A stretch of DNA of 64,000 bases from Prosthecobacter algae (lineage in GTDB: Bacteria > Verrucomicrobiota > Verrucomicrobiia > Verrucomicrobiales > Verrucomicrobiaceae), in NCBI RefSeq assembly GCF_039542385.1, contig NZ_BAABIA010000001.1, forward strand, positions 186,001 to 250,000. Reading direction: 5' to 3'. This document shows, one piece after another, positions 1 through 64,000 of this stretch. Position 1 is the stretch's first letter. The number at the start of each line of letters is the position of its first letter. Made by a program: the position numbers and the translations under genes. The notes under the pieces are model-generated. The model searched no databases. It saw nothing but the letters and a program-made list of their open reading frames with translations, and was not told where the DNA came from.

Positions 1-19
1 GATGCGGCGATCTCTCGCC

Positions 20-556
20 TCAGTGAAGATTTTGCGGCACCTTCACCAGCTTCGCCCGGTCATAACCCTGGGCCTCCAAACGTTTCAGGATGCCCTGGTA
101 AGTCGCCTCATCCAGGCTGGGCTTCCGGCTCAGCACCCAGGCCAGCTTGCGATTGGGATAACCAATGACACTCCACTGATAATCGGGGTCCAAATCAATG
201 ATCAGGTAGGGGATGCGAAAGGGCCACAGGAGCTGCACGCGCCATTCGGCATTCGTTTCTTTATTGTGCACCCAGGCCTTGCCTTTCCACTGCTGGAGCG
301 GGGCGTCTAATGAACCTTTGCGAAAGAGAAAGATGTTGTCCATCTTTCCATCCGGTCGTGGGGTGTAACGATCCAGCGTGCCCACCTTGCCTTTTTCAAG
401 CGAGTAGGGAATGTGGGCAAAGACATACCAGTCCCCCATGTAACGTGGCAGATCCACGTGGGCGACGGTTTTGAGTGGGGGCTGTTTCACGGCGGTGGAG
501 CATGAGGTGAAAGAAAACAGGCACGCCGCAGCGAGCAGGTAGTAAAAAGTTTTCAC
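20..556 (-). CDS. blc: Outer-membrane lipocalin lipoprotein (Blc-like)
   Basis: This 178-residue protein has the size of bacterial lipocalins such as E. coli Blc. It begins with a lipoprotein signal peptide ending in a lipobox (FTSC, Cys19), so the mature protein should be lipid-anchored. The first lipocalin signature, GDWYVFAHIPYSLEKG, lies near residues 41-56. The later segment VIGYPNRKLAWVLSRKP matches the conserved strand of this family that contains Gly, Arg and Trp. Family members bind lysophospholipids or fatty acids and are linked to membrane stress; the ligand here is not known. The start codon is GTG, and an AGGA lies almost against it, which is unusually close. No partner gene is evident and the region downstream is outside the window. 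Confidence 0.9.
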   Translation of the reverse strand: MKTFYYLLAAACLFSFTSCSTAVKQPPLKTVAHVDLPRYMGDWYVFAHIPYSLEKGKVGTLDRYTPRPDGKMDNIFLFRKGSLDAPLQQWKGKAWVHNKETNAEWRVQLLWPFRIPYLIIDLDPDYQWSVIGYPNRKLAWVLSRKPSLDEATYQGILKRLEAQGYDRAKLVKVPQNLH

Positions 557-670
557 ATCCTAGAGAACGCCTCGCACTGACCAAAAGGGGCAAGGAAATG
601 CGAGCTGTGCAGCGTATGATTCTCCTGTAGGGCAATCAAACGACAATCGCCTTTAAATGGGTTTTGCGCT

Positions 671-1123
671 TCATTTCAATCGTTCCAGGGCGATGACATC
701 TAACCGATCCTTTTCCCTGACTGAGGTCGATTTGAGCCGGATCAGGGCCGCTTTAGAAGCGTAACGAACAATGCGATCTCCGATTTCCAAAGTGCCAGCA
801 TCGGGAAGTAGGTCGCTGTAATACAGACCCGTCATGCGAGTGAAGATATCAATTTGGCAGTATTCAGATTCTTCCACTACACGAATAGCTCCTTCTTCAT
901 CCGTGAAGTCATCCATGGATAGTTCACGGGCAAATCCCTCGCCATAATCCGACAGTGCATCGAGCAAGCGGGATACATTTTGAGTGCTTGCCTCGATGAG
1001 AATATCCACATCCTCCGTCATTCGCATGTAGCCTTGAAGGGCCACGGCCACTCCACCGACGACGATGAATTGAACATCGTGATCAGCGAGGCGCACCAAC
1101 AGTTTTTCGAATGAGGGTTCCAT
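671..1123 (-). CDS. Nucleotidyltransferase-fold protein (AbiEii/DUF6036-like)
   Basis: The 150-residue product has the minimal nucleotidyltransferase signature: a GG pair (VVGGVAVALQG) followed by TEDVDILIE, giving the D-x-D metal-binding pair about 14 residues later. A third acidic position may be in QIDIF. Proteins of this kind include type IV toxin-antitoxin nucleotidyltransferases and uncharacterised standalone members. I chose the ATG at 1123 because it places the conserved fold right after a short N-terminal helix. An upstream ATG at 1168 would add 15 residues, and neither start has a strong ribosome-binding site. The gene overlaps a small upstream ORF, which may be a partner. The substrate is unknown. 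Confidence 0.75.
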   Translation of the reverse strand: MEPSFEKLLVRLADHDVQFIVVGGVAVALQGYMRMTEDVDILIEASTQNVSRLLDALSDYGEGFARELSMDDFTDEEGAIRVVEESEYCQIDIFTRMTGLYYSDLLPDAGTLEIGDRIVRYASKAALIRLKSTSVREKDRLDVIALERLK

Positions 1124-1262
1124 CGGATTCAGGAGTTCGCCAAACACCGCCACGCAGCCGTTGTGCATTTTTCCACAGCATTTCCAGACGCTTCAGTGGT
1201 GGCAGACTGGAAAGGCTGCCACCCACGGTTCGGCGCAAGGTCTCCTGTAAATCGTCAGGCAT
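1083..1262 (-). CDS. Small hypothetical protein overlapping the nucleotidyltransferase gene
   Basis: This is a 59-residue basic ORF starting at ATG 1262 (a TTG 33 bases upstream is also open). It begins MPDDLQETLRRTVGGSL and is rich in Arg, Lys and Leu, suggesting one or two helices with a charged surface. Its 3' end overlaps the nucleotidyltransferase start by 41 bp in another frame, an arrangement compatible with translational coupling. I recognise no family. It could be a small partner protein, or simply an open frame in an upstream leader. No Shine-Dalgarno sequence is obvious, so confidence is low. Confidence 0.35.
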   Translation of the reverse strand: MPDDLQETLRRTVGGSLSSLPPLKRLEMLWKNAQRLRGGVWRTPESDGTLIRKTVGAPR

Positions 1263-1314
1263 GGATGAACATAATGAATACTCTGTAAAATACAAGGTGA
1301 ACGCGTGAGATGTG

Positions 1315-1349
1315 TCTCCTCGGATTCAGGAGCTCTGAATCCAAGGAGA
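1315..1349 (-). terminator. Hairpin downstream of clpB, possible terminator
   Basis: An inverted repeat lies 13 bp past the clpB stop codon. The arms TCTCCT-C-GGATTCAG and CTGAATCC-A-AGGAGA form a 14-bp stem with one internal mismatch and a 5-nt loop. There is no clear U-run after it on the minus strand, so it may act as an mRNA-stabilising or factor-assisted end rather than a classical intrinsic terminator. Confidence 0.5.
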
Positions 1350-1361
1350 GGGGGCTAAAAT

Positions 1362-3953
1362 TTACCCTTTCTCAAACACAGGCTTCCCATCCTTCATCGT
1401 GGCGATGATAACATCGCCATCCTTGAAGCCGCCTTCCAGCACTGCCAAGCTTAGCGGGTCCAGCAGATGTTTCTGGATGGCACGCTTCAGCGGGCGGGCT
1501 CCATAGACCGGATCAAAACCAGCGTCGGCCAGGTAACGGGTGGTCTCATCCGTGACGGTGAGGTGGATGTTTTGTTTGGCCAAACGAGTGATCACACGCT
1601 GAAGCTGGATCTTCACGATCTTGTCGAGCTGGGCGGCATCCAGGCGATCAAAGATGACGATTTCATCAATACGATTGAGGAACTCGGGGCGGAAGAATTG
1701 CTTGAGCGACTCACGCACCAGGGCGTCGCGTTGCTCGGCATTGTTCACGTCCTGAATGGCGTTGCTGCCGATGTTGCTGGTCATGATGATGACCGTATTT
1801 TTGAAGTCCACGGTGCGGCCCTGACCGTCGGTGATGCGGCCATCATCCAGCACTTGCAGCAGGCTGTTGAACACGTCGGGGTGGGCCTTTTCCACCTCGT
1901 CAAACAGCACCACGCTGTAAGGGCGGCGGCGCACGGCCTCGGTGAGCTGGCCACCTTCGTCATACCCCACGTAACCGGGAGGCGCACCGATCAGGCGACT
2001 GACGCTGTGCTTCTCCATGTACTCGCTCATGTCGATGCGGGTCATGGCGTTGTCATCATCGAAGAGGAACTCAGCCAGGGCCTTGCACAGCTCAGTCTTG
2101 CCCACGCCGGTGGGGCCTAGGAAGAGGAAGCTGCCGATGGGGCGATTCTCATCCTGGATGCCCGCACGGGCACGGCGCACGGCATTGGACACCGCCACGA
2201 TGGCATCCCGCTGGCCGATGACACGATCTGCCAGACGTTCCTCCATCTTCACTAGCTTGGAGCGCTCTCCCTCTTGCAGGCGAGAGACAGGAATGCCCGT
2301 CCAGTTGGCCACCACACGGGCGATGTCGTCCTCGGTGACTTCTTCGCGGAGCAATGTGGGTTGGGCCTTGGGTTTATCAGGAGTCTCGGTGAGCGACTCG
2401 TTTTGAAGCTTCTTCTCCAGATCCGGGATGAGACCATACTGGATCTCCCCAGCGCGGCTGAAGTCGCCTCGGCGCTGGGCTTGCTCCAGTTCGGTTCTCA
2501 GGCGATCAATCTCCTCCTTCACCTTGCGGCCGGCGTCCACGGTTTCCTTCTCCTTCAGCCATTGGGCTTTCAGGGCCGAGGATTGTTCTTTGAGATTGGC
2601 GATTTCCTTCTCCAGCTTTTCCAGGCGGGTCTTGCTGGCTGGATCTATTTCCTTTTTTAAAACCTGACGCTCCATTTCGCCCTGCATGACTTGGCGTTCG
2701 ATGACGTCAATCTCTGTAGGCATGGAATCCAGCTCAATCTTGATGCGGCTAGCGGCTTCATCCACCAGGTCAATGGCCTTGTCCGGCAGGAAGCGATCCG
2801 TGATGTAGCGGTTGCTCAGCGTGGCAGCAGCAATGATGGCCCCGTCCTGAATGCGCACACCGTGGTGCACCTCATAACGTTCCTTCAAACCACGCAGGAT
2901 AGCGATGGTGTCCTCCACACTCGGCTCACCCACCAGTACAGGTTGAAAGCGACGCTCCAGCGCGGGGTCTTTTTCGATGTATTTGCGGTATTCATCCAGC
3001 GTGGTCGCGCCGATGCAGCGCAGCTCCCCACGGGCCAATTGAGGCTTCAGCAGGTTGCCCGCATCCATGGCCCCTTCCGCCTTGCCTGCACCCACGATGG
3101 TGTGCAGCTCATCAATGAAAAGGATGATTTCTCCCTCACTGCTGGTGACTTCCTTGAGGAAGGCTTTCAGGCGTTCTTCGAACTCGCCACGGAACTTGGC
3201 CCCTGCCATCATGCCGCCCAGATCCATACTGATGAGACGTTTGCCTTTCAGGGAATCCGGCACGTCCCCAGCCACGATACGGCGGGCCAGGCCTTCGGCG
3301 ATGGCCGTCTTACCCACACCGGGTTCACCGATGAGCACAGGATTGTTTTTCGTGCGACGGCTCAGCACCTGCATCACTCGGCGGATCTCCTCATCTCGAC
3401 CGATGACAGGATCAATCTTGCCTTGCTTCGCACGGGCGGTGAGGTCGGTACCGTATTTTTCCAGGGTCTGGTATTTGCCTTCCGGGTCATGGTCCACCAC
3501 ACGTTGGCTGCCCCGCACGGCGGTGAGGGCTTTGGAAACGGTGTCATAAGTGAGGCCCGCCTGCTTCAGCAGATCGGACACCTCGGACTTGGCCTTGAAC
3601 AGGGCCAGGAGGACGTGCTCCACACTGAGGAAGTCATCCTTGAGTTTCTTCTGCTCATCTTCCGCCTTGGTCATCAGATCTCGGAACTCGCTGGACAGGT
3701 AAAGACTACCCGTTGCCCCCGTGACCTTGGGTTGGCGGTTCAGCAGTTGAGCTAGTTGCTCAGGGAGTTGCGTGGCCTTTTCAGGATTGACCGCTGCCTT
3801 TTCCAGCAACGGCTTGGTGATGCCCCCTTCCTGATCCAGCAGCGCGGAAAGGAGGTGGGCAGGTTTGACTTCTTGATGCCCATGGCGAGTAGCCACAGAC
3901 TGCGAGGCGTTGAAGGCCTCTTGGAGCTTAACGGTAAATTTTTCAGGAGACAT
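1362..3953 (-). CDS. clpB: ATP-dependent disaggregase ClpB
   Basis: This is an 863-residue Hsp100 chaperone of normal ClpB length. The Clp N-domain repeats cover about residues 1-145. The first AAA+ module has Walker [10 protein letters not shown] near 205 and Walker [10 protein letters not shown]. The long charged coiled-coil middle domain (about 410-530) distinguishes ClpB from ClpA and ClpC. The second AAA+ module has GPTGVGKTE near 600 and [14 protein letters not shown]. The C-terminal segment ending [12 protein letters not shown] is typical. With DnaK it pulls aggregated proteins through its central pore in the cytoplasm. It appears to be a single-gene unit, with a perfect 14-bp palindrome upstream (4007-4020) and a hairpin downstream. 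I found no CIRCE element. Confidence 0.98.
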
Positions 3954-4006
3954 AATTTTGAGGGTTGGTTGTTTCCCTGATCCTATGCTCAGACTGTGCC
4001 ACAGCG

Positions 4007-4020
4007 GCGCAATGTTGCGC
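4007..4020. promoter_or_regulatory. Perfect palindrome upstream of clpB, possible operator
   Basis: GCGCAATGTTGCGC consists of two 6-bp inverted half-sites around TG, 54 bp upstream of the clpB ATG. The two-base centre is too short for a good RNA hairpin, so a protein-binding site is more plausible. It matches neither CIRCE nor any heat-shock box I know. Confidence 0.3.
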
Positions 4021-4181
4021 TAGCCTTTATTTGGCAAGGGAAGGGCGTGCATTGCCTGCTAATGGGAAAACTGAAGAAAGTTTCCTTTTGGCTCAAAAAA
4101 GCGGATCAACTGTGACAGGATGGCATTTTAATCGTGCACTTTGAGCGAGCGCTCTTTCTGAGATATTCTCTCCCGAATGAT

Positions 4182-4556
4182 TTAATGGCTTTGCCCATCA
4201 AAGAAAAGAATTAGGTCCGTCAACGCGAGGAGCCAAAAAGCTGAAGTGTAACAAAGAATGGCGTAAATGATCCAGGCATTGCCCGTTTCTTTCAATAGGC
4301 ACGCCACCCCAATGCGAAGCAAAATCATGGCGTTGAAATACATCGCCATTTCATTTCTCCAGATACCAATGCCATACATGCATGGGAGCACCAGCATCTG
4401 AAGGAAAAACCCAGCAATCAGGGCAACAAATAAATGTAAATAGTTCCAGGAAACGGCTTGGGCTGGTGCCAGTAGAATTTGGAAGTGGGGTTTCCATTCA
4501 GATGCACGCCGCACGATGCTGTTCAATCCCACCAAGCATCCTGTGAAGGCTTGCAC
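4182..4556 (-). CDS. Small integral membrane protein, unknown function
   Basis: The 124-residue product has about three strongly hydrophobic segments (roughly residues 41-67, 72-90 and 94-118) and few charged residues, so it should be an inner-membrane protein. The annotated start is a GTG 27 bp downstream of the esterase gene stop on the same strand, and the two are probably cotranscribed. A later in-frame start before the first membrane segment is possible. I recognise no conserved motif and cannot assign a role. Confidence 0.6.
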   Translation of the reverse strand: MQAFTGCLVGLNSIVRRASEWKPHFQILLAPAQAVSWNYLHLFVALIAGFFLQMLVLPCMYGIGIWRNEMAMYFNAMILLRIGVACLLKETGNAWIIYAILCYTSAFWLLALTDLILFFDGQSH

Positions 4557-4583
4557 TGTCGGTGCATAAAGCCCGCGCTTTCT

Positions 4584-6551
4584 TCACTCCTTCGTCAGCT
4601 TCAGCAGGGCGTCCACATCGCCATATTTGACGGCACCGGGGACGAAATTCACATCCCAGGGGGACTTCAAATCGGCGAAGCGGAAGCCTTCCAGGTCCGC
4701 AGTGACGCCATCTAGCGCGAGGACGGTGCCGGTGACCAGGGCGATGGGGCCCGCGCCTTCCAGGCCGTGGATTTTGAGCTGCTTCACGGGATACTTTTCC
4801 TGGTTCTGCATCATGGTCACCATGGTCATGGCATCGTGCACACGGCGGGCCAGGAGGGTGGGATTATAACCAAAGGTGTAACCGCTGAATTCACGGAAGT
4901 CGTTGGCTTTGGCCTTCAGATTGTCACCCGCCTTGGGCTGCTCCTCCATGCCGCGCAGGTAGAGGTCCGGGCAGGCGATGGCGATACCTTGATCCAGTAG
5001 CTTCTGGGCGGCGGGGGTGGGGCCTGCGGCAGTGAGGACGGAGTCGCTGCCCTTGAGGCTCAGCCACAGGGTGGCCTCGCCCTGCCAGTTTTTCGGGTAG
5101 AGGAAAACAGCGTGCAAGGTTTCCTCTTCGCGGTTGTTTTGGATGCGACCTTGGAGGATGAAGTGATCGGCCTTTTCTTCCTTTTTCACCATCTCATAGG
5201 CGACTTCCTGCGGGGTGGGCTGGAGGCGGCCCACGATGGTCTTCCAGGCTTCGCCCACGATGTTGCGCAGCGCGGTGGGATCGTCCTTCTGGATGAGGGC
5301 GGTAATGTTCTTTTCATCCTGCGCCGTCATCCAGTCGCAGACGGCTTTTTCATGGGCCTCTCCCACCGCCTCGCCCGTGGGGGCAGGGTGCTCGGCAGTC
5401 CAGACGGTCATGTCGGCCTTGGTAGAAAAGGTGAAGTCGCGCTCTTGAATGGGGCTTTTTTGGCCGAGCTGAAAGTGTTGATTGAAGAACTCATACATCG
5501 CCAACCGGGAGGGCAGATTGTAGTTGTGCGGAAACTGGGTGGCGATGTGGGCGGTGACCTTGTCTGGCACGCCGAGTTTGGCATAAAGATCCTTCAGATC
5601 TGGCAGGCCTTTGGTGGCCACTTCCTTTGTCCAATCATCGGCAGCGGTGATGCCCAGCGGGCGCGGGGCGGTGAGCGCGGCGATGTCCACATTCCCCTGG
5701 CCGATGCGCAGGTAGTGGCTGTTTTCACAGGTGCAGCCGCCCTGCATGGCAGTGGAGACCATCACGCAGGGGAAGGCCGCTTTGATCCGTTGGTCAATGC
5801 CCGTGATCATCATCGTCTGGGTGCCGCCCCCGCTGGCCCCCGTGCAGCCGATGCGGTCCGGGTCGATGCCCTCTAGACTCAGCAGGAAATCTAGCGCGCG
5901 CACGCTGTTCCAGGTGTGCAGGCCAAGGTAGGTCTGTAGGCGCAGATCTGCCTGTGGGCTGAGGAAACCGGTCTGCCCCGCGCCGTGGCGATGGAGTGGA
6001 AATTGGATGGAGTCGGCATTGCCCAGAGTATCGTAATGGAAGGCCGCGCAGCCCATGCGGGCCAGGTGGACACAGCGCGCCTGGAGCGGGGAACGGGCGG
6101 CAGATTCGCGCTCCTCAGCCCCTGTTTCGATCTGTTTTTTCATCGCCTCACTGCCCGCACCTACGTCCATGAAGCGGCCATCCGGCCAGTGGCCATGCGG
6201 GCACAGGATGCCGGGGATTTTGCCGCTGTGCTTTTTGGGCAAATACAGGCTGCCGGTGACGTAGTGGCCGGGCAGGCTTTCAAAAAATACGCGATCAATC
6301 GTGTAGTCATCCCGCTCCACCCGACCATGGATGGTGGCCTTCAGCGGCGTCTTTTCCGGCATCGGCCACAGGCCATTGGCCAGCAGCACGCGTTTTTCGA
6401 TCTCCGCCCGCCGCGTTTGCCAGGCCTCCGCATCCGCCACCGGGGTAAAGGGAAAGTAGCCATTCAGATCCCGCATCGGTCGTGCAGTATCCATGCCGGA
6501 AGCGGAGGCCGTGAGGAAAAGGAGGCAGGGGAGCAGGAGCCGGGCTTTCAT
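4584..6551 (-). CDS. Exported acetylxylan-esterase-like alpha/beta hydrolase
   Basis: This 655-residue protein starts at ATG 6551, which gives a clean signal peptide ending ASASG. The open frame extends 44 codons further upstream, but without signal-peptide character. The first half is an alpha/beta hydrolase of the acetylxylan esterase / dienelactone hydrolase type: oxyanion-side CPHGHWPDG near 117-125 and nucleophile elbow GASGG with Ser240. The second half looks like a further hydrolase-like domain, but its elbow-like segment reads HGLEGAG without the serine. Large proteins of this type are common in PVC bacteria and are thought to deacylate polysaccharides; the substrate is not shown here. 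The gene diverges from the aspartate kinase gene and probably precedes a small membrane-protein gene in an operon. Confidence 0.85.
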   Translation of the reverse strand: MKARLLLPCLLFLTASASGMDTARPMRDLNGYFPFTPVADAEAWQTRRAEIEKRVLLANGLWPMPEKTPLKATIHGRVERDDYTIDRVFFESLPGHYVTGSLYLPKKHSGKIPGILCPHGHWPDGRFMDVGAGSEAMKKQIETGAEERESAARSPLQARCVHLARMGCAAFHYDTLGNADSIQFPLHRHGAGQTGFLSPQADLRLQTYLGLHTWNSVRALDFLLSLEGIDPDRIGCTGASGGGTQTMMITGIDQRIKAAFPCVMVSTAMQGGCTCENSHYLRIGQGNVDIAALTAPRPLGITAADDWTKEVATKGLPDLKDLYAKLGVPDKVTAHIATQFPHNYNLPSRLAMYEFFNQHFQLGQKSPIQERDFTFSTKADMTVWTAEHPAPTGEAVGEAHEKAVCDWMTAQDEKNITALIQKDDPTALRNIVGEAWKTIVGRLQPTPQEVAYEMVKKEEKADHFILQGRIQNNREEETLHAVFLYPKNWQGEATLWLSLKGSDSVLTAAGPTPAAQKLLDQGIAIACPDLYLRGMEEQPKAGDNLKAKANDFREFSGYTFGYNPTLLARRVHDAMTMVTMMQNQEKYPVKQLKIHGLEGAGPIALVTGTVLALDGVTADLEGFRFADLKSPWDVNFVPGAVKYGDVDALLKLTKE

Positions 6552-6704
6552 GGTGGAGATGCGCAGGATGAAAGAGAAGATCGCGCTTTGGGAAGGAAAA
6601 TTGCAGCCATTCCACAGGTTCCCGGCCCGCAATGGCTCCAGCAAACGTGATTTCCCGTTTGCACCCCCCGCAGGGCGTGCCACTTTCGCCGCCCTTTCTC
6701 AGCC

Positions 6705-7931
6705 ATGGCCCTCATTGTCCAGAAATACGGCGGTACCTCCGTCGGCAATCCAGAACGCATCCGGAACTGCGCACGCCGCATTCTGGAAACTCAGCGTGCT
6801 GGCCACCAGGTCGTCGCCGTCGTCTCCGCCATGTCGGGCGTGACGGATAACCTCATCCGCCTGGCCAAAGAAGTGTCCCTTGAGCAGGACCCCAGCGAGC
6901 GTGAAATGGACGTCCTCCTTTCCACCGGAGAGCAGACCACCATCGCCCTCACCGCCATGGCCATCAATGCCCTGGGAGGCAAAGCCGTCTCCCTCACTGG
7001 AGCGCAGGCCGGCATCTCCACGGACCGCATGCATACGAAGGCACGCATCGTCAACATCACGCCCGATGCCGTGCATAAGATGCTGGATGAAGGCAACATC
7101 GTCATGCTGGCAGGCTTTCAGGGTGAAACCGCCAGTGGCGAGATCACCACGCTGGGCCGTGGCGGCAGTGACCTCACCGCCATCGCCATGGCCGCCGCCA
7201 TCAAGGCCGACCTCTGCCAGATTTACACCGATGTGGACGGCGTGTACACCTGTGACCCTCGCGTGGTGAAGTGTGCGACTAAGATCGAAGAAATCAGTTA
7301 TGACGAGATGCTGGAAATGGCCAGCAGCGGCAGCAAAGTGATGCAGAGCCGGAGCGTCGAGTTTGCGAAAAAATTTGGCGTGCGCTTCGAAGTGCGTAGC
7401 AGCCTCAACAACAACCCAGGAACCCTCGTGAAAGAAGAAACCCCCGGTATGGAATCCGTCGTCGTGCGCGGCGTCAGCCTTGAGCGCAATCAGGCCAAGA
7501 TCACCATTGACGATGTGCCAGATCGCCCGGGCATCTCGTCCGTCATCTTTGGTGCCATCGCCGGTGCTAACATCATGATCGACATGATCGTGCAGAACGT
7601 CTCTTTCGATGGCGAAACGGACATCTCCTTCACCCTCAGCGCTGCAGACCTGCCGAAGGCCGAGAAAGCCCTGCGCGAGATCCTTTCCACCCTCGGTGAC
7701 AAAGTGACCCTGCGAACCGAGTCTGGAGTGGCCAAACTTAGCGTGGTCGGCATCGGGATGCGCAGCCACAGTGGTGTCGCCGCCAAAATGTTCAAAGCCC
7801 TGGCCGACGTCAGCGTGAACATCCTCATGATCTCCACCAGTGAGATCAAGACCGCCGTCATCGTCCAGGAGGCCGATATTGAAAACGCTTCCCGTGCCGT
7901 GCATACCGCCTTCGGTCTGGATGCAGCCTGA
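6705..7931 (+). CDS. lysC: Aspartate kinase
   Basis: This 408-residue monofunctional aspartokinase phosphorylates L-aspartate, the first step to lysine, threonine, methionine and diaminopimelate. The N-terminal kinase signature KYGGTSV is at residues 7-13. The substrate-loop segment LLSTGEQTT and the nucleotide-binding TLGRGGSDLTA follow. The C-terminal 145 or so residues form tandem ACT domains (around VPDRPGISSVIFG and GIGMRSHSGVAAKMF), indicating allosteric feedback by end-product amino acids. The length fits the LysC/Ask type without a fused homoserine dehydrogenase. It diverges from the esterase gene and ends at a strong intrinsic terminator (7973-8004), so it is probably monocistronic. 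Confidence 0.97.
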   Translation: MALIVQKYGGTSVGNPERIRNCARRILETQRAGHQVVAVVSAMSGVTDNLIRLAKEVSLEQDPSEREMDVLLSTGEQTTIALTAMAINALGGKAVSLTGAQAGISTDRMHTKARIVNITPDAVHKMLDEGNIVMLAGFQGETASGEITTLGRGGSDLTAIAMAAAIKADLCQIYTDVDGVYTCDPRVVKCATKIEEISYDEMLEMASSGSKVMQSRSVEFAKKFGVRFEVRSSLNNNPGTLVKEETPGMESVVVRGVSLERNQAKITIDDVPDRPGISSVIFGAIAGANIMIDMIVQNVSFDGETDISFTLSAADLPKAEKALREILSTLGDKVTLRTESGVAKLSVVGIGMRSHSGVAAKMFKALADVSVNILMISTSEIKTAVIVQEADIENASRAVHTAFGLDAA

Positions 7932-7972
7932 GCCACGTCAACCCGTCAAATGACGGGAAAGATCCCTAATGT

Positions 7973-8004
7973 GGGCAGTTCCTTATCGGACTGCCCATTT
8001 TTTA
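7973..8004 (+). terminator. Intrinsic terminator of the aspartate kinase gene
   Basis: A perfect 7-bp GC-rich stem, GGGCAGT/ACTGCCC with a 10-nt loop, is followed by ATTTTTTA. A second perfect inverted repeat, CCCGTCA-AA-TGACGGG, sits just before it at 7942-7957. Together they form a double hairpin 10-75 bp after the lysC stop. Confidence 0.9.
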
Positions 8005-8042
8005 TGGATGGATGGGCCTTTCGCCTTTCCGTTTACCCCACC

Positions 8043-8936
8043 TCACATCGCCGGCGGCGGGGTCGTTTCGGCGACGGCTTTGGATTTGAACAGGCTCATG
8101 ATCAAGGTGAAGGGCAGAAAGATGACCTTCAGAATGAGACCCACGGTCATGGCGATGATCTTCATTGGCACGTGGAGAGCTTTGAAGAGCGGCTTCAGAG
8201 CCACCTGCACGGCAGGTACTTTGGCATACAGAATGGAGATTCCGAGGATGAGGACAATCCCGACAAATTTGCGGGCAGGCCCCACATGGACAGGCCCCTC
8301 AAAAACCTGGAAGCTGGTGGTAGGATCGCTGAGCAATTCAAAGACGAGGATGCCGCCTACGTAGCCGATGAGGACAAAGGCCGTATCGGCCAGAATGGGG
8401 AATTTCTCCAGCAGCTTGATGCAGGCCCCGGCAACAAAACGGAGGGCCAGGATGCCGATGAAAACGCCGGTACAGACGACCCAGAGACGGGGGTCAATCG
8501 CCACTGCGGCCACCACATTGTCCACGCTAAGGCTGAGGTCCATCAGCTCAATGCCAATGACAGTGGCCCAGAGACCGCGCTGGTTGGGACTATCTTTGTT
8601 GCCATCGTTGTCTTCATCGCCAGCACCGGTGAAGTGCTCGCTCATCAGATAAACGAGATAGGCCGCACCACAGATCTTGAGCCATGGGTTTTCGATGATC
8701 CATGCGGCAAAAAACATGCAGATGCCGCGAAAAAGATAGGCCCCAATGATGCCCAGTTTCAGGGCCAGATACTTCTGTTTCTCGGGAAGATGGTTGGCCA
8801 TGGCGGCAATGGCCAAGGCGTTGTCCACACTCAGAAGTCCCTCGATAACGATCAGCATCAAAATGGCTGGTACTGCGGACGCGAGGTCGGCTGACGAAGG
8901 CAGGAAAGCGAGAATGGAATCGAAGAGGGGAAACAT
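8043..8936 (-). CDS. TerC-family integral membrane protein
   Basis: The 297-residue polytopic protein carries the two repeated TerC signatures. EGLLSVDNALAIA occurs in the first membrane repeat and ELMDLSLSVDNVVAA in the second, each with the conserved acidic residue and SVDN. A charged loop with several Asp and Glu (GDEDNDGNKD) separates the halves. TerC/Alx/YkoY proteins export or balance manganese and help metallate exported proteins, and some confer tellurite resistance. Metal handling is therefore likely, but the exact ion is not shown. No yybP-ykoY manganese riboswitch is visible in the 125-bp divergent spacer shared with the L,D-transpeptidase gene. Confidence 0.92.
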   Translation of the reverse strand: MFPLFDSILAFLPSSADLASAVPAILMLIVIEGLLSVDNALAIAAMANHLPEKQKYLALKLGIIGAYLFRGICMFFAAWIIENPWLKICGAAYLVYLMSEHFTGAGDEDNDGNKDSPNQRGLWATVIGIELMDLSLSVDNVVAAVAIDPRLWVVCTGVFIGILALRFVAGACIKLLEKFPILADTAFVLIGYVGGILVFELLSDPTTSFQVFEGPVHVGPARKFVGIVLILGISILYAKVPAVQVALKPLFKALHVPMKIIAMTVGLILKVIFLPFTLIMSLFKSKAVAETTPPPAM

Positions 8937-9061
8937 GAACAGGACGGGCTGCCTTTCACTACATGGCCACTGGTCGAATCCAAACGTCTTTTTAATTCCG
9001 CAAAAGATTCCTGGGACATCCCGGACTGGCCTTCGATGAAAAATCGATTATTAGTTAAGAA

Positions 9062-10042
9062 ATGCGAAATTTCTCCCGACTTGTTTGTGCTTGGCTGGCC
9101 GTGGCCGGGCTGCCGTTCTTTGTCCTGAAAGCCGCAGCCCAGGATGGGGGGCCAGTGCCGAAAGACCGTAACACGATTCTGCAGTTGCAGATCTTTTTGG
9201 ACAAACACCTCTTTGGTCCTGGAAAACTGGACGGGGCGGTGGGGGAGTTCACTTATAAGGCGGTGGTGAATTACAATTTCGCCAACGGCCATTCGGATCT
9301 CTATGACTGGGAGCCTGCCCTGAAAGCGGCCACGAAGGAGGTGCCGGTGATTTTTGCGGCCTTCAAGATCCGCAGCGACCTGGAAAAGTTTGTGAATCCG
9401 AAGCTGCCAGAAAAGCCTGAAGAACAGGTGAAGCACCCCTACATGGCCTACCGCAGCTATGTCGAACTCGTGGCGGAACGCTTTCACACGGACGAGAGCT
9501 TCCTGGCCAAGTGCAATCCGGAGCTGGACATGGCCAAGCTGACACCGGGAGACGTGGTGGTGGTGCCGAATGTGCGCTCCTTTCGCATCGAGGAAGTGAA
9601 ACCCCTACAGAGCTTTGGCAAAGACCCTGCATTGAGCAATCACACCATCGTGGTGGACACGACCGAACGCATGGCGGCGGTTTATACCAGCGACGAAAAA
9701 CTCCTGGCCGCCTTTCCCATCACTCCGGGTAAACCGGAGTTCATTCCGGTAGGCACCTGGAGTGTGAAAACGATGATGACCACCCCTAGTTTCCGTTATG
9801 ACAAGCAGTTCCTGGAAGCTGGAGTGAGAGGCAAGGAAGCCTATCAACTGCCCCCTGGACCGAACAGTCCGGTGGGTATCTTTTGGTGCGGACTCAGCAA
9901 GTCAGGCATTGGCCTGCATGGCACGGCAAATCCCCGCACCATCGGGCGTAGCCAGAGCGCAGGCTGTGTGAGGTTGGCGAACTGGGACGCCATCCGACTG
10001 CCCACTTTGGTCCGGCCAGATTCGCGGGTGATCGTGAGGTAG
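9062..10042 (+). CDS. Periplasmic L,D-transpeptidase (YkuD) with LysM-like domain
   Basis: The 326-residue protein has a signal peptide (about 1-26, ending KAAAQ). A peptidoglycan-binding-like segment follows around residues 38-75, then a LysM-like module around 128-170 and a YkuD catalytic domain from about 193. The active-site motif is complete: HGT at 286-288 and SAGCVR at 299-304 with catalytic Cys302. L,D-transpeptidases form 3-3 cross-links in peptidoglycan or attach proteins to it. The gene is divergent from the TerC gene and convergent with the esterase gene, whose stop lies only 8 bp away. It therefore appears to be a single-gene unit. Confidence 0.93.
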   Translation: MRNFSRLVCAWLAVAGLPFFVLKAAAQDGGPVPKDRNTILQLQIFLDKHLFGPGKLDGAVGEFTYKAVVNYNFANGHSDLYDWEPALKAATKEVPVIFAAFKIRSDLEKFVNPKLPEKPEEQVKHPYMAYRSYVELVAERFHTDESFLAKCNPELDMAKLTPGDVVVVPNVRSFRIEEVKPLQSFGKDPALSNHTIVVDTTERMAAVYTSDEKLLAAFPITPGKPEFIPVGTWSVKTMMTTPSFRYDKQFLEAGVRGKEAYQLPPGPNSPVGIFWCGLSKSGIGLHGTANPRTIGRSQSAGCVRLANWDAIRLPTLVRPDSRVIVR

Positions 10043-10050
10043 TGGAGTGC

Positions 10051-10767
10051 TCAAGGTTTCTTCTGCGCGAAGAGCCAGTTCCAGAATTCCTCGTTGTTGT
10101 AGGTTTGTGTCCAGGAATCGTGGCCGACACCTGGATAGATGGTTAGCTTTGCCGAGCTGCCTACCTTTTGCAGGGCACTGTGCATTCTGGTGGAGAAATC
10201 CACCGAGACGGCACCGTCTTTGTCGCCGTGGAAGATCCAGCAAGGCAGGTCTTTGATCCGTTCGGCCATCACGAACCCGACTCCGGCACCACCGCAAATG
10301 GGGGCGATGGCGGCATACGTATCCGGGTAGGCCAGTGCCGTATCCCAGGTGCCAAATCCACCCATGCTGATGCCAGTGAGGTAGAGGCGGGAAGTGTCCA
10401 CGCGATGCGTGCGGATGATCTCATCCGTGAGGGCTTTCACCCCGTGCTCATTCCAGATGTTGGCAGTCGGCACCTGGGGGCAGACCACGATGGCCTCGAA
10501 CTTTTTACCTGCGGCCATGAGCTTCGGCGGGCCGTGTTTTTTGAGCAGTTCCAGATCGCTGCCACGCTCGCCCGCGCCATGAAGGAAGACGAGCAGAGGC
10601 CATTTTTTGGCGGTATCGGTCTCATAACCTTCCGGCAGTGTGAGAAGGTAGGAATAGCCAACCTTGAGGGAGACCTCGCCTGCAAAGGTCTGCGGGGTCA
10701 GTTCCGCAGCGGAAAGGGAGGCGGTCATGGTGAGGGCCAGCAGGCTGGTGAAAAGAGGACGGATCAT
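10051..10767 (-). CDS. Exported alpha/beta hydrolase (predicted peptidase/esterase)
   Basis: The 238-residue enzyme begins at ATG 10767 with a signal peptide ending ASLSAA; a TTG nine bases upstream is less likely. The fold markers are FLHGAGERG (oxyanion loop, near 61-69), nucleophile elbow GISMGG with Ser134, an acidic residue in HGDKDGAV (Asp184 likely) and His216 in GVGHDSW. This pattern matches the secreted phospholipase/carboxylesterase and polyhydroxybutyrate-depolymerase-like family often called predicted peptidases. The true substrate cannot be read from the sequence. It lies downstream of three membrane or TPR genes on the same strand and converges on the L,D-transpeptidase gene. 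Confidence 0.88.
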   Translation of the reverse strand: MIRPLFTSLLALTMTASLSAAELTPQTFAGEVSLKVGYSYLLTLPEGYETDTAKKWPLLVFLHGAGERGSDLELLKKHGPPKLMAAGKKFEAIVVCPQVPTANIWNEHGVKALTDEIIRTHRVDTSRLYLTGISMGGFGTWDTALAYPDTYAAIAPICGGAGVGFVMAERIKDLPCWIFHGDKDGAVSVDFSTRMHSALQKVGSSAKLTIYPGVGHDSWTQTYNNEEFWNWLFAQKKP

Positions 10768-10833
10768 GGTGGGCAAACGAACGTGGAAGAAGGTAAAGTC
10801 TTGCGGTTTTAAGGAGAAATACAGGGCTGGAAA

Positions 10834-11214
10834 TTAAGCCCGCTGAAACGGAGGGACTCGTCTGGCGGGGGCGTGCATGAAGCTTTGGGCGACCACTTTT
10901 TGGGGCGACTCCACGCTTTGTTTCAGCGACCGAAGCCAGAGCCCACCCGCCAGCATTAACAGGCCGCCAAGGAGCACGTAAACAGGCCGGAGATTGACGG
11001 GTTCGATGGTGCCAGCCCAATGGTCTACCAGCGAAAAACTTGCTGCGCCCAGGGTGAAAATAGCCATGCAGAAAAACCAGGCTTTATACACTCTGGCTGC
11101 CTGATGCAGGGACTCCGGCGGGAGCTCAGGCTTGGAAAAGCCACCCAGCAAGGCGAACCCTCCCAGAAGAATGGCGAAGAGCAGCAGGCGGCGGAAATCA
11201 AAGTTAAACTCCAT
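10834..11214 (-). CDS. Small membrane protein, unknown function
   Basis: This 126-residue protein starts at ATG 11214, just inside the 3' end of the preceding gene (11-bp overlap), implying translational coupling. It has about three hydrophobic segments: LLLFAILLGGFALLGGF, WFFCMAIFTLGAASFSLV and VYVLLGGLLMLAGGLWL. A basic tail ends RRVPPFQRA. No family is recognised. Its position in a three-gene run with another membrane protein and a TPR membrane protein suggests that the three products work together. Confidence 0.65.
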   Translation of the reverse strand: MEFNFDFRRLLLFAILLGGFALLGGFSKPELPPESLHQAARVYKAWFFCMAIFTLGAASFSLVDHWAGTIEPVNLRPVYVLLGGLLMLAGGLWLRSLKQSVESPQKVVAQSFMHAPARRVPPFQRA

Positions 11215-11791
11215 GGGCTGGCAAGGCTTTGATGCGCATGATGCCTGTGTGGGTGCTGAAATCAATCTTGCGCATCTGCGCCAGCATCAGGATCTCCAAC
11301 CGCCGTTCAGGATGATCCTCGATGGACTGCCACTTGTTTGCTGCCCGTAGGATGCCGAGTGTCTCATGAAGCCGGGTTTCGAGCCCGTTTGCCGTCGGCA
11401 GGCGCTGACACAAGTGCTTTAGAGCCCGCAAAATCAACAGCGGGCCGCCCAGGAAGATCTGACTCAGAAGGTAGGCAGGTCCTGTGATTCGATGGGTCTG
11501 CTGCTCCACCATGAAGGCCCCTCCGGAATCGCCCAAATCATGAAACAAAGAGGACTCAATGTAGCTGTTGAATCCATCGCCTCTCTGCCACTGCCGCCAG
11601 CCCCCATAGGTCACGGCCGCGAGTGCCGCGAGACTGAGCCATGGAACGAGTGTCGCAGGCAGACGAAAGGAATGAAAAACGAAAGCCAAGCCATAGCGGA
11701 AAAACATCCAGGCTACGGCATAACAGACGATGGATGCAGCCAGCAGCAGAACGCCTTTGAGGATTTGCAGACGGTTATAGGTGTCGATCAT
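11204..11791 (-). CDS. Membrane-anchored protein, unknown function
   Basis: The 195-residue product starts at ATG 11791. The open frame reaches much further upstream but there it is only the shadow of the TPR gene. Two long N-terminal membrane segments (about residues 12-33 and 45-62) precede a roughly 120-residue soluble domain rich in Arg, His and Leu. That domain contains FLGGPLLILRALKHLCQRL, which may be amphipathic or membrane-associated. I recognise no domain. The stop overlaps the next gene by 11 bp, and the TPR gene upstream ends 41 bp away. Confidence 0.6.
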   Translation of the reverse strand: MIDTYNRLQILKGVLLLAASIVCYAVAWMFFRYGLAFVFHSFRLPATLVPWLSLAALAAVTYGGWRQWQRGDGFNSYIESSLFHDLGDSGGAFMVEQQTHRITGPAYLLSQIFLGGPLLILRALKHLCQRLPTANGLETRLHETLGILRAANKWQSIEDHPERRLEILMLAQMRKIDFSTHTGIMRIKALPAHGV

Positions 11792-11832
11792 GTGCTTAGA
11801 AAATGGGTCAGTTTGGATTGCGGGCCGAGCAC

Positions 11833-13017
11833 TTACTGAAAGGAAAGCCATGTCCGAGGTGGGAAGGGCGACATGGTTCGCCGGACAAGAATAAAGAGGC
11901 CTGTGGCTGCGGCCTGTAGGATGAACATTGTCAGACTGAGGAAAGCCCAAAAGCCTACAAACTCTGGCGATGTCAGCAGAATGGCCAAGCCTGAGGCTAC
12001 GGCAATGGTGGTCATCATCCACGCGATGCGGGCTTTCTTTGACTGATTGCGTATCCATGAATGAGGCAAAAAGCGAAGGTCGAAAGCCGGGTGGAGGATC
12101 ATGAAATACCGTGCCACCCAGCCAACGGGCGCTAAAAGCATCAATGTGGCTAACCACCAAAGAATGACGGCAGTCCAAAATTTAACGGCCAAGAGATGCA
12201 GGAGCAGCAGCCAGGGTTTGGATTGAGCGATGCTGTCAAAACTGACCCTAAAAGCGTGGAGTGAACGCCAGGGAAAGGAAAGGCAGCGATAGACAAATGC
12301 TTTTCTCTCAAAGGTCTCTTTCCAGTCTTGGATGACCACGGCACAAGTGGGCTGAGTAGCCAATGAGCGGGACAGCCAGTGCTCGGCAGCAGCAGGCCTC
12401 TCGAGATCCTGGAGGAGTGTTCCCACTTGCCATAAAACCACAGGATCTTCCGGATCATATTGAAGGGCATTTTGGAGCGCCTCGATACGCTCTTTCCAAT
12501 GGCCATGAATCCCGGAATTGGCACGAAAAACAAATTCTGCGGTACGCCAAGTTTCGACGGACCCTGCATCCAGTTTTTTGGCTTTATCAGCGTGTGTTTG
12601 AGCCTGTTTTACTTTGCCGAGGACGGACATCACCGTAGCCATCAGCCGATGGAGTGTCGGGTATTCTGGGTCCAATGCTAAGCCTCGTTCCAAGTGCCTG
12701 CGAGCCTGACGAAACGCGGATTGCTGAACGGCGATCTGCGCAGCTAGAACGTAGTGAAAGGGGTTTTCAGGATCCTTTCGCAGAAGCCAATCCACGTGCT
12801 GCTTCGCTTCTTTACTTTGACGAAGTTGGATCAAGGCAACCGCTGCGTAACGATGCCCGGCTTCATCTTCGACCTTTTGGGCCAGTCGCTCTCTCGCCAT
12901 GGTTAGCAGACGCTCCCATTGTTTGGCCTCAATCAAGTGATTGAGAACAGTCACAGAGGGGTGGATATCCAATGCTTCTGCACCAGATTCGGGATCCTGA
13001 CCAGGGGCGAAGGACAT
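11833..13017 (-). CDS. TPR protein with C-terminal membrane segments
   Basis: This 394-residue protein has two parts. Residues of about 20-240 form tandem TPR-like helices with characteristic Ala/Gly/Pro spacing, such as ARRHLERGLALDPEYPTLHRL and ALQYDPEDPVVLWQVGTLL. The last 130 residues contain about four hydrophobic segments, from LLLLHLLAVKFWTAVILWW to LFILVR. There is no signal peptide, so the TPR domain should face the cytoplasm. TPRs mediate protein contacts, and the partner here may be one of the two membrane proteins encoded downstream. It begins a likely operon just after a long inverted repeat. Confidence 0.75.
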   Translation of the reverse strand: MSFAPGQDPESGAEALDIHPSVTVLNHLIEAKQWERLLTMARERLAQKVEDEAGHRYAAVALIQLRQSKEAKQHVDWLLRKDPENPFHYVLAAQIAVQQSAFRQARRHLERGLALDPEYPTLHRLMATVMSVLGKVKQAQTHADKAKKLDAGSVETWRTAEFVFRANSGIHGHWKERIEALQNALQYDPEDPVVLWQVGTLLQDLERPAAAEHWLSRSLATQPTCAVVIQDWKETFERKAFVYRCLSFPWRSLHAFRVSFDSIAQSKPWLLLLHLLAVKFWTAVILWWLATLMLLAPVGWVARYFMILHPAFDLRFLPHSWIRNQSKKARIAWMMTTIAVASGLAILLTSPEFVGFWAFLSLTMFILQAAATGLFILVRRTMSPFPPRTWLSFQ

Positions 13018-13138
13018 CGGATTCTGATGCTCTTAAAACATCCAATCAACAAGGCGATTTGTCGAAATCTCCTAGGCCTTCACGATGAGGGATCTCCATG
13101 CGCGTGCTTACAGGGTGCTTTGAAGGAGCTCGGGAGAA

Positions 13139-13235
13139 GATTCGCTAGCTCTGCTGGTGTCTAGCCTTTAGGCGATGCTTCTGTATTCGATGCTCTCTAA
13201 AATCGCCTAAAGGCTAAACACCAACAGAGCGAATC
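13139..13235. repeat. Long imperfect inverted repeat (extended hairpin)
   Basis: The left arm (13139-13176) and right arm (13202-13235) are reverse complements over 34 paired positions with two mismatches and one 4-base insertion (AGCT) in the left arm. The loop is 25 bases. The inner arm part, TAGCCTTTAGGCGAT, is perfect. It lies in the 265-bp gap between the eboD-like gene and the TPR gene, 48 bp past the eboD-like stop. No U-run follows on either strand. It may be a REP/MITE-like element or a long mRNA-end hairpin. Confidence 0.8.
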
Positions 13236-13282
13236 AGGCGTTAGAGTAACGCTTCATTGAACGGTCTCGATGACTGGCAAAA

Positions 13283-14464
13283 TCACCTGCCCGCCGGGGC
13301 GAGGTGGTTCGCCTCGGCATGCATGCGCAGTTCCTCAACGGCCTCAAGAATCAGCTCGCGGTCCATTTCGTGGACTTCGAGTTTTTGACCCACTTTGGGC
13401 ACGAGGGTGACGGTGAGTTCGCCGCCGAGGTGCTCGCGGAATTCTTCGAGGCCTTCGAGAATGGTGGGCTCGCCGGTCCTGCCTTCGGCGATGAGGCTGG
13501 GGTGGTAGGTATCAAAGCCGATCTGTTCCACCAGGCGCAGGACACGCTGCGCGGTGGGGGAATCAAGGATGCCCTTTTTCACGGAGTAAAGGAGGTCCAC
13601 CGCCATACCAATGGCCACAGCTTCGCCATGGGTGACGGCAAAGTGGGTGATCTGCTCCAGCTTATGCGCGGCCCAGTGGCCGAAGTCGAGCGGGCGGGCG
13701 CTGCCGAGTTCAAAGGGGTCGCCCCCGGTGGCGATGTGCTCCACGTGCAGTTCGGCACTGCGCTGGACCACCCGCTCAAGCGCAGGCTGCTCCAGACGGG
13801 CGAGGGCTGGAGCTATCTGCTCGATCTCTTCAAAAAAGGCGCGGTCGCGGATGAGAGAAACTTTGATGGCTTCGATGATGCCATTGCGGCGTTCGCGCTC
13901 AGGCAGGGACTCCAGAAAGGCAAAGTCATTCACCACGGCAAAGGGGACGGCAAAGCTGCCCACCCAGTTCTTTTTCTCGAAGTAATTGACGCCATTTTTC
14001 ACGCCCACGCCGCCATCACCCTGGCTGAGGGTGGTGGTGGGGAAGCGCACGTGGCGGATGCCCCGGTGGGCAGTGGCCGCCGCAAAACAAACGAGGTCCA
14101 ATGCGGCTCCACCACCGATGACAAAGACGTAACTGTGGCGGTCCAGCCCGGCATCGTTGATGGCCTGCCAGCACTGCTGGACGAGAGAGAAGTCATTCTT
14201 GCAGGGTTCCCCACCGGGTAGGATCACCGGCTCGCCCGCTAGGTCCAGCACCTCGGCATGAGCCCGTGCATACGAGCGGATGCTGTCGAGAAGTTGCGGG
14301 TTGGCTGAGGCCACATGATCATCCACAAACACCAGCACACGAGGGACCTTGTTGGGGTGGTCCAGCAAGAGGAGATCGCAGATGGTCGTGTTTGCAGCAG
14401 CAAACACATCGCGGGTGAAAAGGATGCGATGGGCGTATTCGAGCCTGATTTTCTTCTCCAGCAT
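13283..14464 (-). CDS. eboD: 3-Dehydroquinate-synthase-like protein EboD
   Basis: This 393-residue enzyme has the dehydroquinate-synthase fold. NAD-binding GGGAALD is at 117-123, PTTTLSQGD at 142-150 and VGVKNGVN near 153-160. The metal ligands appear kept: Glu198 (IIEAIK), His263 in GHWAAHKLE and His279 in HGEAVAIG. It is longer than, and divergent from, ordinary AroB, and sits next to a UbiA prenyltransferase, the pairing found in ebo clusters. Ebo clusters of cyanobacteria, Bacteroidota and some algae are thought to make or export an unknown secondary metabolite. The AroB-like reaction here is unproven; a normal shikimate AroB role is less likely given the neighbour. It lies 105 bp downstream of the eboC-like gene. 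Confidence 0.85.
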   Translation of the reverse strand: MLEKKIRLEYAHRILFTRDVFAAANTTICDLLLLDHPNKVPRVLVFVDDHVASANPQLLDSIRSYARAHAEVLDLAGEPVILPGGEPCKNDFSLVQQCWQAINDAGLDRHSYVFVIGGGAALDLVCFAAATAHRGIRHVRFPTTTLSQGDGGVGVKNGVNYFEKKNWVGSFAVPFAVVNDFAFLESLPERERRNGIIEAIKVSLIRDRAFFEEIEQIAPALARLEQPALERVVQRSAELHVEHIATGGDPFELGSARPLDFGHWAAHKLEQITHFAVTHGEAVAIGMAVDLLYSVKKGILDSPTAQRVLRLVEQIGFDTYHPSLIAEGRTGEPTILEGLEEFREHLGGELTVTLVPKVGQKLEVHEMDRELILEAVEELRMHAEANHLAPAGR

Positions 14465-14569
14465 GGGCGGTTGGGTCTCATTAATCCTTACGTCAAAGGT
14501 GACGAAAGGGAAAGACTAGAACGATGTTAACCGCCGTTTCATGCAGCCAGGAAACCTGGAAATGCACGC

Positions 14570-15484
14570 TTAAGTGGCCGCAATCCAACGTTGCCAGAGG
14601 CGCAGCAGTGGGGCCATTAGGACAAAGCCACAGGCTAGAAATAGGGAAACCTGCATGACTGCTAGCGCATCCACCACGGCGATGCCTGCCAGGAGGATGC
14701 CCACGGCCCGGCCGATAGCAGGCCCGCCCTGACGCATGACCCGTGTGGCGTAGGCCACCATGCCGATGAAAAGAAAGATGAAGGGCAGTGGGGCGAGCGG
14801 TGTGAGATCCCCCAAAAGAGGTATGAGCTGCCAGTTCGCTCGGCTGATCCAGAAAACGATGGCGACCACCGCAGGGGCATACAGCAAACCTTTGGCAAAA
14901 AAGGCGCGCAGAGGGGAGGTGACCGCCCCTTTAGCCTCCATGCGGGCGACCATGGTGAGACCGACAATGTACGCTCCTAATGTGGGGGCAAAAATCAGCA
15001 CGTCATTATCTAGCCACCAGTGAATGCTGGCTTCACCGCCAGGAATGGCAGAGCTGGCCATGAGATAAAGCAGCACCCGGCAGGACCCCATCACCCACAC
15101 GGCTCCAGGCCAGGGTTTGTGGTAAAGATCATAAAACAGAATGGCCGCCACAAGAACGAGCGTGATCACTAGGCTGGCTCCGGCAGTGAAGATGGCCGTC
15201 GTTGCTCCCAGTGCCATCATCCCCAGCCCCACGCCCCAGGCGGTGCCGGCGCTGACTTTACCGCTGGGGATCGGGCGTTCCTTTTTGTGCTCGCGGTCGA
15301 ATTTGGCATCCGCCGCGTCATTGAGGATCATGCCGCCTGTGTAAAGGAGGGAGCCTGCCAGCAGCAGCCAGCCCAGCCGTACATCCAGCCAGGGGCCACC
15401 TGCCAGTAGCCAAGCCGCCGTGACGTTGGTCCAGACAGTGGGGAGATTGGAGATGCGGGCGAGTTCGAGCCAGGCGCGGAGCAT
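14570..15484 (-). CDS. eboC: UbiA-family prenyltransferase EboC
   Basis: This 304-residue polytopic membrane protein carries the first Asp-rich motif of UbiA prenyltransferases (N55-D-x-x-D59-x-x-x-D63, in LNDAADAKFDREH), followed by the typical RPIPSGKVS. Around eight or nine hydrophobic segments span the rest. The second Asp-rich motif is weaker (YDLYHK region), so the usual pattern is not fully matched. UbiA enzymes attach polyprenyl chains to aromatic or other acceptors in the membrane; the acceptor here is unknown. Adjacency to the dehydroquinate-synthase-like gene supports EboC. It lies 44 bp after the degenerate-protease TPR gene on the same strand, so all three may be cotranscribed. 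Confidence 0.82.
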   Translation of the reverse strand: MLRAWLELARISNLPTVWTNVTAAWLLAGGPWLDVRLGWLLLAGSLLYTGGMILNDAADAKFDREHKKERPIPSGKVSAGTAWGVGLGMMALGATTAIFTAGASLVITLVLVAAILFYDLYHKPWPGAVWVMGSCRVLLYLMASSAIPGGEASIHWWLDNDVLIFAPTLGAYIVGLTMVARMEAKGAVTSPLRAFFAKGLLYAPAVVAIVFWISRANWQLIPLLGDLTPLAPLPFIFLFIGMVAYATRVMRQGGPAIGRAVGILLAGIAVVDALAVMQVSLFLACGFVLMAPLLRLWQRWIAAT

Positions 15485-15528
15485 GGGCCGACCCTAGCGC
15501 AGGCTGCGTATCACGCAAAGGCACGGCT

Positions 15529-17235
15529 TCATTTCCCCTTCATCGTCCGCTTTTGATGCTCTTTAAAAGCTTCCCGCGCCTCGGTTTCACGGCCCATCTT
15601 TTTATAGGCGTAGGCCAGATTCATCCAGGCCTGGGGGTGCGTCGGGCGCAGGCGCACGGTGTTGCGATAGGCTTTGGTGGCCTCGCCCGGATTCCCCTGC
15701 TTATCAAAAAGCAGCCCCTGATAGTACCAGGCCTCGGAGTAGCCAGCGTTCAGCTTCAGGCTTTGAGAAATGGCGGCCTGGGCTCCGTCATAGTCCTTTA
15801 GACGACCTCGCACATAGGCTTGCAAGTAATGCGCCTGGGCATAACCGGGAGCCAGCAGGGTGACGCGGCGCAGGGCATCATCGGCCTTGCCCAGATCTCC
15901 GTCACGCACGTGGCGGCTGGCCAGCAGCAGCCAGGCCAGTTGATCATTCGGCCGCTGCTCCACCGCCAGTTCCAGCGCCTCGCGGTCCTCCGTGCTGTCT
16001 GGCAGGCCGCCGGGGGATTCGCGCAGTTTAGCAAAGGCAAGTTGATGCCAGTAGAGCCCCGCCTTGGGGTCCAGCGCTACAGCTTTGCGCTGGCAGTTCA
16101 GCGCCTCAGGCGAGGCCCCTAGATAGGTGGCACTCAGCCCCAGCAGAGCCCAGCATTCTGCGCTGCGCGGGTACTTGCGGGTGAGCTGCACCAGCTTGCG
16201 CATGGCGGACTCCACACGTTTTTGCTGGAGGGTGGCAAAAGCGGCGACGAACTCGGGATCGTTGGCCACCTCACGCAGCTTGGGGCTCTGGGGCAGTTTC
16301 GACAGCGGCTGCATGGGCGCGCGGTTTTTGCGCAGTTCAAAGGCGGCTGCATCGCAGGGCAGGGCAAAGTTCATCCAGCTCTGCAGCGGCACCTTCATGC
16401 CCACCACGGCCATGACACGCCCGGCCTTCGACAACACGGGGGAACCCACCGCGCCAGGGGAGTCTGTGCCTTTTAGATTCAGCCAGCCCAGGCCAGTGAG
16501 GGCGGGGTCCATTTGCACCTTCGCATCCGCCAGCACGAGGCCGCGTTTTTCAGAGACGGCCAGGACATGGCAGGCGCGTTCTTGGGCAAAGTCAGTGTCA
16601 GGGGCGAGCTCCAGCGGTGTCGTGTCCCTCGTTTCACTTTGCAGCAGCGTCACCCCAGTGACGAGATCCGCCAGGTAGAAACCGGCCACTTTATGATTGG
16701 TGCCATCCGCGCCCGTGGTCGTGATGTAGTCCACCTTTTCCGCGATCTCCGGATGAAGCAAACCAGTGTCGGTAAGGATAACGCCGTCTTTTGTCACAAA
16801 GCAGCCGATGCCACTGCTGATCTGGTTGCCAAATTCATCCCAGACACGGATGCCGACGACGGAAGCGGCCACCTTGGCCCCTAGGCTGCGCAGTTCAAGC
16901 TCCTCGGGCGTCAGCGGCTTGTCGGGCGTTCCTGCGGGGGCTTGCTCGCCTGGAAGATATGGCGAGATGGGCGGCAGCAGCTCCAGGTTCTCCTCATCGG
17001 CCATGGGCAGGTCGCGCTTCTCGCCTTGGAAAAGCAGGAGCGGGTTTTCGTAATTGTTCACGTCCACTGGAAATCCTGCGTTCTGCGGCAGGGCCGGTTC
17101 ACCTGGGGCAGCGGGCACATTTGGGGAGATAGGATCTAAAACAGCCGCAGGTACAGGGGCCGAACCGCCAGGCTGCTGGGCAAGCAACGGGGCTGTCAAA
17201 ATGGCCAGGCAGAGCATCAATAAAGGTCTCATCAT
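15529..17235 (-). CDS. Exported pseudoprotease (trypsin-like fold) fused to TPR repeats
   Basis: The 568-residue protein has a signal peptide (about 1-20) and a Pro-rich linker to about residue 110. A trypsin/DegP-like domain spans roughly 118-300, and six or so TPR repeats span about 325-565. The protease core is recognisable (SGIGCFVTKDGVILTDTGLL), but all three catalytic positions are altered by my alignment to the DegP pattern. The His position is Gly158, the Asp position is near Gly194, and the Ser position is Val263 (GAVGSP in place of GNSGGP). It should therefore not cleave peptides, and may instead bind exported proteins or peptides. It heads the likely operon with the eboC- and eboD-like genes. 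Confidence 0.85.
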   Translation of the reverse strand: MMRPLLMLCLAILTAPLLAQQPGGSAPVPAAVLDPISPNVPAAPGEPALPQNAGFPVDVNNYENPLLLFQGEKRDLPMADEENLELLPPISPYLPGEQAPAGTPDKPLTPEELELRSLGAKVAASVVGIRVWDEFGNQISSGIGCFVTKDGVILTDTGLLHPEIAEKVDYITTTGADGTNHKVAGFYLADLVTGVTLLQSETRDTTPLELAPDTDFAQERACHVLAVSEKRGLVLADAKVQMDPALTGLGWLNLKGTDSPGAVGSPVLSKAGRVMAVVGMKVPLQSWMNFALPCDAAAFELRKNRAPMQPLSKLPQSPKLREVANDPEFVAAFATLQQKRVESAMRKLVQLTRKYPRSAECWALLGLSATYLGASPEALNCQRKAVALDPKAGLYWHQLAFAKLRESPGGLPDSTEDREALELAVEQRPNDQLAWLLLASRHVRDGDLGKADDALRRVTLLAPGYAQAHYLQAYVRGRLKDYDGAQAAISQSLKLNAGYSEAWYYQGLLFDKQGNPGEATKAYRNTVRLRPTHPQAWMNLAYAYKKMGRETEAREAFKEHQKRTMKGK

Positions 17236-17356
17236 GTGGCAGAGTGTGAGCAGAATGTGACACTTTGCGGCGGGTAACGTGTGACGAATTCTTCACATCG
17301 AACTCATTTCAGCAGGTGAAAGCGCGGATTAATAGACGCGGCAATTCCATCCCATC

Positions 17357-18121
17357 ATGCGTTCCCTCGCTCTGCTCACTCTTACCTTTTGCACCTTGGC
17401 TGCCCCAGCGGCCGAGCTTGAACTCAAGTCACTCGGCGGTGAAGGCGCGGCCCAGAAGCGCAAATATGGTCCTTTCGTCGGCGTATCTGTTGGCGAGTCC
17501 CTGAGCCAGACAGGTGACGTTAAGATCGGCGACAAAAAATTCAGTCTGGATGATTCCGACGGTGCTGCCAGTTTTAGCATCGAAGTCGGCAAGAGCTGGA
17601 AGATGAAACGTCTGCCAATTCTCGCTTCTGTGGATGTGGAGGGCACCTTCATGTCCACCGAACTCAAGGGTCGTTCGGCGGATGCCAATCAGCCTGCAGG
17701 TGGTGGGCGTCTGGCGACCGACACGGTGGCTTATCAGGCCGATATGAACTCCTTGTTCTTTAACCTGAACGGCACACTTGCCCTAGATCTCTATCGTTAC
17801 CGGGCACGCATCGGCAAATTTGCCGCTGGTTTCCGTCCTTACGTGGGAGCAGGCTTCGGTGGTGGCCAGGTGTGGTATCGCAATGCCACGGCTAAGTCCC
17901 GTGCCCAGTTTAACAATACGGGTAACAACACCGCCAGCAACACGCCCTTCAGTGTGGATGAGTTCATCAATTCCTGGAACTGGTATGCAGGCGTCGAGTG
18001 GACCTGGAAAGACCAGTATTCCATCTTCGCTGAATATCGTGACTTCCATGTGGGTGACCTTGAGGAGCTGACGAACTTTGCTTCCGATGGCTACCTCATC
18101 GGCTTCCGCTACCGCTACTAA
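17357..18121 (+). CDS. Outer-membrane beta-barrel protein (OmpA/OmpX-like)
   Basis: This 254-residue protein has a signal peptide (1-19, ending LAAPAA). It then has alternating polar/aromatic strands typical of a small outer-membrane barrel, for example FAAGFRPYVGAGFGGGQVWY and YSIFAEYRDFHVG. It ends in FRYRY, with the C-terminal aromatic residue used for barrel assembly. The predicted barrel could be an eight-strand OmpA-like type. The role is unknown; porin, adhesin or stress-protective functions are possible. A lipoprotein gene and a TPR protein gene follow on the same strand, and the gene diverges from the pseudoprotease gene. Confidence 0.82.
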   Translation: MRSLALLTLTFCTLAAPAAELELKSLGGEGAAQKRKYGPFVGVSVGESLSQTGDVKIGDKKFSLDDSDGAASFSIEVGKSWKMKRLPILASVDVEGTFMSTELKGRSADANQPAGGGRLATDTVAYQADMNSLFFNLNGTLALDLYRYRARIGKFAAGFRPYVGAGFGGGQVWYRNATAKSRAQFNNTGNNTASNTPFSVDEFINSWNWYAGVEWTWKDQYSIFAEYRDFHVGDLEELTNFASDGYLIGFRYRY

Positions 18122-18157
18122 TTTTCATTTCGCCCGGCTCTCACTCAACCCACACCC

Positions 18158-18631
18158 ATGAAGTTCTCCCGCCTGTTTACTTTGGGCCTTGCCACCGTCG
18201 CACTGGCCTCCTGCAAGACCATCACCTCGGAGCGTCTCGCGTTCCCTAACGCCCCTGTGAGCTATCAACTGGTGAGCGATATGGTGGATGAAGAAACGAT
18301 CGAAAACACCATCAAGTTCCGCAACTTGGGGCAGCAGATCGTCAGTTTTGACTACACCATCTCCGATGAACCTGGAATCCCTCACGTGGACTGCCTGGGG
18401 CCAAACTCCGGCCTCGTAGAGAATCTTTATCCCGGTGCTGAAGCCAAGGTGAAGAACCCTCTGGATAAGAACGGTGAATTCGTCACGCTGGGTCGTGTGA
18501 CCTTTGGCAAACGCAGCACAGAAGAGCTGGCCAAGCAGTATAAGCCAAGCACATTGCTGCCTGCCTCCTCGACAGGTGGTGGTGCCTCCCCGCTGCCTGT
18601 GCTCGAAGCGGTGAACGCTCCTGGCGAATGA
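18158..18631 (+). CDS. Lipoprotein, unknown function
   Basis: The 157-residue product starts with a lipoprotein signal peptide ending LASC (Cys19), and 36 bp separate it from the barrel gene. The mature part contains a beta-rich stretch (SYQLVSDMVDEETIENTIKF, then GQQIVSFDYTISDE) and a low-complexity Ser/Gly/Pro tail. It resembles small YcfL-type envelope lipoproteins in layout, but I cannot confirm the family. Its stop overlaps the next ATG (ATGA), suggesting coupled translation of the TPR protein. A strong terminator-like hairpin begins 30 bp after its stop. Confidence 0.75.
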   Translation: MKFSRLFTLGLATVALASCKTITSERLAFPNAPVSYQLVSDMVDEETIENTIKFRNLGQQIVSFDYTISDEPGIPHVDCLGPNSGLVENLYPGAEAKVKNPLDKNGEFVTLGRVTFGKRSTEELAKQYKPSTLLPASSTGGGASPLPVLEAVNAPGE

Positions 18632-19599
18632 TCTTTAAATCTTCAGCGATGCCTTTCATTAGCAGCCCTGTTCGAGCAGGGCTGCTTTATTTTTTAGTGC
18701 TCGGTGCTCTGCTGCCCGTGCAGGCTAGGGATGCTGATGAGTCCGTGCGTCGTCTGTATTCTCGCGCACAGAAATTAATGTCGGAAGGCGAGGCTGAAGA
18801 GGCTCTGGAACGCTTTCTCAACGTGGTCAAACATTACCCCCGCACGGAGTGGTCGGCCCTGTCACTGTGGGAAGTGTATCGTATCAACATTCACCTCGGT
18901 GATGATGAATCCGCCTTTGAGGCCCTGAACCGTCTGATTGTGGAGCAGCCCGGGAATTTTGAAAAAGCCCATGCCGCACAGCTTCAGTTGGTGCAGCGCC
19001 TACTCGGCAGTGGCAAAGAAAGCCGCCGCACGCTGGAAGTGGCCCGGAAATCTCAGATCACGCCGCCTGAGATCCTGGTGGAGATGCTGAAGACGGTGAT
19101 CAAAAATGGCCCGCAGAGCGAGGTTGGAATCCAGGCGCATTATTACCTGGCGATTGCCCAAGAAAAGGCCGGTGAAAAGAAGGTGGCCATCGCCACCCAT
19201 GAAGATTTTACGGAAACCTACCCCAAGCATGAGTTGGCGGATGATGCCGGCTACCAGGTGGCCTACATCGCTTACAAAGATTGGAAGACCATGCGCAGCA
19301 ATAGCCCGCATCAGCGCGAAGGGGCAGCTATCTCATTGGCGTGGTTCATCGCTCGTTTCCCTGAGAGTGATAAGGTGGCCCAAGCCCGCTCTTGCCTCTC
19401 GGAGGTGCGAGCTTCTGAAATGCGTGAGTTGTTAGGCCTCGCTCGTTATTATGAAGGCCGGGGGAATGAAAAAGCAGCAGCGGTGTATTATGAACAATTG
19501 GCTGAGCGTTTTCCGGAAGCCGTCGTGGCGGATAAGACCCTTGCCGACAAGATCCTGAAAACCCAACCTGCCGCCGAAACGGTCGGCCCGGTGAGGTGA
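18628..19599 (+). CDS. Exported TPR protein (BamD/YbgF-like)
   Basis: This 323-residue protein has a hydrophobic N-terminal signal (PVRAGLLYFLVLGALLPVQA) and then TPR repeats with BamD/YbgF-like spacing, such as ALERFLNVVKHYPRTEWSAL and AAAVYYEQLAERFPE. It lacks a lipobox Cys, unlike BamD itself. Such proteins act as periplasmic scaffolds, sometimes in outer-membrane assembly or Tol-Pal coupling. The ATG at 18628 overlaps the upstream stop; an in-frame ATG at 18649 is a second option. Both lie before a perfect terminator-like hairpin at 18661-18696 that sits inside the signal-peptide codons, and any start after the hairpin would remove the signal peptide. Confidence 0.8.
   Translation: MIFKSSAMPFISSPVRAGLLYFLVLGALLPVQARDADESVRRLYSRAQKLMSEGEAEEALERFLNVVKHYPRTEWSALSLWEVYRINIHLGDDESAFEALNRLIVEQPGNFEKAHAAQLQLVQRLLGSGKESRRTLEVARKSQITPPEILVEMLKTVIKNGPQSEVGIQAHYYLAIAQEKAGEKKVAIATHEDFTETYPKHELADDAGYQVAYIAYKDWKTMRSNSPHQREGAAISLAWFIARFPESDKVAQARSCLSEVRASEMRELLGLARYYEGRGNEKAAAVYYEQLAERFPEAVVADKTLADKILKTQPAAETVGPVR
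18661..18696 (+). terminator. Terminator-like hairpin inside a signal-peptide coding region
   Basis: AGCAGCCCTG and CAGGGCTGCT form a perfect 10-bp stem with loop TTCGAG, followed by TTATTTTTTA. This is a textbook intrinsic terminator just after the lipoprotein gene, yet it lies within the first codons of the next ORF. It could act as an attenuator that lowers expression of the TPR protein relative to the barrel and lipoprotein. Confidence 0.8.
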
Positions 19600-19657
19600 G
19601 GGAAGTGTCACGCTCTTTGAGTCGTTCATCGTCCGTTTTCGCGCATCTTAAGGGTAG

Positions 19658-20365
19658 ATGTTGCGTCGCACATGGCTTCAGGGCTGGCTCATCGGGACTG
19701 CGCGTACAGTCACGGGATTGGCTTGGGCGCGCGGGATGGTGATGGAGGTGGCCGCTTTGCAAACAGGGCCGGGCGCTTTGTATTTATCCTTGGCCAGCTT
19801 TCCTGCTTTGCAGTCGGTAGGCGGCTCCGTGCAGGTGAATCTCAGTGCGGTGGATACGGCCCTCATCGTGACACGTGCTTCGGTTTCCTCTTTCCATGCG
19901 CTTGATTCTGTTTGTACGCACGCAGGCTGCACCGTGGGCACCTTTGTGCAGCAGCAGGGTTACATGCAATGCCCTTGCCACGGTTCCCGTTATGACATTC
20001 AAGGCCAAGTGGTTCGCGGGCCTGCGGAAGAAAATCTGGCCTCGTTTGGCATTGAATTTGACGGGGCTGATGAGTTGAAAATCACGCTGCCGAACCTGCC
20101 CCTGGATGTGAAGCCCATCCAGCTTTACCGCCGCGCTGGAAATCGCCTGCGCTTGAAGTTGACTTTTGAGGGCAAGTCGGGACGGCGTTATCAGCTCCGA
20201 TTCAAGGCGGATGTCGTTTCTGCTTTTTCCACTGTCCCCTTCGCAGTGACTCCGAATGGTCTCGCCGTAAGCTCTGAGATATCGGTCACGAGTGATGGCC
20301 CTCGCCACCTTTATGTGGACTCAGATAACCAGCGAGGCTTTTACATCGTGGATGAAGTGGAGTGA
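19658..20365 (+). CDS. Rieske [2Fe-2S] protein
   Basis: The 235-residue protein has an Arg-Arg-containing N-terminus (MLRRTWLQGW), which may be a Tat-type or membrane-anchor signal, and a Rieske domain at about 55-135. The cluster ligands are complete: C86-x-H88 in CTHAGC and C105-x-x-H108 in CPCHGSRYD. The extra cysteines C91 and C107 can form the stabilising disulfide of high-potential Rieske proteins. The C-terminal 90 residues are a beta-rich domain I do not recognise. It may pass electrons in a periplasmic oxidoreductase or a small bc-type chain, but no cytochrome gene is beside it. It is convergent with the ATPase/SPFH operon, 6 bp from that operon's last gene. Confidence 0.9.
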   Translation: MLRRTWLQGWLIGTARTVTGLAWARGMVMEVAALQTGPGALYLSLASFPALQSVGGSVQVNLSAVDTALIVTRASVSSFHALDSVCTHAGCTVGTFVQQQGYMQCPCHGSRYDIQGQVVRGPAEENLASFGIEFDGADELKITLPNLPLDVKPIQLYRRAGNRLRLKLTFEGKSGRRYQLRFKADVVSAFSTVPFAVTPNGLAVSSEISVTSDGPRHLYVDSDNQRGFYIVDEVE

Positions 20366-20371
20366 GTAGTT

Positions 20372-20977
20372 TTAATCTCCCAATGAGCCGCCTCGGATGA
20401 TGGCGATGTCATCGGCACTGAAGCCCGCAGCCTTCAGCCCTTCGTCATTTACTTTTCTTTGGCGAGCTTGCTGCGCGTAAAGACGTAGCCGTGCCTCATG
20501 ACGGTGGGCTTCGTCCGGGATGGCTTCGACCCACGCGAGAGCCGTCTGCATCTGCCCCTGATTGGCAATGCCAAGCGCGAGTGAAGACAGGCTGGGAACG
20601 AGATCGTCAAAGCGCTCGGTTTGGTTGATCCAGTCCGTGGCGGCTTTCGGATTTTGGTCAAACCAAAGCAGCAAGCTGTCATTGAGCTGGCGTGCCTCGC
20701 CGTTTGGCTCCAGTGCACGTACTTCGGCCTCATAATCTCGCTGAACTAAAGGACCGCTACGTGGTTGGAGGACCACTTGGGCAGGTGCATCCGAAGTGAC
20801 AAGATCCGGCACGCTGGCCTCCTCCCAAAAAGGGCGCTCCATTGCCTGGGGCTGCACCTTGATTGGGCTGGGAGGCATCACTTTGGTCCCCTCAGGTTGG
20901 CCTAAATAAAGACCCCAACCGGCGGCCATCAGCAGCGCAGAAACCATCAGTAAAAGACTCGCAGACTTCTCAGACAT
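20372..20977 (-). CDS. Membrane-anchored small protein of the SPFH/ATPase operon
   Basis: The 201-residue protein starts at ATG 20977, which overlaps the ATPase stop by 8 bp. One N-terminal membrane segment (about residues 7-26, ASLLLMVSALLMAAGWGLYLG region) is followed by a Pro-rich spacer and a helical C-terminal domain. That domain contains WFDQNPKAATDWINQTERFDDLV and ALAWVEAIPDEAHRHEARL, a short helical-repeat style seen in some Verrucomicrobiota envelope proteins. I recognise no named family. Overlapping genes argue that it works with the ATPase and SPFH proteins, with its soluble domain probably outside the cytoplasm. Confidence 0.7.
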   Translation of the reverse strand: MSEKSASLLLMVSALLMAAGWGLYLGQPEGTKVMPPSPIKVQPQAMERPFWEEASVPDLVTSDAPAQVVLQPRSGPLVQRDYEAEVRALEPNGEARQLNDSLLLWFDQNPKAATDWINQTERFDDLVPSLSSLALGIANQGQMQTALAWVEAIPDEAHRHEARLRLYAQQARQRKVNDEGLKAAGFSADDIAIIRGGSLGD

Positions 20978-22892
20978 GGGCCGGCGTGAGTGATAGTGAC
21001 GGAGCGGTGGCAGCTTCCTCCTGAGGCTCCGTTTCCAGGCCGTCAAAGCGGAGCAAACGTGCGCTGTTAAAGATCACAAAGAAGGCGCTGAACTCATGCA
21101 TGAAAGCAGCGGCGATGGGGTTGACAAAGCCAAGGCTGCTGAGCGTGATGGCCAGGATGATGAAGGCAAATCCACACAGCAAGTTTTGATTGATGATGCC
21201 TACCGTGCGGGCGGAAAGCAGCAGTAGGTCTGGCAGGCGGCGGAGGTCATGGGTCATCAGGGCCACGTCGGAAGTATGCACGGTGACATCATTGCCCAGG
21301 GTGCCCATGGCCACGCCCACATCGCCTTCCGCCAAAGCTGGGGCATCATTGAGTCCATCGCCGATGACCAACACCCGGCGGCCTGCGGCTTTCAGTTCAC
21401 GGATTTGGCGCACCTTATCCTCCGGCAGGCACTCAGCATGCAGATGGGTGATGCCTACCTGAGCCGCGATGTGTTGAGCCACTTCCAGTCGATCTCCGGT
21501 GAGCATGTGGAAATCCTGAATGCCTAAAGAGCGCAATCGTTCCAGGGCCTCATGAGCCTCGGCACGCACTTGATCGGCTAACAAAAAGGTGGCGATGTGG
21601 CGACCGTTTTGCGCCAGGAGCACGAGGCTGTGGCGGGTGAAATTTGCCGGGTCAATGGCTAACGGCGTGCCGCTTTTCATCAACCAGGAGCTGCGCCCGA
21701 TCTGCAAACGCCGACCCTCACTTTCGCCTTCCAGTCCCAGGCCGTGATGCTCGGTGAAGTGGGTGATGGCGGGCAACTGCTGTCCCTCACCTGCGGCAGC
21801 AATAGCCCGTGCTACGGGGTGATTCGACTGCTGTTCCAGCGCGGCGGCCAGTTGGATCACCTGCTCTCGAGTCAAGGTTTCATCATGCACCAGCACCTTC
21901 TCCAGTTCGAGCTGGCCCAGCGTCAGCGTACCGGTTTTATCAAACACCACCGTGTCCACCAGACGGGCCGTTTCCAGATGGCGGATGCTTTTCACAAGCA
22001 ATCCGAGACGTGAAGCGGATGCAATGGCCGAGACCATGGCAGAAGGGCTAGCCAGCACAAAAGCACAGGGGATGCTGACAACGAGTACGGCGATAGCGCG
22101 CTCCATGTCCTGAGTGAAAAAGAACACACTCGTGGCGATGAGCAAGATGAGCGGGGTGTAGTAGCGGGCGTAGTCTTCGGCGAGACTGATGATGGGGGCC
22201 TCGGATTCCTTTGCCTGCTCGATGATGCTCTGCACTCGGCCCATCACAGTATCCATGCCCGCCCCGGTTACGCGCGCCTGGAGAAAGCCATTGAGATTGG
22301 CCGTGCCAGCGTAGATCTCGCTGCCGGGGGCAACCTCCACCGGCACAGATTCACCCGTGATGCGGCTTTGATCCACCATCGCTTGGCCGGTCACGACCGT
22401 GGCATCGGCAGGCACCATTTCGCCGGGGCGAATGAGAATCTCATCACCGATGCGTAGCTCGCTGGATTCACACTCTTCGTCGGTATCTCCGATTTTACGC
22501 CGGGCGCGCAGGCGGGTGAGTTGGCGCAGTTTTGACAAGGCCATTTCCACGCCTACTGTGGTGCGTTCTTCCAGCATCTGGCCAAACAAAAGGATGATGG
22601 CCACGATGCCCCCGGTGAGATACTTGCCCGTGGCTAAACATGCCGCCAGTGCGAGCACCACATACTGGTCCATGTAAAACTGAGTAGCGCCAAATCCCGT
22701 GGCCCGAATGGCCGTGATGACGCCGCGAACGATGGGGGTGGCCACAATGAGCGTGGCCAGGAGAGCCAGGGCTCCCTTCACGGTCTCCTGCTCTGGGCGC
22801 AGCCACCCGGTGATGACGGAGGCAGCCATGAGAGCCGTGGCCACAAAGAGCAGCAGCAGGCGCTGGCGGGTCGTTGAGTCGAGATCATTCAT
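20970..22892 (-). CDS. P1B-type metal-transporting ATPase with altered CPC motif
   Basis: This 640-residue P-type ATPase has actuator TGES at 179-182, phosphorylation motif DKTGTLT with Asp318, the P1B-specific HP pair in SNHP at 358-359, and GDGLNDAPA at 511-519. It lacks an N-terminal heavy-metal-associated domain. The membrane metal-site motif, normally CPC or SPC, reads I274-P-C276, so ion specificity cannot be assigned from standard subclasses. It should pump a cation out of, or across, the inner membrane. It shares a 4-bp ATGA overlap with the upstream SPFH gene and an 8-bp overlap with the downstream small protein, implying tightly coupled synthesis. Confidence 0.92.
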   Translation of the reverse strand: MNDLDSTTRQRLLLLFVATALMAASVITGWLRPEQETVKGALALLATLIVATPIVRGVITAIRATGFGATQFYMDQYVVLALAACLATGKYLTGGIVAIILLFGQMLEERTTVGVEMALSKLRQLTRLRARRKIGDTDEECESSELRIGDEILIRPGEMVPADATVVTGQAMVDQSRITGESVPVEVAPGSEIYAGTANLNGFLQARVTGAGMDTVMGRVQSIIEQAKESEAPIISLAEDYARYYTPLILLIATSVFFFTQDMERAIAVLVVSIPCAFVLASPSAMVSAIASASRLGLLVKSIRHLETARLVDTVVFDKTGTLTLGQLELEKVLVHDETLTREQVIQLAAALEQQSNHPVARAIAAAGEGQQLPAITHFTEHHGLGLEGESEGRRLQIGRSSWLMKSGTPLAIDPANFTRHSLVLLAQNGRHIATFLLADQVRAEAHEALERLRSLGIQDFHMLTGDRLEVAQHIAAQVGITHLHAECLPEDKVRQIRELKAAGRRVLVIGDGLNDAPALAEGDVGVAMGTLGNDVTVHTSDVALMTHDLRRLPDLLLLSARTVGIINQNLLCGFAFIILAITLSSLGFVNPIAAAFMHEFSAFFVIFNSARLLRFDGLETEPQEEAATAPSLSLTPAHV

Positions 22893-23986
22893 CGGGCAAA
22901 TTCAGGGGCAGGCTCTAGGATGACGGTGGGGCGGGCCTGCTGCATCGGCAGCAGGGTGCGGGAGGAAACCTGGCCCATCACTCCATCCAGCGTCTCCCGC
23001 AGCAGTCTCTGGGAAACGAGTTGGGGATTCAGGCGATAGTTCCCCAGCAGGGATGTGAAGGAGGACGCTTCACCTTTGGCAGACTCCACCAGGCCCGTGG
23101 CATAACCTTCTGCACGGAAAAGAATGGAGGCGGCTTCACCCTCAAACTTCGTGCGTGTTTCCGCATCGTACTGACGGGCATTTTCAAACATCGTTTTGGC
23201 AAACTGGCGTGCATTCGTCACCTCCTCAAAGGCCGCCAGAACCTGGGCAGGTGGCGAAAGAGCGCGGATGTCCAGACCCGTGATGCGCACACCCAGGTGC
23301 AGCCGGCTGGCTTCAGCCTGCACCTGTTTCGTCGCCTCCGCTGCCACATCGCGGCGATCATCGGTCAGGCTGGCATCAATGCGCCTGCGGGCGAGCTGAG
23401 CTGTCAAGGCTCGGTAACTAAGTCTCGCGAGCAGGATTTCGATGCGGTCGCCTGCGATGGTATAACGAAAAGGATCGTCAATTCGGTAACGTAGATTGAA
23501 CTGCCCCTGGATGACATTGGTGTCTAAGGTCAGCGTGTAGCCATGGTCCAGCGGATTTAGTGTGGTGTGGTCGTAGGTGGGGTATTTGGCCCCTTCCACG
23601 TCACGGGAATTCATCTGCTGAATCAGCTCTTCGTTGGTCGGTTCGATCTGCTTGTCTGGATCCCCGATCTTGGTGCCGATGAGTGCCCAGGCATCGAGTG
23701 GCAGGCTGGTATCTTTGCCAGTCTCAAAAAGCAGCACTTCATCAAAGGGACGTGGCAGCCCCACCAGTAGGCCTGGCTGATGCAGGTGAGGTTGCAGGCG
23801 TCCCAGTCTCCTCACCAGCGCCGTCTGCTGCGGCTGGATGGTATGAATGCCGGAAACCGCATAAAGAAGCAGCAATGCCGCAAAGACCCAACGGGCGTGA
23901 GCGGTGAGCTGCTTTAAGAACAGCAGCAGCGCCTCCACGACGTGGCCTTCATCCCGCAGGCTGATGGGGGTGTGGGCGGGCTTCAT
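22889..23986 (-). CDS. HflK-like SPFH-domain membrane protein
   Basis: The 365-residue protein has one membrane segment (about 32-49), then an SPFH/prohibitin domain beginning IQPQQTALVRRLGRLQP. A helical region rich in Ala, Glu and Arg (ENARQYDAETRTKFEGEA) follows, as in HflK/HflC. An insertion of about 55 residues between the first SPFH strands (near KDTSLPLDAW to NPLDHGYTL) is not usual for HflK. HflK and HflC form a cage around the FtsH protease in E. coli; no ftsH is present here. The gene overlaps both neighbours by 4 bp, and the partner is most simply the adjacent ATPase or the other SPFH proteins. Confidence 0.88.
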   Translation of the reverse strand: MKPAHTPISLRDEGHVVEALLLFLKQLTAHARWVFAALLLLYAVSGIHTIQPQQTALVRRLGRLQPHLHQPGLLVGLPRPFDEVLLFETGKDTSLPLDAWALIGTKIGDPDKQIEPTNEELIQQMNSRDVEGAKYPTYDHTTLNPLDHGYTLTLDTNVIQGQFNLRYRIDDPFRYTIAGDRIEILLARLSYRALTAQLARRRIDASLTDDRRDVAAEATKQVQAEASRLHLGVRITGLDIRALSPPAQVLAAFEEVTNARQFAKTMFENARQYDAETRTKFEGEAASILFRAEGYATGLVESAKGEASSFTSLLGNYRLNPQLVSQRLLRETLDGVMGQVSSRTLLPMQQARPTVILEPAPEFAR

Positions 23987-24966
23987 GGCGTGCTATCCAG
24001 GGCGGCTGGGGCAGGGGAGGGCATAGGGGCAGCGCTGCCATTGGCGACGGCTCCCGGTTCCGTGGCCTTCAGCCAGTGAAAGGGGGCCACGCTGGTGTCC
24101 AGGATCACGGTGGTGTTCTTATCCACCACGCTGCGCAGGCTCTGCAGCTCCCGCAGGAATTTGTAAAACTGCGGATCTTGACCATGGGCCGCTGCATAGA
24201 TGGCGGAGGCTTCCGCTTCGGCCTTGCCGCGCATCTCTTCGGCCTGCCGTTTAGCATCGGCGATCATTCGCGTGGCTTCCTTGTCCGTTTCGGCTTTCAT
24301 CTCGGCCGTCTTGGCGCGGCCTTCGGCGCGATACTGTGTGGCCTCCCGTTTTCGCTCTGCACGCATGCGGCGGAAGACGGATTCCGTATTGGCCTCAGGA
24401 AGCTGGATCTGAGTGATGCCGGTGGAAATGAGCTCGATGCCCAGTTGCTTTGCGGCATCTCCTGCGGCCAGGGCTTGCATTTCGCTCTCTAGTTTCTCAA
24501 GCGGGCTTTTTTGATTTTCGCTCATCAGCAGAGCGGTGAAGTCGTGACGGCCTAACACTGAGTTGCGTGCGCTGGTGACCAGGGCATCCAGCTTGATGTG
24601 GGCCTGCTTCAGCTCACGCACGGAGGTGTAGAACAGAAGGGGATCTGCCACGCGCCAGGTGAAAAACATGGGCACGATGACATTGCGCTGATCTCGTGTC
24701 AGCGTTTCGCTGAGGCGGATGTCGGCGTGCTGCAAGCGGCGATCCACGCGGACGATTTGCTCCACCGGCATGGGCAGGCGAAAGTAAAGGCCGGGGGCGC
24801 TCAAAATGCGCACAGGTTTACCAAATCGCAGGATCAGCGCATGCTCCGTCTCGCTCACGATGAAGCAGCAGGCGGAGGCGATGACGCTGAAAACGACGGC
24901 CAGGATGAGCCCGAGGCGCAGGCTGATGAGGCGGTTTCGAGAGGGGGATGGTGTGGCTTCGCTCAT
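23983..24966 (-). CDS. hflC: HflC-like SPFH-domain membrane protein
   Basis: The 327-residue protein is close to classical HflC: one membrane segment (about 17-38), an SPFH start VSETEHALILRFGKPVRIL, then LPMPVEQIVRVDRRLQ, and a long Glu/Ala/Lys-rich helix (AEGRAKTAEMKAETDKEA). A conserved C-terminal strand includes NTTVILDTSVAPF. The 4-bp overlaps with both flanking genes show strict operon structure. It probably forms a hetero-oligomer with the two other SPFH proteins encoded alongside. Classical HflC works with HflK on FtsH; here a metal ATPase is encoded instead, so the client may differ. Confidence 0.92.
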   Translation of the reverse strand: MSEATPSPSRNRLISLRLGLILAVVFSVIASACCFIVSETEHALILRFGKPVRILSAPGLYFRLPMPVEQIVRVDRRLQHADIRLSETLTRDQRNVIVPMFFTWRVADPLLFYTSVRELKQAHIKLDALVTSARNSVLGRHDFTALLMSENQKSPLEKLESEMQALAAGDAAKQLGIELISTGITQIQLPEANTESVFRRMRAERKREATQYRAEGRAKTAEMKAETDKEATRMIADAKRQAEEMRGKAEAEASAIYAAAHGQDPQFYKFLRELQSLRSVVDKNTTVILDTSVAPFHWLKATEPGAVANGSAAPMPSPAPAALDSTP

Positions 24967-26750
24967 GGCTGAGTCTGGGCGGGTGGCGGAGTGGGCATGG
25001 AGGATGAGGCTTTCAGAACATTGTCTGCATCCGCGGGTGAAAAGTCTGGGGCAGGCACCTCGCCTTGGTCTGCGCGAAGGTAGCCTTCGATGTCGAGATC
25101 AAAGGCGTCGGTGGATTTTACCGGGCGCGGCACCAGGGTCTGCGGGCGCACAGCGGCGGTATCCACAAAGTCGGGATTCAGCACCTTGCGCAGATCCACA
25201 TGCGTGGGCATATCACCGCGCATGGATTCATCGAAGATGGCCTTCTTCGCCCCACTGAGGGTCTCATCCAGCACCCGGAAACCTTCGCGCCATTGGTAAA
25301 GATCTTTGCTTAGCGCCCAGGATTTTTGCATGGCGGTGAAACGGTGTGCTTGGCCCTCGGTCTGCATCAGGCGATTGCTCGCACTGGAACCTGCGGTGAT
25401 GAGGATGGCTTTGGCATCTCCCTCCGTTCGGGTGAGGATGTCCCGGCGGTAGGCCTCCCCCTCATGCAGCAGCGCCTCTTTTTCTTCCAGGGCGCTGACC
25501 ACTTCCTGGAAATTCGGGGCCACACTCACCGGTGGGTGGATGTCCCGCAGATACACCTCGGCCAGCACCAGCCCACTCTGGCGCTCATCCAGCGCGGCTT
25601 GCAAATCTCGGTGCAACTGCTGGCGGAGCGTCTCACGTGAGGTGGTCATGATATCGCGTGCGGGCAGGCGCAGAGTGAGATTGAGCAGGACCCGCTGGGC
25701 CAGGCTCCGCAGCAGGGCTTCCGCATCGGAGGAAGACCGCAGATGCAGCGCGGCATCCCCGACCCGATAAAAAACCGGCACGCTGATGGAGAGAAAATCA
25801 TCTCCACTGCCCACGAGCGAATGCTGCTCTCCCTCATAGTGGGCTTTCTCCCAGAGGATAGGCTGGCCAGGATCTGTGCGAAAGCCGAGCACGATTTCGC
25901 GCAGGCGAGTTGTATCCACGGCCTGGATGCTGCCCAGGGGCCAGGGCAGCGAAAAATGCAGGCCAGGGGCCAGAGGTCGGCTCTCCCAAGTTCCCAGGTG
26001 ATGACGCACCCCGGCATGGCCAGCAGGCAGCTCATGCACAGTGCTGAGTAGCCAGACCAGCAGGGCGATGGTGCTAAGCAAAGCGGGCAGGGCCCCCCGC
26101 ACGGTGGGCCACATCCACATCTCCGCTAGTTTCAGGTCAAAGCTCTCATCCCGTGCCGTCGTTTCAGGCAGGCAGGCACGCCACTCGCCGCCTAACAAAC
26201 GATAGAAAAAGAAGGCCCCCGGCTCTGGCAGTGTCTGCCAGTGGCGCTTGGGCGTGTAGAGCCGGCCCACCAGGCGCAGCAGACAATCCAGCACCAGCAG
26301 GGCATTCAGCACCGCATAAGCAAGGGCCAGCCAACGCTGCCAACTGCCGCCCAGATACAGGGCTCCGAGCAGAACCCCTGCCGTGATGAAATGAAGAAAT
26401 ACCGCCAAGCGGGCCAGGCAGAGCTGGACGTGGCTAACGTCACGCTTTTTTAAGGCGGTGTGAATATTGAGAAAAGCAAGGGCCGCCCCGATGAGCAGGG
26501 CCCCGATGGGGTGGGCCGTCAAAATGGCCCCGTCTGGCATGTTCTGCCCTAGTGTCCAAACCCAGCCGCCGGTGGCGACGATGCAGACCACGATGCCCAC
26601 TCCCAGCCAGCGACCTGCAATGCCAGCCAGAAGGGCCGTGCATCCCACCAAAGGTAAGAGCCAATACATCTTCAAGGCCAAAGCGAGTACGCTTAAGCCG
26701 ATAGCCTCCAGCCCAAGGGCGAAGCTAAACAAAGGATGTTGGCGATTCAT
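24963..26750 (-). CDS. Polytopic HflK-like protein with N-terminal multi-span extension
   Basis: This 595-residue protein starts at ATG 26750; a GTG 33 bases upstream is open but less likely. About six membrane segments occupy residues 9-155, and a further one lies near 220-242. An SPFH domain follows (ELPAGHAGVRHHLGTWESRPL to about 440), then a Glu/Ala-rich helix and a Pro-rich tail. Ordinary HflK has a single membrane span, so the first 200 residues are an added module. The RDIHPPVSVAPNFQEVVSALEE segment is typical of HflK. It is the first gene of the five-gene overlapping run ending at 20372. Confidence 0.88.
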   Translation of the reverse strand: MNRQHPLFSFALGLEAIGLSVLALALKMYWLLPLVGCTALLAGIAGRWLGVGIVVCIVATGGWVWTLGQNMPDGAILTAHPIGALLIGAALAFLNIHTALKKRDVSHVQLCLARLAVFLHFITAGVLLGALYLGGSWQRWLALAYAVLNALLVLDCLLRLVGRLYTPKRHWQTLPEPGAFFFYRLLGGEWRACLPETTARDESFDLKLAEMWMWPTVRGALPALLSTIALLVWLLSTVHELPAGHAGVRHHLGTWESRPLAPGLHFSLPWPLGSIQAVDTTRLREIVLGFRTDPGQPILWEKAHYEGEQHSLVGSGDDFLSISVPVFYRVGDAALHLRSSSDAEALLRSLAQRVLLNLTLRLPARDIMTTSRETLRQQLHRDLQAALDERQSGLVLAEVYLRDIHPPVSVAPNFQEVVSALEEKEALLHEGEAYRRDILTRTEGDAKAILITAGSSASNRLMQTEGQAHRFTAMQKSWALSKDLYQWREGFRVLDETLSGAKKAIFDESMRGDMPTHVDLRKVLNPDFVDTAAVRPQTLVPRPVKSTDAFDLDIEGYLRADQGEVPAPDFSPADADNVLKASSSMPTPPPAQTQP

Positions 26751-26799
26751 GAAGAGCGAAGTGAAGTGAGTGGATTGACCCACCCGATTGAAAATGCAG

Positions 26800-26831
26800 A
26801 TTCCCGGTTAGGCCTGGGCCTAACCGGGAAT
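26800..26831 (-). terminator. Perfect 14-bp hairpin after the PhoX-like gene
   Basis: ATTCCCGGTTAGGC and GCCTAACCGGGAAT form a perfect 14-bp stem with a 4-nt loop. It lies 30 bp past the PhoX-like stop and 50 bp before the SPFH operon start. On the minus strand CTGCATTTTC follows, a weak U-run. It probably ends the PhoX-like transcript and separates it from the SPFH operon. Confidence 0.7.
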
Positions 26832-26861
26832 GGTGCAACTAACCAGGAGAGTGGCCGGTCA

Positions 26862-28532
26862 TCAGTCAGCGACTGGGCGCATGAGCAGCACCTGACCATC
26901 TTCAGCGAAGAGGCTCACGGCTTCTGCGCGTGTGTAGGTGCCACCGGTCGGTTTCGGGATGTTGGAGCGGATGGAGGTCGCGAGATCACCACTTGCAGGA
27001 GTCAGGGTGACATTGGTGCGGTGGGCCTGGACGTTCACCACGAAGGTATCTGGGCCAAAGATCTCATCGGCACGGATGATGCCTGAGCTTTCCCAAAGTC
27101 CACGTGTGGTGATGGCGGAGTGGCCGTCACGGGCCTCCACACCTGCGTAATTGAAGGTGCTCTGCAGTTTGGCTGCATACTGCTGATTGCGATTCAGGCT
27201 CCACAGACCGCCATTACGGGCGTATTTGGCGAAGACTGCATCCGCAGGGCTGTTGCGGTCTTCCTGCACCATGATGAAGTTGTTGGAGATGGCGATGTTG
27301 TCAATGCTGACGGGGAAGTCCACGCCGTTGTTGACGTCGCCACCGGTGTAGCTACCCAGGGAACCGGTGATGCCATTGGCTGCCACCAATTTACCCACGG
27401 TACCGTTGTAAGTGCCACCAGGAGTGACGATGGTATCTGCATTGTACACGACATTCAGCGTGCCATTCGCCACTGGGTTGGTTGGGTTCATCGTCAGTTC
27501 ATAAAGACGACCCAGGCGATTCGGGCCACTGCCGCCAGTGGTGGCGAGGAAGAGGCTACGAGTAGGCTTGGCAGGGTCGAATTCGGCATCTTCAACGCGC
27601 ACGAAACCAAAGGCTCCGGCGGCATCTGCTGCGGTCAGCAACTGGGCATCGGTCAGGTTACCGCCGTTCGGGATCTGCACCCACTTAACGGGCAGTTGAC
27701 CCGAGGTGAAGGTACCTTCGTTGTGCTGGGCATTGCGGCCGCAAAGCACATAAACTTTACCATCCGTCAGGCCATTGCGATCCAGCGGGCTGGTGGAGCG
27801 AGGTTGTTTGCGCCCTACATACATATAAACATAGGAAGGGGAACCGGCATCTTCCGTGGAGATCGCCACAGTCAGGCTATCGCGGCGGGGTTGGATGATG
27901 GTGGTTTCACGACCGATGCGGCCCAGGTCAGGCGCGGTGTGCATGTTCCCATTGGCGATGACCACGGTCTGAGAACCTTTGGCGGTTTCATAACTTGGAG
28001 CACCGAAGGTTTCTTCATTGGTGAAGAACAGGGGGCGATCCATGCCATGAGCGCGGCTGGCGAATGAGCCGGAGCAAAAGCGCGTGAAGGAATTCAGTGC
28101 ACCTTCCAGGGGAGGGGTGGCGGAAACTTCCGTGTTTTCGAGGAAAAGTTTGGCGTGGGCAGGGGCACCACTGACCACACCTCCATTATTGGCCAACACG
28201 TAGCGAGAGACGAAGGCCCCCTTAAACTTAGTCTGGCCAGGGATGGGTTCGCTGAGCACGGTATTGCCGACTTCATGAGCCACGAAGAGAATGTTCTGGC
28301 CACTGACGGTGTCTTTGTAGAGACCCATGGCATCAGGAATGCCCACAAAAGCGAAATCCTTGCTGGCATCGCCAGTCAATGGCACGCGGTCACCAACGGT
28401 GACGATGGGCTGATACGTGAAATCAGCGCCTGGAGCCGGAGTCAAATAGGAGAACTCCGAAGTCTGAAAGCCTTGTCCGAAGGCGGCGGAAGCGAGCAGA
28501 AGGCTCGCAGCAAAGGTGGTGGATGTTTTCAT
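26862..28532 (-). CDS. Exported PhoX/DUF839-like protein
   Basis: The 556-residue protein starts at ATG 28532 with a signal peptide ending ASAAFG. Repeating beta-propeller-like segments fit the DUF839/PhoX family of calcium- and iron-dependent phosphatases: ILFVAHEVGNTVLSE, PLFFTNEET, VRVEDAEFDPAKPTRSLFLAT and FIMVQEDRN. I did not check that the complete set of PhoX metal ligands is present, so phosphatase activity is likely but not certain; some relatives lack it. The expected place of action is the periplasm or outside the cell. It diverges from the secreted-protein genes at 29069 onward and is followed by a strong hairpin. Confidence 0.78.
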   Translation of the reverse strand: MKTSTTFAASLLLASAAFGQGFQTSEFSYLTPAPGADFTYQPIVTVGDRVPLTGDASKDFAFVGIPDAMGLYKDTVSGQNILFVAHEVGNTVLSEPIPGQTKFKGAFVSRYVLANNGGVVSGAPAHAKLFLENTEVSATPPLEGALNSFTRFCSGSFASRAHGMDRPLFFTNEETFGAPSYETAKGSQTVVIANGNMHTAPDLGRIGRETTIIQPRRDSLTVAISTEDAGSPSYVYMYVGRKQPRSTSPLDRNGLTDGKVYVLCGRNAQHNEGTFTSGQLPVKWVQIPNGGNLTDAQLLTAADAAGAFGFVRVEDAEFDPAKPTRSLFLATTGGSGPNRLGRLYELTMNPTNPVANGTLNVVYNADTIVTPGGTYNGTVGKLVAANGITGSLGSYTGGDVNNGVDFPVSIDNIAISNNFIMVQEDRNSPADAVFAKYARNGGLWSLNRNQQYAAKLQSTFNYAGVEARDGHSAITTRGLWESSGIIRADEIFGPDTFVVNVQAHRTNVTLTPASGDLATSIRSNIPKPTGGTYTRAEAVSLFAEDGQVLLMRPVAD

Positions 28533-29068
28533 GAGAGGATGAGTCAAGGAGGCGTTAGGAAATGTCATTCCATCGGCACTCTCATCCCAACCCCATGTCC
28601 AAGCTGTCGACAAACAAGCCTGCGTAACACTTCCGCCTCATGGCAGAAATGTCACGCGAAGGCGCTTGGTGGCCGACCTTCAAACCTAACCAAAAGCGAA
28701 ATAATAAGATTTAATCGGATGATTGATTGTTAGATGCCTTTCAAATGACTCTATTGGGTCAGCCTGATGTCACAAAAACAGTGAGCTGCTCGAAACAACT
28801 CAGCGGGCGGGGATCATCCATTTTGAGAGTGGGGGACGAACGAGAAGTGAGTGTGCCAAAAGTCGGTGTGACGAAAACGTCGCACGGAAACCATTGTTTG
28901 GCAGCTACCCCACGTACCCAAAAGACCTAGCGAAGTACTGAGCCTCATTAAGAAATGGGGTAGGTGACGAAAGTGTTGCTGAGGAGCTTTTGTCCCATGT
29001 CGCGAAGTGGGGTCATGTCGGCGGACGGTGCTTCAGAACCCTCGCACCTTCACGACCACCTCAAAATC
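28533..29068. other. 536-bp divergent intergenic region
   Basis: No convincing gene is seen. The region must hold the promoters of the PhoX-like gene and of the secreted-protein operon. It contains a near-perfect palindrome at 28866-28885 (GTGTGACG-AAAA-CGTCGCAC, one mismatch) and other GTGACGAAA/GTCACAAAA-like words at about 28768 and 28963, which may be operator sites. Small open frames here lack gene character. Confidence 0.5.
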
Positions 29069-30109
29069 ATGACAATGAAATTACGCTCTCCCTTCGGATG
29101 GCTGGCACTGGCGGCGCTGAGCGCCAGCCCTCTGTGCGGCCAGGAAAACATGCTGCCTGTCAGCCGCACAGCCGGTGTGCTGACGGCTGATTTGCCCGCA
29201 GGCAAATCCACCCTCGTGGGGATGCCGTTTGCGAGTATCGTGGCGAGTGGCACCGTCGGTTCGGTCAATGCCGGTCAACTCACTCTGGTCTCATCCCCCG
29301 CAGTGCTTCCTTCCCTGACGGCGGCTCCTCATGCCATCAAGATTACCAGCCGCGTGGATCAGCGGGGAACAGGCACCAATGCTCCTGCCGGATCCAGCAC
29401 CAATGCTTATGGTTACGCCGCCAAGATCACTGCCCAGGCCGATCAGGCCGTCACGGCAGCCCTTTCTGTGGTGCCTAACGTGGGTGATGAATTCGTGATC
29501 TACAAGTTGGCTACGCTTTCCTCCCTATTTGGTGCGACCAATAGCGCCAACCTCAAGGAAGGCGAAACATCCGCCACTGCCGACATCGTGTATCTGGCCT
29601 CCGCTGGTGAACTGGTCGGTTATTTCTATCATAGCACGGCGGATGTCTGGCGCGCTACAGCCACCCCTACGACGGGTGATGCAGGCACGACTGAAATCGC
29701 CCCTGGCGCAGCCATTCTTGTGGCACGCAAGGCGGATGGTGCGGCCAACATCGAACTCACCGTCACGGGGGATACACTCCCTGGCCGTCAGGTGTCTGAT
29801 GTGAACTCTGGTTTCCAGGTCATTAACAATCCCTACAGCGTCAGCACCACCCTGGCAGCTAGCGGCCTACAGAGCGCTATCACAGGCGGCACAGGTGCAG
29901 CCAGCGCTGATGTCATCTACCTTGAGCAGGACGGTGTCCTCTCCGGCTACTATTACAAAACAGGCGGCGTTGGCGGCATCGGCTGGCGTGCCCTTTCAAA
30001 CAACGTGGCAGATGCGGGCGCAACGCTCGTCTCCCCCGGCAAGGCCATCCTTTTCAAGGAGCAGGCTGGCACGGTGAAGTTCGTCCTTCAGGAGCCCTTC
30101 GCTGAGTAA
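29069..30109 (+). CDS. Secreted TIGR02597-like protein
   Basis: The 346-residue product starts at ATG 29069 (MTMKLRSPFGW; an in-frame ATG at 29075 is also possible) and has a signal peptide ending SPLCG. The body is rich in Ala, Gly, Thr and Ser and has two similar beta-rich halves. The repeats are recognisable: DIVYLASAGELVGYFYHSTADVW in the first half and DVIYLEQDGVLSGYYYKTGG in the second, each followed by APGAAILV or SPGKAILF. From memory this resembles the verrucomicrobial family TIGR02597, whose function is unknown. It is the first gene of a likely three-gene operon of secreted proteins. Confidence 0.7.
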   Translation: MTMKLRSPFGWLALAALSASPLCGQENMLPVSRTAGVLTADLPAGKSTLVGMPFASIVASGTVGSVNAGQLTLVSSPAVLPSLTAAPHAIKITSRVDQRGTGTNAPAGSSTNAYGYAAKITAQADQAVTAALSVVPNVGDEFVIYKLATLSSLFGATNSANLKEGETSATADIVYLASAGELVGYFYHSTADVWRATATPTTGDAGTTEIAPGAAILVARKADGAANIELTVTGDTLPGRQVSDVNSGFQVINNPYSVSTTLAASGLQSAITGGTGAASADVIYLEQDGVLSGYYYKTGGVGGIGWRALSNNVADAGATLVSPGKAILFKEQAGTVKFVLQEPFAE

Positions 30110-30142
30110 TCCCTCTCAAACTCTTTCATTCCTCTCTCACCC

Positions 30143-32899
30143 ATGAAAAAAATATTCCTCTCCGCGCTTTTGGCGTTGGGTACTTTGGGCAGTGGCCAGG
30201 CGGCCAATCTTTACTCCAGCAACCTGGGTAACGGTGTCTCCCTGGACGGTAACCTTGCCGGTATTGCCTCTGGCACCGTACGTTTCGGTGTCTTTCCAGA
30301 CGGCTTCGATTTCAATGCCAACGTTGGAGATTTTAACGCTCTTGACGCTGCCTTCATTCAGGTAGCCTCTTTCAGCGGCGATCTCAGCGTCAGTGCGATC
30401 AATGGATTCTACCAGCAGGCGATCAGCTACGATTCATCCATCAGCTACGAAGGCACTTCGTATGCCTCTGGAATCGCGGGTAAAAAGGTTTACATCTGGA
30501 TCCTCAATAGTGTGATCCCCGAAGAAGTGAGCCAGCAGCTCATCGCTTCCTCGAATCAGACCTGGGCAGCCGCAGATGCGGTGGTCGCAGATACCTTTGC
30601 CTCCCCTGATTCGGGTGTGGCAGGTCTGACTTTCCATGTCGGCAGCCCCGGTGGTGCAGACATTGGTGCGGGTGCAGCCTCCCATGTGCTCGGCGGTGCT
30701 CAGACAGCTGTGACTGAGGCCACTGTCAGCGTCGCCCCTATGGGTGTCGTTAATGCAGGAACCGCAGTGACATTCACCGCAGTCGCAGACGGCTCCCCAG
30801 TGAAGACTTACAAATGGCGCAAAAACGGCGTGGTCATCGCTGGTCAGACTGCCAGCACCCTGGTTATCGCCACTTCCGTGGCACAAGACACTGGTGTTTA
30901 TGACGTTCTCGTCAGCAACAACCTTGCTGAAGACGTCGCCAGCAACACCGTCTCTCTGACAGTCAATACGCCGAAGCCCACGATTCTCACCCAGCCTCTG
31001 TCCACCGTCCTCGCTGTGGGTGAAACACTGGAACTGAACACCGAAGCCGTGGCTGCGGGCAACCTCCAGTTCCAGTGGAAAAAAGGCGCCAACATCGCTG
31101 GTGCTACCACCAAAGAACTGGTGCTCCCAAACATGAGCTTCGCCCAGGCAGGTGCTTACACCGTCAGTGTGACCAATGCCCCAGGCGCTGGCACAGGCAC
31201 CGTCACGAGCGCTAAGGCGGAAGTCGTCGTCGTTGACAAAACTCCAGCCGTGGTCGCTAGCGCAGTCGGTGGCAATGTGTCCCTCACCACGCTGACCGCG
31301 GGTAAGGTGCAGAGCTTCCAGTGGTTCAAAGTGGGCGAGATCAATGCTCTGCAGAACGGCACCAAATACTCCGGCGTCACCACCAAGACCCTCCTCGTCC
31401 GCAGTGCCCAAGAAGCTGATTCCGGTGATTACTTCTGCGTCATCACTTCCGGCACGGACACTGAGAACTCCGGTATCCGCACTCTCAGCGTCTTCACCCA
31501 GGCTCCTGAGTTGGATGCAGCAGCAGTGGCTCTTATGCCAGATGCTGAAATCGGCTCCACATACTACTTCAGTGTCCCAGTCCTCGGTGGTGCTGTGAAG
31601 GCTCCTCTCACCTACGCTGCTCGTGGTCTCCCAGCAGGTCTGAAGATGGATGCCAAAACTGGCCTGATCACTGGCCGCCCGACCAAAGCCCAAGAGAACA
31701 TCACCGTCACACTGACCGTGACGAACCGTGCTGGCACAGATACCGAAACGGTCGTCATCAATGTCAATGCCTCTCCTGAACTGGCCGGTCTGGCTGGCAG
31801 CTACGTTGGCCCGATTGATCGCAACACCGATTCTGGTCTGCCTGGTGCAGAGCTGGGGGGGCGTTTTGAAATGACCGTCTCGACCCTGGGGGCTTTGACC
31901 GGTAAGCTTTACCTTGGAGCTGTGACACTGCCTGTGAAAGGCTTCCTGGAACTCAATGACGACGTCCCATATGCCGCGTTCTCCGTGGCCCGCACCGGCG
32001 GTCTGACTCCCCTGGTGGTCGGTTTTGAAATCGAAGGCGACAACCTCGTCAACGGCTTCATCAGCGACACGGAAGACGAAGTGAACTTTGATGGTTATCG
32101 CAATGTTTTCAGCACCAAGCTCAATCCTGCCGACGACTACAAAGGTCTCTACAACTTCGCGATTGGCTTTGAAGAAGGCAATGTAAACGTCGGCGAGGCC
32201 TCCGTGCCACAGGGCGCTGGTTTCGGCTCCTTCACCGTCGCTGCGGATGGCAAGCTGAGCATCAAAGGCAAAACTGCCGATGGCGAAGCCTTCACCACGT
32301 CCTCCTTTGTCAGCCCGACTGGGGATGTCTTCCTCTTCCAGACTCTCTACAAGACCGTCACGAAGGGTTCCATCCATGGTCGCCTGATCATTGACTCCAC
32401 GAACGACAATCTCATCGAAGGCTCGGCGACTCAAAACCGTCCTTTCGACATCTCGGCCAAACAGCGTACCTACGCTGCCGGGTTCTCCATCACCAATCCT
32501 GCTGAAGCCTACGTGATCCTGGGTGGCCTCTATGTGGCTCCTGTTTCACCGCTGGTGCTGCTGAACAAGGCTGCCAACACGAATGTGGAGCTGAGCCTGA
32601 GCGGTGGTGCAGATGCCTCTGCTGCTGAAGCTTTGGTCACCTTGCAGGCGGCTAACAAGATCCTCGTCGGCACGAATACCGCCAAGACGAAGCTGGCCAT
32701 CAATCCAAAGACCGGTCTCATCACTGGCAGCTTTGCACTGACGGATAAGCGCGCTGGCAAATTCGAAGGCGTGGTCATCCCTGAAGGCAGCAAGCTCATC
32801 GGTCTGGGATATTACACCCTCCCAGAAGCCACCCCAACCATCACCACTTCGAAAATCCTCTCCGGTCTCATGAGCATGGATGTTCCTGCTGCTGAATAA
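30143..32899 (+). CDS. Large secreted Ig-repeat protein
   Basis: The 918-residue protein has a signal peptide (1-20, ending GSGQA). A unique N-terminal domain extends to about 195. Three Ig-like repeats cover about 200-450, each with the K-W-x-K / F-Q-W and DxGxYxVxVSN pattern. A cadherin/putative-Ig module spans about 455-545, with LTYAARGLPAGLKMDAKTG. Two beta-rich domains carrying YVGPID and GLYNFAIGF segments follow. Proteins with this plan are common exported proteins of Verrucomicrobiota; binding of polysaccharide or surface structures is plausible but not shown. No PEP-CTERM or LPXTG-type sorting tail is present. It begins 33 bp after the TIGR02597-like gene. Confidence 0.82.
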   Translation: MKKIFLSALLALGTLGSGQAANLYSSNLGNGVSLDGNLAGIASGTVRFGVFPDGFDFNANVGDFNALDAAFIQVASFSGDLSVSAINGFYQQAISYDSSISYEGTSYASGIAGKKVYIWILNSVIPEEVSQQLIASSNQTWAAADAVVADTFASPDSGVAGLTFHVGSPGGADIGAGAASHVLGGAQTAVTEATVSVAPMGVVNAGTAVTFTAVADGSPVKTYKWRKNGVVIAGQTASTLVIATSVAQDTGVYDVLVSNNLAEDVASNTVSLTVNTPKPTILTQPLSTVLAVGETLELNTEAVAAGNLQFQWKKGANIAGATTKELVLPNMSFAQAGAYTVSVTNAPGAGTGTVTSAKAEVVVVDKTPAVVASAVGGNVSLTTLTAGKVQSFQWFKVGEINALQNGTKYSGVTTKTLLVRSAQEADSGDYFCVITSGTDTENSGIRTLSVFTQAPELDAAAVALMPDAEIGSTYYFSVPVLGGAVKAPLTYAARGLPAGLKMDAKTGLITGRPTKAQENITVTLTVTNRAGTDTETVVINVNASPELAGLAGSYVGPIDRNTDSGLPGAELGGRFEMTVSTLGALTGKLYLGAVTLPVKGFLELNDDVPYAAFSVARTGGLTPLVVGFEIEGDNLVNGFISDTEDEVNFDGYRNVFSTKLNPADDYKGLYNFAIGFEEGNVNVGEASVPQGAGFGSFTVAADGKLSIKGKTADGEAFTTSSFVSPTGDVFLFQTLYKTVTKGSIHGRLIIDSTNDNLIEGSATQNRPFDISAKQRTYAAGFSITNPAEAYVILGGLYVAPVSPLVLLNKAANTNVELSLSGGADASAAEALVTLQAANKILVGTNTAKTKLAINPKTGLITGSFALTDKRAGKFEGVVIPEGSKLIGLGYYTLPEATPTITTSKILSGLMSMDVPAAE

Positions 32900-32942
32900 G
32901 CCCTTCGAAGAAACTGACGACGAACTCTCCATTTATTCCTTT

Positions 32943-34910
32943 ATGAAGCTACCCAATCTGAAAGCCTTCGGTCTCGCCTGCGCGGCCCTCGGCTGTGCCT
33001 TCAGCACGGCGCGTGCTGACATCATCGAGATCAGCGATAACATCGCCTCCGATACCCGTTGGACCCGTGATAACGTTTACGTGATCACCAAGATCATTTA
33101 TGTTTTGCCGCCCGCTAAGCTGACGGTCGAGCCAGGCACCGTCATCCGTGCTGCCAGTTCCGATACGACTGGTTTGCTCAATAACCCAGGTTCCCTGGTG
33201 GTCACACGTGGTGCCAAAATCATTGGTAACGGTACCGTGGATGATCCGATCATCTTCACCTCTTTGGATGATCCGTATGTTCCGGGTGGTGGCAATACCA
33301 TCCCTGTGTCGGTGGTTGGCAATGGTGGCAGCACGGTCGTCATCAGCCCGAAGGATTATTCCACATCTGGTGTCACAGGGGCCAATGCCTTCACCTACTC
33401 TAAAGAGTGCGGCGGTTTGGTGATCCTGGGGCGCACGCCTTTGGGGTATGACCGCGACGACGCGAACTACCTTCAGTGGAATGGTACGGAATTCAGCGGT
33501 GATAACATCGCCTATCCGACCAACTTCACGATTGCGACTGGCAACGGCACCGGCTTTGCCCTCATCGAAGGTTTGACTTCCACGACCACGACTCTGGCCA
33601 CTCCCTTTGATGCGGATGGCGCAGGCACGGTGTTTGCTCCAGATATCACTTTCCCCCTCGGGTTCTTCGGTGGTGTGGACGAGAACGACAACAGTGGCGT
33701 GATCCGGTTCTGGTCTCATCGTTACGGCGGTTTCAACATTGCCAACAACAATGAAATCAACGGCGTGACCCTGGGTGGTGTAGGCCGTGGTACAGTGTTC
33801 GAATTCCAGGAAGTGGTGCAGAATGCTGATGACGGTTTCGAGTGGTTCGGCGGGTATGTAAACTGTCGTTACTTGGCTTCCGTGGTGAATGGTGACGACT
33901 GCTTTGACGGTGACTTTGGCTATTCAGGCAACTTGCAGCACCTGTTCGCAATCAATGACAACGAGATCTATCTGCGTTCGGGTTTCGGCAATGGCACGGA
34001 TGGTACAGCCGTGGGCCGTAACAGCGCTGCACAGAGTGACAAGATGGTGGAGTGGGATGGTTCTGAGGAAAACCTTCGTGGTGTGACTCCTCAGACAAAC
34101 TCGTTCTCCTTCAACTTCACCTTCATCGGCAACAAGTCCTTTAATGGTGCTACAAGCCCTGCTGCCAGCGACAGTTCCCTCAACCTGTTGCAAGGCACCA
34201 CGGCCCAGTGGTCTAATGGTGTGGCCGAAGACATCTTCGGTCCTGTCGTTCTGATCTCTCAGTCCGTCACGGCTACCGCCGATCCAGATGGCACCAAAGG
34301 TGATGTGTTCAATACCCTCTATTTCAATGTGGGTACCGTCGTCAGCGGTGCAGATGCTGAAAATGACACTAGCACGGTGCTTCCTGCGACCATCGCACAA
34401 CTCCGCGGCAAAGGCCATGCCACCAAAAATGGTTTGGACCCTCGCCTAGTGAATGATGCGGATGTGGGCAGCATTGCCCGTGATTTCACCCTGCCACTGC
34501 CTTCCAGAGTTGGTGTCACAGACTTCTTCTCTCCTGTGCGGTACCGGGGGGCCATGCGCGATAACAACTGGCTTTTCGGTTGGGGTTGGACTCACGCTGT
34601 TGAACTGATGCCGACCACCAACGTCGATCGCCCTCGCGTGAGCTTGGCCGTCGCAGGTGAAACGGTTTCCGTCTCCTTTGCCGCTGATATGGATGAAACC
34701 GCCGGTGCTGACAAAGTACTCTACGTCATTGAACGCTCCATCGATGGTCGCGTTTGGGCCCCGATCGGCACCGTTCAGGACGATTCCGCAGCAGATGTCC
34801 CTAACAAGGTGTTTGCCGACAGCAATGCGACCGCTGGCCAAATCACAGTTGCCGACTCTGGCTATGCCTACACAGGCAGCCCGGTGCACTACCGCGTGAT
34901 TCCTCAGTAA
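32943..34910 (+). CDS. Secreted beta-helix-like protein, unknown function
   Basis: The 655-residue protein starts at ATG 32943 with a signal peptide ending FSTARA. The mature sequence opens with DNVYVITKIIYVLPPAKLTV and PGTVIRA. Such strand-turn patterns typically start a right-handed beta-helix or a calcium-dependent surface repeat. Later segments (GNLQHLFAINDNEIYLRSG, FEWFGGYVNCRYLASVVNGDD) recur in exported proteins of Verrucomicrobiota and Bacteroidota. I cannot assign an activity. It is the last gene of the secreted-protein operon and is followed after 28 bp by a strong terminator. Confidence 0.75.
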   Translation: MKLPNLKAFGLACAALGCAFSTARADIIEISDNIASDTRWTRDNVYVITKIIYVLPPAKLTVEPGTVIRAASSDTTGLLNNPGSLVVTRGAKIIGNGTVDDPIIFTSLDDPYVPGGGNTIPVSVVGNGGSTVVISPKDYSTSGVTGANAFTYSKECGGLVILGRTPLGYDRDDANYLQWNGTEFSGDNIAYPTNFTIATGNGTGFALIEGLTSTTTTLATPFDADGAGTVFAPDITFPLGFFGGVDENDNSGVIRFWSHRYGGFNIANNNEINGVTLGGVGRGTVFEFQEVVQNADDGFEWFGGYVNCRYLASVVNGDDCFDGDFGYSGNLQHLFAINDNEIYLRSGFGNGTDGTAVGRNSAAQSDKMVEWDGSEENLRGVTPQTNSFSFNFTFIGNKSFNGATSPAASDSSLNLLQGTTAQWSNGVAEDIFGPVVLISQSVTATADPDGTKGDVFNTLYFNVGTVVSGADAENDTSTVLPATIAQLRGKGHATKNGLDPRLVNDADVGSIARDFTLPLPSRVGVTDFFSPVRYRGAMRDNNWLFGWGWTHAVELMPTTNVDRPRVSLAVAGETVSVSFAADMDETAGADKVLYVIERSIDGRVWAPIGTVQDDSAADVPNKVFADSNATAGQITVADSGYAYTGSPVHYRVIPQ

Positions 34911-34938
34911 ACCGACTCTATATCATTCAACCTGTGAG

Positions 34939-34971
34939 CGGGGCGATCCATGTGGGTCGCCCCGTTTTTTT
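34939..34971 (+). terminator. Intrinsic terminator of the secreted-protein operon
   Basis: CGGGGCGA and TCGCCCCG form a perfect 8-bp GC-rich stem with a 10-nt loop, followed by seven T. It lies 28 bp after the beta-helix-like gene stop. Confidence 0.92.
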
Positions 34972-35349
34972 GGCCACCGAGAAGTCTTTGGCGATCCAGT
35001 TTACTCCTCTCCTACCTGCCCCACGACAGCATTTGTGTGACATTAGCCTCTTCCCATAGACCTAGAAAAAGAGACATCTTTGTTTCACAAAATTTGGTCT
35101 CGGCGGTTTTCGCCTTAGTATCTGCTCAGGAGCCATTACCTAGAGCAAGGGGGAGAATCTGACGTTCTGTGACAAAACCGTTGGGCGTTAAGTGTCTGAT
35201 TTGTCACCTTAATCAGGTTTCTCCGATGCCGAGGCACAGCACATATCCAGGCCGCCTTTCAAGATTTGGGCGGCTCATTTATGGATTTCCCTTTTGCAAT
35301 CAGTGACCGTCAAAACCAGGTGGGCCGTGAGGACTCATCCCAGGTGCAA
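34972..35349. other. 378-bp intergenic region before the TonB receptor operon
   Basis: No gene is supported here. The ORF that begins at 35266 is the upstream extension of the helical-repeat gene and lacks a signal peptide until ATG 35350. There is a 6-bp dyad, GCCGCC/GGCGGC, at 35251-35274 and another, CTGATT/AATCAG, at 35196-35216. The region probably carries the promoter of the downstream operon. Confidence 0.45.
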
Positions 35350-36561
35350 ATGCGACTGAGCAGTCTTCTCATTGCCGCTATGATGATGACTTCTGCTCCG
35401 GCGGTTTGGGGGCAGGAATCAAGTGACGATCTCGTTGCTCGGTTGGTACAAGAGTCGCAAAAACACGCCATCCCGCGCAATCTTAGCCCTACGGATCCGC
35501 TCTTTCAGGCCGAAAGTTATGCCGCAGGTCTTGCCGCAGACGTGTCTGAATTCAATGTTTGGATGATTGAGATCATCAAGGCGTATGCACATCGGGGGGA
35601 TTTTAACAGTGCCGCCTATCTGGCCAAACGTCTGCCGGGTAGTGGCAACGGTCTCGCTCATGCTGAGATTGCCGCTCTCTTGGCCGCCAGCCCGGGCCGG
35701 CAAAGCGAAGCCGAGTCTTATCTGAAAGTTGCGCGCAAGGAACTGAATCAGGTCTCTGGATTGCCCGCAGAGCTCATGCGTGCGCGCTGCGCACTGGCTC
35801 TGTATTATTTGGGCCGCGAAAGCGAAGCAATGAGCTTGGAGGCAGAGCTTGGAAAGCTGGAGCTGCTGTCCCTCAATACACGGCTTCATGAAGCTAATCT
35901 GCTTCCTGCTATCTCACTGCTGGACGCAAAAAGGCTTCTGGTGACTTTGACTGAGCAGGGAAACGATGAACGCCAAGCGCGTTTTTTGTTAGCCTGTGCG
36001 CAACAGCATTTCAAAAAAGGCAGCCCTGAACTGGCGAAGCCTTTTTTGGAAGAGATTGGGACCATGGCCATGGAGCGCGGTTTACCCACAGCTCAGCGAG
36101 TGCTTTTGGATCTGGCTCGCACAGCGCACGCGGGAGGGCAGGCTCTGTTGGCGAACAAGAGCATGAATCTCTTTCTAAAGTGCTGTGAGGGCTATTCGGA
36201 CAATGCGGAATGGAAGGCTCCATTTTTAGCCGCCGCTGCGGAGATTTTGATCGAATGGAAGCGTCTTGATGAAGCCCGCGCATGGCTGAAAGCTGCCGAG
36301 GCCACGATCCCCAAGATCTTTGTCATGGATGCACCTGCTGCCATGCTGGCCATCGCCCGTCAAAGGGCGAAATTGGACGGTCCGGATTCGGCTGAGCCGT
36401 TGTTACTGGCGTCGGCAAGGGCAGGCCGATCGCACAGTCACCCTCGTTTCCTGGCAGAGACTGCAGTGCGGATCTGTCTGCATGCTGAGGCCGTCTCTAC
36501 ACCAGTTTCAGCGGAAGTGACTGGCATTCTGAATCCTGCGGACGTGGAGGTGAAGCCCTGA
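35350..36561 (+). CDS. Exported helical-repeat (TPR-like) protein
   Basis: The 403-residue product starts at ATG 35350, preceded by AGGTG, with a signal peptide ending TSAPAVWG. The rest is alpha-helical repeats: NSAAYLAKRLPGSGNGLAHA, AESYLKVARKELNQVSG and LDEARAWLKAAEATIPK. These are TPR-like, but I do not recognise a named family. It ends 2 bp before the TonB-dependent receptor gene, so the two are almost certainly cotranscribed and may be functionally linked, for example in nutrient capture. Confidence 0.78.
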   Translation: MRLSSLLIAAMMMTSAPAVWGQESSDDLVARLVQESQKHAIPRNLSPTDPLFQAESYAAGLAADVSEFNVWMIEIIKAYAHRGDFNSAAYLAKRLPGSGNGLAHAEIAALLAASPGRQSEAESYLKVARKELNQVSGLPAELMRARCALALYYLGRESEAMSLEAELGKLELLSLNTRLHEANLLPAISLLDAKRLLVTLTEQGNDERQARFLLACAQQHFKKGSPELAKPFLEEIGTMAMERGLPTAQRVLLDLARTAHAGGQALLANKSMNLFLKCCEGYSDNAEWKAPFLAAAAEILIEWKRLDEARAWLKAAEATIPKIFVMDAPAAMLAIARQRAKLDGPDSAEPLLLASARAGRSHSHPRFLAETAVRICLHAEAVSTPVSAEVTGILNPADVEVKP

Positions 36562-36563
36562 AG

Positions 36564-39500
36564 ATGATGGCGCGGCGTTTTTACTGGATGGTTGTTCTTT
36601 GCCTGTGGTGCAGTTGCAGTCATCTGCATGCACAAGGTGCCAATGGTGGTCTGCGTGGCAGTGTGCAGGATGCTGATTTCTATGTGCCTTTGCCCGGGGT
36701 CTCTGTGCAACTGGAAGGCACAGGTTTTGCAGCGACGACGGATGAAAATGGCAATTTCTTCATCAACAATTTGCCTCCCGGTCAGTATGCCTTGCTGGCT
36801 ACCGGCGGTGGTTTTATTCGCGAACGTAAAACGGGCATCGTGGTGACGCCTGGCAGCGTCAGCGAGGCCTCCCTAAGCATGACGGCTGAGGTCGTGGAAT
36901 TGGATGAATTTGTGGTGTCCGCAGAGGAACTGGTGGATACAAGCTCGGCGGCTTCTGCACTGACGCTGCGCACCGAGATGAAGAGCTTTACCGATGTCCT
37001 CGGCGCTAAGTTCATCGCCCAAACTGGGGCGAGCGATGCCGCGAAGCTGCTTGCGAAAACAACGGGTGTGAACGTGGCAGACGGGAAGTTTGTAGTCGTT
37101 CGTGGTCTAAATGACCGCTACAACGTGGTGAGCCTGAATTCTCTGCGTGTGCCCAGTTCAGACCCAGACCGACGTGCAGTGGCCTTGGATCTTTTCCCAA
37201 GCGCAGTGATCGAAGATGTGCGTACCAGTAAAACCTTCGTCCCGAATCTGAATGGCGAATCGACAGGAGGCACGATCAACATCATCACCAAAGCAGTGCC
37301 GGATGAAGAATTCGTGAAATTTAAAGCAGGTACGGGTTTCAACACCCAATCCACGGGCAATGACAAGTTTCTGAGCTACCAAGGCGGCGGTACGGGAACC
37401 TTTGGCACCGCAGATTCAAGGGCATTACCAGATTTCATCAAGAATGCCGCCTTGCCGAACTTGACGAATTTTTCAGCCAGTGGTGTGGGCAATGGACTCA
37501 CCCGTTTGGACAACCCGACTCGAGTCGAGCGCCAGCGGGTGAATGATGCTCTGAGTCCCGTCATGGGCACTCAAGAAGTGAGTGCCCCGGTGGATGTGAC
37601 CTTGGAGGCGAGTCTGGGCCATCGCACCGAATTCATGGGTGCGCCAGCCGGGGTGACGGTGGCAGTGGATTATTCCAAAAAGTACCTTTATAATGATGAC
37701 GATCTGGTGGGCCGATACACCTTTGTGGGAGCTGGTGATTCCAATGCAGGGGAGGTGCAGGAGATCCGTCGCCTTTCTACCGTGCGTTCTGGTCAGGAGA
37801 CCATGCGCGCAGGTCTTTTGGTGGCAGCAGGGATCGAACCAGAAGAAGGCAGCGAGATCATCTTCACCTACTTTTTTAACCGTATCGCAGAGGACCGTGC
37901 GACGCTTCAGGACGGCCAGTTGGACTCTAGCTTTCTGCCAACCCAACGGGACTACCGTGAATCCCTGGCCTACACAGAGCGTGAACTCAAGGTGATGCAG
38001 CTCGCAGGCAAGCATCTCAATGATATCAATGGCAAGGAATTCCTTCTGGAATGGGCGATGGCCTACAATCAGTCTTCGCAGTTGGAGCCTGATCACCGTT
38101 TTGTGCGCGGGATTTTTAATGAGGATGCGGGGAACTACATCCCTGTGCCAGGGAACCCGGTGGTGCCGGAATTCCAGCGCCTGTGGCGTGAGCTGTATGA
38201 CCAGAATTATTCTGGACGTTTTGACGTGACCACAGACCTTTTTGAGGGCGCTGAAGGTTTTAACGGCAAGCTTAAATTTGGCTCCTTGCTGGATGTGAGC
38301 AACCGTAACTACCGGGCCGATTCATTCACTTACAACCGAGGGGCCGAAAACCAGTCTTTCCCGAATCCCTTCAAGCCTTTGCTTCCAGGAAGAACATGGG
38401 GGGACGAGTTCCTTTCTGGGAACCTGCCTGTAGGTGCAGACCCCGACGGCATCCCGAATAACGGACCTTTGAGCAGCGTGGGGCAGTTTACCTTTCTTTA
38501 TCGGGCCAATGATAAAGAGACCTACGAAGCGTCGCAGATCTTGGCAGCGAATTACGTGGGGCTGGAGTTTGATCTCGGGCCCAGTTTGAATGTGAGTCTT
38601 GGCGGTCGTCTGGAGAGCACAGACATCAAGGTTCAATCCACCCCTATCTACCAGTATGCGGATGAGCAGCTCCGCTTTGCATTGTTGAGCGATAAGGATC
38701 GTTTTGGCCAGGATGATACGGTGCGTCAGCTCGTCAATGCTGCCTTCAATGGCAGTGTTGCGGCCCGTAATGATCCCCGCATCACCGGGCGTAGTCAGGC
38801 TGCGATCGAAGAGCAGCATTTTTTGCCTGCCTTTGCCCTGAACTGGGATATGACGGAAACCATGCGAGTCCGGTCTTCCATCGCGCGTACGGTAGCCCGG
38901 CCATCCTTTAAGGAGCTAGCTCCCGTTGTTTTCCTGAATGTGGAGTCAGGAGATCTTTTCGTGGGAAACGTGGATTTGGAAATGTCCCAGATCACCAACT
39001 ACGATGTGCGCTGGGAATGGTTTCCTACCGCAGGCAGTCTTATTGGCGTCAGCTTCTTTGCCAAGGCCATCAACAAGCCCATCGAGTTATCCCAGGAAAG
39101 TGGTGCTGTGGACATCATCCGTTATGTGAATTCCAAGGAAGGCTCCGTCTATGGTCTGGAGCTCGAGATTCAGCGTGATCTCGGCTTTATCGGGGACGCT
39201 TTGAGGCATTTTTCTCTCGGTGCGAACTATTCCTACATCAAGTCTCAGGCCACTCGCCCCGACTTCATCGGCAATACGGTGGATCCGGCCACTGGTGAAC
39301 CAGAAACGGTGCCCAGCCTTTTCGGTCAAAGCCGTCGCCTCCAGGGCCAGCCCGATTACATCGTGAACTTCAATCTAACATATGACAATCCGGAATACCC
39401 GTTGTCCTATGGCGCGTTTTTGAACATTACAGGTCCGCAGCTTTTCGCGGTGGGTGGTCGCCCCGAGGACCCGGATGTCTTTCAGGAGCCCTTCACCACT

Positions 39501-39671
39501 CTGGATTTGGGAGTCACCTATAAAATGACTAAAAATAGCCGTGTTAGCCTGCGTGCTCAAAATGTTCTGAACGCCCAGGTGACTCGCTACTTTAACAACC
39601 AAGGGCGCCCAATTCATTCTACCCGTCAGACTGGCATCGGTTTCTCCCTCAGCATGACGGTGGACTGGTAG
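36564..39671 (+). CDS. TonB-dependent receptor with carboxypeptidase-regulatory domain
   Basis: The 1035-residue outer-membrane receptor has a signal peptide (about 1-24). A CarboxypepD_reg-like domain spans about 30-110, with LPGVSVQLEGTGFAATTDENG. A plug domain runs to about 255, with ELDEFVVSAEEL as a possible TonB-box region and then FVVVRGLNDRYNVVSLNS and STGGTINIITK. The rest is a 22-strand barrel, ending IGFSLSMTVDW with a C-terminal Trp. The family imports chelated iron, vitamins or glycans using energy from TonB-ExbBD. The substrate cannot be read from the sequence. The helical-repeat gene directly upstream may encode an accessory exported protein. Confidence 0.93.
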   Translation: MMARRFYWMVVLCLWCSCSHLHAQGANGGLRGSVQDADFYVPLPGVSVQLEGTGFAATTDENGNFFINNLPPGQYALLATGGGFIRERKTGIVVTPGSVSEASLSMTAEVVELDEFVVSAEELVDTSSAASALTLRTEMKSFTDVLGAKFIAQTGASDAAKLLAKTTGVNVADGKFVVVRGLNDRYNVVSLNSLRVPSSDPDRRAVALDLFPSAVIEDVRTSKTFVPNLNGESTGGTINIITKAVPDEEFVKFKAGTGFNTQSTGNDKFLSYQGGGTGTFGTADSRALPDFIKNAALPNLTNFSASGVGNGLTRLDNPTRVERQRVNDALSPVMGTQEVSAPVDVTLEASLGHRTEFMGAPAGVTVAVDYSKKYLYNDDDLVGRYTFVGAGDSNAGEVQEIRRLSTVRSGQETMRAGLLVAAGIEPEEGSEIIFTYFFNRIAEDRATLQDGQLDSSFLPTQRDYRESLAYTERELKVMQLAGKHLNDINGKEFLLEWAMAYNQSSQLEPDHRFVRGIFNEDAGNYIPVPGNPVVPEFQRLWRELYDQNYSGRFDVTTDLFEGAEGFNGKLKFGSLLDVSNRNYRADSFTYNRGAENQSFPNPFKPLLPGRTWGDEFLSGNLPVGADPDGIPNNGPLSSVGQFTFLYRANDKETYEASQILAANYVGLEFDLGPSLNVSLGGRLESTDIKVQSTPIYQYADEQLRFALLSDKDRFGQDDTVRQLVNAAFNGSVAARNDPRITGRSQAAIEEQHFLPAFALNWDMTETMRVRSSIARTVARPSFKELAPVVFLNVESGDLFVGNVDLEMSQITNYDVRWEWFPTAGSLIGVSFFAKAINKPIELSQESGAVDIIRYVNSKEGSVYGLELEIQRDLGFIGDALRHFSLGANYSYIKSQATRPDFIGNTVDPATGEPETVPSLFGQSRRLQGQPDYIVNFNLTYDNPEYPLSYGAFLNITGPQLFAVGGRPEDPDVFQEPFTTLDLGVTYKMTKNSRVSLRAQNVLNAQVTRYFNNQGRPIHSTRQTGIGFSLSMTVDW

Positions 39672-39782
39672 GCTTGTGATGGGCTAGCTCCCTGACTTCC
39701 GAAATGCTTACATGGGTGTAAAGAGATCTGGTGTTGCCATCGTTAGCTCTCTGGGCATGATCCTTGCTCCCCCACCTCTCAG

Positions 39783-40313
39783 ATGCCTTTGGTTCCCATC
39801 ATCTGTCCTCACTGTGAAAAGTCCGTGCAGGTCCACGTCACCGATGTGGCTCGTTCACGGGCTTGTCCTTCATGTGGGGAGGGCCTGATGTTACAGGTTG
39901 CAGAGCGCTCTACGGGACTCAAACGCAAGGCTCTTCTGGTCCGGGAGACAAACGAGGATTACCTGGAAATGGATGCTTTCGCCCCAAAGCAATTCTTGGG
40001 TGAAGCTTTTGACCGAATGCGTGCCGATCCTGAAGTAGCCAAGGCCAGCCGTCGTCTTTCCCTGGGAATTGCCGCAGTAATGTCCCTGATTCTGATGGCC
40101 ACAGTGTGGAGCGTCTTGGCCAGTTGGGGGGCACCTGCTCAAGCGGAGGCCACAGCAGCCACCGAACCGATTTTGGTCAAAAAAATCGAACAGCCGGCAT
40201 TAAAACCCCAGCATCTTCCTCCAATGCTCTCCCGGCCACTCGATTTCGAAGAAATCGTCAAAGCTCGTAAGTCCGAATTGGCGGAAAGAGTCGCTGGCAG
40301 TTCAGGAGAATAG
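39783..40313 (+). CDS. Zinc-ribbon membrane protein, unknown function
   Basis: This 176-residue protein has an N-terminal zinc ribbon with C8-P-H-C11 and C28-P-S-C31. A basic/acidic linker follows, with one membrane segment (about residues 97-118) and a Pro-rich C-terminal tail. Verrucomicrobiota encode many such zinc-ribbon plus single-span proteins of unknown role. It sits between the TonB receptor gene and the DUF1501 gene on the same strand, with 111 bp before it and 97 bp after it, so its operon membership is uncertain. Confidence 0.75.
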   Translation: MPLVPIICPHCEKSVQVHVTDVARSRACPSCGEGLMLQVAERSTGLKRKALLVRETNEDYLEMDAFAPKQFLGEAFDRMRADPEVAKASRRLSLGIAAVMSLILMATVWSVLASWGAPAQAEATAATEPILVKKIEQPALKPQHLPPMLSRPLDFEEIVKARKSELAERVAGSSGE

Positions 40314-40321
40314 GCCAAAAC

Positions 40322-40341
40322 TCGGAAAAAACTTTTTCCGA
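40322..40341. repeat. Perfect palindromic inverted repeat in an intergenic gap
   Basis: TCGGAAAAA and TTTTTCCGA form a 9-bp inverted repeat with a 2-base centre, 9 bp after the zinc-ribbon gene stop. The A/T-rich arms could act as a weak bidirectional terminator or a protein-binding dyad. It is about 70 bp before the DUF1501 start. Confidence 0.45.
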
Positions 40342-40410
40342 TTCTGTAAGAAGGCTCTTTGGCAGGCGTAATCCCCACTGCTCAAGTATAAAACTCCTCC
40401 TCCCTTCGCC

Positions 40411-41745
40411 ATGAAAATGCATCCCAACTGCCAAGGCAATCACATAGATCTCCGTGTCGGAGCCAGTCGCCGTGACTTTATGTACGTCGGCATGATGGGC
40501 GGACTCGGCCTGACACTGCCTCAAATGCTGCGTCTTCAGGCAGCCAATAGCATTCCAGAGGTGGAGACCTTCAAGCCGATCGCAGATTCGATCATCCATA
40601 TCTACCTGCCTGGGGGCATGGCACAGCACGAATCCTGGGACCCGAAGCCTTTTGCTTCGCCTGATTACCGTGGACCATATACCCCGATTAAGACCTCCAT
40701 TCCTGGGGAATACGTGGGTGAAAAATTCCAGAACATCGCCAAAATCATGAACAAGCTGACGGTTGTCCGCAGCATGACTCATGGTGAAGCCGCTCATGAG
40801 CGCGGCACCCACAACATGTTCACGGGCTACCGCCCCAGCCCGGCCATCAAGTTCCCAAGTTTCGGTTCCATCATCTCCCATGAGATGGGTTCCCGGAACA
40901 ATCTGCCGCCCTACGTGGCTGTGCCAAACGTCATTGCTCCTGAGCAGGGCACTGGCTACATGAGTAGCGCCTTTGGTCCCTTCGCCCTGGGCAGCGATCC
41001 GGCGGACAAGAACTTCACTGTCCGCGACCTCCTGACTCCGAAGGATATTGACGACAAGCGTTTCGACCGTCGCCGTTCCCTTCTTAGCACTGTGGATGAG
41101 CACTTCCGCAGCGTCGAGAAGGCAGATTCCATCAACGCCATGGACAGCTTCTATCAGGCAGCTTACGGCCTGATCAGCAGCAGCCAGGCGCGAGAAGCCT
41201 TCGACCTGAACAAGGAAACCGACAAACTCCGCGACGAATATGGTCGCAACAGTGCTGGCCAGCGCTTCCTTCTGGCTCGTCGCCTCGTTGAGGCAGGAGT
41301 CCGCATGGTGTCGGTCAATTTTGGGGGCTGGGATCACCACAGCAATATCAAGAGCGCTTTCGATGGTCAGGCCCCTCAGTTTGATCAGGCTTTTGCCCGT
41401 CTTATCACCGACTTGGCAGACCGCGGCATGCTGAAGAAGACTCTCGTCATGGTCAGTTCTGAATTCGGCCGCACGCCGAAGATCAACGGCACCAACGGCC
41501 GTGACCACTGGCCTCGCGTGTTCTCAGTCGCCATGGCTGGTGGTGGGGTCAAAGAAGGCTACATTCATGGTGCTTCGGACTCCCTCGGCGGTGAGCCTGA
41601 CCGTGACCCTGTGGGTCCGGAAGATCTGGCCAAGACCATGTATCGCCTCCTTGGCATCAACAGCGAGAAGCGCATCATGTCCGATGGTGCTCGCCCGATT
41701 GATATCGTCAACGGCGGTCGCATCATGAACGAGTGGATCGCCTGA
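40411..41745 (+). CDS. DUF1501 protein (Tat-exported sulfatase-fold family)
   Basis: This 444-residue protein has a twin-arginine signal (SRRDFMYVG with R20-R21), so it should be exported folded. The core has DUF1501 features: IYLPGGMAQHESWDPK, VRSMTHGEAAHERGTHNM and the C-terminal SSEFGRTPKINGTNGRDHW. DUF1501 belongs to the alkaline-phosphatase-like fold and is abundant in PVC bacteria, usually paired with a DUF1549/DUF1553 gene. No such partner is present here; a PPC-domain protein gene follows instead. The catalytic activity is unknown. A terminator lies 29 bp downstream. Confidence 0.9.
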   Translation: MKMHPNCQGNHIDLRVGASRRDFMYVGMMGGLGLTLPQMLRLQAANSIPEVETFKPIADSIIHIYLPGGMAQHESWDPKPFASPDYRGPYTPIKTSIPGEYVGEKFQNIAKIMNKLTVVRSMTHGEAAHERGTHNMFTGYRPSPAIKFPSFGSIISHEMGSRNNLPPYVAVPNVIAPEQGTGYMSSAFGPFALGSDPADKNFTVRDLLTPKDIDDKRFDRRRSLLSTVDEHFRSVEKADSINAMDSFYQAAYGLISSSQAREAFDLNKETDKLRDEYGRNSAGQRFLLARRLVEAGVRMVSVNFGGWDHHSNIKSAFDGQAPQFDQAFARLITDLADRGMLKKTLVMVSSEFGRTPKINGTNGRDHWPRVFSVAMAGGGVKEGYIHGASDSLGGEPDRDPVGPEDLAKTMYRLLGINSEKRIMSDGARPIDIVNGGRIMNEWIA

Positions 41746-41773
41746 TGCGATTCTTTCGGAATGCCTGAATTTG

Positions 41774-41806
41774 AAGGCGGTGTGGAGTTATCCATGCCGC
41801 CTTTTA
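41774..41806 (+). terminator. Terminator-like hairpin after the DUF1501 gene
   Basis: AAGGCGG and CCGCCTT form a perfect outer stem, extended by TGGA/TCCA around a GTTA loop, followed by TTAC. The short U-run makes it a moderate intrinsic terminator, so the PPC gene at 41895 probably has its own promoter. Confidence 0.65.
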
Positions 41807-41894
41807 CTTGCCATCCCTTCCTCATAGGATCGCTGATTTCTGCAATAAGGCAGCGTCATCCTCACGTAGTTATACCTGAATCAATTTTCTGCCT

Positions 41895-44330
41895 ATGAAC
41901 GTCCGCCCTCTCCTCACCCATCTCTCGATGCTTCTCCTCGGCGGAGCATCTTTGCATGCGGCCTATCCTGAGTTTGGCACCACCAAGCCCAACGGTGCCC
42001 AGCGCGGTACGGAAATGAAACTCACCGTCACCGGTACTCGTCTGGATGACTTTGAGAGCCTGATTTTCTTCTCACCTGGGTTCACCCAGAAGAGCGTGGA
42101 AAAGGTTGAAAAGAACAAGGTGGAGCTGACCCTTGCCATCGCGCCGAATGTGGAGCCGGGCAATCACCTGATGCGCATCCGCACTCGCTCGGGCATCTCT
42201 CACGCCCGTCAGTTCTTTGTGGGGCCTTTCCCAAATGTGGAGGAAAAGGAGCCTAACTCAGAGTTCGATACCGCTCAGGCGATCGGCTTTGACCAGACGG
42301 TGGAAGGTCTCATCACCAATGAAGATGTGGACTACTTCAAGCTGACCGTGAAAAAGGGGCAGCGCATCAGCCTGGAAGCTGATGGTCTGCGCCTCGGCTA
42401 TACCGTGTTTGATCCCTACATCGCGATTCTCGACAAGGACCGCTTCGAAAAAGCTTTCTCTGATGACACCATCCTGCATCGCCAGGACGGTTACTGCAGC
42501 TTCGTCGCTGAATACGATGGTGACTATTACGTGATGGTGCGTGAGTCCTCCTATCGCGGTGGCGGCAACAACTTCTACCGTCTTCACGTGGGCAGCTTCC
42601 GTCGTCCGGATGTGGTTTACCCTGCCGGTGGTAAACTGGGCAGCAGCACCAAAGTGCGTTTCATCGACAAAGATGGCGTTTTTGAAGAAGAAGTGAAGCT
42701 GCCTGAGGTTCAAGATCCTGGCTTCATGATCTTTGCGAAAGGCGCTGAGGCCGCCCCTTCCGGTAATCCATTCCGTCTGGTGCCTTTCGACAACTCCCTG
42801 GAAGTTGAGCCTAACAATGAGCAGGCTAAAGCCACTCCTGTGACCGTCGGGGAACCTGTGGCGCTCAATGGCGTCATTGAAACTCCTGGCGACATTGATT
42901 ACTTCAAGATTGCTCTGAAAAAAGATCAGCAGGTGGTTGTGCAGGCCTTTGCCCAGAGCCTGGGCTCTCCTCTGGATACCGTCATCGGCATCTACAATGC
43001 CAAAGGCGGTCGTGTGGCCTCCAATGACGACGGTGGTGGCCGTCGCCGTCTGGACAGCAAGCAGACGGTCAAAATCCCTGCGGATGGCGAGTACTTCGTC
43101 AGCATTGCCGACCACCTGGAGCGTGGCGGAGCCAACTTTGTCTATCGCGTGGAACTGGTGGCCAGCCAGCCTGAGTTGACCTTCTCCTCTCCTCATTATT
43201 CGGTGAATGATTCCCACTACCGTCAGTTCATGGCGATCCCCAAGGGCGGCCGTATGGCGCTGTTGGTGAATTTTTCTCGTAACAACGTGGGGGGCGATTT
43301 CACCTTTGATGCCGCAAATCTGCCTGCCGGAGTAAAGTTGCTCACGGAACTCGCGCCAAAAGATCAGCCAGGCATGCCATTGATGTTTGAGGCTGCTGCG
43401 GATGCACCTCTGGGGCATGCGACGGTGCCAGTGACACTGAAGGCTGTGGATCCGAACGTGAAAGTCGTGGGCGCCCTGCGTCAGGAATTCGACATCGTCC
43501 GCCAGGGCAACGTGGTTTTCTACACCGAGATCCAGGACAAGCTGCCGGTGGCTGTTGTGGAAGAGGCTCCTTACTCCCTCGAAATCGTCAAGCCAACGGT
43601 GCCTCTGGTGAACAATGGCATTCTCAACCTGAAGGTCGTCTCCAAGCGCAAAGAAGGCTTCAAGGCTCCCATTCGTGTGCTCATGGTCTGGAAGCCCAAT
43701 GGCATCAGCACCCTGGGTGAGCAGACCATCCCCGAGGGCCAGAATGAGTGCACATTTGTGCTGGATGCCAATGCCAATACACCTGCCGGCACCTGGAAAT
43801 TCACCGTCATGGGCGAGGCTGAAGCTGGCAATGGCCGCGTGTACAATGCCTCTCCATTCTGTGAAGTCACCACGGCCCCCGCTTACGTCAATGCTCCAGC
43901 GATTCCGTTGACGGCTGTCGAGCAGGGGCAGGAGACCGTCATGGTGGCCAAGCTGGAAACCCTGCAACCCTTCGAAGGCGAAGCGGAAGCCTCCATCGTT
44001 GGCGTGCCTGAAACGATCCCGATTGAGTCTGCGAAGGTCAACAAGGACACCAAGGAAGTCACTTTCAAGGTGAAGACTCACGACAAATCACCTGTGGGCA
44101 AGCAGGGGAACCTATTTGTGCGTGTGGATGTTCCGGTACCTGGTGGCACCACCACCCACCGCATCGCTTTGGGGTCCACCCTTCGCATTGATGCGCCACG
44201 CAAAGTGGTCGCCAAGCCTGCCGCTCCCGTGGTGGCTGAAAACAAGCCCAAGGAAGCTGCCAAGCCGGCAGCCCCCAAGCCGCTCTCCCGGCTGGAGCAG
44301 CTTCGTCAGGAAGCCTCCGGCGCGAAATGA
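41895..44330 (+). CDS. Exported PPC-domain (pre-peptidase C-terminal) protein
   Basis: The 811-residue protein has a signal peptide (about 1-23, ending GASLHA) and an N-terminal IPT-like domain with GTKPNGAQRGTE-like spacing (about 25-110). Two PPC domains follow: around 115-225 (EKEPNSEFDTAQAIG ... DVDYFKLTVKKGQ) and around 300-420 (EVEPNNEQAKATPV ... DIDYFKIALKKDQ). The C-terminal part is beta-rich, ending in an Ala/Lys/Pro-rich tail. PPC domains often accompany secreted peptidases and bind carbohydrate or fold the precursor. No peptidase domain is seen here, so it is more likely a structural or binding protein. Confidence 0.85.
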   Translation: MNVRPLLTHLSMLLLGGASLHAAYPEFGTTKPNGAQRGTEMKLTVTGTRLDDFESLIFFSPGFTQKSVEKVEKNKVELTLAIAPNVEPGNHLMRIRTRSGISHARQFFVGPFPNVEEKEPNSEFDTAQAIGFDQTVEGLITNEDVDYFKLTVKKGQRISLEADGLRLGYTVFDPYIAILDKDRFEKAFSDDTILHRQDGYCSFVAEYDGDYYVMVRESSYRGGGNNFYRLHVGSFRRPDVVYPAGGKLGSSTKVRFIDKDGVFEEEVKLPEVQDPGFMIFAKGAEAAPSGNPFRLVPFDNSLEVEPNNEQAKATPVTVGEPVALNGVIETPGDIDYFKIALKKDQQVVVQAFAQSLGSPLDTVIGIYNAKGGRVASNDDGGGRRRLDSKQTVKIPADGEYFVSIADHLERGGANFVYRVELVASQPELTFSSPHYSVNDSHYRQFMAIPKGGRMALLVNFSRNNVGGDFTFDAANLPAGVKLLTELAPKDQPGMPLMFEAAADAPLGHATVPVTLKAVDPNVKVVGALRQEFDIVRQGNVVFYTEIQDKLPVAVVEEAPYSLEIVKPTVPLVNNGILNLKVVSKRKEGFKAPIRVLMVWKPNGISTLGEQTIPEGQNECTFVLDANANTPAGTWKFTVMGEAEAGNGRVYNASPFCEVTTAPAYVNAPAIPLTAVEQGQETVMVAKLETLQPFEGEAEASIVGVPETIPIESAKVNKDTKEVTFKVKTHDKSPVGKQGNLFVRVDVPVPGGTTTHRIALGSTLRIDAPRKVVAKPAAPVVAENKPKEAAKPAAPKPLSRLEQLRQEASGAK

Positions 44331-44447
44331 CCTGAGGTCATCAGTTTTTGTGAAGGGCTAGGTTTTAGGATGTCTCGAATAGAGATCTCTAAAGCTTGGC
44401 TCTTCTTATTTTTGTTTTTAGACCTCTAGTCGTCGCCTGGACAGCGA

Positions 44448-46955
44448 TTAAATCCGGCGCAGCAGAACGCCGAGTAGCAGAAGGCTTAGAGCCAGCCAAG
44501 CGAACCAGGAGCTGATGGGACGTAGCTGAAAAGCTGTGGGCAGGGCTGCAATGATGCTGGCGGGCTGATAACCGGCGAGGGTGCTCAGGGAATCGGCCGG
44601 CTTGCCATCCAGGCGATATTCGTTCGGGTAGGCGGCGTGGTAATGGCGCACTTCCAGCTTGTCATGATCCCGGTCATGCAGGCGCAGGGCGATGTGTTGG
44701 CGCGTGCCAAGAGGGATGCTGGCCTCGTATCGGCCGAGGCCGGTTTCCTCCACTTTGATGTCAAACGGGCGACCGTTTTCATCCAGTGCCTGGGCTTCCA
44801 TGCGCAGACCGGAAAGGGGGGCTTCGGCTTCATCCCGGCGGTCCAGCCGTACTTTCCAGCGTCCATCCATGATTTCACTGCGGGCATCGAGGCCGGCTCG
44901 GTCCATCTTGCGCACCACGCTGCGCAGCACCTGGGCCCAGAAGCGCCCGCAGCCATCCCAGGCCAGCCATTCTCCGCCCCAGGTCTCCGTGAGATCTCCG
45001 GTGTAGGCGAGACCCATACCCAGACCAAAACGGCCCACTGCCAGTAGGGGATCTCCACTTTCAGCGGCCAGCAATACCTGCACAGCCGGTTTGGCCTCCG
45101 TCATGACGTAACCCAGTGTCACGGGCAGGCCATCGGCATCGTAACCGGAGAGCATGGGATGATCCGTGATCTGAATGTGCGGAAACAAGCCTTCCTGGGT
45201 GGCGGATTTCGAGGCCTGAGTTGTTTCCTTGGTGAAGATTTGTGGCAGGGACTCAGCCTCATTGCTTTCATAAAACCGTCCGCGCCCCACTTCGGCGATC
45301 TGCTGTAGCAGTTCCCCTGCGGAGCCCTCTCCCAAAGCGATGGTAGAGACCGTGATGCCGGAGTCTGCCATCTGTTGCGTAAGGCCGATGTGGTCTGCCT
45401 CCTGGGTCTGGCCATCGGTGAGGCAGATCATGTGCTTCACTTTGGCGGTGGTTCGGTCCAGCATCTCGCGCCCGGCCTCCATCGCCGGATACATGAAGGT
45501 ACCACCGCTGGCCTCCAGGGAATCAATGGCGGCCATGATGGTGCTCTGCTGAGAGGCTGGTGTCATGTCACAGATGACCTGGGCCTGCCCGTCAAAACCG
45601 ATGACGGCGATCTGATCCCGCGCCGAAAGCAACTCGGCGGCGCTCTTGGCCGCCTGCCGGGCGAGGGCGATGGGCTGGCCCTGCATGGAGCCGCTCTTAT
45701 CCATCACTAGGACCATGGCGAGAGATGGCTTCTCCTTTTCCTTTTCGTAGCGGGAGACCAGTGGCAGCACTTCCTCCACCGGCGTCTTGTAGTAACCGCC
45801 GAGGCCAAAGCTGTTGTCACTGCCCAGCATCACCAGTCCGCCGCCAAAGTCTGCCACATAACTGCGCAGCAGGTTCATCTGGCGCGCGCTCATCTCTGTG
45901 GCAGGCAGATTGGCGATGACGATGCAGTCAAAGGCCAGCAGTTCCTCCATGCGATCTGGCAGGCCGCGTTTGCCACGCAGATCCACTTCAAAATCCTGCT
46001 CTTTCAAGGCGCGGACGATGGCGCGCATGTCGCGCTCCTTTTCATGCAGCACCAGCACGCGGGGTTGACCCTGCACATTCAGGGTCATGGAGGCCTGATT
46101 ATTGATAGGGAAGTGATCCTTCTCCGGCACGATTTCCGCCGTCCAGACCCCGGGGCCGGGCGTGGTCATTTCCTGGTCAAAGGGCAGCTTGGTTTCTTCC
46201 CCAGCTTTGAGGGTCACAGGCTTTTCCTGCACCATCACGCCTTTGTTCAGCAGCCGCACCCGGGCCTGCATGTCGCGGTTGGCACGCACCTTGGCATTCA
46301 GCCTTAGCATCTCACCCTGAAAGGCAAAACCCGTGGTGCTTTCCAGGGCCACCAGTGCGGCTTCCGGTTGCTCCAGGGTGCTGAGTTTGACAAAGCGCAC
46401 GTCCACCTCTTCTCGCCGCAGTTGTTCCAGAGCTTCTGTCAGAGAGCTATCTGTTTCCACGCCATCACTAAAAAGAATGAGCCGTTTGGCCTTCCCGGCA
46501 GGAAAGGAGAGTCGGGAACTTAGGAGTGCATCGCCCAGGCGGGATTCAGAGCGGAAAGCATCATCGGCCAATCCTTTCATCCAGCCTTCCAAGAGGGTCC
46601 GCATCTCCGTCGGTGTTTGCTCACGCACTCCTTTGGCCATGGCAAAGAGACTGAAGGAGTCACCGGGACGCAATTGGCGGATGCCTTCTTCGATGGGCTT
46701 CAAGGCCTCCAAAGCGGCTTTCAGTTCCACAGACTGCGAGACATCCATGACAAATACGACATGGGCTTCCTCTGTCTCATCCTGAATGAAGGGCTGGCAT
46801 AGAGCTAGGGCCAGCAGCACCACGCCGAGCACTCGTAGGAGGAATGAGGCGAGTTTCAAGCCTGTCGGACGGTCCACCAATGAACGCCAGTAGGCGGCAC
46901 CTGCTACCAGGAGCAGGAGTAGCCAAAGCAGGGGCGTGAAGGTGGTAAAGGTCAT
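44448..46955 (-). CDS. Double-VWA membrane protein of the MoxR/Bat operon
   Basis: The 835-residue protein starts at ATG 46955 and has two N-terminal membrane segments (about 8-22 and 35-52), with a C-terminal one near 815-832. It holds two von Willebrand A domains: one with D71-V-S73-Q-S75, the other with D419-K-S421-G-S423, both intact MIDAS starts. The region between them (about 297-385) contains VLVLHEKERDM and FGGGLVMLGSD, like a class I glutamine-amidotransferase-like fold. This plan matches large BatB-like or YfbK-like membrane VWA proteins next to MoxR ATPases. It is the last gene of the operon, 20 bp after the BatA-like gene. Confidence 0.85.
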   Translation of the reverse strand: MTFTTFTPLLWLLLLLVAGAAYWRSLVDRPTGLKLASFLLRVLGVVLLALALCQPFIQDETEEAHVVFVMDVSQSVELKAALEALKPIEEGIRQLRPGDSFSLFAMAKGVREQTPTEMRTLLEGWMKGLADDAFRSESRLGDALLSSRLSFPAGKAKRLILFSDGVETDSSLTEALEQLRREEVDVRFVKLSTLEQPEAALVALESTTGFAFQGEMLRLNAKVRANRDMQARVRLLNKGVMVQEKPVTLKAGEETKLPFDQEMTTPGPGVWTAEIVPEKDHFPINNQASMTLNVQGQPRVLVLHEKERDMRAIVRALKEQDFEVDLRGKRGLPDRMEELLAFDCIVIANLPATEMSARQMNLLRSYVADFGGGLVMLGSDNSFGLGGYYKTPVEEVLPLVSRYEKEKEKPSLAMVLVMDKSGSMQGQPIALARQAAKSAAELLSARDQIAVIGFDGQAQVICDMTPASQQSTIMAAIDSLEASGGTFMYPAMEAGREMLDRTTAKVKHMICLTDGQTQEADHIGLTQQMADSGITVSTIALGEGSAGELLQQIAEVGRGRFYESNEAESLPQIFTKETTQASKSATQEGLFPHIQITDHPMLSGYDADGLPVTLGYVMTEAKPAVQVLLAAESGDPLLAVGRFGLGMGLAYTGDLTETWGGEWLAWDGCGRFWAQVLRSVVRKMDRAGLDARSEIMDGRWKVRLDRRDEAEAPLSGLRMEAQALDENGRPFDIKVEETGLGRYEASIPLGTRQHIALRLHDRDHDKLEVRHYHAAYPNEYRLDGKPADSLSTLAGYQPASIIAALPTAFQLRPISSWFAWLALSLLLLGVLLRRI

Positions 46956-46975
46956 GCTTGAGATGGCAAAGTTAG

Positions 46976-48748
46976 TTAGCCGACTTTCCGGCGATGATAG
47001 AGGGCGGACTCGCCCACCAGGGCTACAAGGCCGAGTACGAGCAGCCAATAACTAGGGGACTGGCCTTGAGCTAGGGGGCGGGTGGTGGTTTGCATGCTGG
47101 CCACTGCGGCGCTGGATTCAGCGGGTGAAATGAGAGAGCAGGCTACGGTGGTCTGTCGATCTTTGACCTGGGCTTGGTAGAAGCCGACTTCCTCAAGTCG
47201 CAACGGCACATCTGCCCCGAGGGCAAAGGTTTGGCCTGCTGGCGTGCGGATCTTGGCCGTTTCTTCTGCGGCCATTCCTGGGATGCGTGTGAGGCTGCCT
47301 GTGGGGAAGGTGGCGGGCAGGGGAGCTTCACGATGACTCAAATGAGCGGCGGCATTATGAGTCAGCACTGGAAACCAGGCGGAGAGATAAAACTGAGCTG
47401 CGAGGGGATCCAGATTCACCACGCAGAGGCTGGCCTCTCCCTGACGCACAAGGTAGATCAGAGGCACGCCACTTTCATCTGCCACCAGGATCACGGAGCC
47501 TGCTGGGGCTTCGAGTTTGCGGGCACCCGTGAAGTTCATCGTTTCAGCATCCAGGTAGCGTATCAAGGCGTGATCTTTGATCAGAACGCGAGGAATGGGT
47601 GTAGCCAGTTCATCTCCCAATTCACTCCACAGTGGACTCTCCCCCTGCGGCTGGAAAATCAAGGCTGAGCCTGAGGTAGGTGCACGACCCAAGGCTAAAA
47701 AGAGGCGGGCTTGGCTGGCCTTGGTGGCCAGTTGTAGATTCTGCTCACTGCGTTCAAAGGCGCGCACGGCATTTTCCAGGAAGAAGGCATTTTCTGCCAG
47801 CACTCCGACGGGCAGAGGATCGCGCGCGGGCACATTCAGCCACACTTGATTGTCCAGGGCCAGGGCATCCTCTTTTTCAATGCGGGCTGTCCAATTGCCT
47901 GTTTGCGCATCCTCCAGCGTAAGGGTGATCGCAGCATTGAGACCTGGCTGCACCTGCATGGGGATGAGTTTAATGAGTTGATTGCTGTCCTCATGACGCA
48001 GCATCAGATCCACCGAGACAGCTTCTTTAAAGGTGGATTGCATCACGATGAACAGGCCCAGACGCAGCCCCTCACCAGGCACCGGCCGGAGATCTGCCCG
48101 AACGATGCCGAGATTCGGGGTTTCACTTTGGACTTTCAGCACTTCTACTTGGGATAGCAGGTTGGGATCATCCACACAGCCATCCGTGATGAAGATGACA
48201 CGCGTGTTTTTCAGGCCATCCTGTCCCGGTTGCACGGCACGCAGGGCCTCAGCAGCGGAGGGAAGTTGGCTGGGCTGGATGCTCTCCACCGCCTCCAGCA
48301 GGCTGCGCCGATGCCTCGTGGGCTGGGCACGCATGGTCAGGCGATCTGCCACGCTGGCTACCGCAGCGCGCTGGCTGCCGTGGAGCGCAGTGATGAGTTC
48401 CCGCGCTTTTTGTTGGGCCAGTTCCAGCCTCGTCGCTCCGCCTTCCTTGGCGGACATGGAGGCGGAGTGATCCACAAGGATGAGCAGATCTTTCCGTTCA
48501 TCGCCTTCCAGGTCAGGCTCTGCCAAAGCCAGTGCAACGGCGGCAAAGGCCAGCGCCATCAGCAGAAGGGACCAGATGTCCCGCAGCCTTTTGAACAATG
48601 CCGAAGAACGTTTCTCGGTGAAAATCTTCTGCCATAGAAAGAAGGCTGTCACGGGCTTCTTCCTTGGCCGCACCTTCAGGAAATAGATCGCTGCCAGCGG
48701 GGCGAGCGCTGCGAGTGTCCATAAAAGTGCTGGGTTGAGAAAGGTCAC
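46976..48748 (-). CDS. BatA-like VWA membrane protein
   Basis: The 590-residue protein has the BatA N-terminal domain (membrane segments at about 5-24 and 57-77, with FLKVRPRKKPVTAFFLW between them). A VWA domain starting at D93-H-S95-A-S97 (LLILVDHSASM) is followed by a long periplasmic part and a C-terminal span (YWLLVLGLVALVGESALY). The start codon is GTG. BatA-type proteins are linked to aerotolerance and envelope stress in Bacteroides and Leptospira and work with MoxR ATPases. It lies 12 bp after the DUF58 gene. Confidence 0.88.
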   Translation of the reverse strand: MTFLNPALLWTLAALAPLAAIYFLKVRPRKKPVTAFFLWQKIFTEKRSSALFKRLRDIWSLLLMALAFAAVALALAEPDLEGDERKDLLILVDHSASMSAKEGGATRLELAQQKARELITALHGSQRAAVASVADRLTMRAQPTRHRRSLLEAVESIQPSQLPSAAEALRAVQPGQDGLKNTRVIFITDGCVDDPNLLSQVEVLKVQSETPNLGIVRADLRPVPGEGLRLGLFIVMQSTFKEAVSVDLMLRHEDSNQLIKLIPMQVQPGLNAAITLTLEDAQTGNWTARIEKEDALALDNQVWLNVPARDPLPVGVLAENAFFLENAVRAFERSEQNLQLATKASQARLFLALGRAPTSGSALIFQPQGESPLWSELGDELATPIPRVLIKDHALIRYLDAETMNFTGARKLEAPAGSVILVADESGVPLIYLVRQGEASLCVVNLDPLAAQFYLSAWFPVLTHNAAAHLSHREAPLPATFPTGSLTRIPGMAAEETAKIRTPAGQTFALGADVPLRLEEVGFYQAQVKDRQTTVACSLISPAESSAAVASMQTTTRPLAQGQSPSYWLLVLGLVALVGESALYHRRKVG

Positions 48749-48760
48749 AAGAATTGGAAA

Positions 48761-49624
48761 TTAAGTGACCAAACCACCGCGCCGCAGGAGGTCGGTGATG
48801 ACATCTTCAAAGGGGCGGTCGGGTGTGGCGCGGATATGCCCGATGCCACGCTTGGCACAGGTGCTTTTTAGGTTCTCATTCCACTCCGCCACTGCCTGCT
48901 CATAGAGTTTGGCCTCGCGAGGAGAGATGGTGACGCGCTGGGCTTGACCAGACTCCACGCACTCTAGAGTCACATCGCCTTTCCATTCGCAGTGAAGGTC
49001 ATTGGTGTCTAGCGTTTGCAGGCAAAAGACTTCATGCTTGTGCCATTGCAGGCGGCTGAGGCCTTCTTCAAAACCTCCGGGTAACAAAAAGTCTGACACG
49101 ACACACACGAGTCCTTTGCGGCGGTGCCGAGCTTCAAACTCGCGCGCACAGGCAGAAAGGTCGGTGCCGCCGCCAAAGGTGGGGGCCAGTTCCAGAGATT
49201 TCAAAAAAGGCAGCACCTGATTGCGTCCACGGCTGGGTTCAAACAATGGCTGTAGCCTGTCCACCAGTCCATACACCGCTAGCCGATCAAGTGTGTTGAG
49301 CGCGATGTAGCCCAGCGCGGCGGTGAGCTGCTTGGCATACTCCTGCTTGGAATTCATGGAGGGACTGCAATCCAGCAGAAGGTAAATCGTGGCATCTTCT
49401 TCGAGTTCGAAGAGCTTGATCAGCAATGATTCAAACTTCGCATACACCCGCCAGTCAATGCTGCGGTAGTCATCGCCTAACGAATATTGCGCATAGTCTG
49501 CGAAAGTGATGCCCGCACCTTTTTTGTTGCTGCGCCGGTCTGCCTGCAACGAGCCGCCGAGGATCTTCCTCGCGAGAAGATACAGGGAGTCTAGCCGACG
49601 AATGAAGGCGGGGTCAGTTAGCAT
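48761..49624 (-). CDS. DUF58 (VWA-like) protein
   Basis: The 287-residue soluble protein has the diagnostic DUF58 signature: FADYAQYSLGDDYRSIDWRV near 42-61, followed by LLLDCSPSM at 82-90 (MIDAS-like D-x-S-x-S, with Cys and Pro as the variable residues). DUF58 proteins pair with MoxR AAA+ ATPases, which are thought to remodel them or insert metals. No membrane segment is present, so it should be cytoplasmic. It is 159 bp downstream of the MoxR gene and 12 bp upstream of the BatA-like gene. Confidence 0.92.
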   Translation of the reverse strand: MLTDPAFIRRLDSLYLLARKILGGSLQADRRSNKKGAGITFADYAQYSLGDDYRSIDWRVYAKFESLLIKLFELEEDATIYLLLDCSPSMNSKQEYAKQLTAALGYIALNTLDRLAVYGLVDRLQPLFEPSRGRNQVLPFLKSLELAPTFGGGTDLSACAREFEARHRRKGLVCVVSDFLLPGGFEEGLSRLQWHKHEVFCLQTLDTNDLHCEWKGDVTLECVESGQAQRVTISPREAKLYEQAVAEWNENLKSTCAKRGIGHIRATPDRPFEDVITDLLRRGGLVT

Positions 49625-49783
49625 GATTCGATTTCAGATGGCAAAAGAGAGGCTGTTTTTATGGGGCAAACAAGGTGGTCAGAGTAACTTGGATTTGATT
49701 TTCAAAGCCGAAGTGGAGACTGGAAAACCTTGGATTCAACGACCCGCCCATCCTGAACCTCGTCGCACTTGCTGGGCTGGCAC

Positions 49784-50773
49784 TCAGGCCTTCACCTTCT
49801 CGATGACATCGGCAATGACGGCATCCGTCTTCACCCCTTCGGCTTCGCCTTCGAAAGAAAGCAGAACACGGTGACGGAGGGCGGGCAGGGCTGCTTTGGC
49901 GATGTCTTCTCGGGCGACGTGGTAGCGACCGTCAAGCAGGGCCAGTACTCGGGCGGCGGCTAGGATAGTCTGCGCACCGCGAGGCGAAGAACCATGGCGG
50001 ACGTATTTTTTCACCCGCTCCGTGGCATTCACGTCCGTGGGATGTGTAGCGCGGACGATCTTGACGAGGTAGTCCTGGATGCTGGTATCCAGCGGGACTT
50101 CGCGTACTATCTGGCCCATCTTGAGAATGTCTTCGCCGCTCGCTACCGCGTTGATCTGGGGGACATGGCTGCCCCCGGTGCGGTTGAGGATTTCGTGGAA
50201 GTCATCGTGACTCGGTACGGGGACAAAGAGCTTGAAAAAGAAACGGTCGAGTTGGGCTTCCGGCAGCGGGTAGGTGCCGTCCTGCTCGATGGGGTTCTGG
50301 GTGGCAAGGACAAAGAAGGGGCTGTCGAGCGTATGGGTGGTGCCCGCCACCGTTACGCGTTTTTCCTGCATGGTTTCCAGCAGGGCAGATTGGGTCTTTG
50401 GTGTGGCGCGGTTGATTTCATCTGCCAGCAGCACGTTGCAGAAGACGGGGCCTTGCTGAAACTCAAAAACTTTGCGCCCATCCCGATCCACCAGAATCTG
50501 TGTGCCTACGATATCTGCTGGGAGCAAGTCTGGGGTGAACTGGATGCGCTGGAACTTCAGATGCAGGGCTTTGGCGAGGGTATTGACCAACGCCGTTTTA
50601 CCAAGTCCAGGCACGCCTTCCAGCAGCACGTGCCCGCCACACATGACGGAGATGAGGACATTTTCGATGACGTCTCTCTGCCCCACCATGAACTTCGCGA
50701 TCTCAGCGCGCAGTTTTTCGAAAGTGTCATGGAAATGCTGAACGGTGGCGGTGGTTTCAGGACTGGAGGACAT
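49784..50773 (-). CDS. MoxR-family AAA+ ATPase
   Basis: The 329-residue ATPase starts at ATG 50773; the open frame continues upstream but without conserved sequence. Walker A GVPGLGKT is at 53-60, Walker B LLADEIN at 115-121, sensor-1 region VLATQNPIE follows, and the C-terminal lid contains RGAQTILAAARVLALLDGR. MoxR proteins act as chaperones for VWA proteins, and its operon partners here are exactly DUF58 and two VWA membrane proteins. It acts in the cytoplasm at the inner membrane. Confidence 0.95.
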   Translation of the reverse strand: MSSSPETTATVQHFHDTFEKLRAEIAKFMVGQRDVIENVLISVMCGGHVLLEGVPGLGKTALVNTLAKALHLKFQRIQFTPDLLPADIVGTQILVDRDGRKVFEFQQGPVFCNVLLADEINRATPKTQSALLETMQEKRVTVAGTTHTLDSPFFVLATQNPIEQDGTYPLPEAQLDRFFFKLFVPVPSHDDFHEILNRTGGSHVPQINAVASGEDILKMGQIVREVPLDTSIQDYLVKIVRATHPTDVNATERVKKYVRHGSSPRGAQTILAAARVLALLDGRYHVAREDIAKAALPALRHRVLLSFEGEAEGVKTDAVIADVIEKVKA

Positions 50774-50873
50774 GTGAAAAGGGAGGTGAAAACAAAAAGT
50801 AGCGAAGAGGTAATGATCGCGGCAAAGGGCTGGCTCAAACCTTCCCTGGCCATGCAATCATGGAGGGCGTTTC

Positions 50874-52535
50874 TTATTTGGGCGGTTGCTCCTCGCCCAC
50901 CTGCTGGATGGCTTTGAAGTACTCCTTCACGCCTGATTTCACCTCGGCAGGCACATCCTCACGCTGGACGAAGCTTTCCACCTGCCGCTGCCAGGCCCGT
51001 TCGCTTTCGGTTGCACGGCGGCTGGCGGCACCAGAGCCACTGTCGGCAGATTCGATGCTGGTGCTGCTGGGGCCAGCGCCCTTCTGTCCTTGCAGTTGGT
51101 CGCGGTTGCCATTGTCCTGGGTGACTTCGCTCTCATTGCGGCGGCTCTCGCTGCTGCCCATGCCTGCTTTTTTACCACCTGGTTTTTCGCCCAGACATTG
51201 GCTGAGTGAGTTGCATTCTTTGTTGCCCAGATAGCCCTGGCACTTGGAGGCGCACTGGCTTAGGGCACTCAGCTTCTTGGCGGCATTGCATTGGGCGGCG
51301 GATTTGCACAGGCTTTGGGAGAGTTTGGAAAGCTGCTGCTGGACTAGGCTCTGGCAGTTTTTGCATTCGGAACTGCTGGGGTCCTTCTGCATTTGTTGGT
51401 CGAGCTGATTCACCTGCTGTTCCAGGGCGATCATTTGTTCGTCCATGCTTTCCTGGCCTGGGGTACCCTGGCTGCCCTGGGCCTGCTGGCTGGACTGGCC
51501 GCTTTTGCTGCTGTTGGCCCCGGCTGCAGACTGTGATTGGCTGCCCGCCTTTTGTTGGGACTGCTGCCCGCTGCGCTGCTGGTAATTGCGTGCCGCGGCG
51601 GCCATGCGCTGGGCAGCAGACTTCAATTTGGCCAGCTCCTGGCGGGCTTCATCGGGTTTTTGGCCTTCGGTCTGGGGCTGCATCTGGCGCAGTTGTTCAG
51701 CCGCCTGTTTGTAGTCCTTTTGTTCCAAAGCCTTGGCCAGGGGGCGCAGCGGCGCTTCCTGCTGCAATTCTTCGGCCGCTTTGGCGAGAAGCTGCTCCTG
51801 GCTGCGCAGGCTCAATTTCTGGGCAGCTTCTGTGATGCGGCGCTCCAGTTCGGCATACTGGCGCATGGCCTCTTTTTGATCCTTGGTCTCCCGCAGCTCC
51901 TTCAGCCACTGGCGCCATTCATCGGGTTTGAGGAGCTCCTTTTCATCATCGGGCGTTTGGGTGAGCAGTTCCTCGATTTCTTTTTCCAGCTCCTTGTTAA
52001 TCTCTTCCGTCTTGCGGGAGGTTTCCTGTTCCAGGGAAAGGCGCTCCATGACAATGGGGGAGGGCTTTTTGAATCCCATGACCAGCGAACTCAGCAGCAG
52101 GATGCCCCCAATGCTCAGCAGTCTGCGAGACCAGCGCACCGGAATGGTGGCTGGCTGGCAGGTGGCCACACGGCGGGCAGTATCTTCCACCTGAAGCGCG
52201 ATGAACTCTCCTTCGCGCTGCTGTTCGCTGAATCCCAGGTGGGAGGTCAGGGCATCCTTGAGACCAAAGTGATCGTCCGCAAAACGGGCCGCTTGACGTT
52301 CACCATCCCGACCTAGCCACCAGACGAGAAGTGTGAGCAGGGGAAAGCCGATGGCTGCCACCCCATAGCCCAGGCGTGGCACGGCGTAACCTCTGAGGAC
52401 CCAAAGCAGACACCAGGCGGCCAATAAAAGCCCCGTGATGAGAAGGGCGAAGGAGATGGTTTTCGCCAGCCTCACCCGGTCCAGCCGGGCACGCACTGCG
52501 ATGAGAAAAATCTGGATGCGTGATTCAGCAGGCAT
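50874..52535 (-). CDS. Membrane coiled-coil protein with Cys-rich block (DUF4175-like)
   Basis: The 553-residue protein has two N-terminal membrane segments (about 24-46 and 52-69) and one near 138-153. A long Gln/Glu/Lys-rich coiled coil spans about 165-400, and a low-complexity Gln/Ser/Gly region precedes a Cys-rich block. The Cys block has eight cysteines in about 55 residues (ECKNC, SQSLCKSAAQC, SQCASKC, NKECNSLSQC). Its position at the head of the MoxR/Bat operon matches the DUF4175/BatI-like genes of such operons. The Cys block may bind metal or form disulfides and is unusual in this family as far as I know. Confidence 0.75.
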   Translation of the reverse strand: MPAESRIQIFLIAVRARLDRVRLAKTISFALLITGLLLAAWCLLWVLRGYAVPRLGYGVAAIGFPLLTLLVWWLGRDGERQAARFADDHFGLKDALTSHLGFSEQQREGEFIALQVEDTARRVATCQPATIPVRWSRRLLSIGGILLLSSLVMGFKKPSPIVMERLSLEQETSRKTEEINKELEKEIEELLTQTPDDEKELLKPDEWRQWLKELRETKDQKEAMRQYAELERRITEAAQKLSLRSQEQLLAKAAEELQQEAPLRPLAKALEQKDYKQAAEQLRQMQPQTEGQKPDEARQELAKLKSAAQRMAAAARNYQQRSGQQSQQKAGSQSQSAAGANSSKSGQSSQQAQGSQGTPGQESMDEQMIALEQQVNQLDQQMQKDPSSSECKNCQSLVQQQLSKLSQSLCKSAAQCNAAKKLSALSQCASKCQGYLGNKECNSLSQCLGEKPGGKKAGMGSSESRRNESEVTQDNGNRDQLQGQKGAGPSSTSIESADSGSGAASRRATESERAWQRQVESFVQREDVPAEVKSGVKEYFKAIQQVGEEQPPK

Positions 52536-52687
52536 GGCGCGATGGATTTCGGACGGGGTTTATCAGAATGGACTTAAAAAGGCAAGCCTGGAGGCGGGAC
52601 CGGCCACGCATTCCCACAAGCATAGACCTCGGGGTATGAATGGGCGTTGAGTCAGTCCAAAGATTCATGAGTAGCAGTGGGAGGCGC

Positions 52688-55600
52688 TTACTTGAGGCGC
52701 TTTAGCGAAGCTTCGACATTGCGCTTCAGGCCAGGGCCCATTTTGGGTTCCTGAATCAATGTCGTCAGCAGTCTGCGTGCCTCTTCCTGGCGATTCAGGC
52801 GTTCCAGCAGGTCTGTTTTACGAAGGGTGTAATTGCAGCGGAGGCCCAGATCGCTGCCCGCTTCTTTGATCGCGAAATCGTAAAGTTCGAGCCCCTCCGC
52901 CTTTCCATTTTGGGCCAGGAGGTCGCCTGCCTCTGCTGCGGTGCGGCCTTTTCGCGGCATGGCTTTCTCCAGCAAGGGCGTGCTGGTGGGCAGTTCCTCC
53001 AGCGTGATCAGCTTGTGTGTGTTTACGAGCATGCCGATCAGATTGGGCACGCCAGGACCGGAGCTGGGAAACTTGGCCTGCACCCAGGGATCCGTCATCA
53101 TTTGGAGGAGGATCTTATGACGATCTTCGAGTGAAAGTTTGGGCTTGGGTTTGCCAAAGAAACCTGCACAGACAAAGAAGGTGTTCCTTTTCAGGGTTGT
53201 TGCTTTCAGGGTTTCCGCTTCAGCGGGTTTCAGGCCTTTTTGCCACGTGGTGTAGGCTGCGCTGTCTCCCTGCGAAGCGTGCAGCATGTTCTTTAGCAGG
53301 ATGGTGGTGCCTAGGACATAGCAGTCCTCATGGCGCGGTGCGCAGGCGATGACCTTGTCTGTGAAGGTGATCAAGGGCAGCAGATCACATTTGTCTCCCC
53401 GGCCCCAGTGCCAGGCCAGATAATCCAGCACAGGACCCGCGAGGTAAGAAAAGGTGTAGGCGCGCACCTCTTCCTGGCGGCTGCCGGAGGTGCTGGCCTG
53501 GGCCAGTTTTTCCAGTTTGGAGATGAGATCAGCGGATTCGCCTTTTTCCCACAGCTTCATGGCAAGGCTGGCGGCGGTGGGTTTCATCCGCTTGTGGGTT
53601 TTCCAGGTATCTCCCAGTTCCAGGATGGCCAGCACATCCGCCTTGCCGGCGATGGCATCATACTGATCTTTCAGCGGCACGTAGGTTTCGTAGATTTCGG
53701 AGGTGTGCTCCAGGCAGCGGGCGAGGATGGATTCATCTGCAAAACGTGTGGATTTCAGGCGCGGCACCAGTGCCATCACTCGCTTGTTGCGATCGGTGAA
53801 GCCAGTCCATTGGGTAGGCTTTGGAGGGTCTTTGAGTGTCACGCAGATCATCTCACCGAGCAGAGCGAGATCTGGCCTGTCAGTGCAAGCGGCAGCAAAT
53901 TTTGGCAGCTCCTCGGCCAATGCTTGGGTGAATTCGATGCCGGCGGCGGGGTCGTAAAGAAAGGTTTCCCAGTGGTTTTCCAGCCACAGCTTGGCGGCTG
54001 TGTGGGCACCATTGGAAACAAGGATCAAGAAGGCTGTGGGATCATCTTCCAGTGCCTCGTTGGAACTGCTGTTTAAGAGCGTGTTCACGGCCTCTTCTCT
54101 TCCCAGGCGTGCGGTGATGCCCAGCATGGCGCACAGCGCTTCCTCGCGTGGGCTGTAGGCCCGGTTGCGACTGGTGCTTTCGTTGTTGCGGCTGTTGCGC
54201 ACCAGCCAAGCTTCCCACTGCTCATTCGCGGCGGTTTTCCAAGCATCGTCCAGCGGCAGACGACAGTAAGCCCTGGCCAGCGGGGAGAAATGGAAACTGC
54301 CACTCACCGCATGAAATTCACGATGTTCGTTCGTTACCAAGGCCATGGCTGTGCGCACCACTTCGTCATCGGGCCGGCGCAGTTCTTTGCGGCAAAGATG
54401 GGCAGCCAGGGCAATGCGTACTTGGGGATTGAGCTTTGTATCGAGCATCGTCTGGCGGTAGTGAGTCCAGGCCGGGGCTGTACCGCCGAGCTCAGTCAGA
54501 GTCTTTTGAAGGGCTTCGTTTGTGGCAGAGCTGTTTTCAGTGCTCAGGAACAGGCGTGCCGCTGCCGCCAGTTCTGCCCGCAGGCTGGCAGTGTTACCTG
54601 GGTCTTCTTTGAGCGCGGCCTTCAGCACCGGTACTCGCGCACCTGCGGGCAACTTGGCAAAGAATTCGTAGAATCCCAGGGCGAGCAGGGTGGGAGGGGT
54701 TTGGCCTAACTCTTTTTGTAGAGTGATGAGCAAATCGTCTGTCGCCAGGGCCGGGCGTGCATTGCCCCCCGCTTTCCTCCAGGCATCCGCTAGCGTCTGG
54801 CCCCAGGTGCCATCTTCACATCGGCCATCCAGGATCAGCATGCCCGTTTCATCTTCATGACAAAGCTGCATTGCCAGTACCATGGCGGGCAGGCCGGGGG
54901 TGAGATCGTTAAAATCATCCACCAGTTCGCTGCGGTAGGTCCAGCCCATAGTCCAGGTATCGCCACCCCAGCCGTTGCTGCTGGCCTTGGCCTCGATCAG
55001 TTTCGCACCCTGGAGAAAGAGGGCTTTGGCTTTTTCCCGGTCACTGTTTACCAGATCATGCATCAGGCGTGGGATCTGATCCTCAAAGCCATCGTCGGTG
55101 AGGTTGAGGTCGCTGAGCTTCGTGGCTTTGACGATGTTATCAGCCAGACTGATCTGGGCTGCATTCTCCACGCTTAACAGAGGTGCGAGTGCCTTCAGCA
55201 GATAAGGATCGGCCGTCTCAGGTGTCTTGAGGCTGGGGATGTTGCTCTTGAAAAGAGCGGTGAGAGTGGCCACCCGCTCCGGGCGCACGGTCTTCAGTTG
55301 TTCCGCCCTTTTTTTGGCCACGTTGCTGGCAGCGATGGCCGTGTCTTCTTTTAGCATGGCTTCCACCATGTCGGTGCCAAAGGTGCGTGGCTGACGTTTC
55401 GCCATCGCTTCGCGCAGTGCCTTCAAGATCGCAGGTTTGCCACGCACGCTTTGGATGATTTCTGTGAGCGGATGGTTGGCCCGGCTGCTTTGCAGGGTCA
55501 TGAAGGTATCCACTTCAGAGAAGGCATTGATAGCTTCCAGAAAGGCGAGGGCATCGGCGCTGTTGCGGGTGACGTTGCTCCTCATTTGGTAAATATTGTT

Positions 55601-58600
55601 AGCCAGCCACGCTTCGTTCTTGGTCAGGCCTGTCATGCTGGCGAGTTTCAGCCCGACGGACATGGCTCCCTCTTCGTCCAGGATTTGCTGCAGGGTCTGC
55701 CCCACATTGTAGGCCGGGCGGTCATTGTTGTTGCCACCCCGGCTATACCAGTTGGTGACCCAGTTGTTCATGCGTTTTTCCCAGTTGGATTCAGGGCCGA
55801 GGGTGACTGTCAGCCATTGCTTGAGAAATGCCTCCAGGTTTGCCTCTGGGGCCAGTTTTTGGCGCATGGCCAGAAAACTGGGCAGGTAATAATACGTGGA
55901 GTAGCCTCCTGATGACGTCTTCTGGGTGGCCAGAATGGTGCTGTCCAATACGGTGCCCGGAAGCTGGCGCTCCACACAATGATCAATCAGCCGCATGAGC
56001 TGACGCTGGGGACCAAAAGAGTTGTTGGCATTGGCGGGAGTGACTTTGGCGTAGCTGCTCGCCACGGAGGCAAATTCCTCAGCAGGAGCTGCCCAGAGGC
56101 GGGTCTGAAGGCGGTAGATGTCCGTTTCTGATTTGCCTCGTGTTTTTTCGGCCAAAGGAAGAAGCTCCTTCTCAATGCGTTCGCCGGCCCCTTCTTTCCA
56201 GGCGCGCCAGAGGAGAAACTCCACAGGAGTGGGATTCCAGTGAGCAGTGATCTCCCTGGAATAGCCGTAGCGAGAGCGGATGGGGGTTGGCGGGCGATTC
56301 AACGTAGCGGCCTCTTTCAAGATGCCCTCGGCTCGCTGCGATAGGTCATCATGGATGGCTTTGGCATCCCCCTTTTCCTGAAGCCGACTGCAAGCATACC
56401 AACTGAAGCCGATATCCGCCAGGGAAGGGTGCTTCATCAAGGCCTGGCATAGCCGCTGATGAACCTCGATCAGCCTCTTCATTTTGGGGGAGTCGCGGTC
56501 CACAGCCTCGCTGGAGCCTCGGCGGGCTGTGCGTCCGTGGAGATAGGGCAGGGCATTGTTGCCATTGCACACACTGTTGGCGAGAATGGAGGGAAGATTG
56601 CCAGCCCAGTCCAGGGCACCGTTCGGCGAATTCAGTGCGGAGACTTCATCGGCTACCTGTTCCAGTCTTTGGGCGATGGCTTCCGTCAGGCCCAGTCGAG
56701 GTTCCAACTCCATGTCATAGGAGTTGTTCAGGAGATTGGTCAGTTCTTCGCCGAAACCTTGGCCGAGAGATCTGACCGATATGCGCTGTAGCAGTTCGCC
56801 AGCTTTTTTGGGGTCCTTTTTGGCGCTGATGATCATGAGCCTAACAAGGGATGATTCATCTCTTGGGTTGGCCTCCAGCAAGGTTTCATAGATCTCCTGG
56901 GCTTTTGGGCTTTCTTCCAGCATCTCCAGAATGCCAGCGAACTCGCGCCTTTTGGTGGGCGGGGCCTGGTCTCCTGGATTGAGCTTTTCAATGATCATTT
57001 TCCTCGCGTCTTTAACCTTGTGAAGACTGATCAGCTTTTTCGTTTCGGACTTGGCGTAGCTGGTGTTGCCGCTGAGGAAGTTGCTTTGCAGCAATGTTTG
57101 GAGCTGTTTCACCGTCTCACGCACGGCGGCATCCTGATTGCCTTGAGAGATCAGCGTCTGGATGCGGCTGCTGCTGCTCGAAGAGTAGGAAACACTCCTT
57201 GCTGGGGCGGCTGGGGCCGGTGTCATGGCTGCGATGCGGGACCACTGCGCGGCTTCCTCCGTCATTTTCAGGCTGGTCATTGCCGCGATGAGTTCGTCCC
57301 GCTGCTGGGGCGTCATTCTGCCTGTGCGCAGTCTTCGTACGGACTGCACACCTTGTCCGATTTGAGCGGTGGTGGGGGAAGGGATCAGAAGAATGGATTT
57401 CAGCAAGGCGGCATCCACATCTTCACGCAGAGACTTTTCCATGGGCAGCTCGAGGGCCTGGATCATGAGGTTGACTGCACGGTCATGGTCGTCTTTCCGC
57501 TGGGCGAGGGCCGCTGCCTGGAGGAACTCCACCTGGGTGGCGTCCGGGGAATTTGCGCGAGTCGATAGCTCTTTGTCGATCTGGTTCAACTCATCGGCCT
57601 TGTAAGCGAGCGCCATACGCAACAGGGGGTGTTTGATCTCTCCGAGGAAGGGCTTGATGCCGGCAAAGGCGGCGTCGGGCTGGCCATCTTCGGTGGGATT
57701 GGGGTTGTAGATGTCTTTGCGGTAAAGCCACAAAGACAAGTGGCCCGGGAATGCGATGGCGACTGGGAAGGGCAGCGACTCAAGGAGCGGCTGTTGGGAA
57801 CCACCATATTGCGCCATCATGGTTTTGACGGCACCGTTATGTTTCTGACCTTCGCTGTCATAAAGGCGGATCTCCTCTTCCAGCAAAGGGATCAGTTCCT
57901 TCCAGCCTTCGGAGGCCACCAGTGAATTGGCCACATAGGCAAAAGGCATCACCCGCGTGGCATCCACAGGATGCACTTTGAGGATGGCGATGAGCAGTTT
58001 TTGGAATCTGCCCTTCTGCGTCTGTGTGAGTCCTGGAGGTGTTGCTGATTCATTGATGCGCTGGCCTCCTCCCAGGAGTTGACTGAACGGATAGAGGCAG
58101 TCAATGGGGGCATCCGGGCGTTTTTCATAGACATCCAAAATTTGATCCATCCACTTGCTGCCCAGCTCTGGCTGGTTGCGAAGGGCGATGATGGCGGCTG
58201 GAAAGGCGATGCTGGGATGTTTAGCGCCAAAGATTTGATAAACGCGTTGGAGGGCTTCAGGCGACAGCTCATTGGCGTTGCGTGTCGCCTCATAGGCGAG
58301 CAGGAGGGGATCCCAGCCTGACTTTTCCATCGCGTCTTCAGCCGTTCTTACGTTGAGACGGCTGATGTCGATTTGCAGATGCTTGAGTTGCTGGGTGTTG
58401 GGCAGTCCCGCAGCGGCGGCTTTCTTCCAGAGCTCTGCCGCCCGGGCTGCATCCAAGGACTGGCTGAGCATGATCAAGTGGTGGGCGACGAGCGAAGGCA
58501 CTTCAGCCAGCGTGCTGGGCATGCGGACGATGCCTGAATTGCTGCGCACATTGTACCGCTTCACATACTGGTGGTAGTAGCTCTGGTACACTCCTTGACC

Positions 58601-61600
58601 CATGAGCGTCATGAAGGTTTTGAAGTTTGGCGGCAGGCTCTCTTCAGCAGCCTTCTGCATGCGCATATAAAAGGGCGTGAGAGGGTTCGTGCCCGCAGTT
58701 GCCTTGGTGATTTCGGGCAGCTCTTCTTTGAGATGGATCAACGCAAGAAAAGCCTGAATCGCCTCGGGTACCTGGCCATTTTCCTCCAGGGCAACCGCTC
58801 TGAAATAAGCCAGGCGGTAGTCTTTAGGATTCGCTTGGCTCAGAGGTTCTAAAAATTCTTTCAGGCGGGCCCAGTCTCCTTTTGCAGCCATGGCATCTGC
58901 CATGCGTAGCACGTCTTTGGGGTCCATTTTGCTGCCACCGGCAATTTCGAAGAGCATCCGGTAACCGGTGTTTTCATCCCCATAGGTGAGGTGCACCGTA
59001 GCCATTTGCTGGCGACTGCGGTTGCTAGTATCCAGAGCGGCTGCTTTTTCGAGGGTGCGCAGAGACTGCTGCCACTGGCCGCTTTCCTCTTCTGCTCGGG
59101 CCAGTTGCAGCAGCAGGCCTACGTCCCTCGGTTGCAGGCGTGAGGCCTCCTCCAGAGCCTGGCGATAGTCACTCTCATTTTGGCCTACCCGATGAATTTC
59201 AGCGAGAGCCAGCCAGGCCATGGCATCCTCTCGGCTCATGCGCTGCCGTTCTTTGAAAAGATCCAAAAGGCGGCTCAGTTCTCCCCGCGAGTAAGCAGCC
59301 TGAGCCATCGCGGTGACCCAGCGCTTTTTTTCATCGGGGGATTCGGCCGTCTCATAAAAACGCAGGTAGATCCGCTGCGCCTCCGCCGACTGTCCGTCAA
59401 AATTGAGGGCTGTGGCCAAGGCAACTCCAAGAACCTCTTCCTCTTCAAATTTGCGCACGGCAGTGCGTAAAATCTTGATGGCCTCCGCGGCTTTGCCGCT
59501 GTTGCTGAGAATTTGGGCCTCAATCAACCAAGGCTGGGATGCCGATGGAGAGAGCGCCTTCCAGTCGGGAATCCTGGCCAGCGCCTTTTCGGTTTCACCG
59601 GCGCGTTGGTGGAAATCCACGAGCCGTTGGGCATTTGCAGAAGTTCGGCCCTCAGGCATGTCCATCAGCTTTTCAGCCTCTGTGGCGGCTCTGGGCCAGT
59701 CTTGGCGTTTTTCCAGCAGTCGCACCAGCCTCCCTTGCGCCGCCAGAAGGTCCTGCGGGGCTGAAGAACGCAAAGTTTGTTCGGCGGCTTCCGTTTCACC
59801 CAGGCTCTCCTGCAAGGCAGAAAGGAGGGACCGCTCTTGAATCTTCAGATTTTTTGGATCCCCCAACCGCCCTATGGTTTCCTTTACCGCCGCCGCCTGG
59901 GTGATCACATCGGTCGCTTGGCGGATGGCATCGTCCAACTGGCTGCTATCCTGGGACAAGCGGACGCTTTCTAGTGCCCAGGGCACAGCTTCTGTAAGCT
60001 GCGTCAGCCTGGTTTGTGCTGCGTCTTCCGTGTCCTTGGGTGCCACTTCCCGGGCCGTTAATGTCGCGGCGATGATCGCAGTCAGAAAGCGGTCGTTCTG
60101 CCCCCATTTCTTTTGATGTGCATGAAGAATCTCCCTGGCAGTGCTGGACTCCTGGCGTGTCATCAAAGCCTGGGTGACGGCGAGGAGTTGGTCCAGATCT
60201 TCCGTCTTGGCCAGTTCACTCCAGATAGCCAGAGCAGGCTCGCGCTCGCCCGTGCGGTGCAGATAGTGGGCCTGGGCATCCTTGGCGGTCGGGCTTTCGG
60301 GAAAGGCTTTGACCAAGGTTTCATAGGCGGCCTTGGTCTCGGCTTTCAGCTCCCAGCTTTCCAGCAGGCGAGCGACACGAAGGTGCTCGTATTCACCGAT
60401 GCCAGGCTGGGTCAGGTAAACTCCCAGGGCTGCTTTGGCTGCGGGGATGTCGCGTTGTTTTTGATGCAGGCTGGCCAGGCGCAGGTGCAGTTCTCCATCG
60501 GTGGGATTCTGTTCCTGTAGGAGCTTCGTCTGGGTGATGGCCTCTGCGTACTTTTGCTGGCGTGTGAGCAGGTCCAGGTAAGTTTCCCGCAGTTCCCTCT
60601 GGCCTGGTGTGCGTTGAAGCAATTCTTGATAGGTCGCGAGGGCTCTTTCTCCGGCCCCGGTTTCCGCCTGGAGACGGGCTCGTTGCTGGATCAACCCTGT
60701 GCGCTGCGGATGCTCCTTGGCCAGGTTATCCAAGTGGTCCAGCAGCCCCGCGAGGTCGCCTCCGCGACGAAAAGCGGTTTCGATCTGGGCCAGGACCTCA
60801 CGTTCCACCCAGGTATCCTGGCCTGACTGGACAAGTGCCTCACCATAGACTTTCAGGGCCTCGGCCTGCTTCCCGTTGCGCATCAAAATGTCGCCCAGCA
60901 TCAGGCGGCGGGTGACTTTGACTGAGGCGTCTTTGCTGCGCTCAATGAGGCTGAGGGTCAGGTTTGCTGCCTCATTAAAGAGGGCCTCATCCAGTTGCAG
61001 TTCGATGACTTCTTCCGTCAGGTCTTCATCTTCCGGCCGGCTGGCCAGGAGCATTTGCCACGTTTTTAAGGCCTCTTCTGTTCGTCCGGTACGCACCAGC
61101 AGACGGCCTCGGAATTTCCCGATTTCCAGGGCGAGATCAGCCTCCGGTTTCTGGGCAGTAGCCTGGTCCAGGGATTTCAAGGCGGGCTCAAATTCAAGCA
61201 GGCGTGCCTCCAGTTTGGCTCGCTGCAGCCAGGCGCTGGCGTTTTGAGCATCTTTAGTTAAGGCTTCAGTGTAGGCTTTCAGGGCGTCCTGCTCCTGCCC
61301 CTCGTACTCATGAAAGAGCGCCAGCACCAGGAGGTCTGCGGCCGTGCTGCCGCGCTGTTTCAGGAAAGTGGCCAGGGATGCAGGCGTGCCTGTCTCCAGC
61401 CATGCTCCAATGAATCGGTCCAGAACCAATCCGGTCTGTGGACGCTTGAGCAGCATTTCATGGTAGCGGGTGGCTTGCTCAGACTGAGCGTGAAGAGAAG
61501 TCACCTGGCTGCCAAGAATGCCTGCTAGGCTCAGCCCTCCCATTTTCAGCCAGGCATAAAATCGGCTCGAATGAGCGCGGTGAACGGGAGTCTGCTGCAA

Positions 61601-61627
61601 ACGGGTGATGCGGATCCTGGGGGGCAT
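52688..61627 (-). CDS. Giant secreted TPR protein (about 2979 residues)
   Basis: The protein starts at ATG 61627, which gives a signal-like N-terminus ending TSLHAQ; an in-frame TTG 51 bases upstream is less likely. Almost the whole length is tandem TPR or TPR-like helices (for example ALKAYTEALTKDAQNASAWLQ and ALATYQELLQRTPGQRELRE), with a Ser-rich linker near the middle. The first 1000 residues are regular TPRs; later repeats are more degenerate. Such giants occur in Verrucomicrobiota and are of unknown function, probably large extracytoplasmic scaffolds. The gene lies 152 bp upstream of the MoxR/Bat operon on the same strand and could be expressed with it. The frame is uninterrupted over 8.9 kb. 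Confidence 0.85.
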   Translation of the reverse strand: MPPRIRITRLQQTPVHRAHSSRFYAWLKMGGLSLAGILGSQVTSLHAQSEQATRYHEMLLKRPQTGLVLDRFIGAWLETGTPASLATFLKQRGSTAADLLVLALFHEYEGQEQDALKAYTEALTKDAQNASAWLQRAKLEARLLEFEPALKSLDQATAQKPEADLALEIGKFRGRLLVRTGRTEEALKTWQMLLASRPEDEDLTEEVIELQLDEALFNEAANLTLSLIERSKDASVKVTRRLMLGDILMRNGKQAEALKVYGEALVQSGQDTWVEREVLAQIETAFRRGGDLAGLLDHLDNLAKEHPQRTGLIQQRARLQAETGAGERALATYQELLQRTPGQRELRETYLDLLTRQQKYAEAITQTKLLQEQNPTDGELHLRLASLHQKQRDIPAAKAALGVYLTQPGIGEYEHLRVARLLESWELKAETKAAYETLVKAFPESPTAKDAQAHYLHRTGEREPALAIWSELAKTEDLDQLLAVTQALMTRQESSTAREILHAHQKKWGQNDRFLTAIIAATLTAREVAPKDTEDAAQTRLTQLTEAVPWALESVRLSQDSSQLDDAIRQATDVITQAAAVKETIGRLGDPKNLKIQERSLLSALQESLGETEAAEQTLRSSAPQDLLAAQGRLVRLLEKRQDWPRAATEAEKLMDMPEGRTSANAQRLVDFHQRAGETEKALARIPDWKALSPSASQPWLIEAQILSNSGKAAEAIKILRTAVRKFEEEEVLGVALATALNFDGQSAEAQRIYLRFYETAESPDEKKRWVTAMAQAAYSRGELSRLLDLFKERQRMSREDAMAWLALAEIHRVGQNESDYRQALEEASRLQPRDVGLLLQLARAEEESGQWQQSLRTLEKAAALDTSNRSRQQMATVHLTYGDENTGYRMLFEIAGGSKMDPKDVLRMADAMAAKGDWARLKEFLEPLSQANPKDYRLAYFRAVALEENGQVPEAIQAFLALIHLKEELPEITKATAGTNPLTPFYMRMQKAAEESLPPNFKTFMTLMGQGVYQSYYHQYVKRYNVRSNSGIVRMPSTLAEVPSLVAHHLIMLSQSLDAARAAELWKKAAAAGLPNTQQLKHLQIDISRLNVRTAEDAMEKSGWDPLLLAYEATRNANELSPEALQRVYQIFGAKHPSIAFPAAIIALRNQPELGSKWMDQILDVYEKRPDAPIDCLYPFSQLLGGGQRINESATPPGLTQTQKGRFQKLLIAILKVHPVDATRVMPFAYVANSLVASEGWKELIPLLEEEIRLYDSEGQKHNGAVKTMMAQYGGSQQPLLESLPFPVAIAFPGHLSLWLYRKDIYNPNPTEDGQPDAAFAGIKPFLGEIKHPLLRMALAYKADELNQIDKELSTRANSPDATQVEFLQAAALAQRKDDHDRAVNLMIQALELPMEKSLREDVDAALLKSILLIPSPTTAQIGQGVQSVRRLRTGRMTPQQRDELIAAMTSLKMTEEAAQWSRIAAMTPAPAAPARSVSYSSSSSSRIQTLISQGNQDAAVRETVKQLQTLLQSNFLSGNTSYAKSETKKLISLHKVKDARKMIIEKLNPGDQAPPTKRREFAGILEMLEESPKAQEIYETLLEANPRDESSLVRLMIISAKKDPKKAGELLQRISVRSLGQGFGEELTNLLNNSYDMELEPRLGLTEAIAQRLEQVADEVSALNSPNGALDWAGNLPSILANSVCNGNNALPYLHGRTARRGSSEAVDRDSPKMKRLIEVHQRLCQALMKHPSLADIGFSWYACSRLQEKGDAKAIHDDLSQRAEGILKEAATLNRPPTPIRSRYGYSREITAHWNPTPVEFLLWRAWKEGAGERIEKELLPLAEKTRGKSETDIYRLQTRLWAAPAEEFASVASSYAKVTPANANNSFGPQRQLMRLIDHCVERQLPGTVLDSTILATQKTSSGGYSTYYYLPSFLAMRQKLAPEANLEAFLKQWLTVTLGPESNWEKRMNNWVTNWYSRGGNNNDRPAYNVGQTLQQILDEEGAMSVGLKLASMTGLTKNEAWLANNIYQMRSNVTRNSADALAFLEAINAFSEVDTFMTLQSSRANHPLTEIIQSVRGKPAILKALREAMAKRQPRTFGTDMVEAMLKEDTAIAASNVAKKRAEQLKTVRPERVATLTALFKSNIPSLKTPETADPYLLKALAPLLSVENAAQISLADNIVKATKLSDLNLTDDGFEDQIPRLMHDLVNSDREKAKALFLQGAKLIEAKASSNGWGGDTWTMGWTYRSELVDDFNDLTPGLPAMVLAMQLCHEDETGMLILDGRCEDGTWGQTLADAWRKAGGNARPALATDDLLITLQKELGQTPPTLLALGFYEFFAKLPAGARVPVLKAALKEDPGNTASLRAELAAAARLFLSTENSSATNEALQKTLTELGGTAPAWTHYRQTMLDTKLNPQVRIALAAHLCRKELRRPDDEVVRTAMALVTNEHREFHAVSGSFHFSPLARAYCRLPLDDAWKTAANEQWEAWLVRNSRNNESTSRNRAYSPREEALCAMLGITARLGREEAVNTLLNSSSNEALEDDPTAFLILVSNGAHTAAKLWLENHWETFLYDPAAGIEFTQALAEELPKFAAACTDRPDLALLGEMICVTLKDPPKPTQWTGFTDRNKRVMALVPRLKSTRFADESILARCLEHTSEIYETYVPLKDQYDAIAGKADVLAILELGDTWKTHKRMKPTAASLAMKLWEKGESADLISKLEKLAQASTSGSRQEEVRAYTFSYLAGPVLDYLAWHWGRGDKCDLLPLITFTDKVIACAPRHEDCYVLGTTILLKNMLHASQGDSAAYTTWQKGLKPAEAETLKATTLKRNTFFVCAGFFGKPKPKLSLEDRHKILLQMMTDPWVQAKFPSSGPGVPNLIGMLVNTHKLITLEELPTSTPLLEKAMPRKGRTAAEAGDLLAQNGKAEGLELYDFAIKEAGSDLGLRCNYTLRKTDLLERLNRQEEARRLLTTLIQEPKMGPGLKRNVEASLKRLK

Positions 61628-61844
61628 ATCGTGACGAGAATTCCGAAGCGGTTTATCAGAATCAATCCTGAGGGACAAGACTGGATGGCAGTCTTGTTCT
61701 TATGAACGGTTTGCAAAACGGGTCACGGCTCCGTTAAGCTGATGCAGACGATTTCGGCTGCCTTTTTGTTCACTCAGTTCAAACGATTGAGCCGGGCATC
61801 TCTTGGAAATGAAAGCTGTTAGGCCGATTTTCCGTAGTGGGTGG

Positions 61845-63251
61845 ATGAAAAGACGCCGTTGTTTGTCCCTGCTGGTCGCTGCACCCGCCCTTGCCTCCGC
61901 CACAGAGCCAGCTCCCCTTTTCATCGAAGGTTACGCAGATCACCTGAGTGTCGCCCAGGGCGAGGAGATGGCCCTGCATGTCAACACCAGCGGGGCAAAA
62001 TTTGATGTGGAAATCGCCCGACTGGGTGCCGAACGGGTGGTTGTTTGGAAAAAGGCCGGAGTGCTGGGTGTGAACCACCCGGTGCCGGAGGATGCCTCCT
62101 CCCAGGGCTGCCGCTGGCCTGAAAGCCTGCGAGTTCCCGTCGCGAAGGATTGGAAATCAGGTTATTACGAAGTCACCTTTCGCACGGCTGATGCTGGGGG
62201 TAAATGGACGCATCGCAGCCGACGAACAGCGGAAGGCAGCGCTTTTTTCATTGTTCGCGCAGCGCAGCCAGGCAGCCGCTCCAAGATCCTTATCCAACTG
62301 GCCACCAACACCTACAATGCGTATAACAACTGGGGCGGCTTCAGCGTGTATGCGTATAACAGTTTGTCCAACAACCAGGGGCACCGCGTCAGTTTTGAAC
62401 GACCCCCGGCCTCCCAGTTCTCCCGCTGGGAACTGCCGTTTGTAAAATGGGCCGAGGCAAATGGTTACGAACTGGAATACGCGGCCAATTCCGATCTCGA
62501 ATTCCATCCCGAAATGCTGGCCAGTTACAAGCTGGTGCTCAGCGTGGGGCATGATGAATATTGGTCCACCCCGATGCGGGACCATTTGGAAAGCTGGATC
62601 GGCAAGGGCGGAAACGTGGCCTTCTTCAGCGGCAATACCTGCTGCTGGCAGGTGCGCAGTGAGGATGAGGGGCGTGCCTTCACCTGCTGGAAGCAAAACT
62701 ACCATCTCGATCCCATTTTCCAGACACGGGAGTTTCAGACGCTGAGCACGCTGTGGAGCCATCACCTGCTGCAACGACCGGAAAATGCCCTCACAGGAGT
62801 AGGGTTCCTCTGGGGTGGATATCGGCGCAGCCACGGCCAGTTCATGGAGGATCACGCTGCCTATCAGGTCCATCGCCCAGATCATTGGGCGCTGGCGGGA
62901 ACGGGTCTGAAAACCGGAGCTCTGTTTGGCGACAAGGACACGGTGGTGGGTTATGAGTGCGATGGCTGTGAGCTGGAGTGGAAGGACGGGCTGCCATTTC
63001 CCACAGGCCGCGATGGCACGCCGAAATCTTTTGAGGTGCTGGCCACCTGCCCGGTGCGCTGGCATCCCGATGACGCGGAATGGTATGAACGCTGGGAAAA
63101 AGGCCGCACAGGGGCGGCCTGCATGGGCCTCTACACACGCGGGGGCACTGTTTTCACCGCAGGCACCACGGACTGGGCGCACGGTCTGCAAGGTGGCGAT
63201 GCGGCTGTGCAAAAGATCACTCGCAATTTGTTAGACCGTTTGTCGGCATGA
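61845..63251 (+). CDS. Exported N,N-dimethylformamidase-like protein
   Basis: The 468-residue protein starts at ATG 61845, giving a signal peptide (MKRRRCLSLLVAAPALASA). An ATG at 61809 would add 12 residues. The body matches the large-subunit-like family of N,N-dimethylformamidase: NTYNAYNNWGGFSVYAYNS, SVGHDEYWSTPMRDHLESWI and GGNVAFFSGNTCCWQ. Many relatives in PVC bacteria are exported proteins of unknown activity, so amide hydrolysis is not established. It is divergent from the giant TPR gene and 46 bp before the partial gene that follows. Confidence 0.82.
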   Translation: MKRRRCLSLLVAAPALASATEPAPLFIEGYADHLSVAQGEEMALHVNTSGAKFDVEIARLGAERVVVWKKAGVLGVNHPVPEDASSQGCRWPESLRVPVAKDWKSGYYEVTFRTADAGGKWTHRSRRTAEGSAFFIVRAAQPGSRSKILIQLATNTYNAYNNWGGFSVYAYNSLSNNQGHRVSFERPPASQFSRWELPFVKWAEANGYELEYAANSDLEFHPEMLASYKLVLSVGHDEYWSTPMRDHLESWIGKGGNVAFFSGNTCCWQVRSEDEGRAFTCWKQNYHLDPIFQTREFQTLSTLWSHHLLQRPENALTGVGFLWGGYRRSHGQFMEDHAAYQVHRPDHWALAGTGLKTGALFGDKDTVVGYECDGCELEWKDGLPFPTGRDGTPKSFEVLATCPVRWHPDDAEWYERWEKGRTGAACMGLYTRGGTVFTAGTTDWAHGLQGGDAAVQKITRNLLDRLSA

Positions 63252-63297
63252 TCGGGGATCATTTCCGCTGTCTGGGCCCTCCCTCCTCCCGCCTCTT

Positions 63298-64000
63298 ATG
63301 ATCAAAGTTCTCCTTTTCTGCGGTCTGCTGCTTCCCCTATCCCAGGCTGGGCTGACTCCCGAATCGGCGGCAAAAATCGCACCACTGCCCACCGCAGCCG
63401 AGCAGGGAGGTTTGCTTTTTGCGGATCTGAACGCGGACGGGCATGAGGACCTCCTCATTTCCAATCCGCAGAGTTATGGCGTCTATCTTTTCAACCCTGT
63501 GGCCAAGAAGAATGTCCAATGGGAAAAAGGTTGGACGCAGGTCCTGCGCGAAGGCCGCGCGGGTGATGCCTCCAGCCTGCCTCTGCTGGTAGATGTGAAG
63601 GGACAGGGGACCGGAGTGCAGTTTAAAGACGGGGCTCTTCGGGATGCCCAGGGCACCGTACTCATGCCGCTGGCCGAGCTGCTGCGCGTGCCGGGTCCTC
63701 TCCCCCTTTCGCCGGAGGAATCGCTCAAAGCTCTGCGGGTGAAACAGGGCTACGCTGCCAGTTTGGTGGCTCATGAGCCGCTGGTGCAGGACCCCGTCTT
63801 TGTGGACTGGGATGCGCAGGGGCGCATGTGGGTGGTTGAAATGGGCGACTACCCCTTTGCCCCGGGTGAAAAAACCACCGATGGCCGTGGCGGGCAGGAA
63901 AAAGTCACTCCCCTGCAAAATGGCCGCATCAAGATATTGGAGGACACGGATGCAGACGGTGTCTATGACCGCGCCACCCTCTTTCTGGAGGGACTGCGGC
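63298..64000 (+). CDS. PVC-type dehydrogenase/heme-binding protein, N-terminal part
   Basis: This ORF starts at ATG 63298 and stays open to the window end (234 codons seen, no stop). A signal peptide (MIKVLLFCGLLLPLSQA) is followed by a calcium-loop-like DLNADGHED and later EDTDADGVYDRATLF. The segment VDWDAQGRMWVVEMGDYP is typical of TIGR02604-type membrane-bound dehydrogenase N-termini, which often end in a CxxCH cytochrome domain in PVC bacteria. The heme part is outside the window. It starts 46 bp after the dimethylformamidase-like gene, so the two may be cotranscribed. Confidence 0.85.
   Translation, partial: MIKVLLFCGLLLPLSQAGLTPESAAKIAPLPTAAEQGGLLFADLNADGHEDLLISNPQSYGVYLFNPVAKKNVQWEKGWTQVLREGRAGDASSLPLLVDVKGQGTGVQFKDGALRDAQGTVLMPLAELLRVPGPLPLSPEESLKALRVKQGYAASLVAHEPLVQDPVFVDWDAQGRMWVVEMGDYPFAPGEKTTDGRGGQEKVTPLQNGRIKILEDTDADGVYDRATLFLEGLR

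Follow-up and report, generated by a model that had tools for sequence, protein, structure and literature searches.

A metal pump encoded beside three SPFH genes in distant bacteria suggests a little-studied zinc/copper machine in its own membrane compartment

RESULTS AND DISCUSSION

Organization of the operon

Five genes (designated A to E; Table 1) were found in the window, the 64,000-nucleotide stretch of Prosthecobacter algae DNA (phylum Verrucomicrobiota) analyzed in this study. All of the open reading frames reported by the first-pass annotation were recovered on one strand with the overlaps claimed, namely, 4 bp each for A/B, B/C, and C/D and 8 bp for D/E. These overlaps suggest translational coupling only, and the fixed ratio of products that had been read from them does not follow from overlaps alone. 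Alternative starts were present for A (GTG at 26783, giving 606 aa) and E (TTG at 21046, giving 224 aa). Moreover, the 111-nt spacer upstream of A had a folding z of −5.73, and the hairpin there is probably the terminator of the preceding gene; thus, the operon likely begins at A.

TABLE 1 Features of the SPFH-ATPase operon and its upstream hairpin (coordinates of the window)
Feature	Position	Strand	Description
A	24963..26750	minus	HflK-like SPFH protein with a multi-span N-terminal module, 595 aa from ATG 26750
B	23983..24966	minus	HflC-family SPFH protein, 327 aa, single N-terminal hydrophobic helix
C	22889..23986	minus	HflK-like SPFH protein, 365 aa
D	20970..22892	minus	640-aa P1B-type (heavy-metal) ATPase with IPC, member of the SPFH-linked (HmtA-type) clade
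E	20372..20977	minus	Small protein, N-terminal hydrophobic stretch, 201 aa from ATG
14-bp hairpin	26800..26831	minus	Between upstream gene and A
IPC at CPx place of D	22065..22073	minus	Residues 274-276, read from sequence
HEFSA in last hydrophobic segment of D	21084..21098	minus	Residues 599-603, read from sequence

The identification of three SPFH proteins and a metal P-type ATPase was confirmed, with Band_7 scores of 50, 98.7, and 47.5 bits for A, B, and C (curated cutoff, 23.6) and a score of 511.1 bits for D against the heavy-metal P-type ATPase model TIGR01525 (cutoff, 346.25). B, in which one TM window was found, also exceeded the cutoff of the NCBIfam hflC model (TIGR01932; 182.2 versus 134.4 bits), and the hflK model (TIGR01933) scored 135.6 bits on C and 93.4 bits on A, both below its cutoff of 159.4. 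C matched HflK in the PDB with an E value of 2.4e-26, and the top structural matches of A were HflK/C chains and other SPFH cages. NfeD models gave no match among the five operon proteins at the thresholds used. In the SPFH tree, for which reading frames were picked by profile, the A proteins of Verrucomicrobiota and Pseudomonadota formed one group (99/97), B grouped with two proteins passing the HflC model (100/98), and A and C grouped with HflK (98/96), although bootstrap support for the C proteins as a single group by themselves was only 30%.

The N-terminal hydrophobic stretch of E was recognized by eye, and family-model searches gave no match above cutoff for this protein. Clear E homologues occurred in 7 of the 12 loci whose ATPase carries the xPC ion-site form described below (the window, L032-L035, L166, and L167), and a profile of E gave two weaker matches adjoining the operon in L036 and L184. 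The five genes originally proposed as a system were therefore rejected as the core unit: among the loci compared, E was found in just part of the window's branch, and the conserved core consists of the four genes A to D.

Conservation of the four-gene module in two phyla

To describe the distribution of the module, Verrucomicrobiota and Pseudomonadota were surveyed. Among the matches listed by a contig profile search with a Pseudomonadota B alignment, 80 loci were retained (Enterobacteriaceae, Pseudomonas, and kin), all 80 of which carried A-B-C-D in order on one strand. One open reading frame per gene was present in 74 of them (one A being a 346-aa fragment), one gene was split into two reading frames in three, and A was present but beyond the counting range in the remaining three; 4-bp overlaps recurred at A/B in 36/80, at B/C in 67/80, and at C/D in 65/80. 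Since the same order recurs in distant relatives, the arrangement is not due to chance.

Among 155 Verrucomicrobiota genomes, 67 D-type ATPases scored at least 360 bits, a line set after the data were seen (lowest linked D, 368 bits; best unlinked, 357 bits), and 66 of the 67 were located beside SPFH genes. Specifically, 52 had a listed A (one of the best 150 A matches) at a distance of no more than 6 kb, and 14 of the other 15 adjoined SPFH genes. No listed A was near any of the 16 weaker P1B matches in these genomes; two of these weak matches (L255 and L256) were inspected, and L255 had a weak B-like match (73 bits) ∼4.6 kb away. The locus surveys thus rejected both the possibility that the order is unique to this genome and the possibility that the ATPase occurs mostly apart from SPFH genes, and the functional link proposed by the first-pass annotation held up on both counts. 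A-B-C-D is a conserved four-gene module.

Departures from this arrangement were also observed: A was apart from B-C-D in five genomes of one genus, D was apart from A-B-C in one genome, and one genome had A-B-C without an adjoining D. The module is patchy: in the window's own genus, 5 of the 35 genomes had an A match of >500 bits (truncated at a contig end in one case), and of 299 genomes in the phylum to which a Pseudomonas belongs, 9, including the Pseudomonas itself, had B at an E value of ≤1e-60. Plasmid-borne copies exist as well (four plasmid regions were viewed).

An HmtA-type ATPase with a variant ion site

All four catalytic motifs tested (DKTGT, TGES, GDGxND, and HP) are present in D. 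The best PDB sequence match of D, as of a Rhizobium D, was 7qbz, named a cadmium translocating P-type ATPase (E value for the window's D, 9.2e-81); this P1B ATPase is the nearest solved structure, but D belongs to a separate clade. Phylogenetic analysis, which took 37 of 107 SPFH-linked Ds, placed all 37 within one 41-row P1B group (SH-aLRT, 99), and the other four rows of that group were also SPFH-linked by position. Three low-scoring P1B matches (L195, L200, and L201) fell outside this clade, as did an SPC/HEGST ATPase from the same genome as the window (L040). By its tree placement and its operon shared with the triad, D is assigned to the HmtA-type clade, represented here by Pseudomonas relatives sharing the gene order rather than by HmtA itself.

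The IPC of D is the xPC form of the CPx/xPC motif in the membrane ion site. The x of this motif has been given as Cys, Ser, or His (PMC8456098), and Ile is therefore unusual. CPC occupies this place in Pseudomonadota and most other relatives surveyed, whereas the window's branch has [I/L/M]PC together with HE[F/T]SA in the last helix of D. Tails on B or D with at least three His or a CxxC/CxC were found in 84 of 85 Pseudomonadota-side sequences and in 25 of 40 other non-xPC sequences, supporting metal handling by these relatives; such metal-binding tails are mostly absent from the window's branch and absent from the window itself.

The N-terminal module of A

Structure predictions, which used alignments of 30 and 39 of 79 usable relatives, pointed to a possible cation diffusion facilitator (CDF) fold for the N-terminal module of A in a Pseudomonas relative. 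The predicted module of this Pseudomonas A matched YiiP with a Z score of 14.5, rows 1 to 28 of the matches being all CDF and the next row scoring 7.7, but Foldseek gave an E value of only 0.064. For the predicted module of the window's A, the Z score was 11.3, with a ferritin at 9.7, so that helical bundles of unrelated proteins score nearly as well. Profile comparison to CDF gave 67.7% with a 14-row set from the window's phylum and <1% with both the Pseudomonadota set and the window-branch set. The module of the Pseudomonas relative is predicted to share the fold of zinc transporters such as YiiP and ZnT. Unlike these proteins, however, the A module gave no match to Pfam Cation_efflux at E values up to 1 in the window's A or 10 relatives, and its consensus has no evident zinc-site residues. 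CDF homology of the module is therefore retained as a lead.

A Pseudomonas aeruginosa counterpart responsive to zinc starvation

The PA2439-PA2438-PA2437-PA2436-PA2435 genes of P. aeruginosa (PaFlo5-7 plus HmtA) likewise cluster three SPFH genes with a P1B ATPase, a likeness that rests on gene order and on the sequences of other Pseudomonas species. Those Pseudomonas relatives have the order A-B-C-D, with a gap of ∼600 bp between C and D in L058, L068, and L076; the gap of L068 contains a small gene, as PA2436 would. Their D proteins have CPC, HN in the last helix, and mostly His-rich tails, in contrast to IPC, HEFSA, no tails, and an extra E in the window. HmtA is reportedly a Zn/Cu importer, a claim made by a single study (2009). 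A review holds that the importer claim needs confirmation, excepts hmtA from Zur binding, and relates that HmtA overexpression led to hypersensitivity and metal gain. In addition, hmtA mRNA did not fall upon Zn addition.

The P. aeruginosa triad PA2439-2437 sits with HmtA (PA2435) and is induced by zinc starvation (PMC4542158, PMC11761036). In a znuA mutant, PA2435, PA2437, PA2438, and PA2439 were upregulated 5.6- to 14.4-fold (PMC4542158), and the proteins of the cluster were higher under Zn depletion, some without significance (PMC11761036). Moreover, the PA2439 promoter was shifted by Zur (PMC8531726), and the triad belongs to the NAC-induced zur set (PMC9431628). Describing the system as undescribed was therefore too strong, given that PA2439-PA2435 with HmtA has been published as a zinc-starvation cluster. 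In strain PA14, PaFlo5-7 deletion had little phenotype, zinc limitation not being among the conditions described.

A Pseudomonas-type Zur box (at least 13/17) was found in 49 of 110 regions against 2.3 expected under a base-shuffling null, these regions being mostly from related Pseudomonas and kin, so that the 49 matches are not independent. Upstream of the window's A the best box reached 9/17, which lends no support to control of this operon by Zur, although the consensus was that of Pseudomonas and Verrucomicrobiota may use a different box.

A putative SPFH dome around a metal pump

For SPFH proteins, widespread as they are, few clients are known to date. One is suggested by the genome record, namely, a specific metal-pump clade linked in two phyla and in 66/67 copies of the phylum sample. 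We consider it slightly more likely than not (roughly 55%) that an SPFH dome of A, B, and C houses or organizes the HmtA-type pump D, forming a metal-transport assembly. As a three-part relative of HflK/HflC, A, B, and C would co-assemble as a dome that covers the inner membrane on its periplasmic face, anchored by the extra multi-helix membrane module of A, and D would work inside the dome or at its rim, taking the place that FtsH has within canonical HflK/C. Relatives of the CPC type, Pseudomonas HmtA among them, would most likely import zinc (perhaps copper) under starvation, and the His/Cys-rich tails of their B or D proteins, lying in the cytoplasm, would receive or buffer the ion. The rebuilt ion site (IPC plus HE) and the absent tails of the window's branch suggest that this branch probably uses a different ion or a different hand-off. 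The genes, motifs, clade, and linkage are directly observed, and the zinc-starvation induction comes from published work on P. aeruginosa; for P. algae itself, we infer the topology, the complex, the metal, and the direction of transport.

By analogy, the proposed cage or microdomain would fit known SPFH domes. The HflK/C dome surrounds FtsH (PMC13220708). E. coli HflK/HflC-FtsH shares the SPFH fold with the window's proteins, provides the best structural matches of A, and includes the HflC family to which B belongs, but the window differs in having three SPFH subunits, a membrane module on A, and a pump gene in place of FtsH. Similarly, the stomatin dome encloses aquaporin-1 and UT-B (PMC12407830) and so resembles the proposed arrangement of a dome with a transporter inside, although it is human and its cargoes are channels rather than an ATP-driven pump. 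Flotillin-associated rhodopsin is a further case in which the association of an SPFH gene with a membrane protein of an ion-pump family is conserved (PMC10308929), differing from the module in its flotillin and unrelated transporter family.

The absence of FtsH noted by the first-pass annotation holds for the operon but not for the genome, in which one FtsH was found. The triad could accordingly be a second HflK/C-type modulator of FtsH, which is made together with the pump and, instead of housing it, regulates how the pump or other membrane proteins are turned over during metal stress. This reading is in keeping with the HflC-model score of B, with FtsH being a zinc-dependent protease, and with the view of the authors who studied the Pseudomonas genes that their products modulate or interact with FtsH (PMC9431628, PMC11761036). 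We consider this unlikely, since the near-constant partner of the triad is the ATPase, no FtsH gene was annotated in the four plasmid regions viewed, and a separate adjacent gene pair on contig C4 of the same genome passes the HflC and HflK models.

The direction of transport might instead be outward, with D loading metal onto periplasmic or envelope proteins in an SPFH-bounded patch and the B/D tails delivering cytosolic metal. N-terminal cytosolic metal-binding tails are typical donors, and ABC transporter genes lie downstream of the operon in several CPC-type loci of the window's phylum. According to reviews, P-type metal ATPases usually export. Both the zinc-starvation induction in P. aeruginosa and the effects of HmtA overexpression fit uptake better, and we regard export as similarly improbable. 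The weakest alternative is that the genes are merely co-regulated and the SPFH proteins aid membranes generally under metal stress without touching the pump, which accords with the separated A and D copies and with the mild PA14 deletion phenotypes, but which would hardly tie one ATPase clade to place-keeping SPFH genes in two phyla.

The dome-and-pump assembly may, in a broader reading that we put somewhat short of an even bet, represent an old machine class of both phyla, in which a three-subunit SPFH dome, with one subunit bearing a CDF-fold module, encloses a P1B pump as a metal compartment at the inner membrane, with the window's branch moving a different ion. The linkage could explain why PaFlo5-7 are induced by zinc starvation, and the question of HmtA as an importer becomes testable with its likely partners present. 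Moreover, the window's branch provides a natural ion-site variant for structure-function work.

Genes flanking the module

Flanking families were counted in 92 of 113 open reading frames from 29 loci on the Pseudomonadota side and in 112 of 140 from 37 loci on the side of the window's phylum. No family occurred in more than 3 of the 92 Pseudomonadota-side proteins, ZIP being among the families with three, and the flanks in the window's phylum included ABC_tran (13/112 proteins) and PhoX (4/112). Some copies of the module are adjoined by ZIP, ZnuA, or ZnuABC/PCu(A)C genes.

The ATPase is tied to an SPFH triad

In the operon of Prosthecobacter algae, where all five genes lie on the minus strand, an SPFH/Band_7 domain was found over the curated cut-off in each triad protein (A, 595 aa; B, 327 aa; C, 365 aa), and D proved to be a P1B ATPase of 640 aa, in agreement with the first-pass annotation, whose junction overlaps of 4, 4, 4, and 8 bp were likewise confirmed in the window sequence. 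No family match above cut-off was obtained for the small protein E (201 aa). B passed the HflC model, and A and C were HflK-like, yet both fell below the HflK cut-off; a separate adjacent gene pair in the genome passes both models. The claimed absence of FtsH holds for the five operon genes but not for the genome, which carries one FtsH gene elsewhere. Considering a 14-bp hairpin between the upstream gene and A, the operon probably starts with A.

In the window's phylum, Verrucomicrobiota, D is closely linked to the triad genes. Querying 155 genomes with D gave 67 matches scoring 360 bits or more, a line set after the fact (368 vs 357 bits on either side), and 52 of these lay within 6 kb of an A among the A matches listed. 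Inspection showed that 14 of the other 15 adjoin SPFH genes, including five from one genus with B-C-D and A elsewhere and three at contig breaks, while G135 has D alone and A-B-C on a different contig. D therefore stands beside SPFH genes in 66 of 67 cases, and the relatives sampled do not show it mostly apart from them, which would have weakened the functional link. None of the 16 weaker P1B matches (<360 bits) was near an A among those listed. Moreover, all 37 Ds labelled SPFH-linked fell into one 41-row group of the 71-row ATPase tree (SH-aLRT 99), and the other four rows (L203, L207, L211, and L212) were SPFH-linked by position. In five genomes of one genus (L239, L241, L242, L257, and L258), A has moved off from B-C-D, and this naturally occurring split could reveal its contribution.

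A tree of 64 SPFH rows placed B with HflC (100/98) and both A and C with HflK (98/96); A proteins from Verrucomicrobiota and Pseudomonadota formed a single group (99/97), and C did so in only 30% of bootstrap trees.

Distribution of the four-gene module

The A-B-C-D module is widespread. A genome-contig scan with the B alignment found at least 257 relatives, and in all of the best 80 the four genes had the same strand and order, which is thus not unique to this genome. Each gene was one ORF in 74 of these loci (one A being a 346-aa fragment), one gene was split into two ORFs in three, and A was present but beyond counting range in three; exact 4-bp overlaps occurred at A/B, B/C, and C/D in 36, 67, and 65 of the 80, respectively. 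The A profile was matched in 191 of 387 genomes of the phylum (E up to 1e-28), the weakest of which may be ordinary HflK. Of the five-gene co-occurrence proposed for checking in PVC genomes, the A-B-C-D part was seen in this phylum, as 18 of 20 regions around the better matches had all four genes (D being interrupted by a contig end in one); of the remaining two, one was cut off by the contig edge and the other (G362) lacked D; among 17 further regions, three were repeats and all 14 new ones had the four genes, in the order D-A-B-C in G059.

Some genomes hold two or three copies, such as G181 with three D genes and G137 with two (L247, L248, L167, and L168), and D-A-B-C was seen in one multicopy case. 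By tblastn and plasmid annotation, A-B-C-ATPase was found on plasmids of Paraburkholderia sprentiae, Rhizobium tumorigenes, Klebsiella aerogenes, and Burkholderia ubonensis; the K. aerogenes plasmid is typed conjugative and carries a Tn3 family transposase gene ∼2.4 kb downstream of the module. Downstream of the operon, an ABC ATPase (DrrA/GldA-like) is encoded at a number of CPC-type loci in the phylum, accompanied at some by an ABC-2-like permease plus a protein whose one hydrophobic helix is N-terminal; this ABC cluster had 15 members and was the first downstream gene in at least 11.

Coordinates of the features
Feature	Sequence	Position	Strand	Remark
Operon A to E	Window	20372-26750	-	
Upstream gene	Window	26862-28613	-	Immediately upstream of operon; no significant Pfam match for window copy
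Convergent gene	Window	19658-20365	+	Adjoins E; candidate Rieske-like CTHxGC...CPCHGSRYD motif, by eye
Four-gene module	L046	6175-11901		Klebsiella aerogenes plasmid
CPC-type locus, ABC ATPase	L174	458-4716		
CPC-type locus, ABC ATPase	L222	13193-17443		

The Pseudomonas aeruginosa counterpart and zinc

Judging from gene order and other Pseudomonas species, the published counterpart appears to be PA2439/PA2438/PA2437 plus PA2435 (HmtA). This triad equals PA14_33070/33080/33110 (PMC9431628) and was named PaFlo5-7, in one predicted operon (PMC13086221); the word ATPase was not found in the available text on PaFlo5-7, nor in that of an older SPFH survey (PMC2636767). In a znuA mutant, PA2435, PA2437, PA2438, and PA2439 increase 5.6-, 14.4-, 10.6-, and 9.0-fold, respectively, and a weak Zur site lies inside the cluster (PMC4542158); the PA2439 promoter was shifted by Zur with zinc, and hmtA mRNA did not fall upon zinc addition (PMC8531726); zinc depletion raised HmtA and its neighbours, significantly for PA2438 and, per the authors, PA2439 (PMC11761036); and a review excepts hmtA from Zur binding and states that its importer role needs confirmation (PMC10393844). 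The Pseudomonas loci L058, L068, and L076 share a C-D gap of ∼600 bp, and the small gene inside that of L068, the one gap read, fits PA2436.

The "candidate undescribed system" of the first-pass annotation is therefore partly known, since the P. aeruginosa cluster and triad are in print, but no description of the SPFH-P1B module across phyla or of the xPC branch (with [I/L/M]PC in place of CPC) was found in the open-licence literature searched, which is not proof of absence.

Among 137 distinct D sequences, with B and D tails taken from mechanical ORF starts and some perhaps overlong, a tail with at least 3 His or CxxC/CxC occurred in 84/85 sequences on the Pseudomonadota side and 25/40 of the remaining non-xPC sequences, from the window's phylum. 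ZIP transporter genes adjoin three Pseudomonadota-side copies by family count (two identified, L065 and L067), ZnuA adjoins the module in L213, and the Paraburkholderia copy comes after genes of a zinc ABC transporter and one for PCu(A)C. Of 110 regions, mostly from related bacteria, 49 had a Zur-like box (≥13/17) upstream of A, vs 2.3 expected. Apart from the pump itself, none of these signs (tails, ZIP/Znu neighbours, or Zur-like box) is seen in the window.

Protein A and a possible dome

The AlphaFold2 model of window A was modest (pLDDT 63.0, pTM 0.33), with HflK/C cages as best structural matches, while the N-terminal module of a Pseudomonas A was well modelled (pLDDT 87.8, pTM 0.80). Every one of its top 28 VIA-align rows was a metal transporter of the CDF family, with YiiP first (Z 14.5, rmsd 3.5, 197 aligned; helical models may reach Z 14 through arrangement), the next row being 7.7. 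Foldseek alone gave E of only 0.064, CDF rows for window A (best Z 11.3) were not set apart from ferritins (9.7), Pfam CDF had no match in A, and of three profile comparisons just one was suggestive (67.7%). A CDF fold for this module is thus a lead from models.

The HflK/C dome surrounds FtsH (PMC13220708) and the stomatin dome surrounds aquaporin-1 and UT-B (PMC12407830). By analogy, A, B, and C would form a hetero-oligomeric periplasmic dome that may house or corral D. The single N-terminal hydrophobic helix of B fits an HflC-like topology, which would place its tail in the cytosol.

The window's xPC branch

All 12 xPC loci examined had I, L, or M ahead of PC (IPC in the window) and HE[F/T]SA in the last segment; within the survey, HE occurred there in no row read as CPC, with other or no reading of the CPx place in eleven rows and none of the last segment in seven. 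The branch formed one group in the ATPase tree (10 rows, 100). Tails by the crude definition above occurred in only two loci, L034 (D) and L169 (B). Clear homologues of E were found in 7 of 12, so the proposed five-gene unit recurs as A-B-C-D but less regularly with E. Homologues of the upstream gene lie directly upstream of the operon in L032, L033, L034, L036, L166, and L167 (E 4e-119 or better), with Pfam PhoX matched in L033, L036, and L167; the upstream gene is a possible sixth member of the linked set within the branch.

Since its catalytic motifs are intact, window D is probably an active pump with a different ion site. This site presumably bears a partial likeness to SPC/HEGGT pumps (P1B-4); the genome's own SPC/HEGST ATPase fell outside the SPFH-linked clade.
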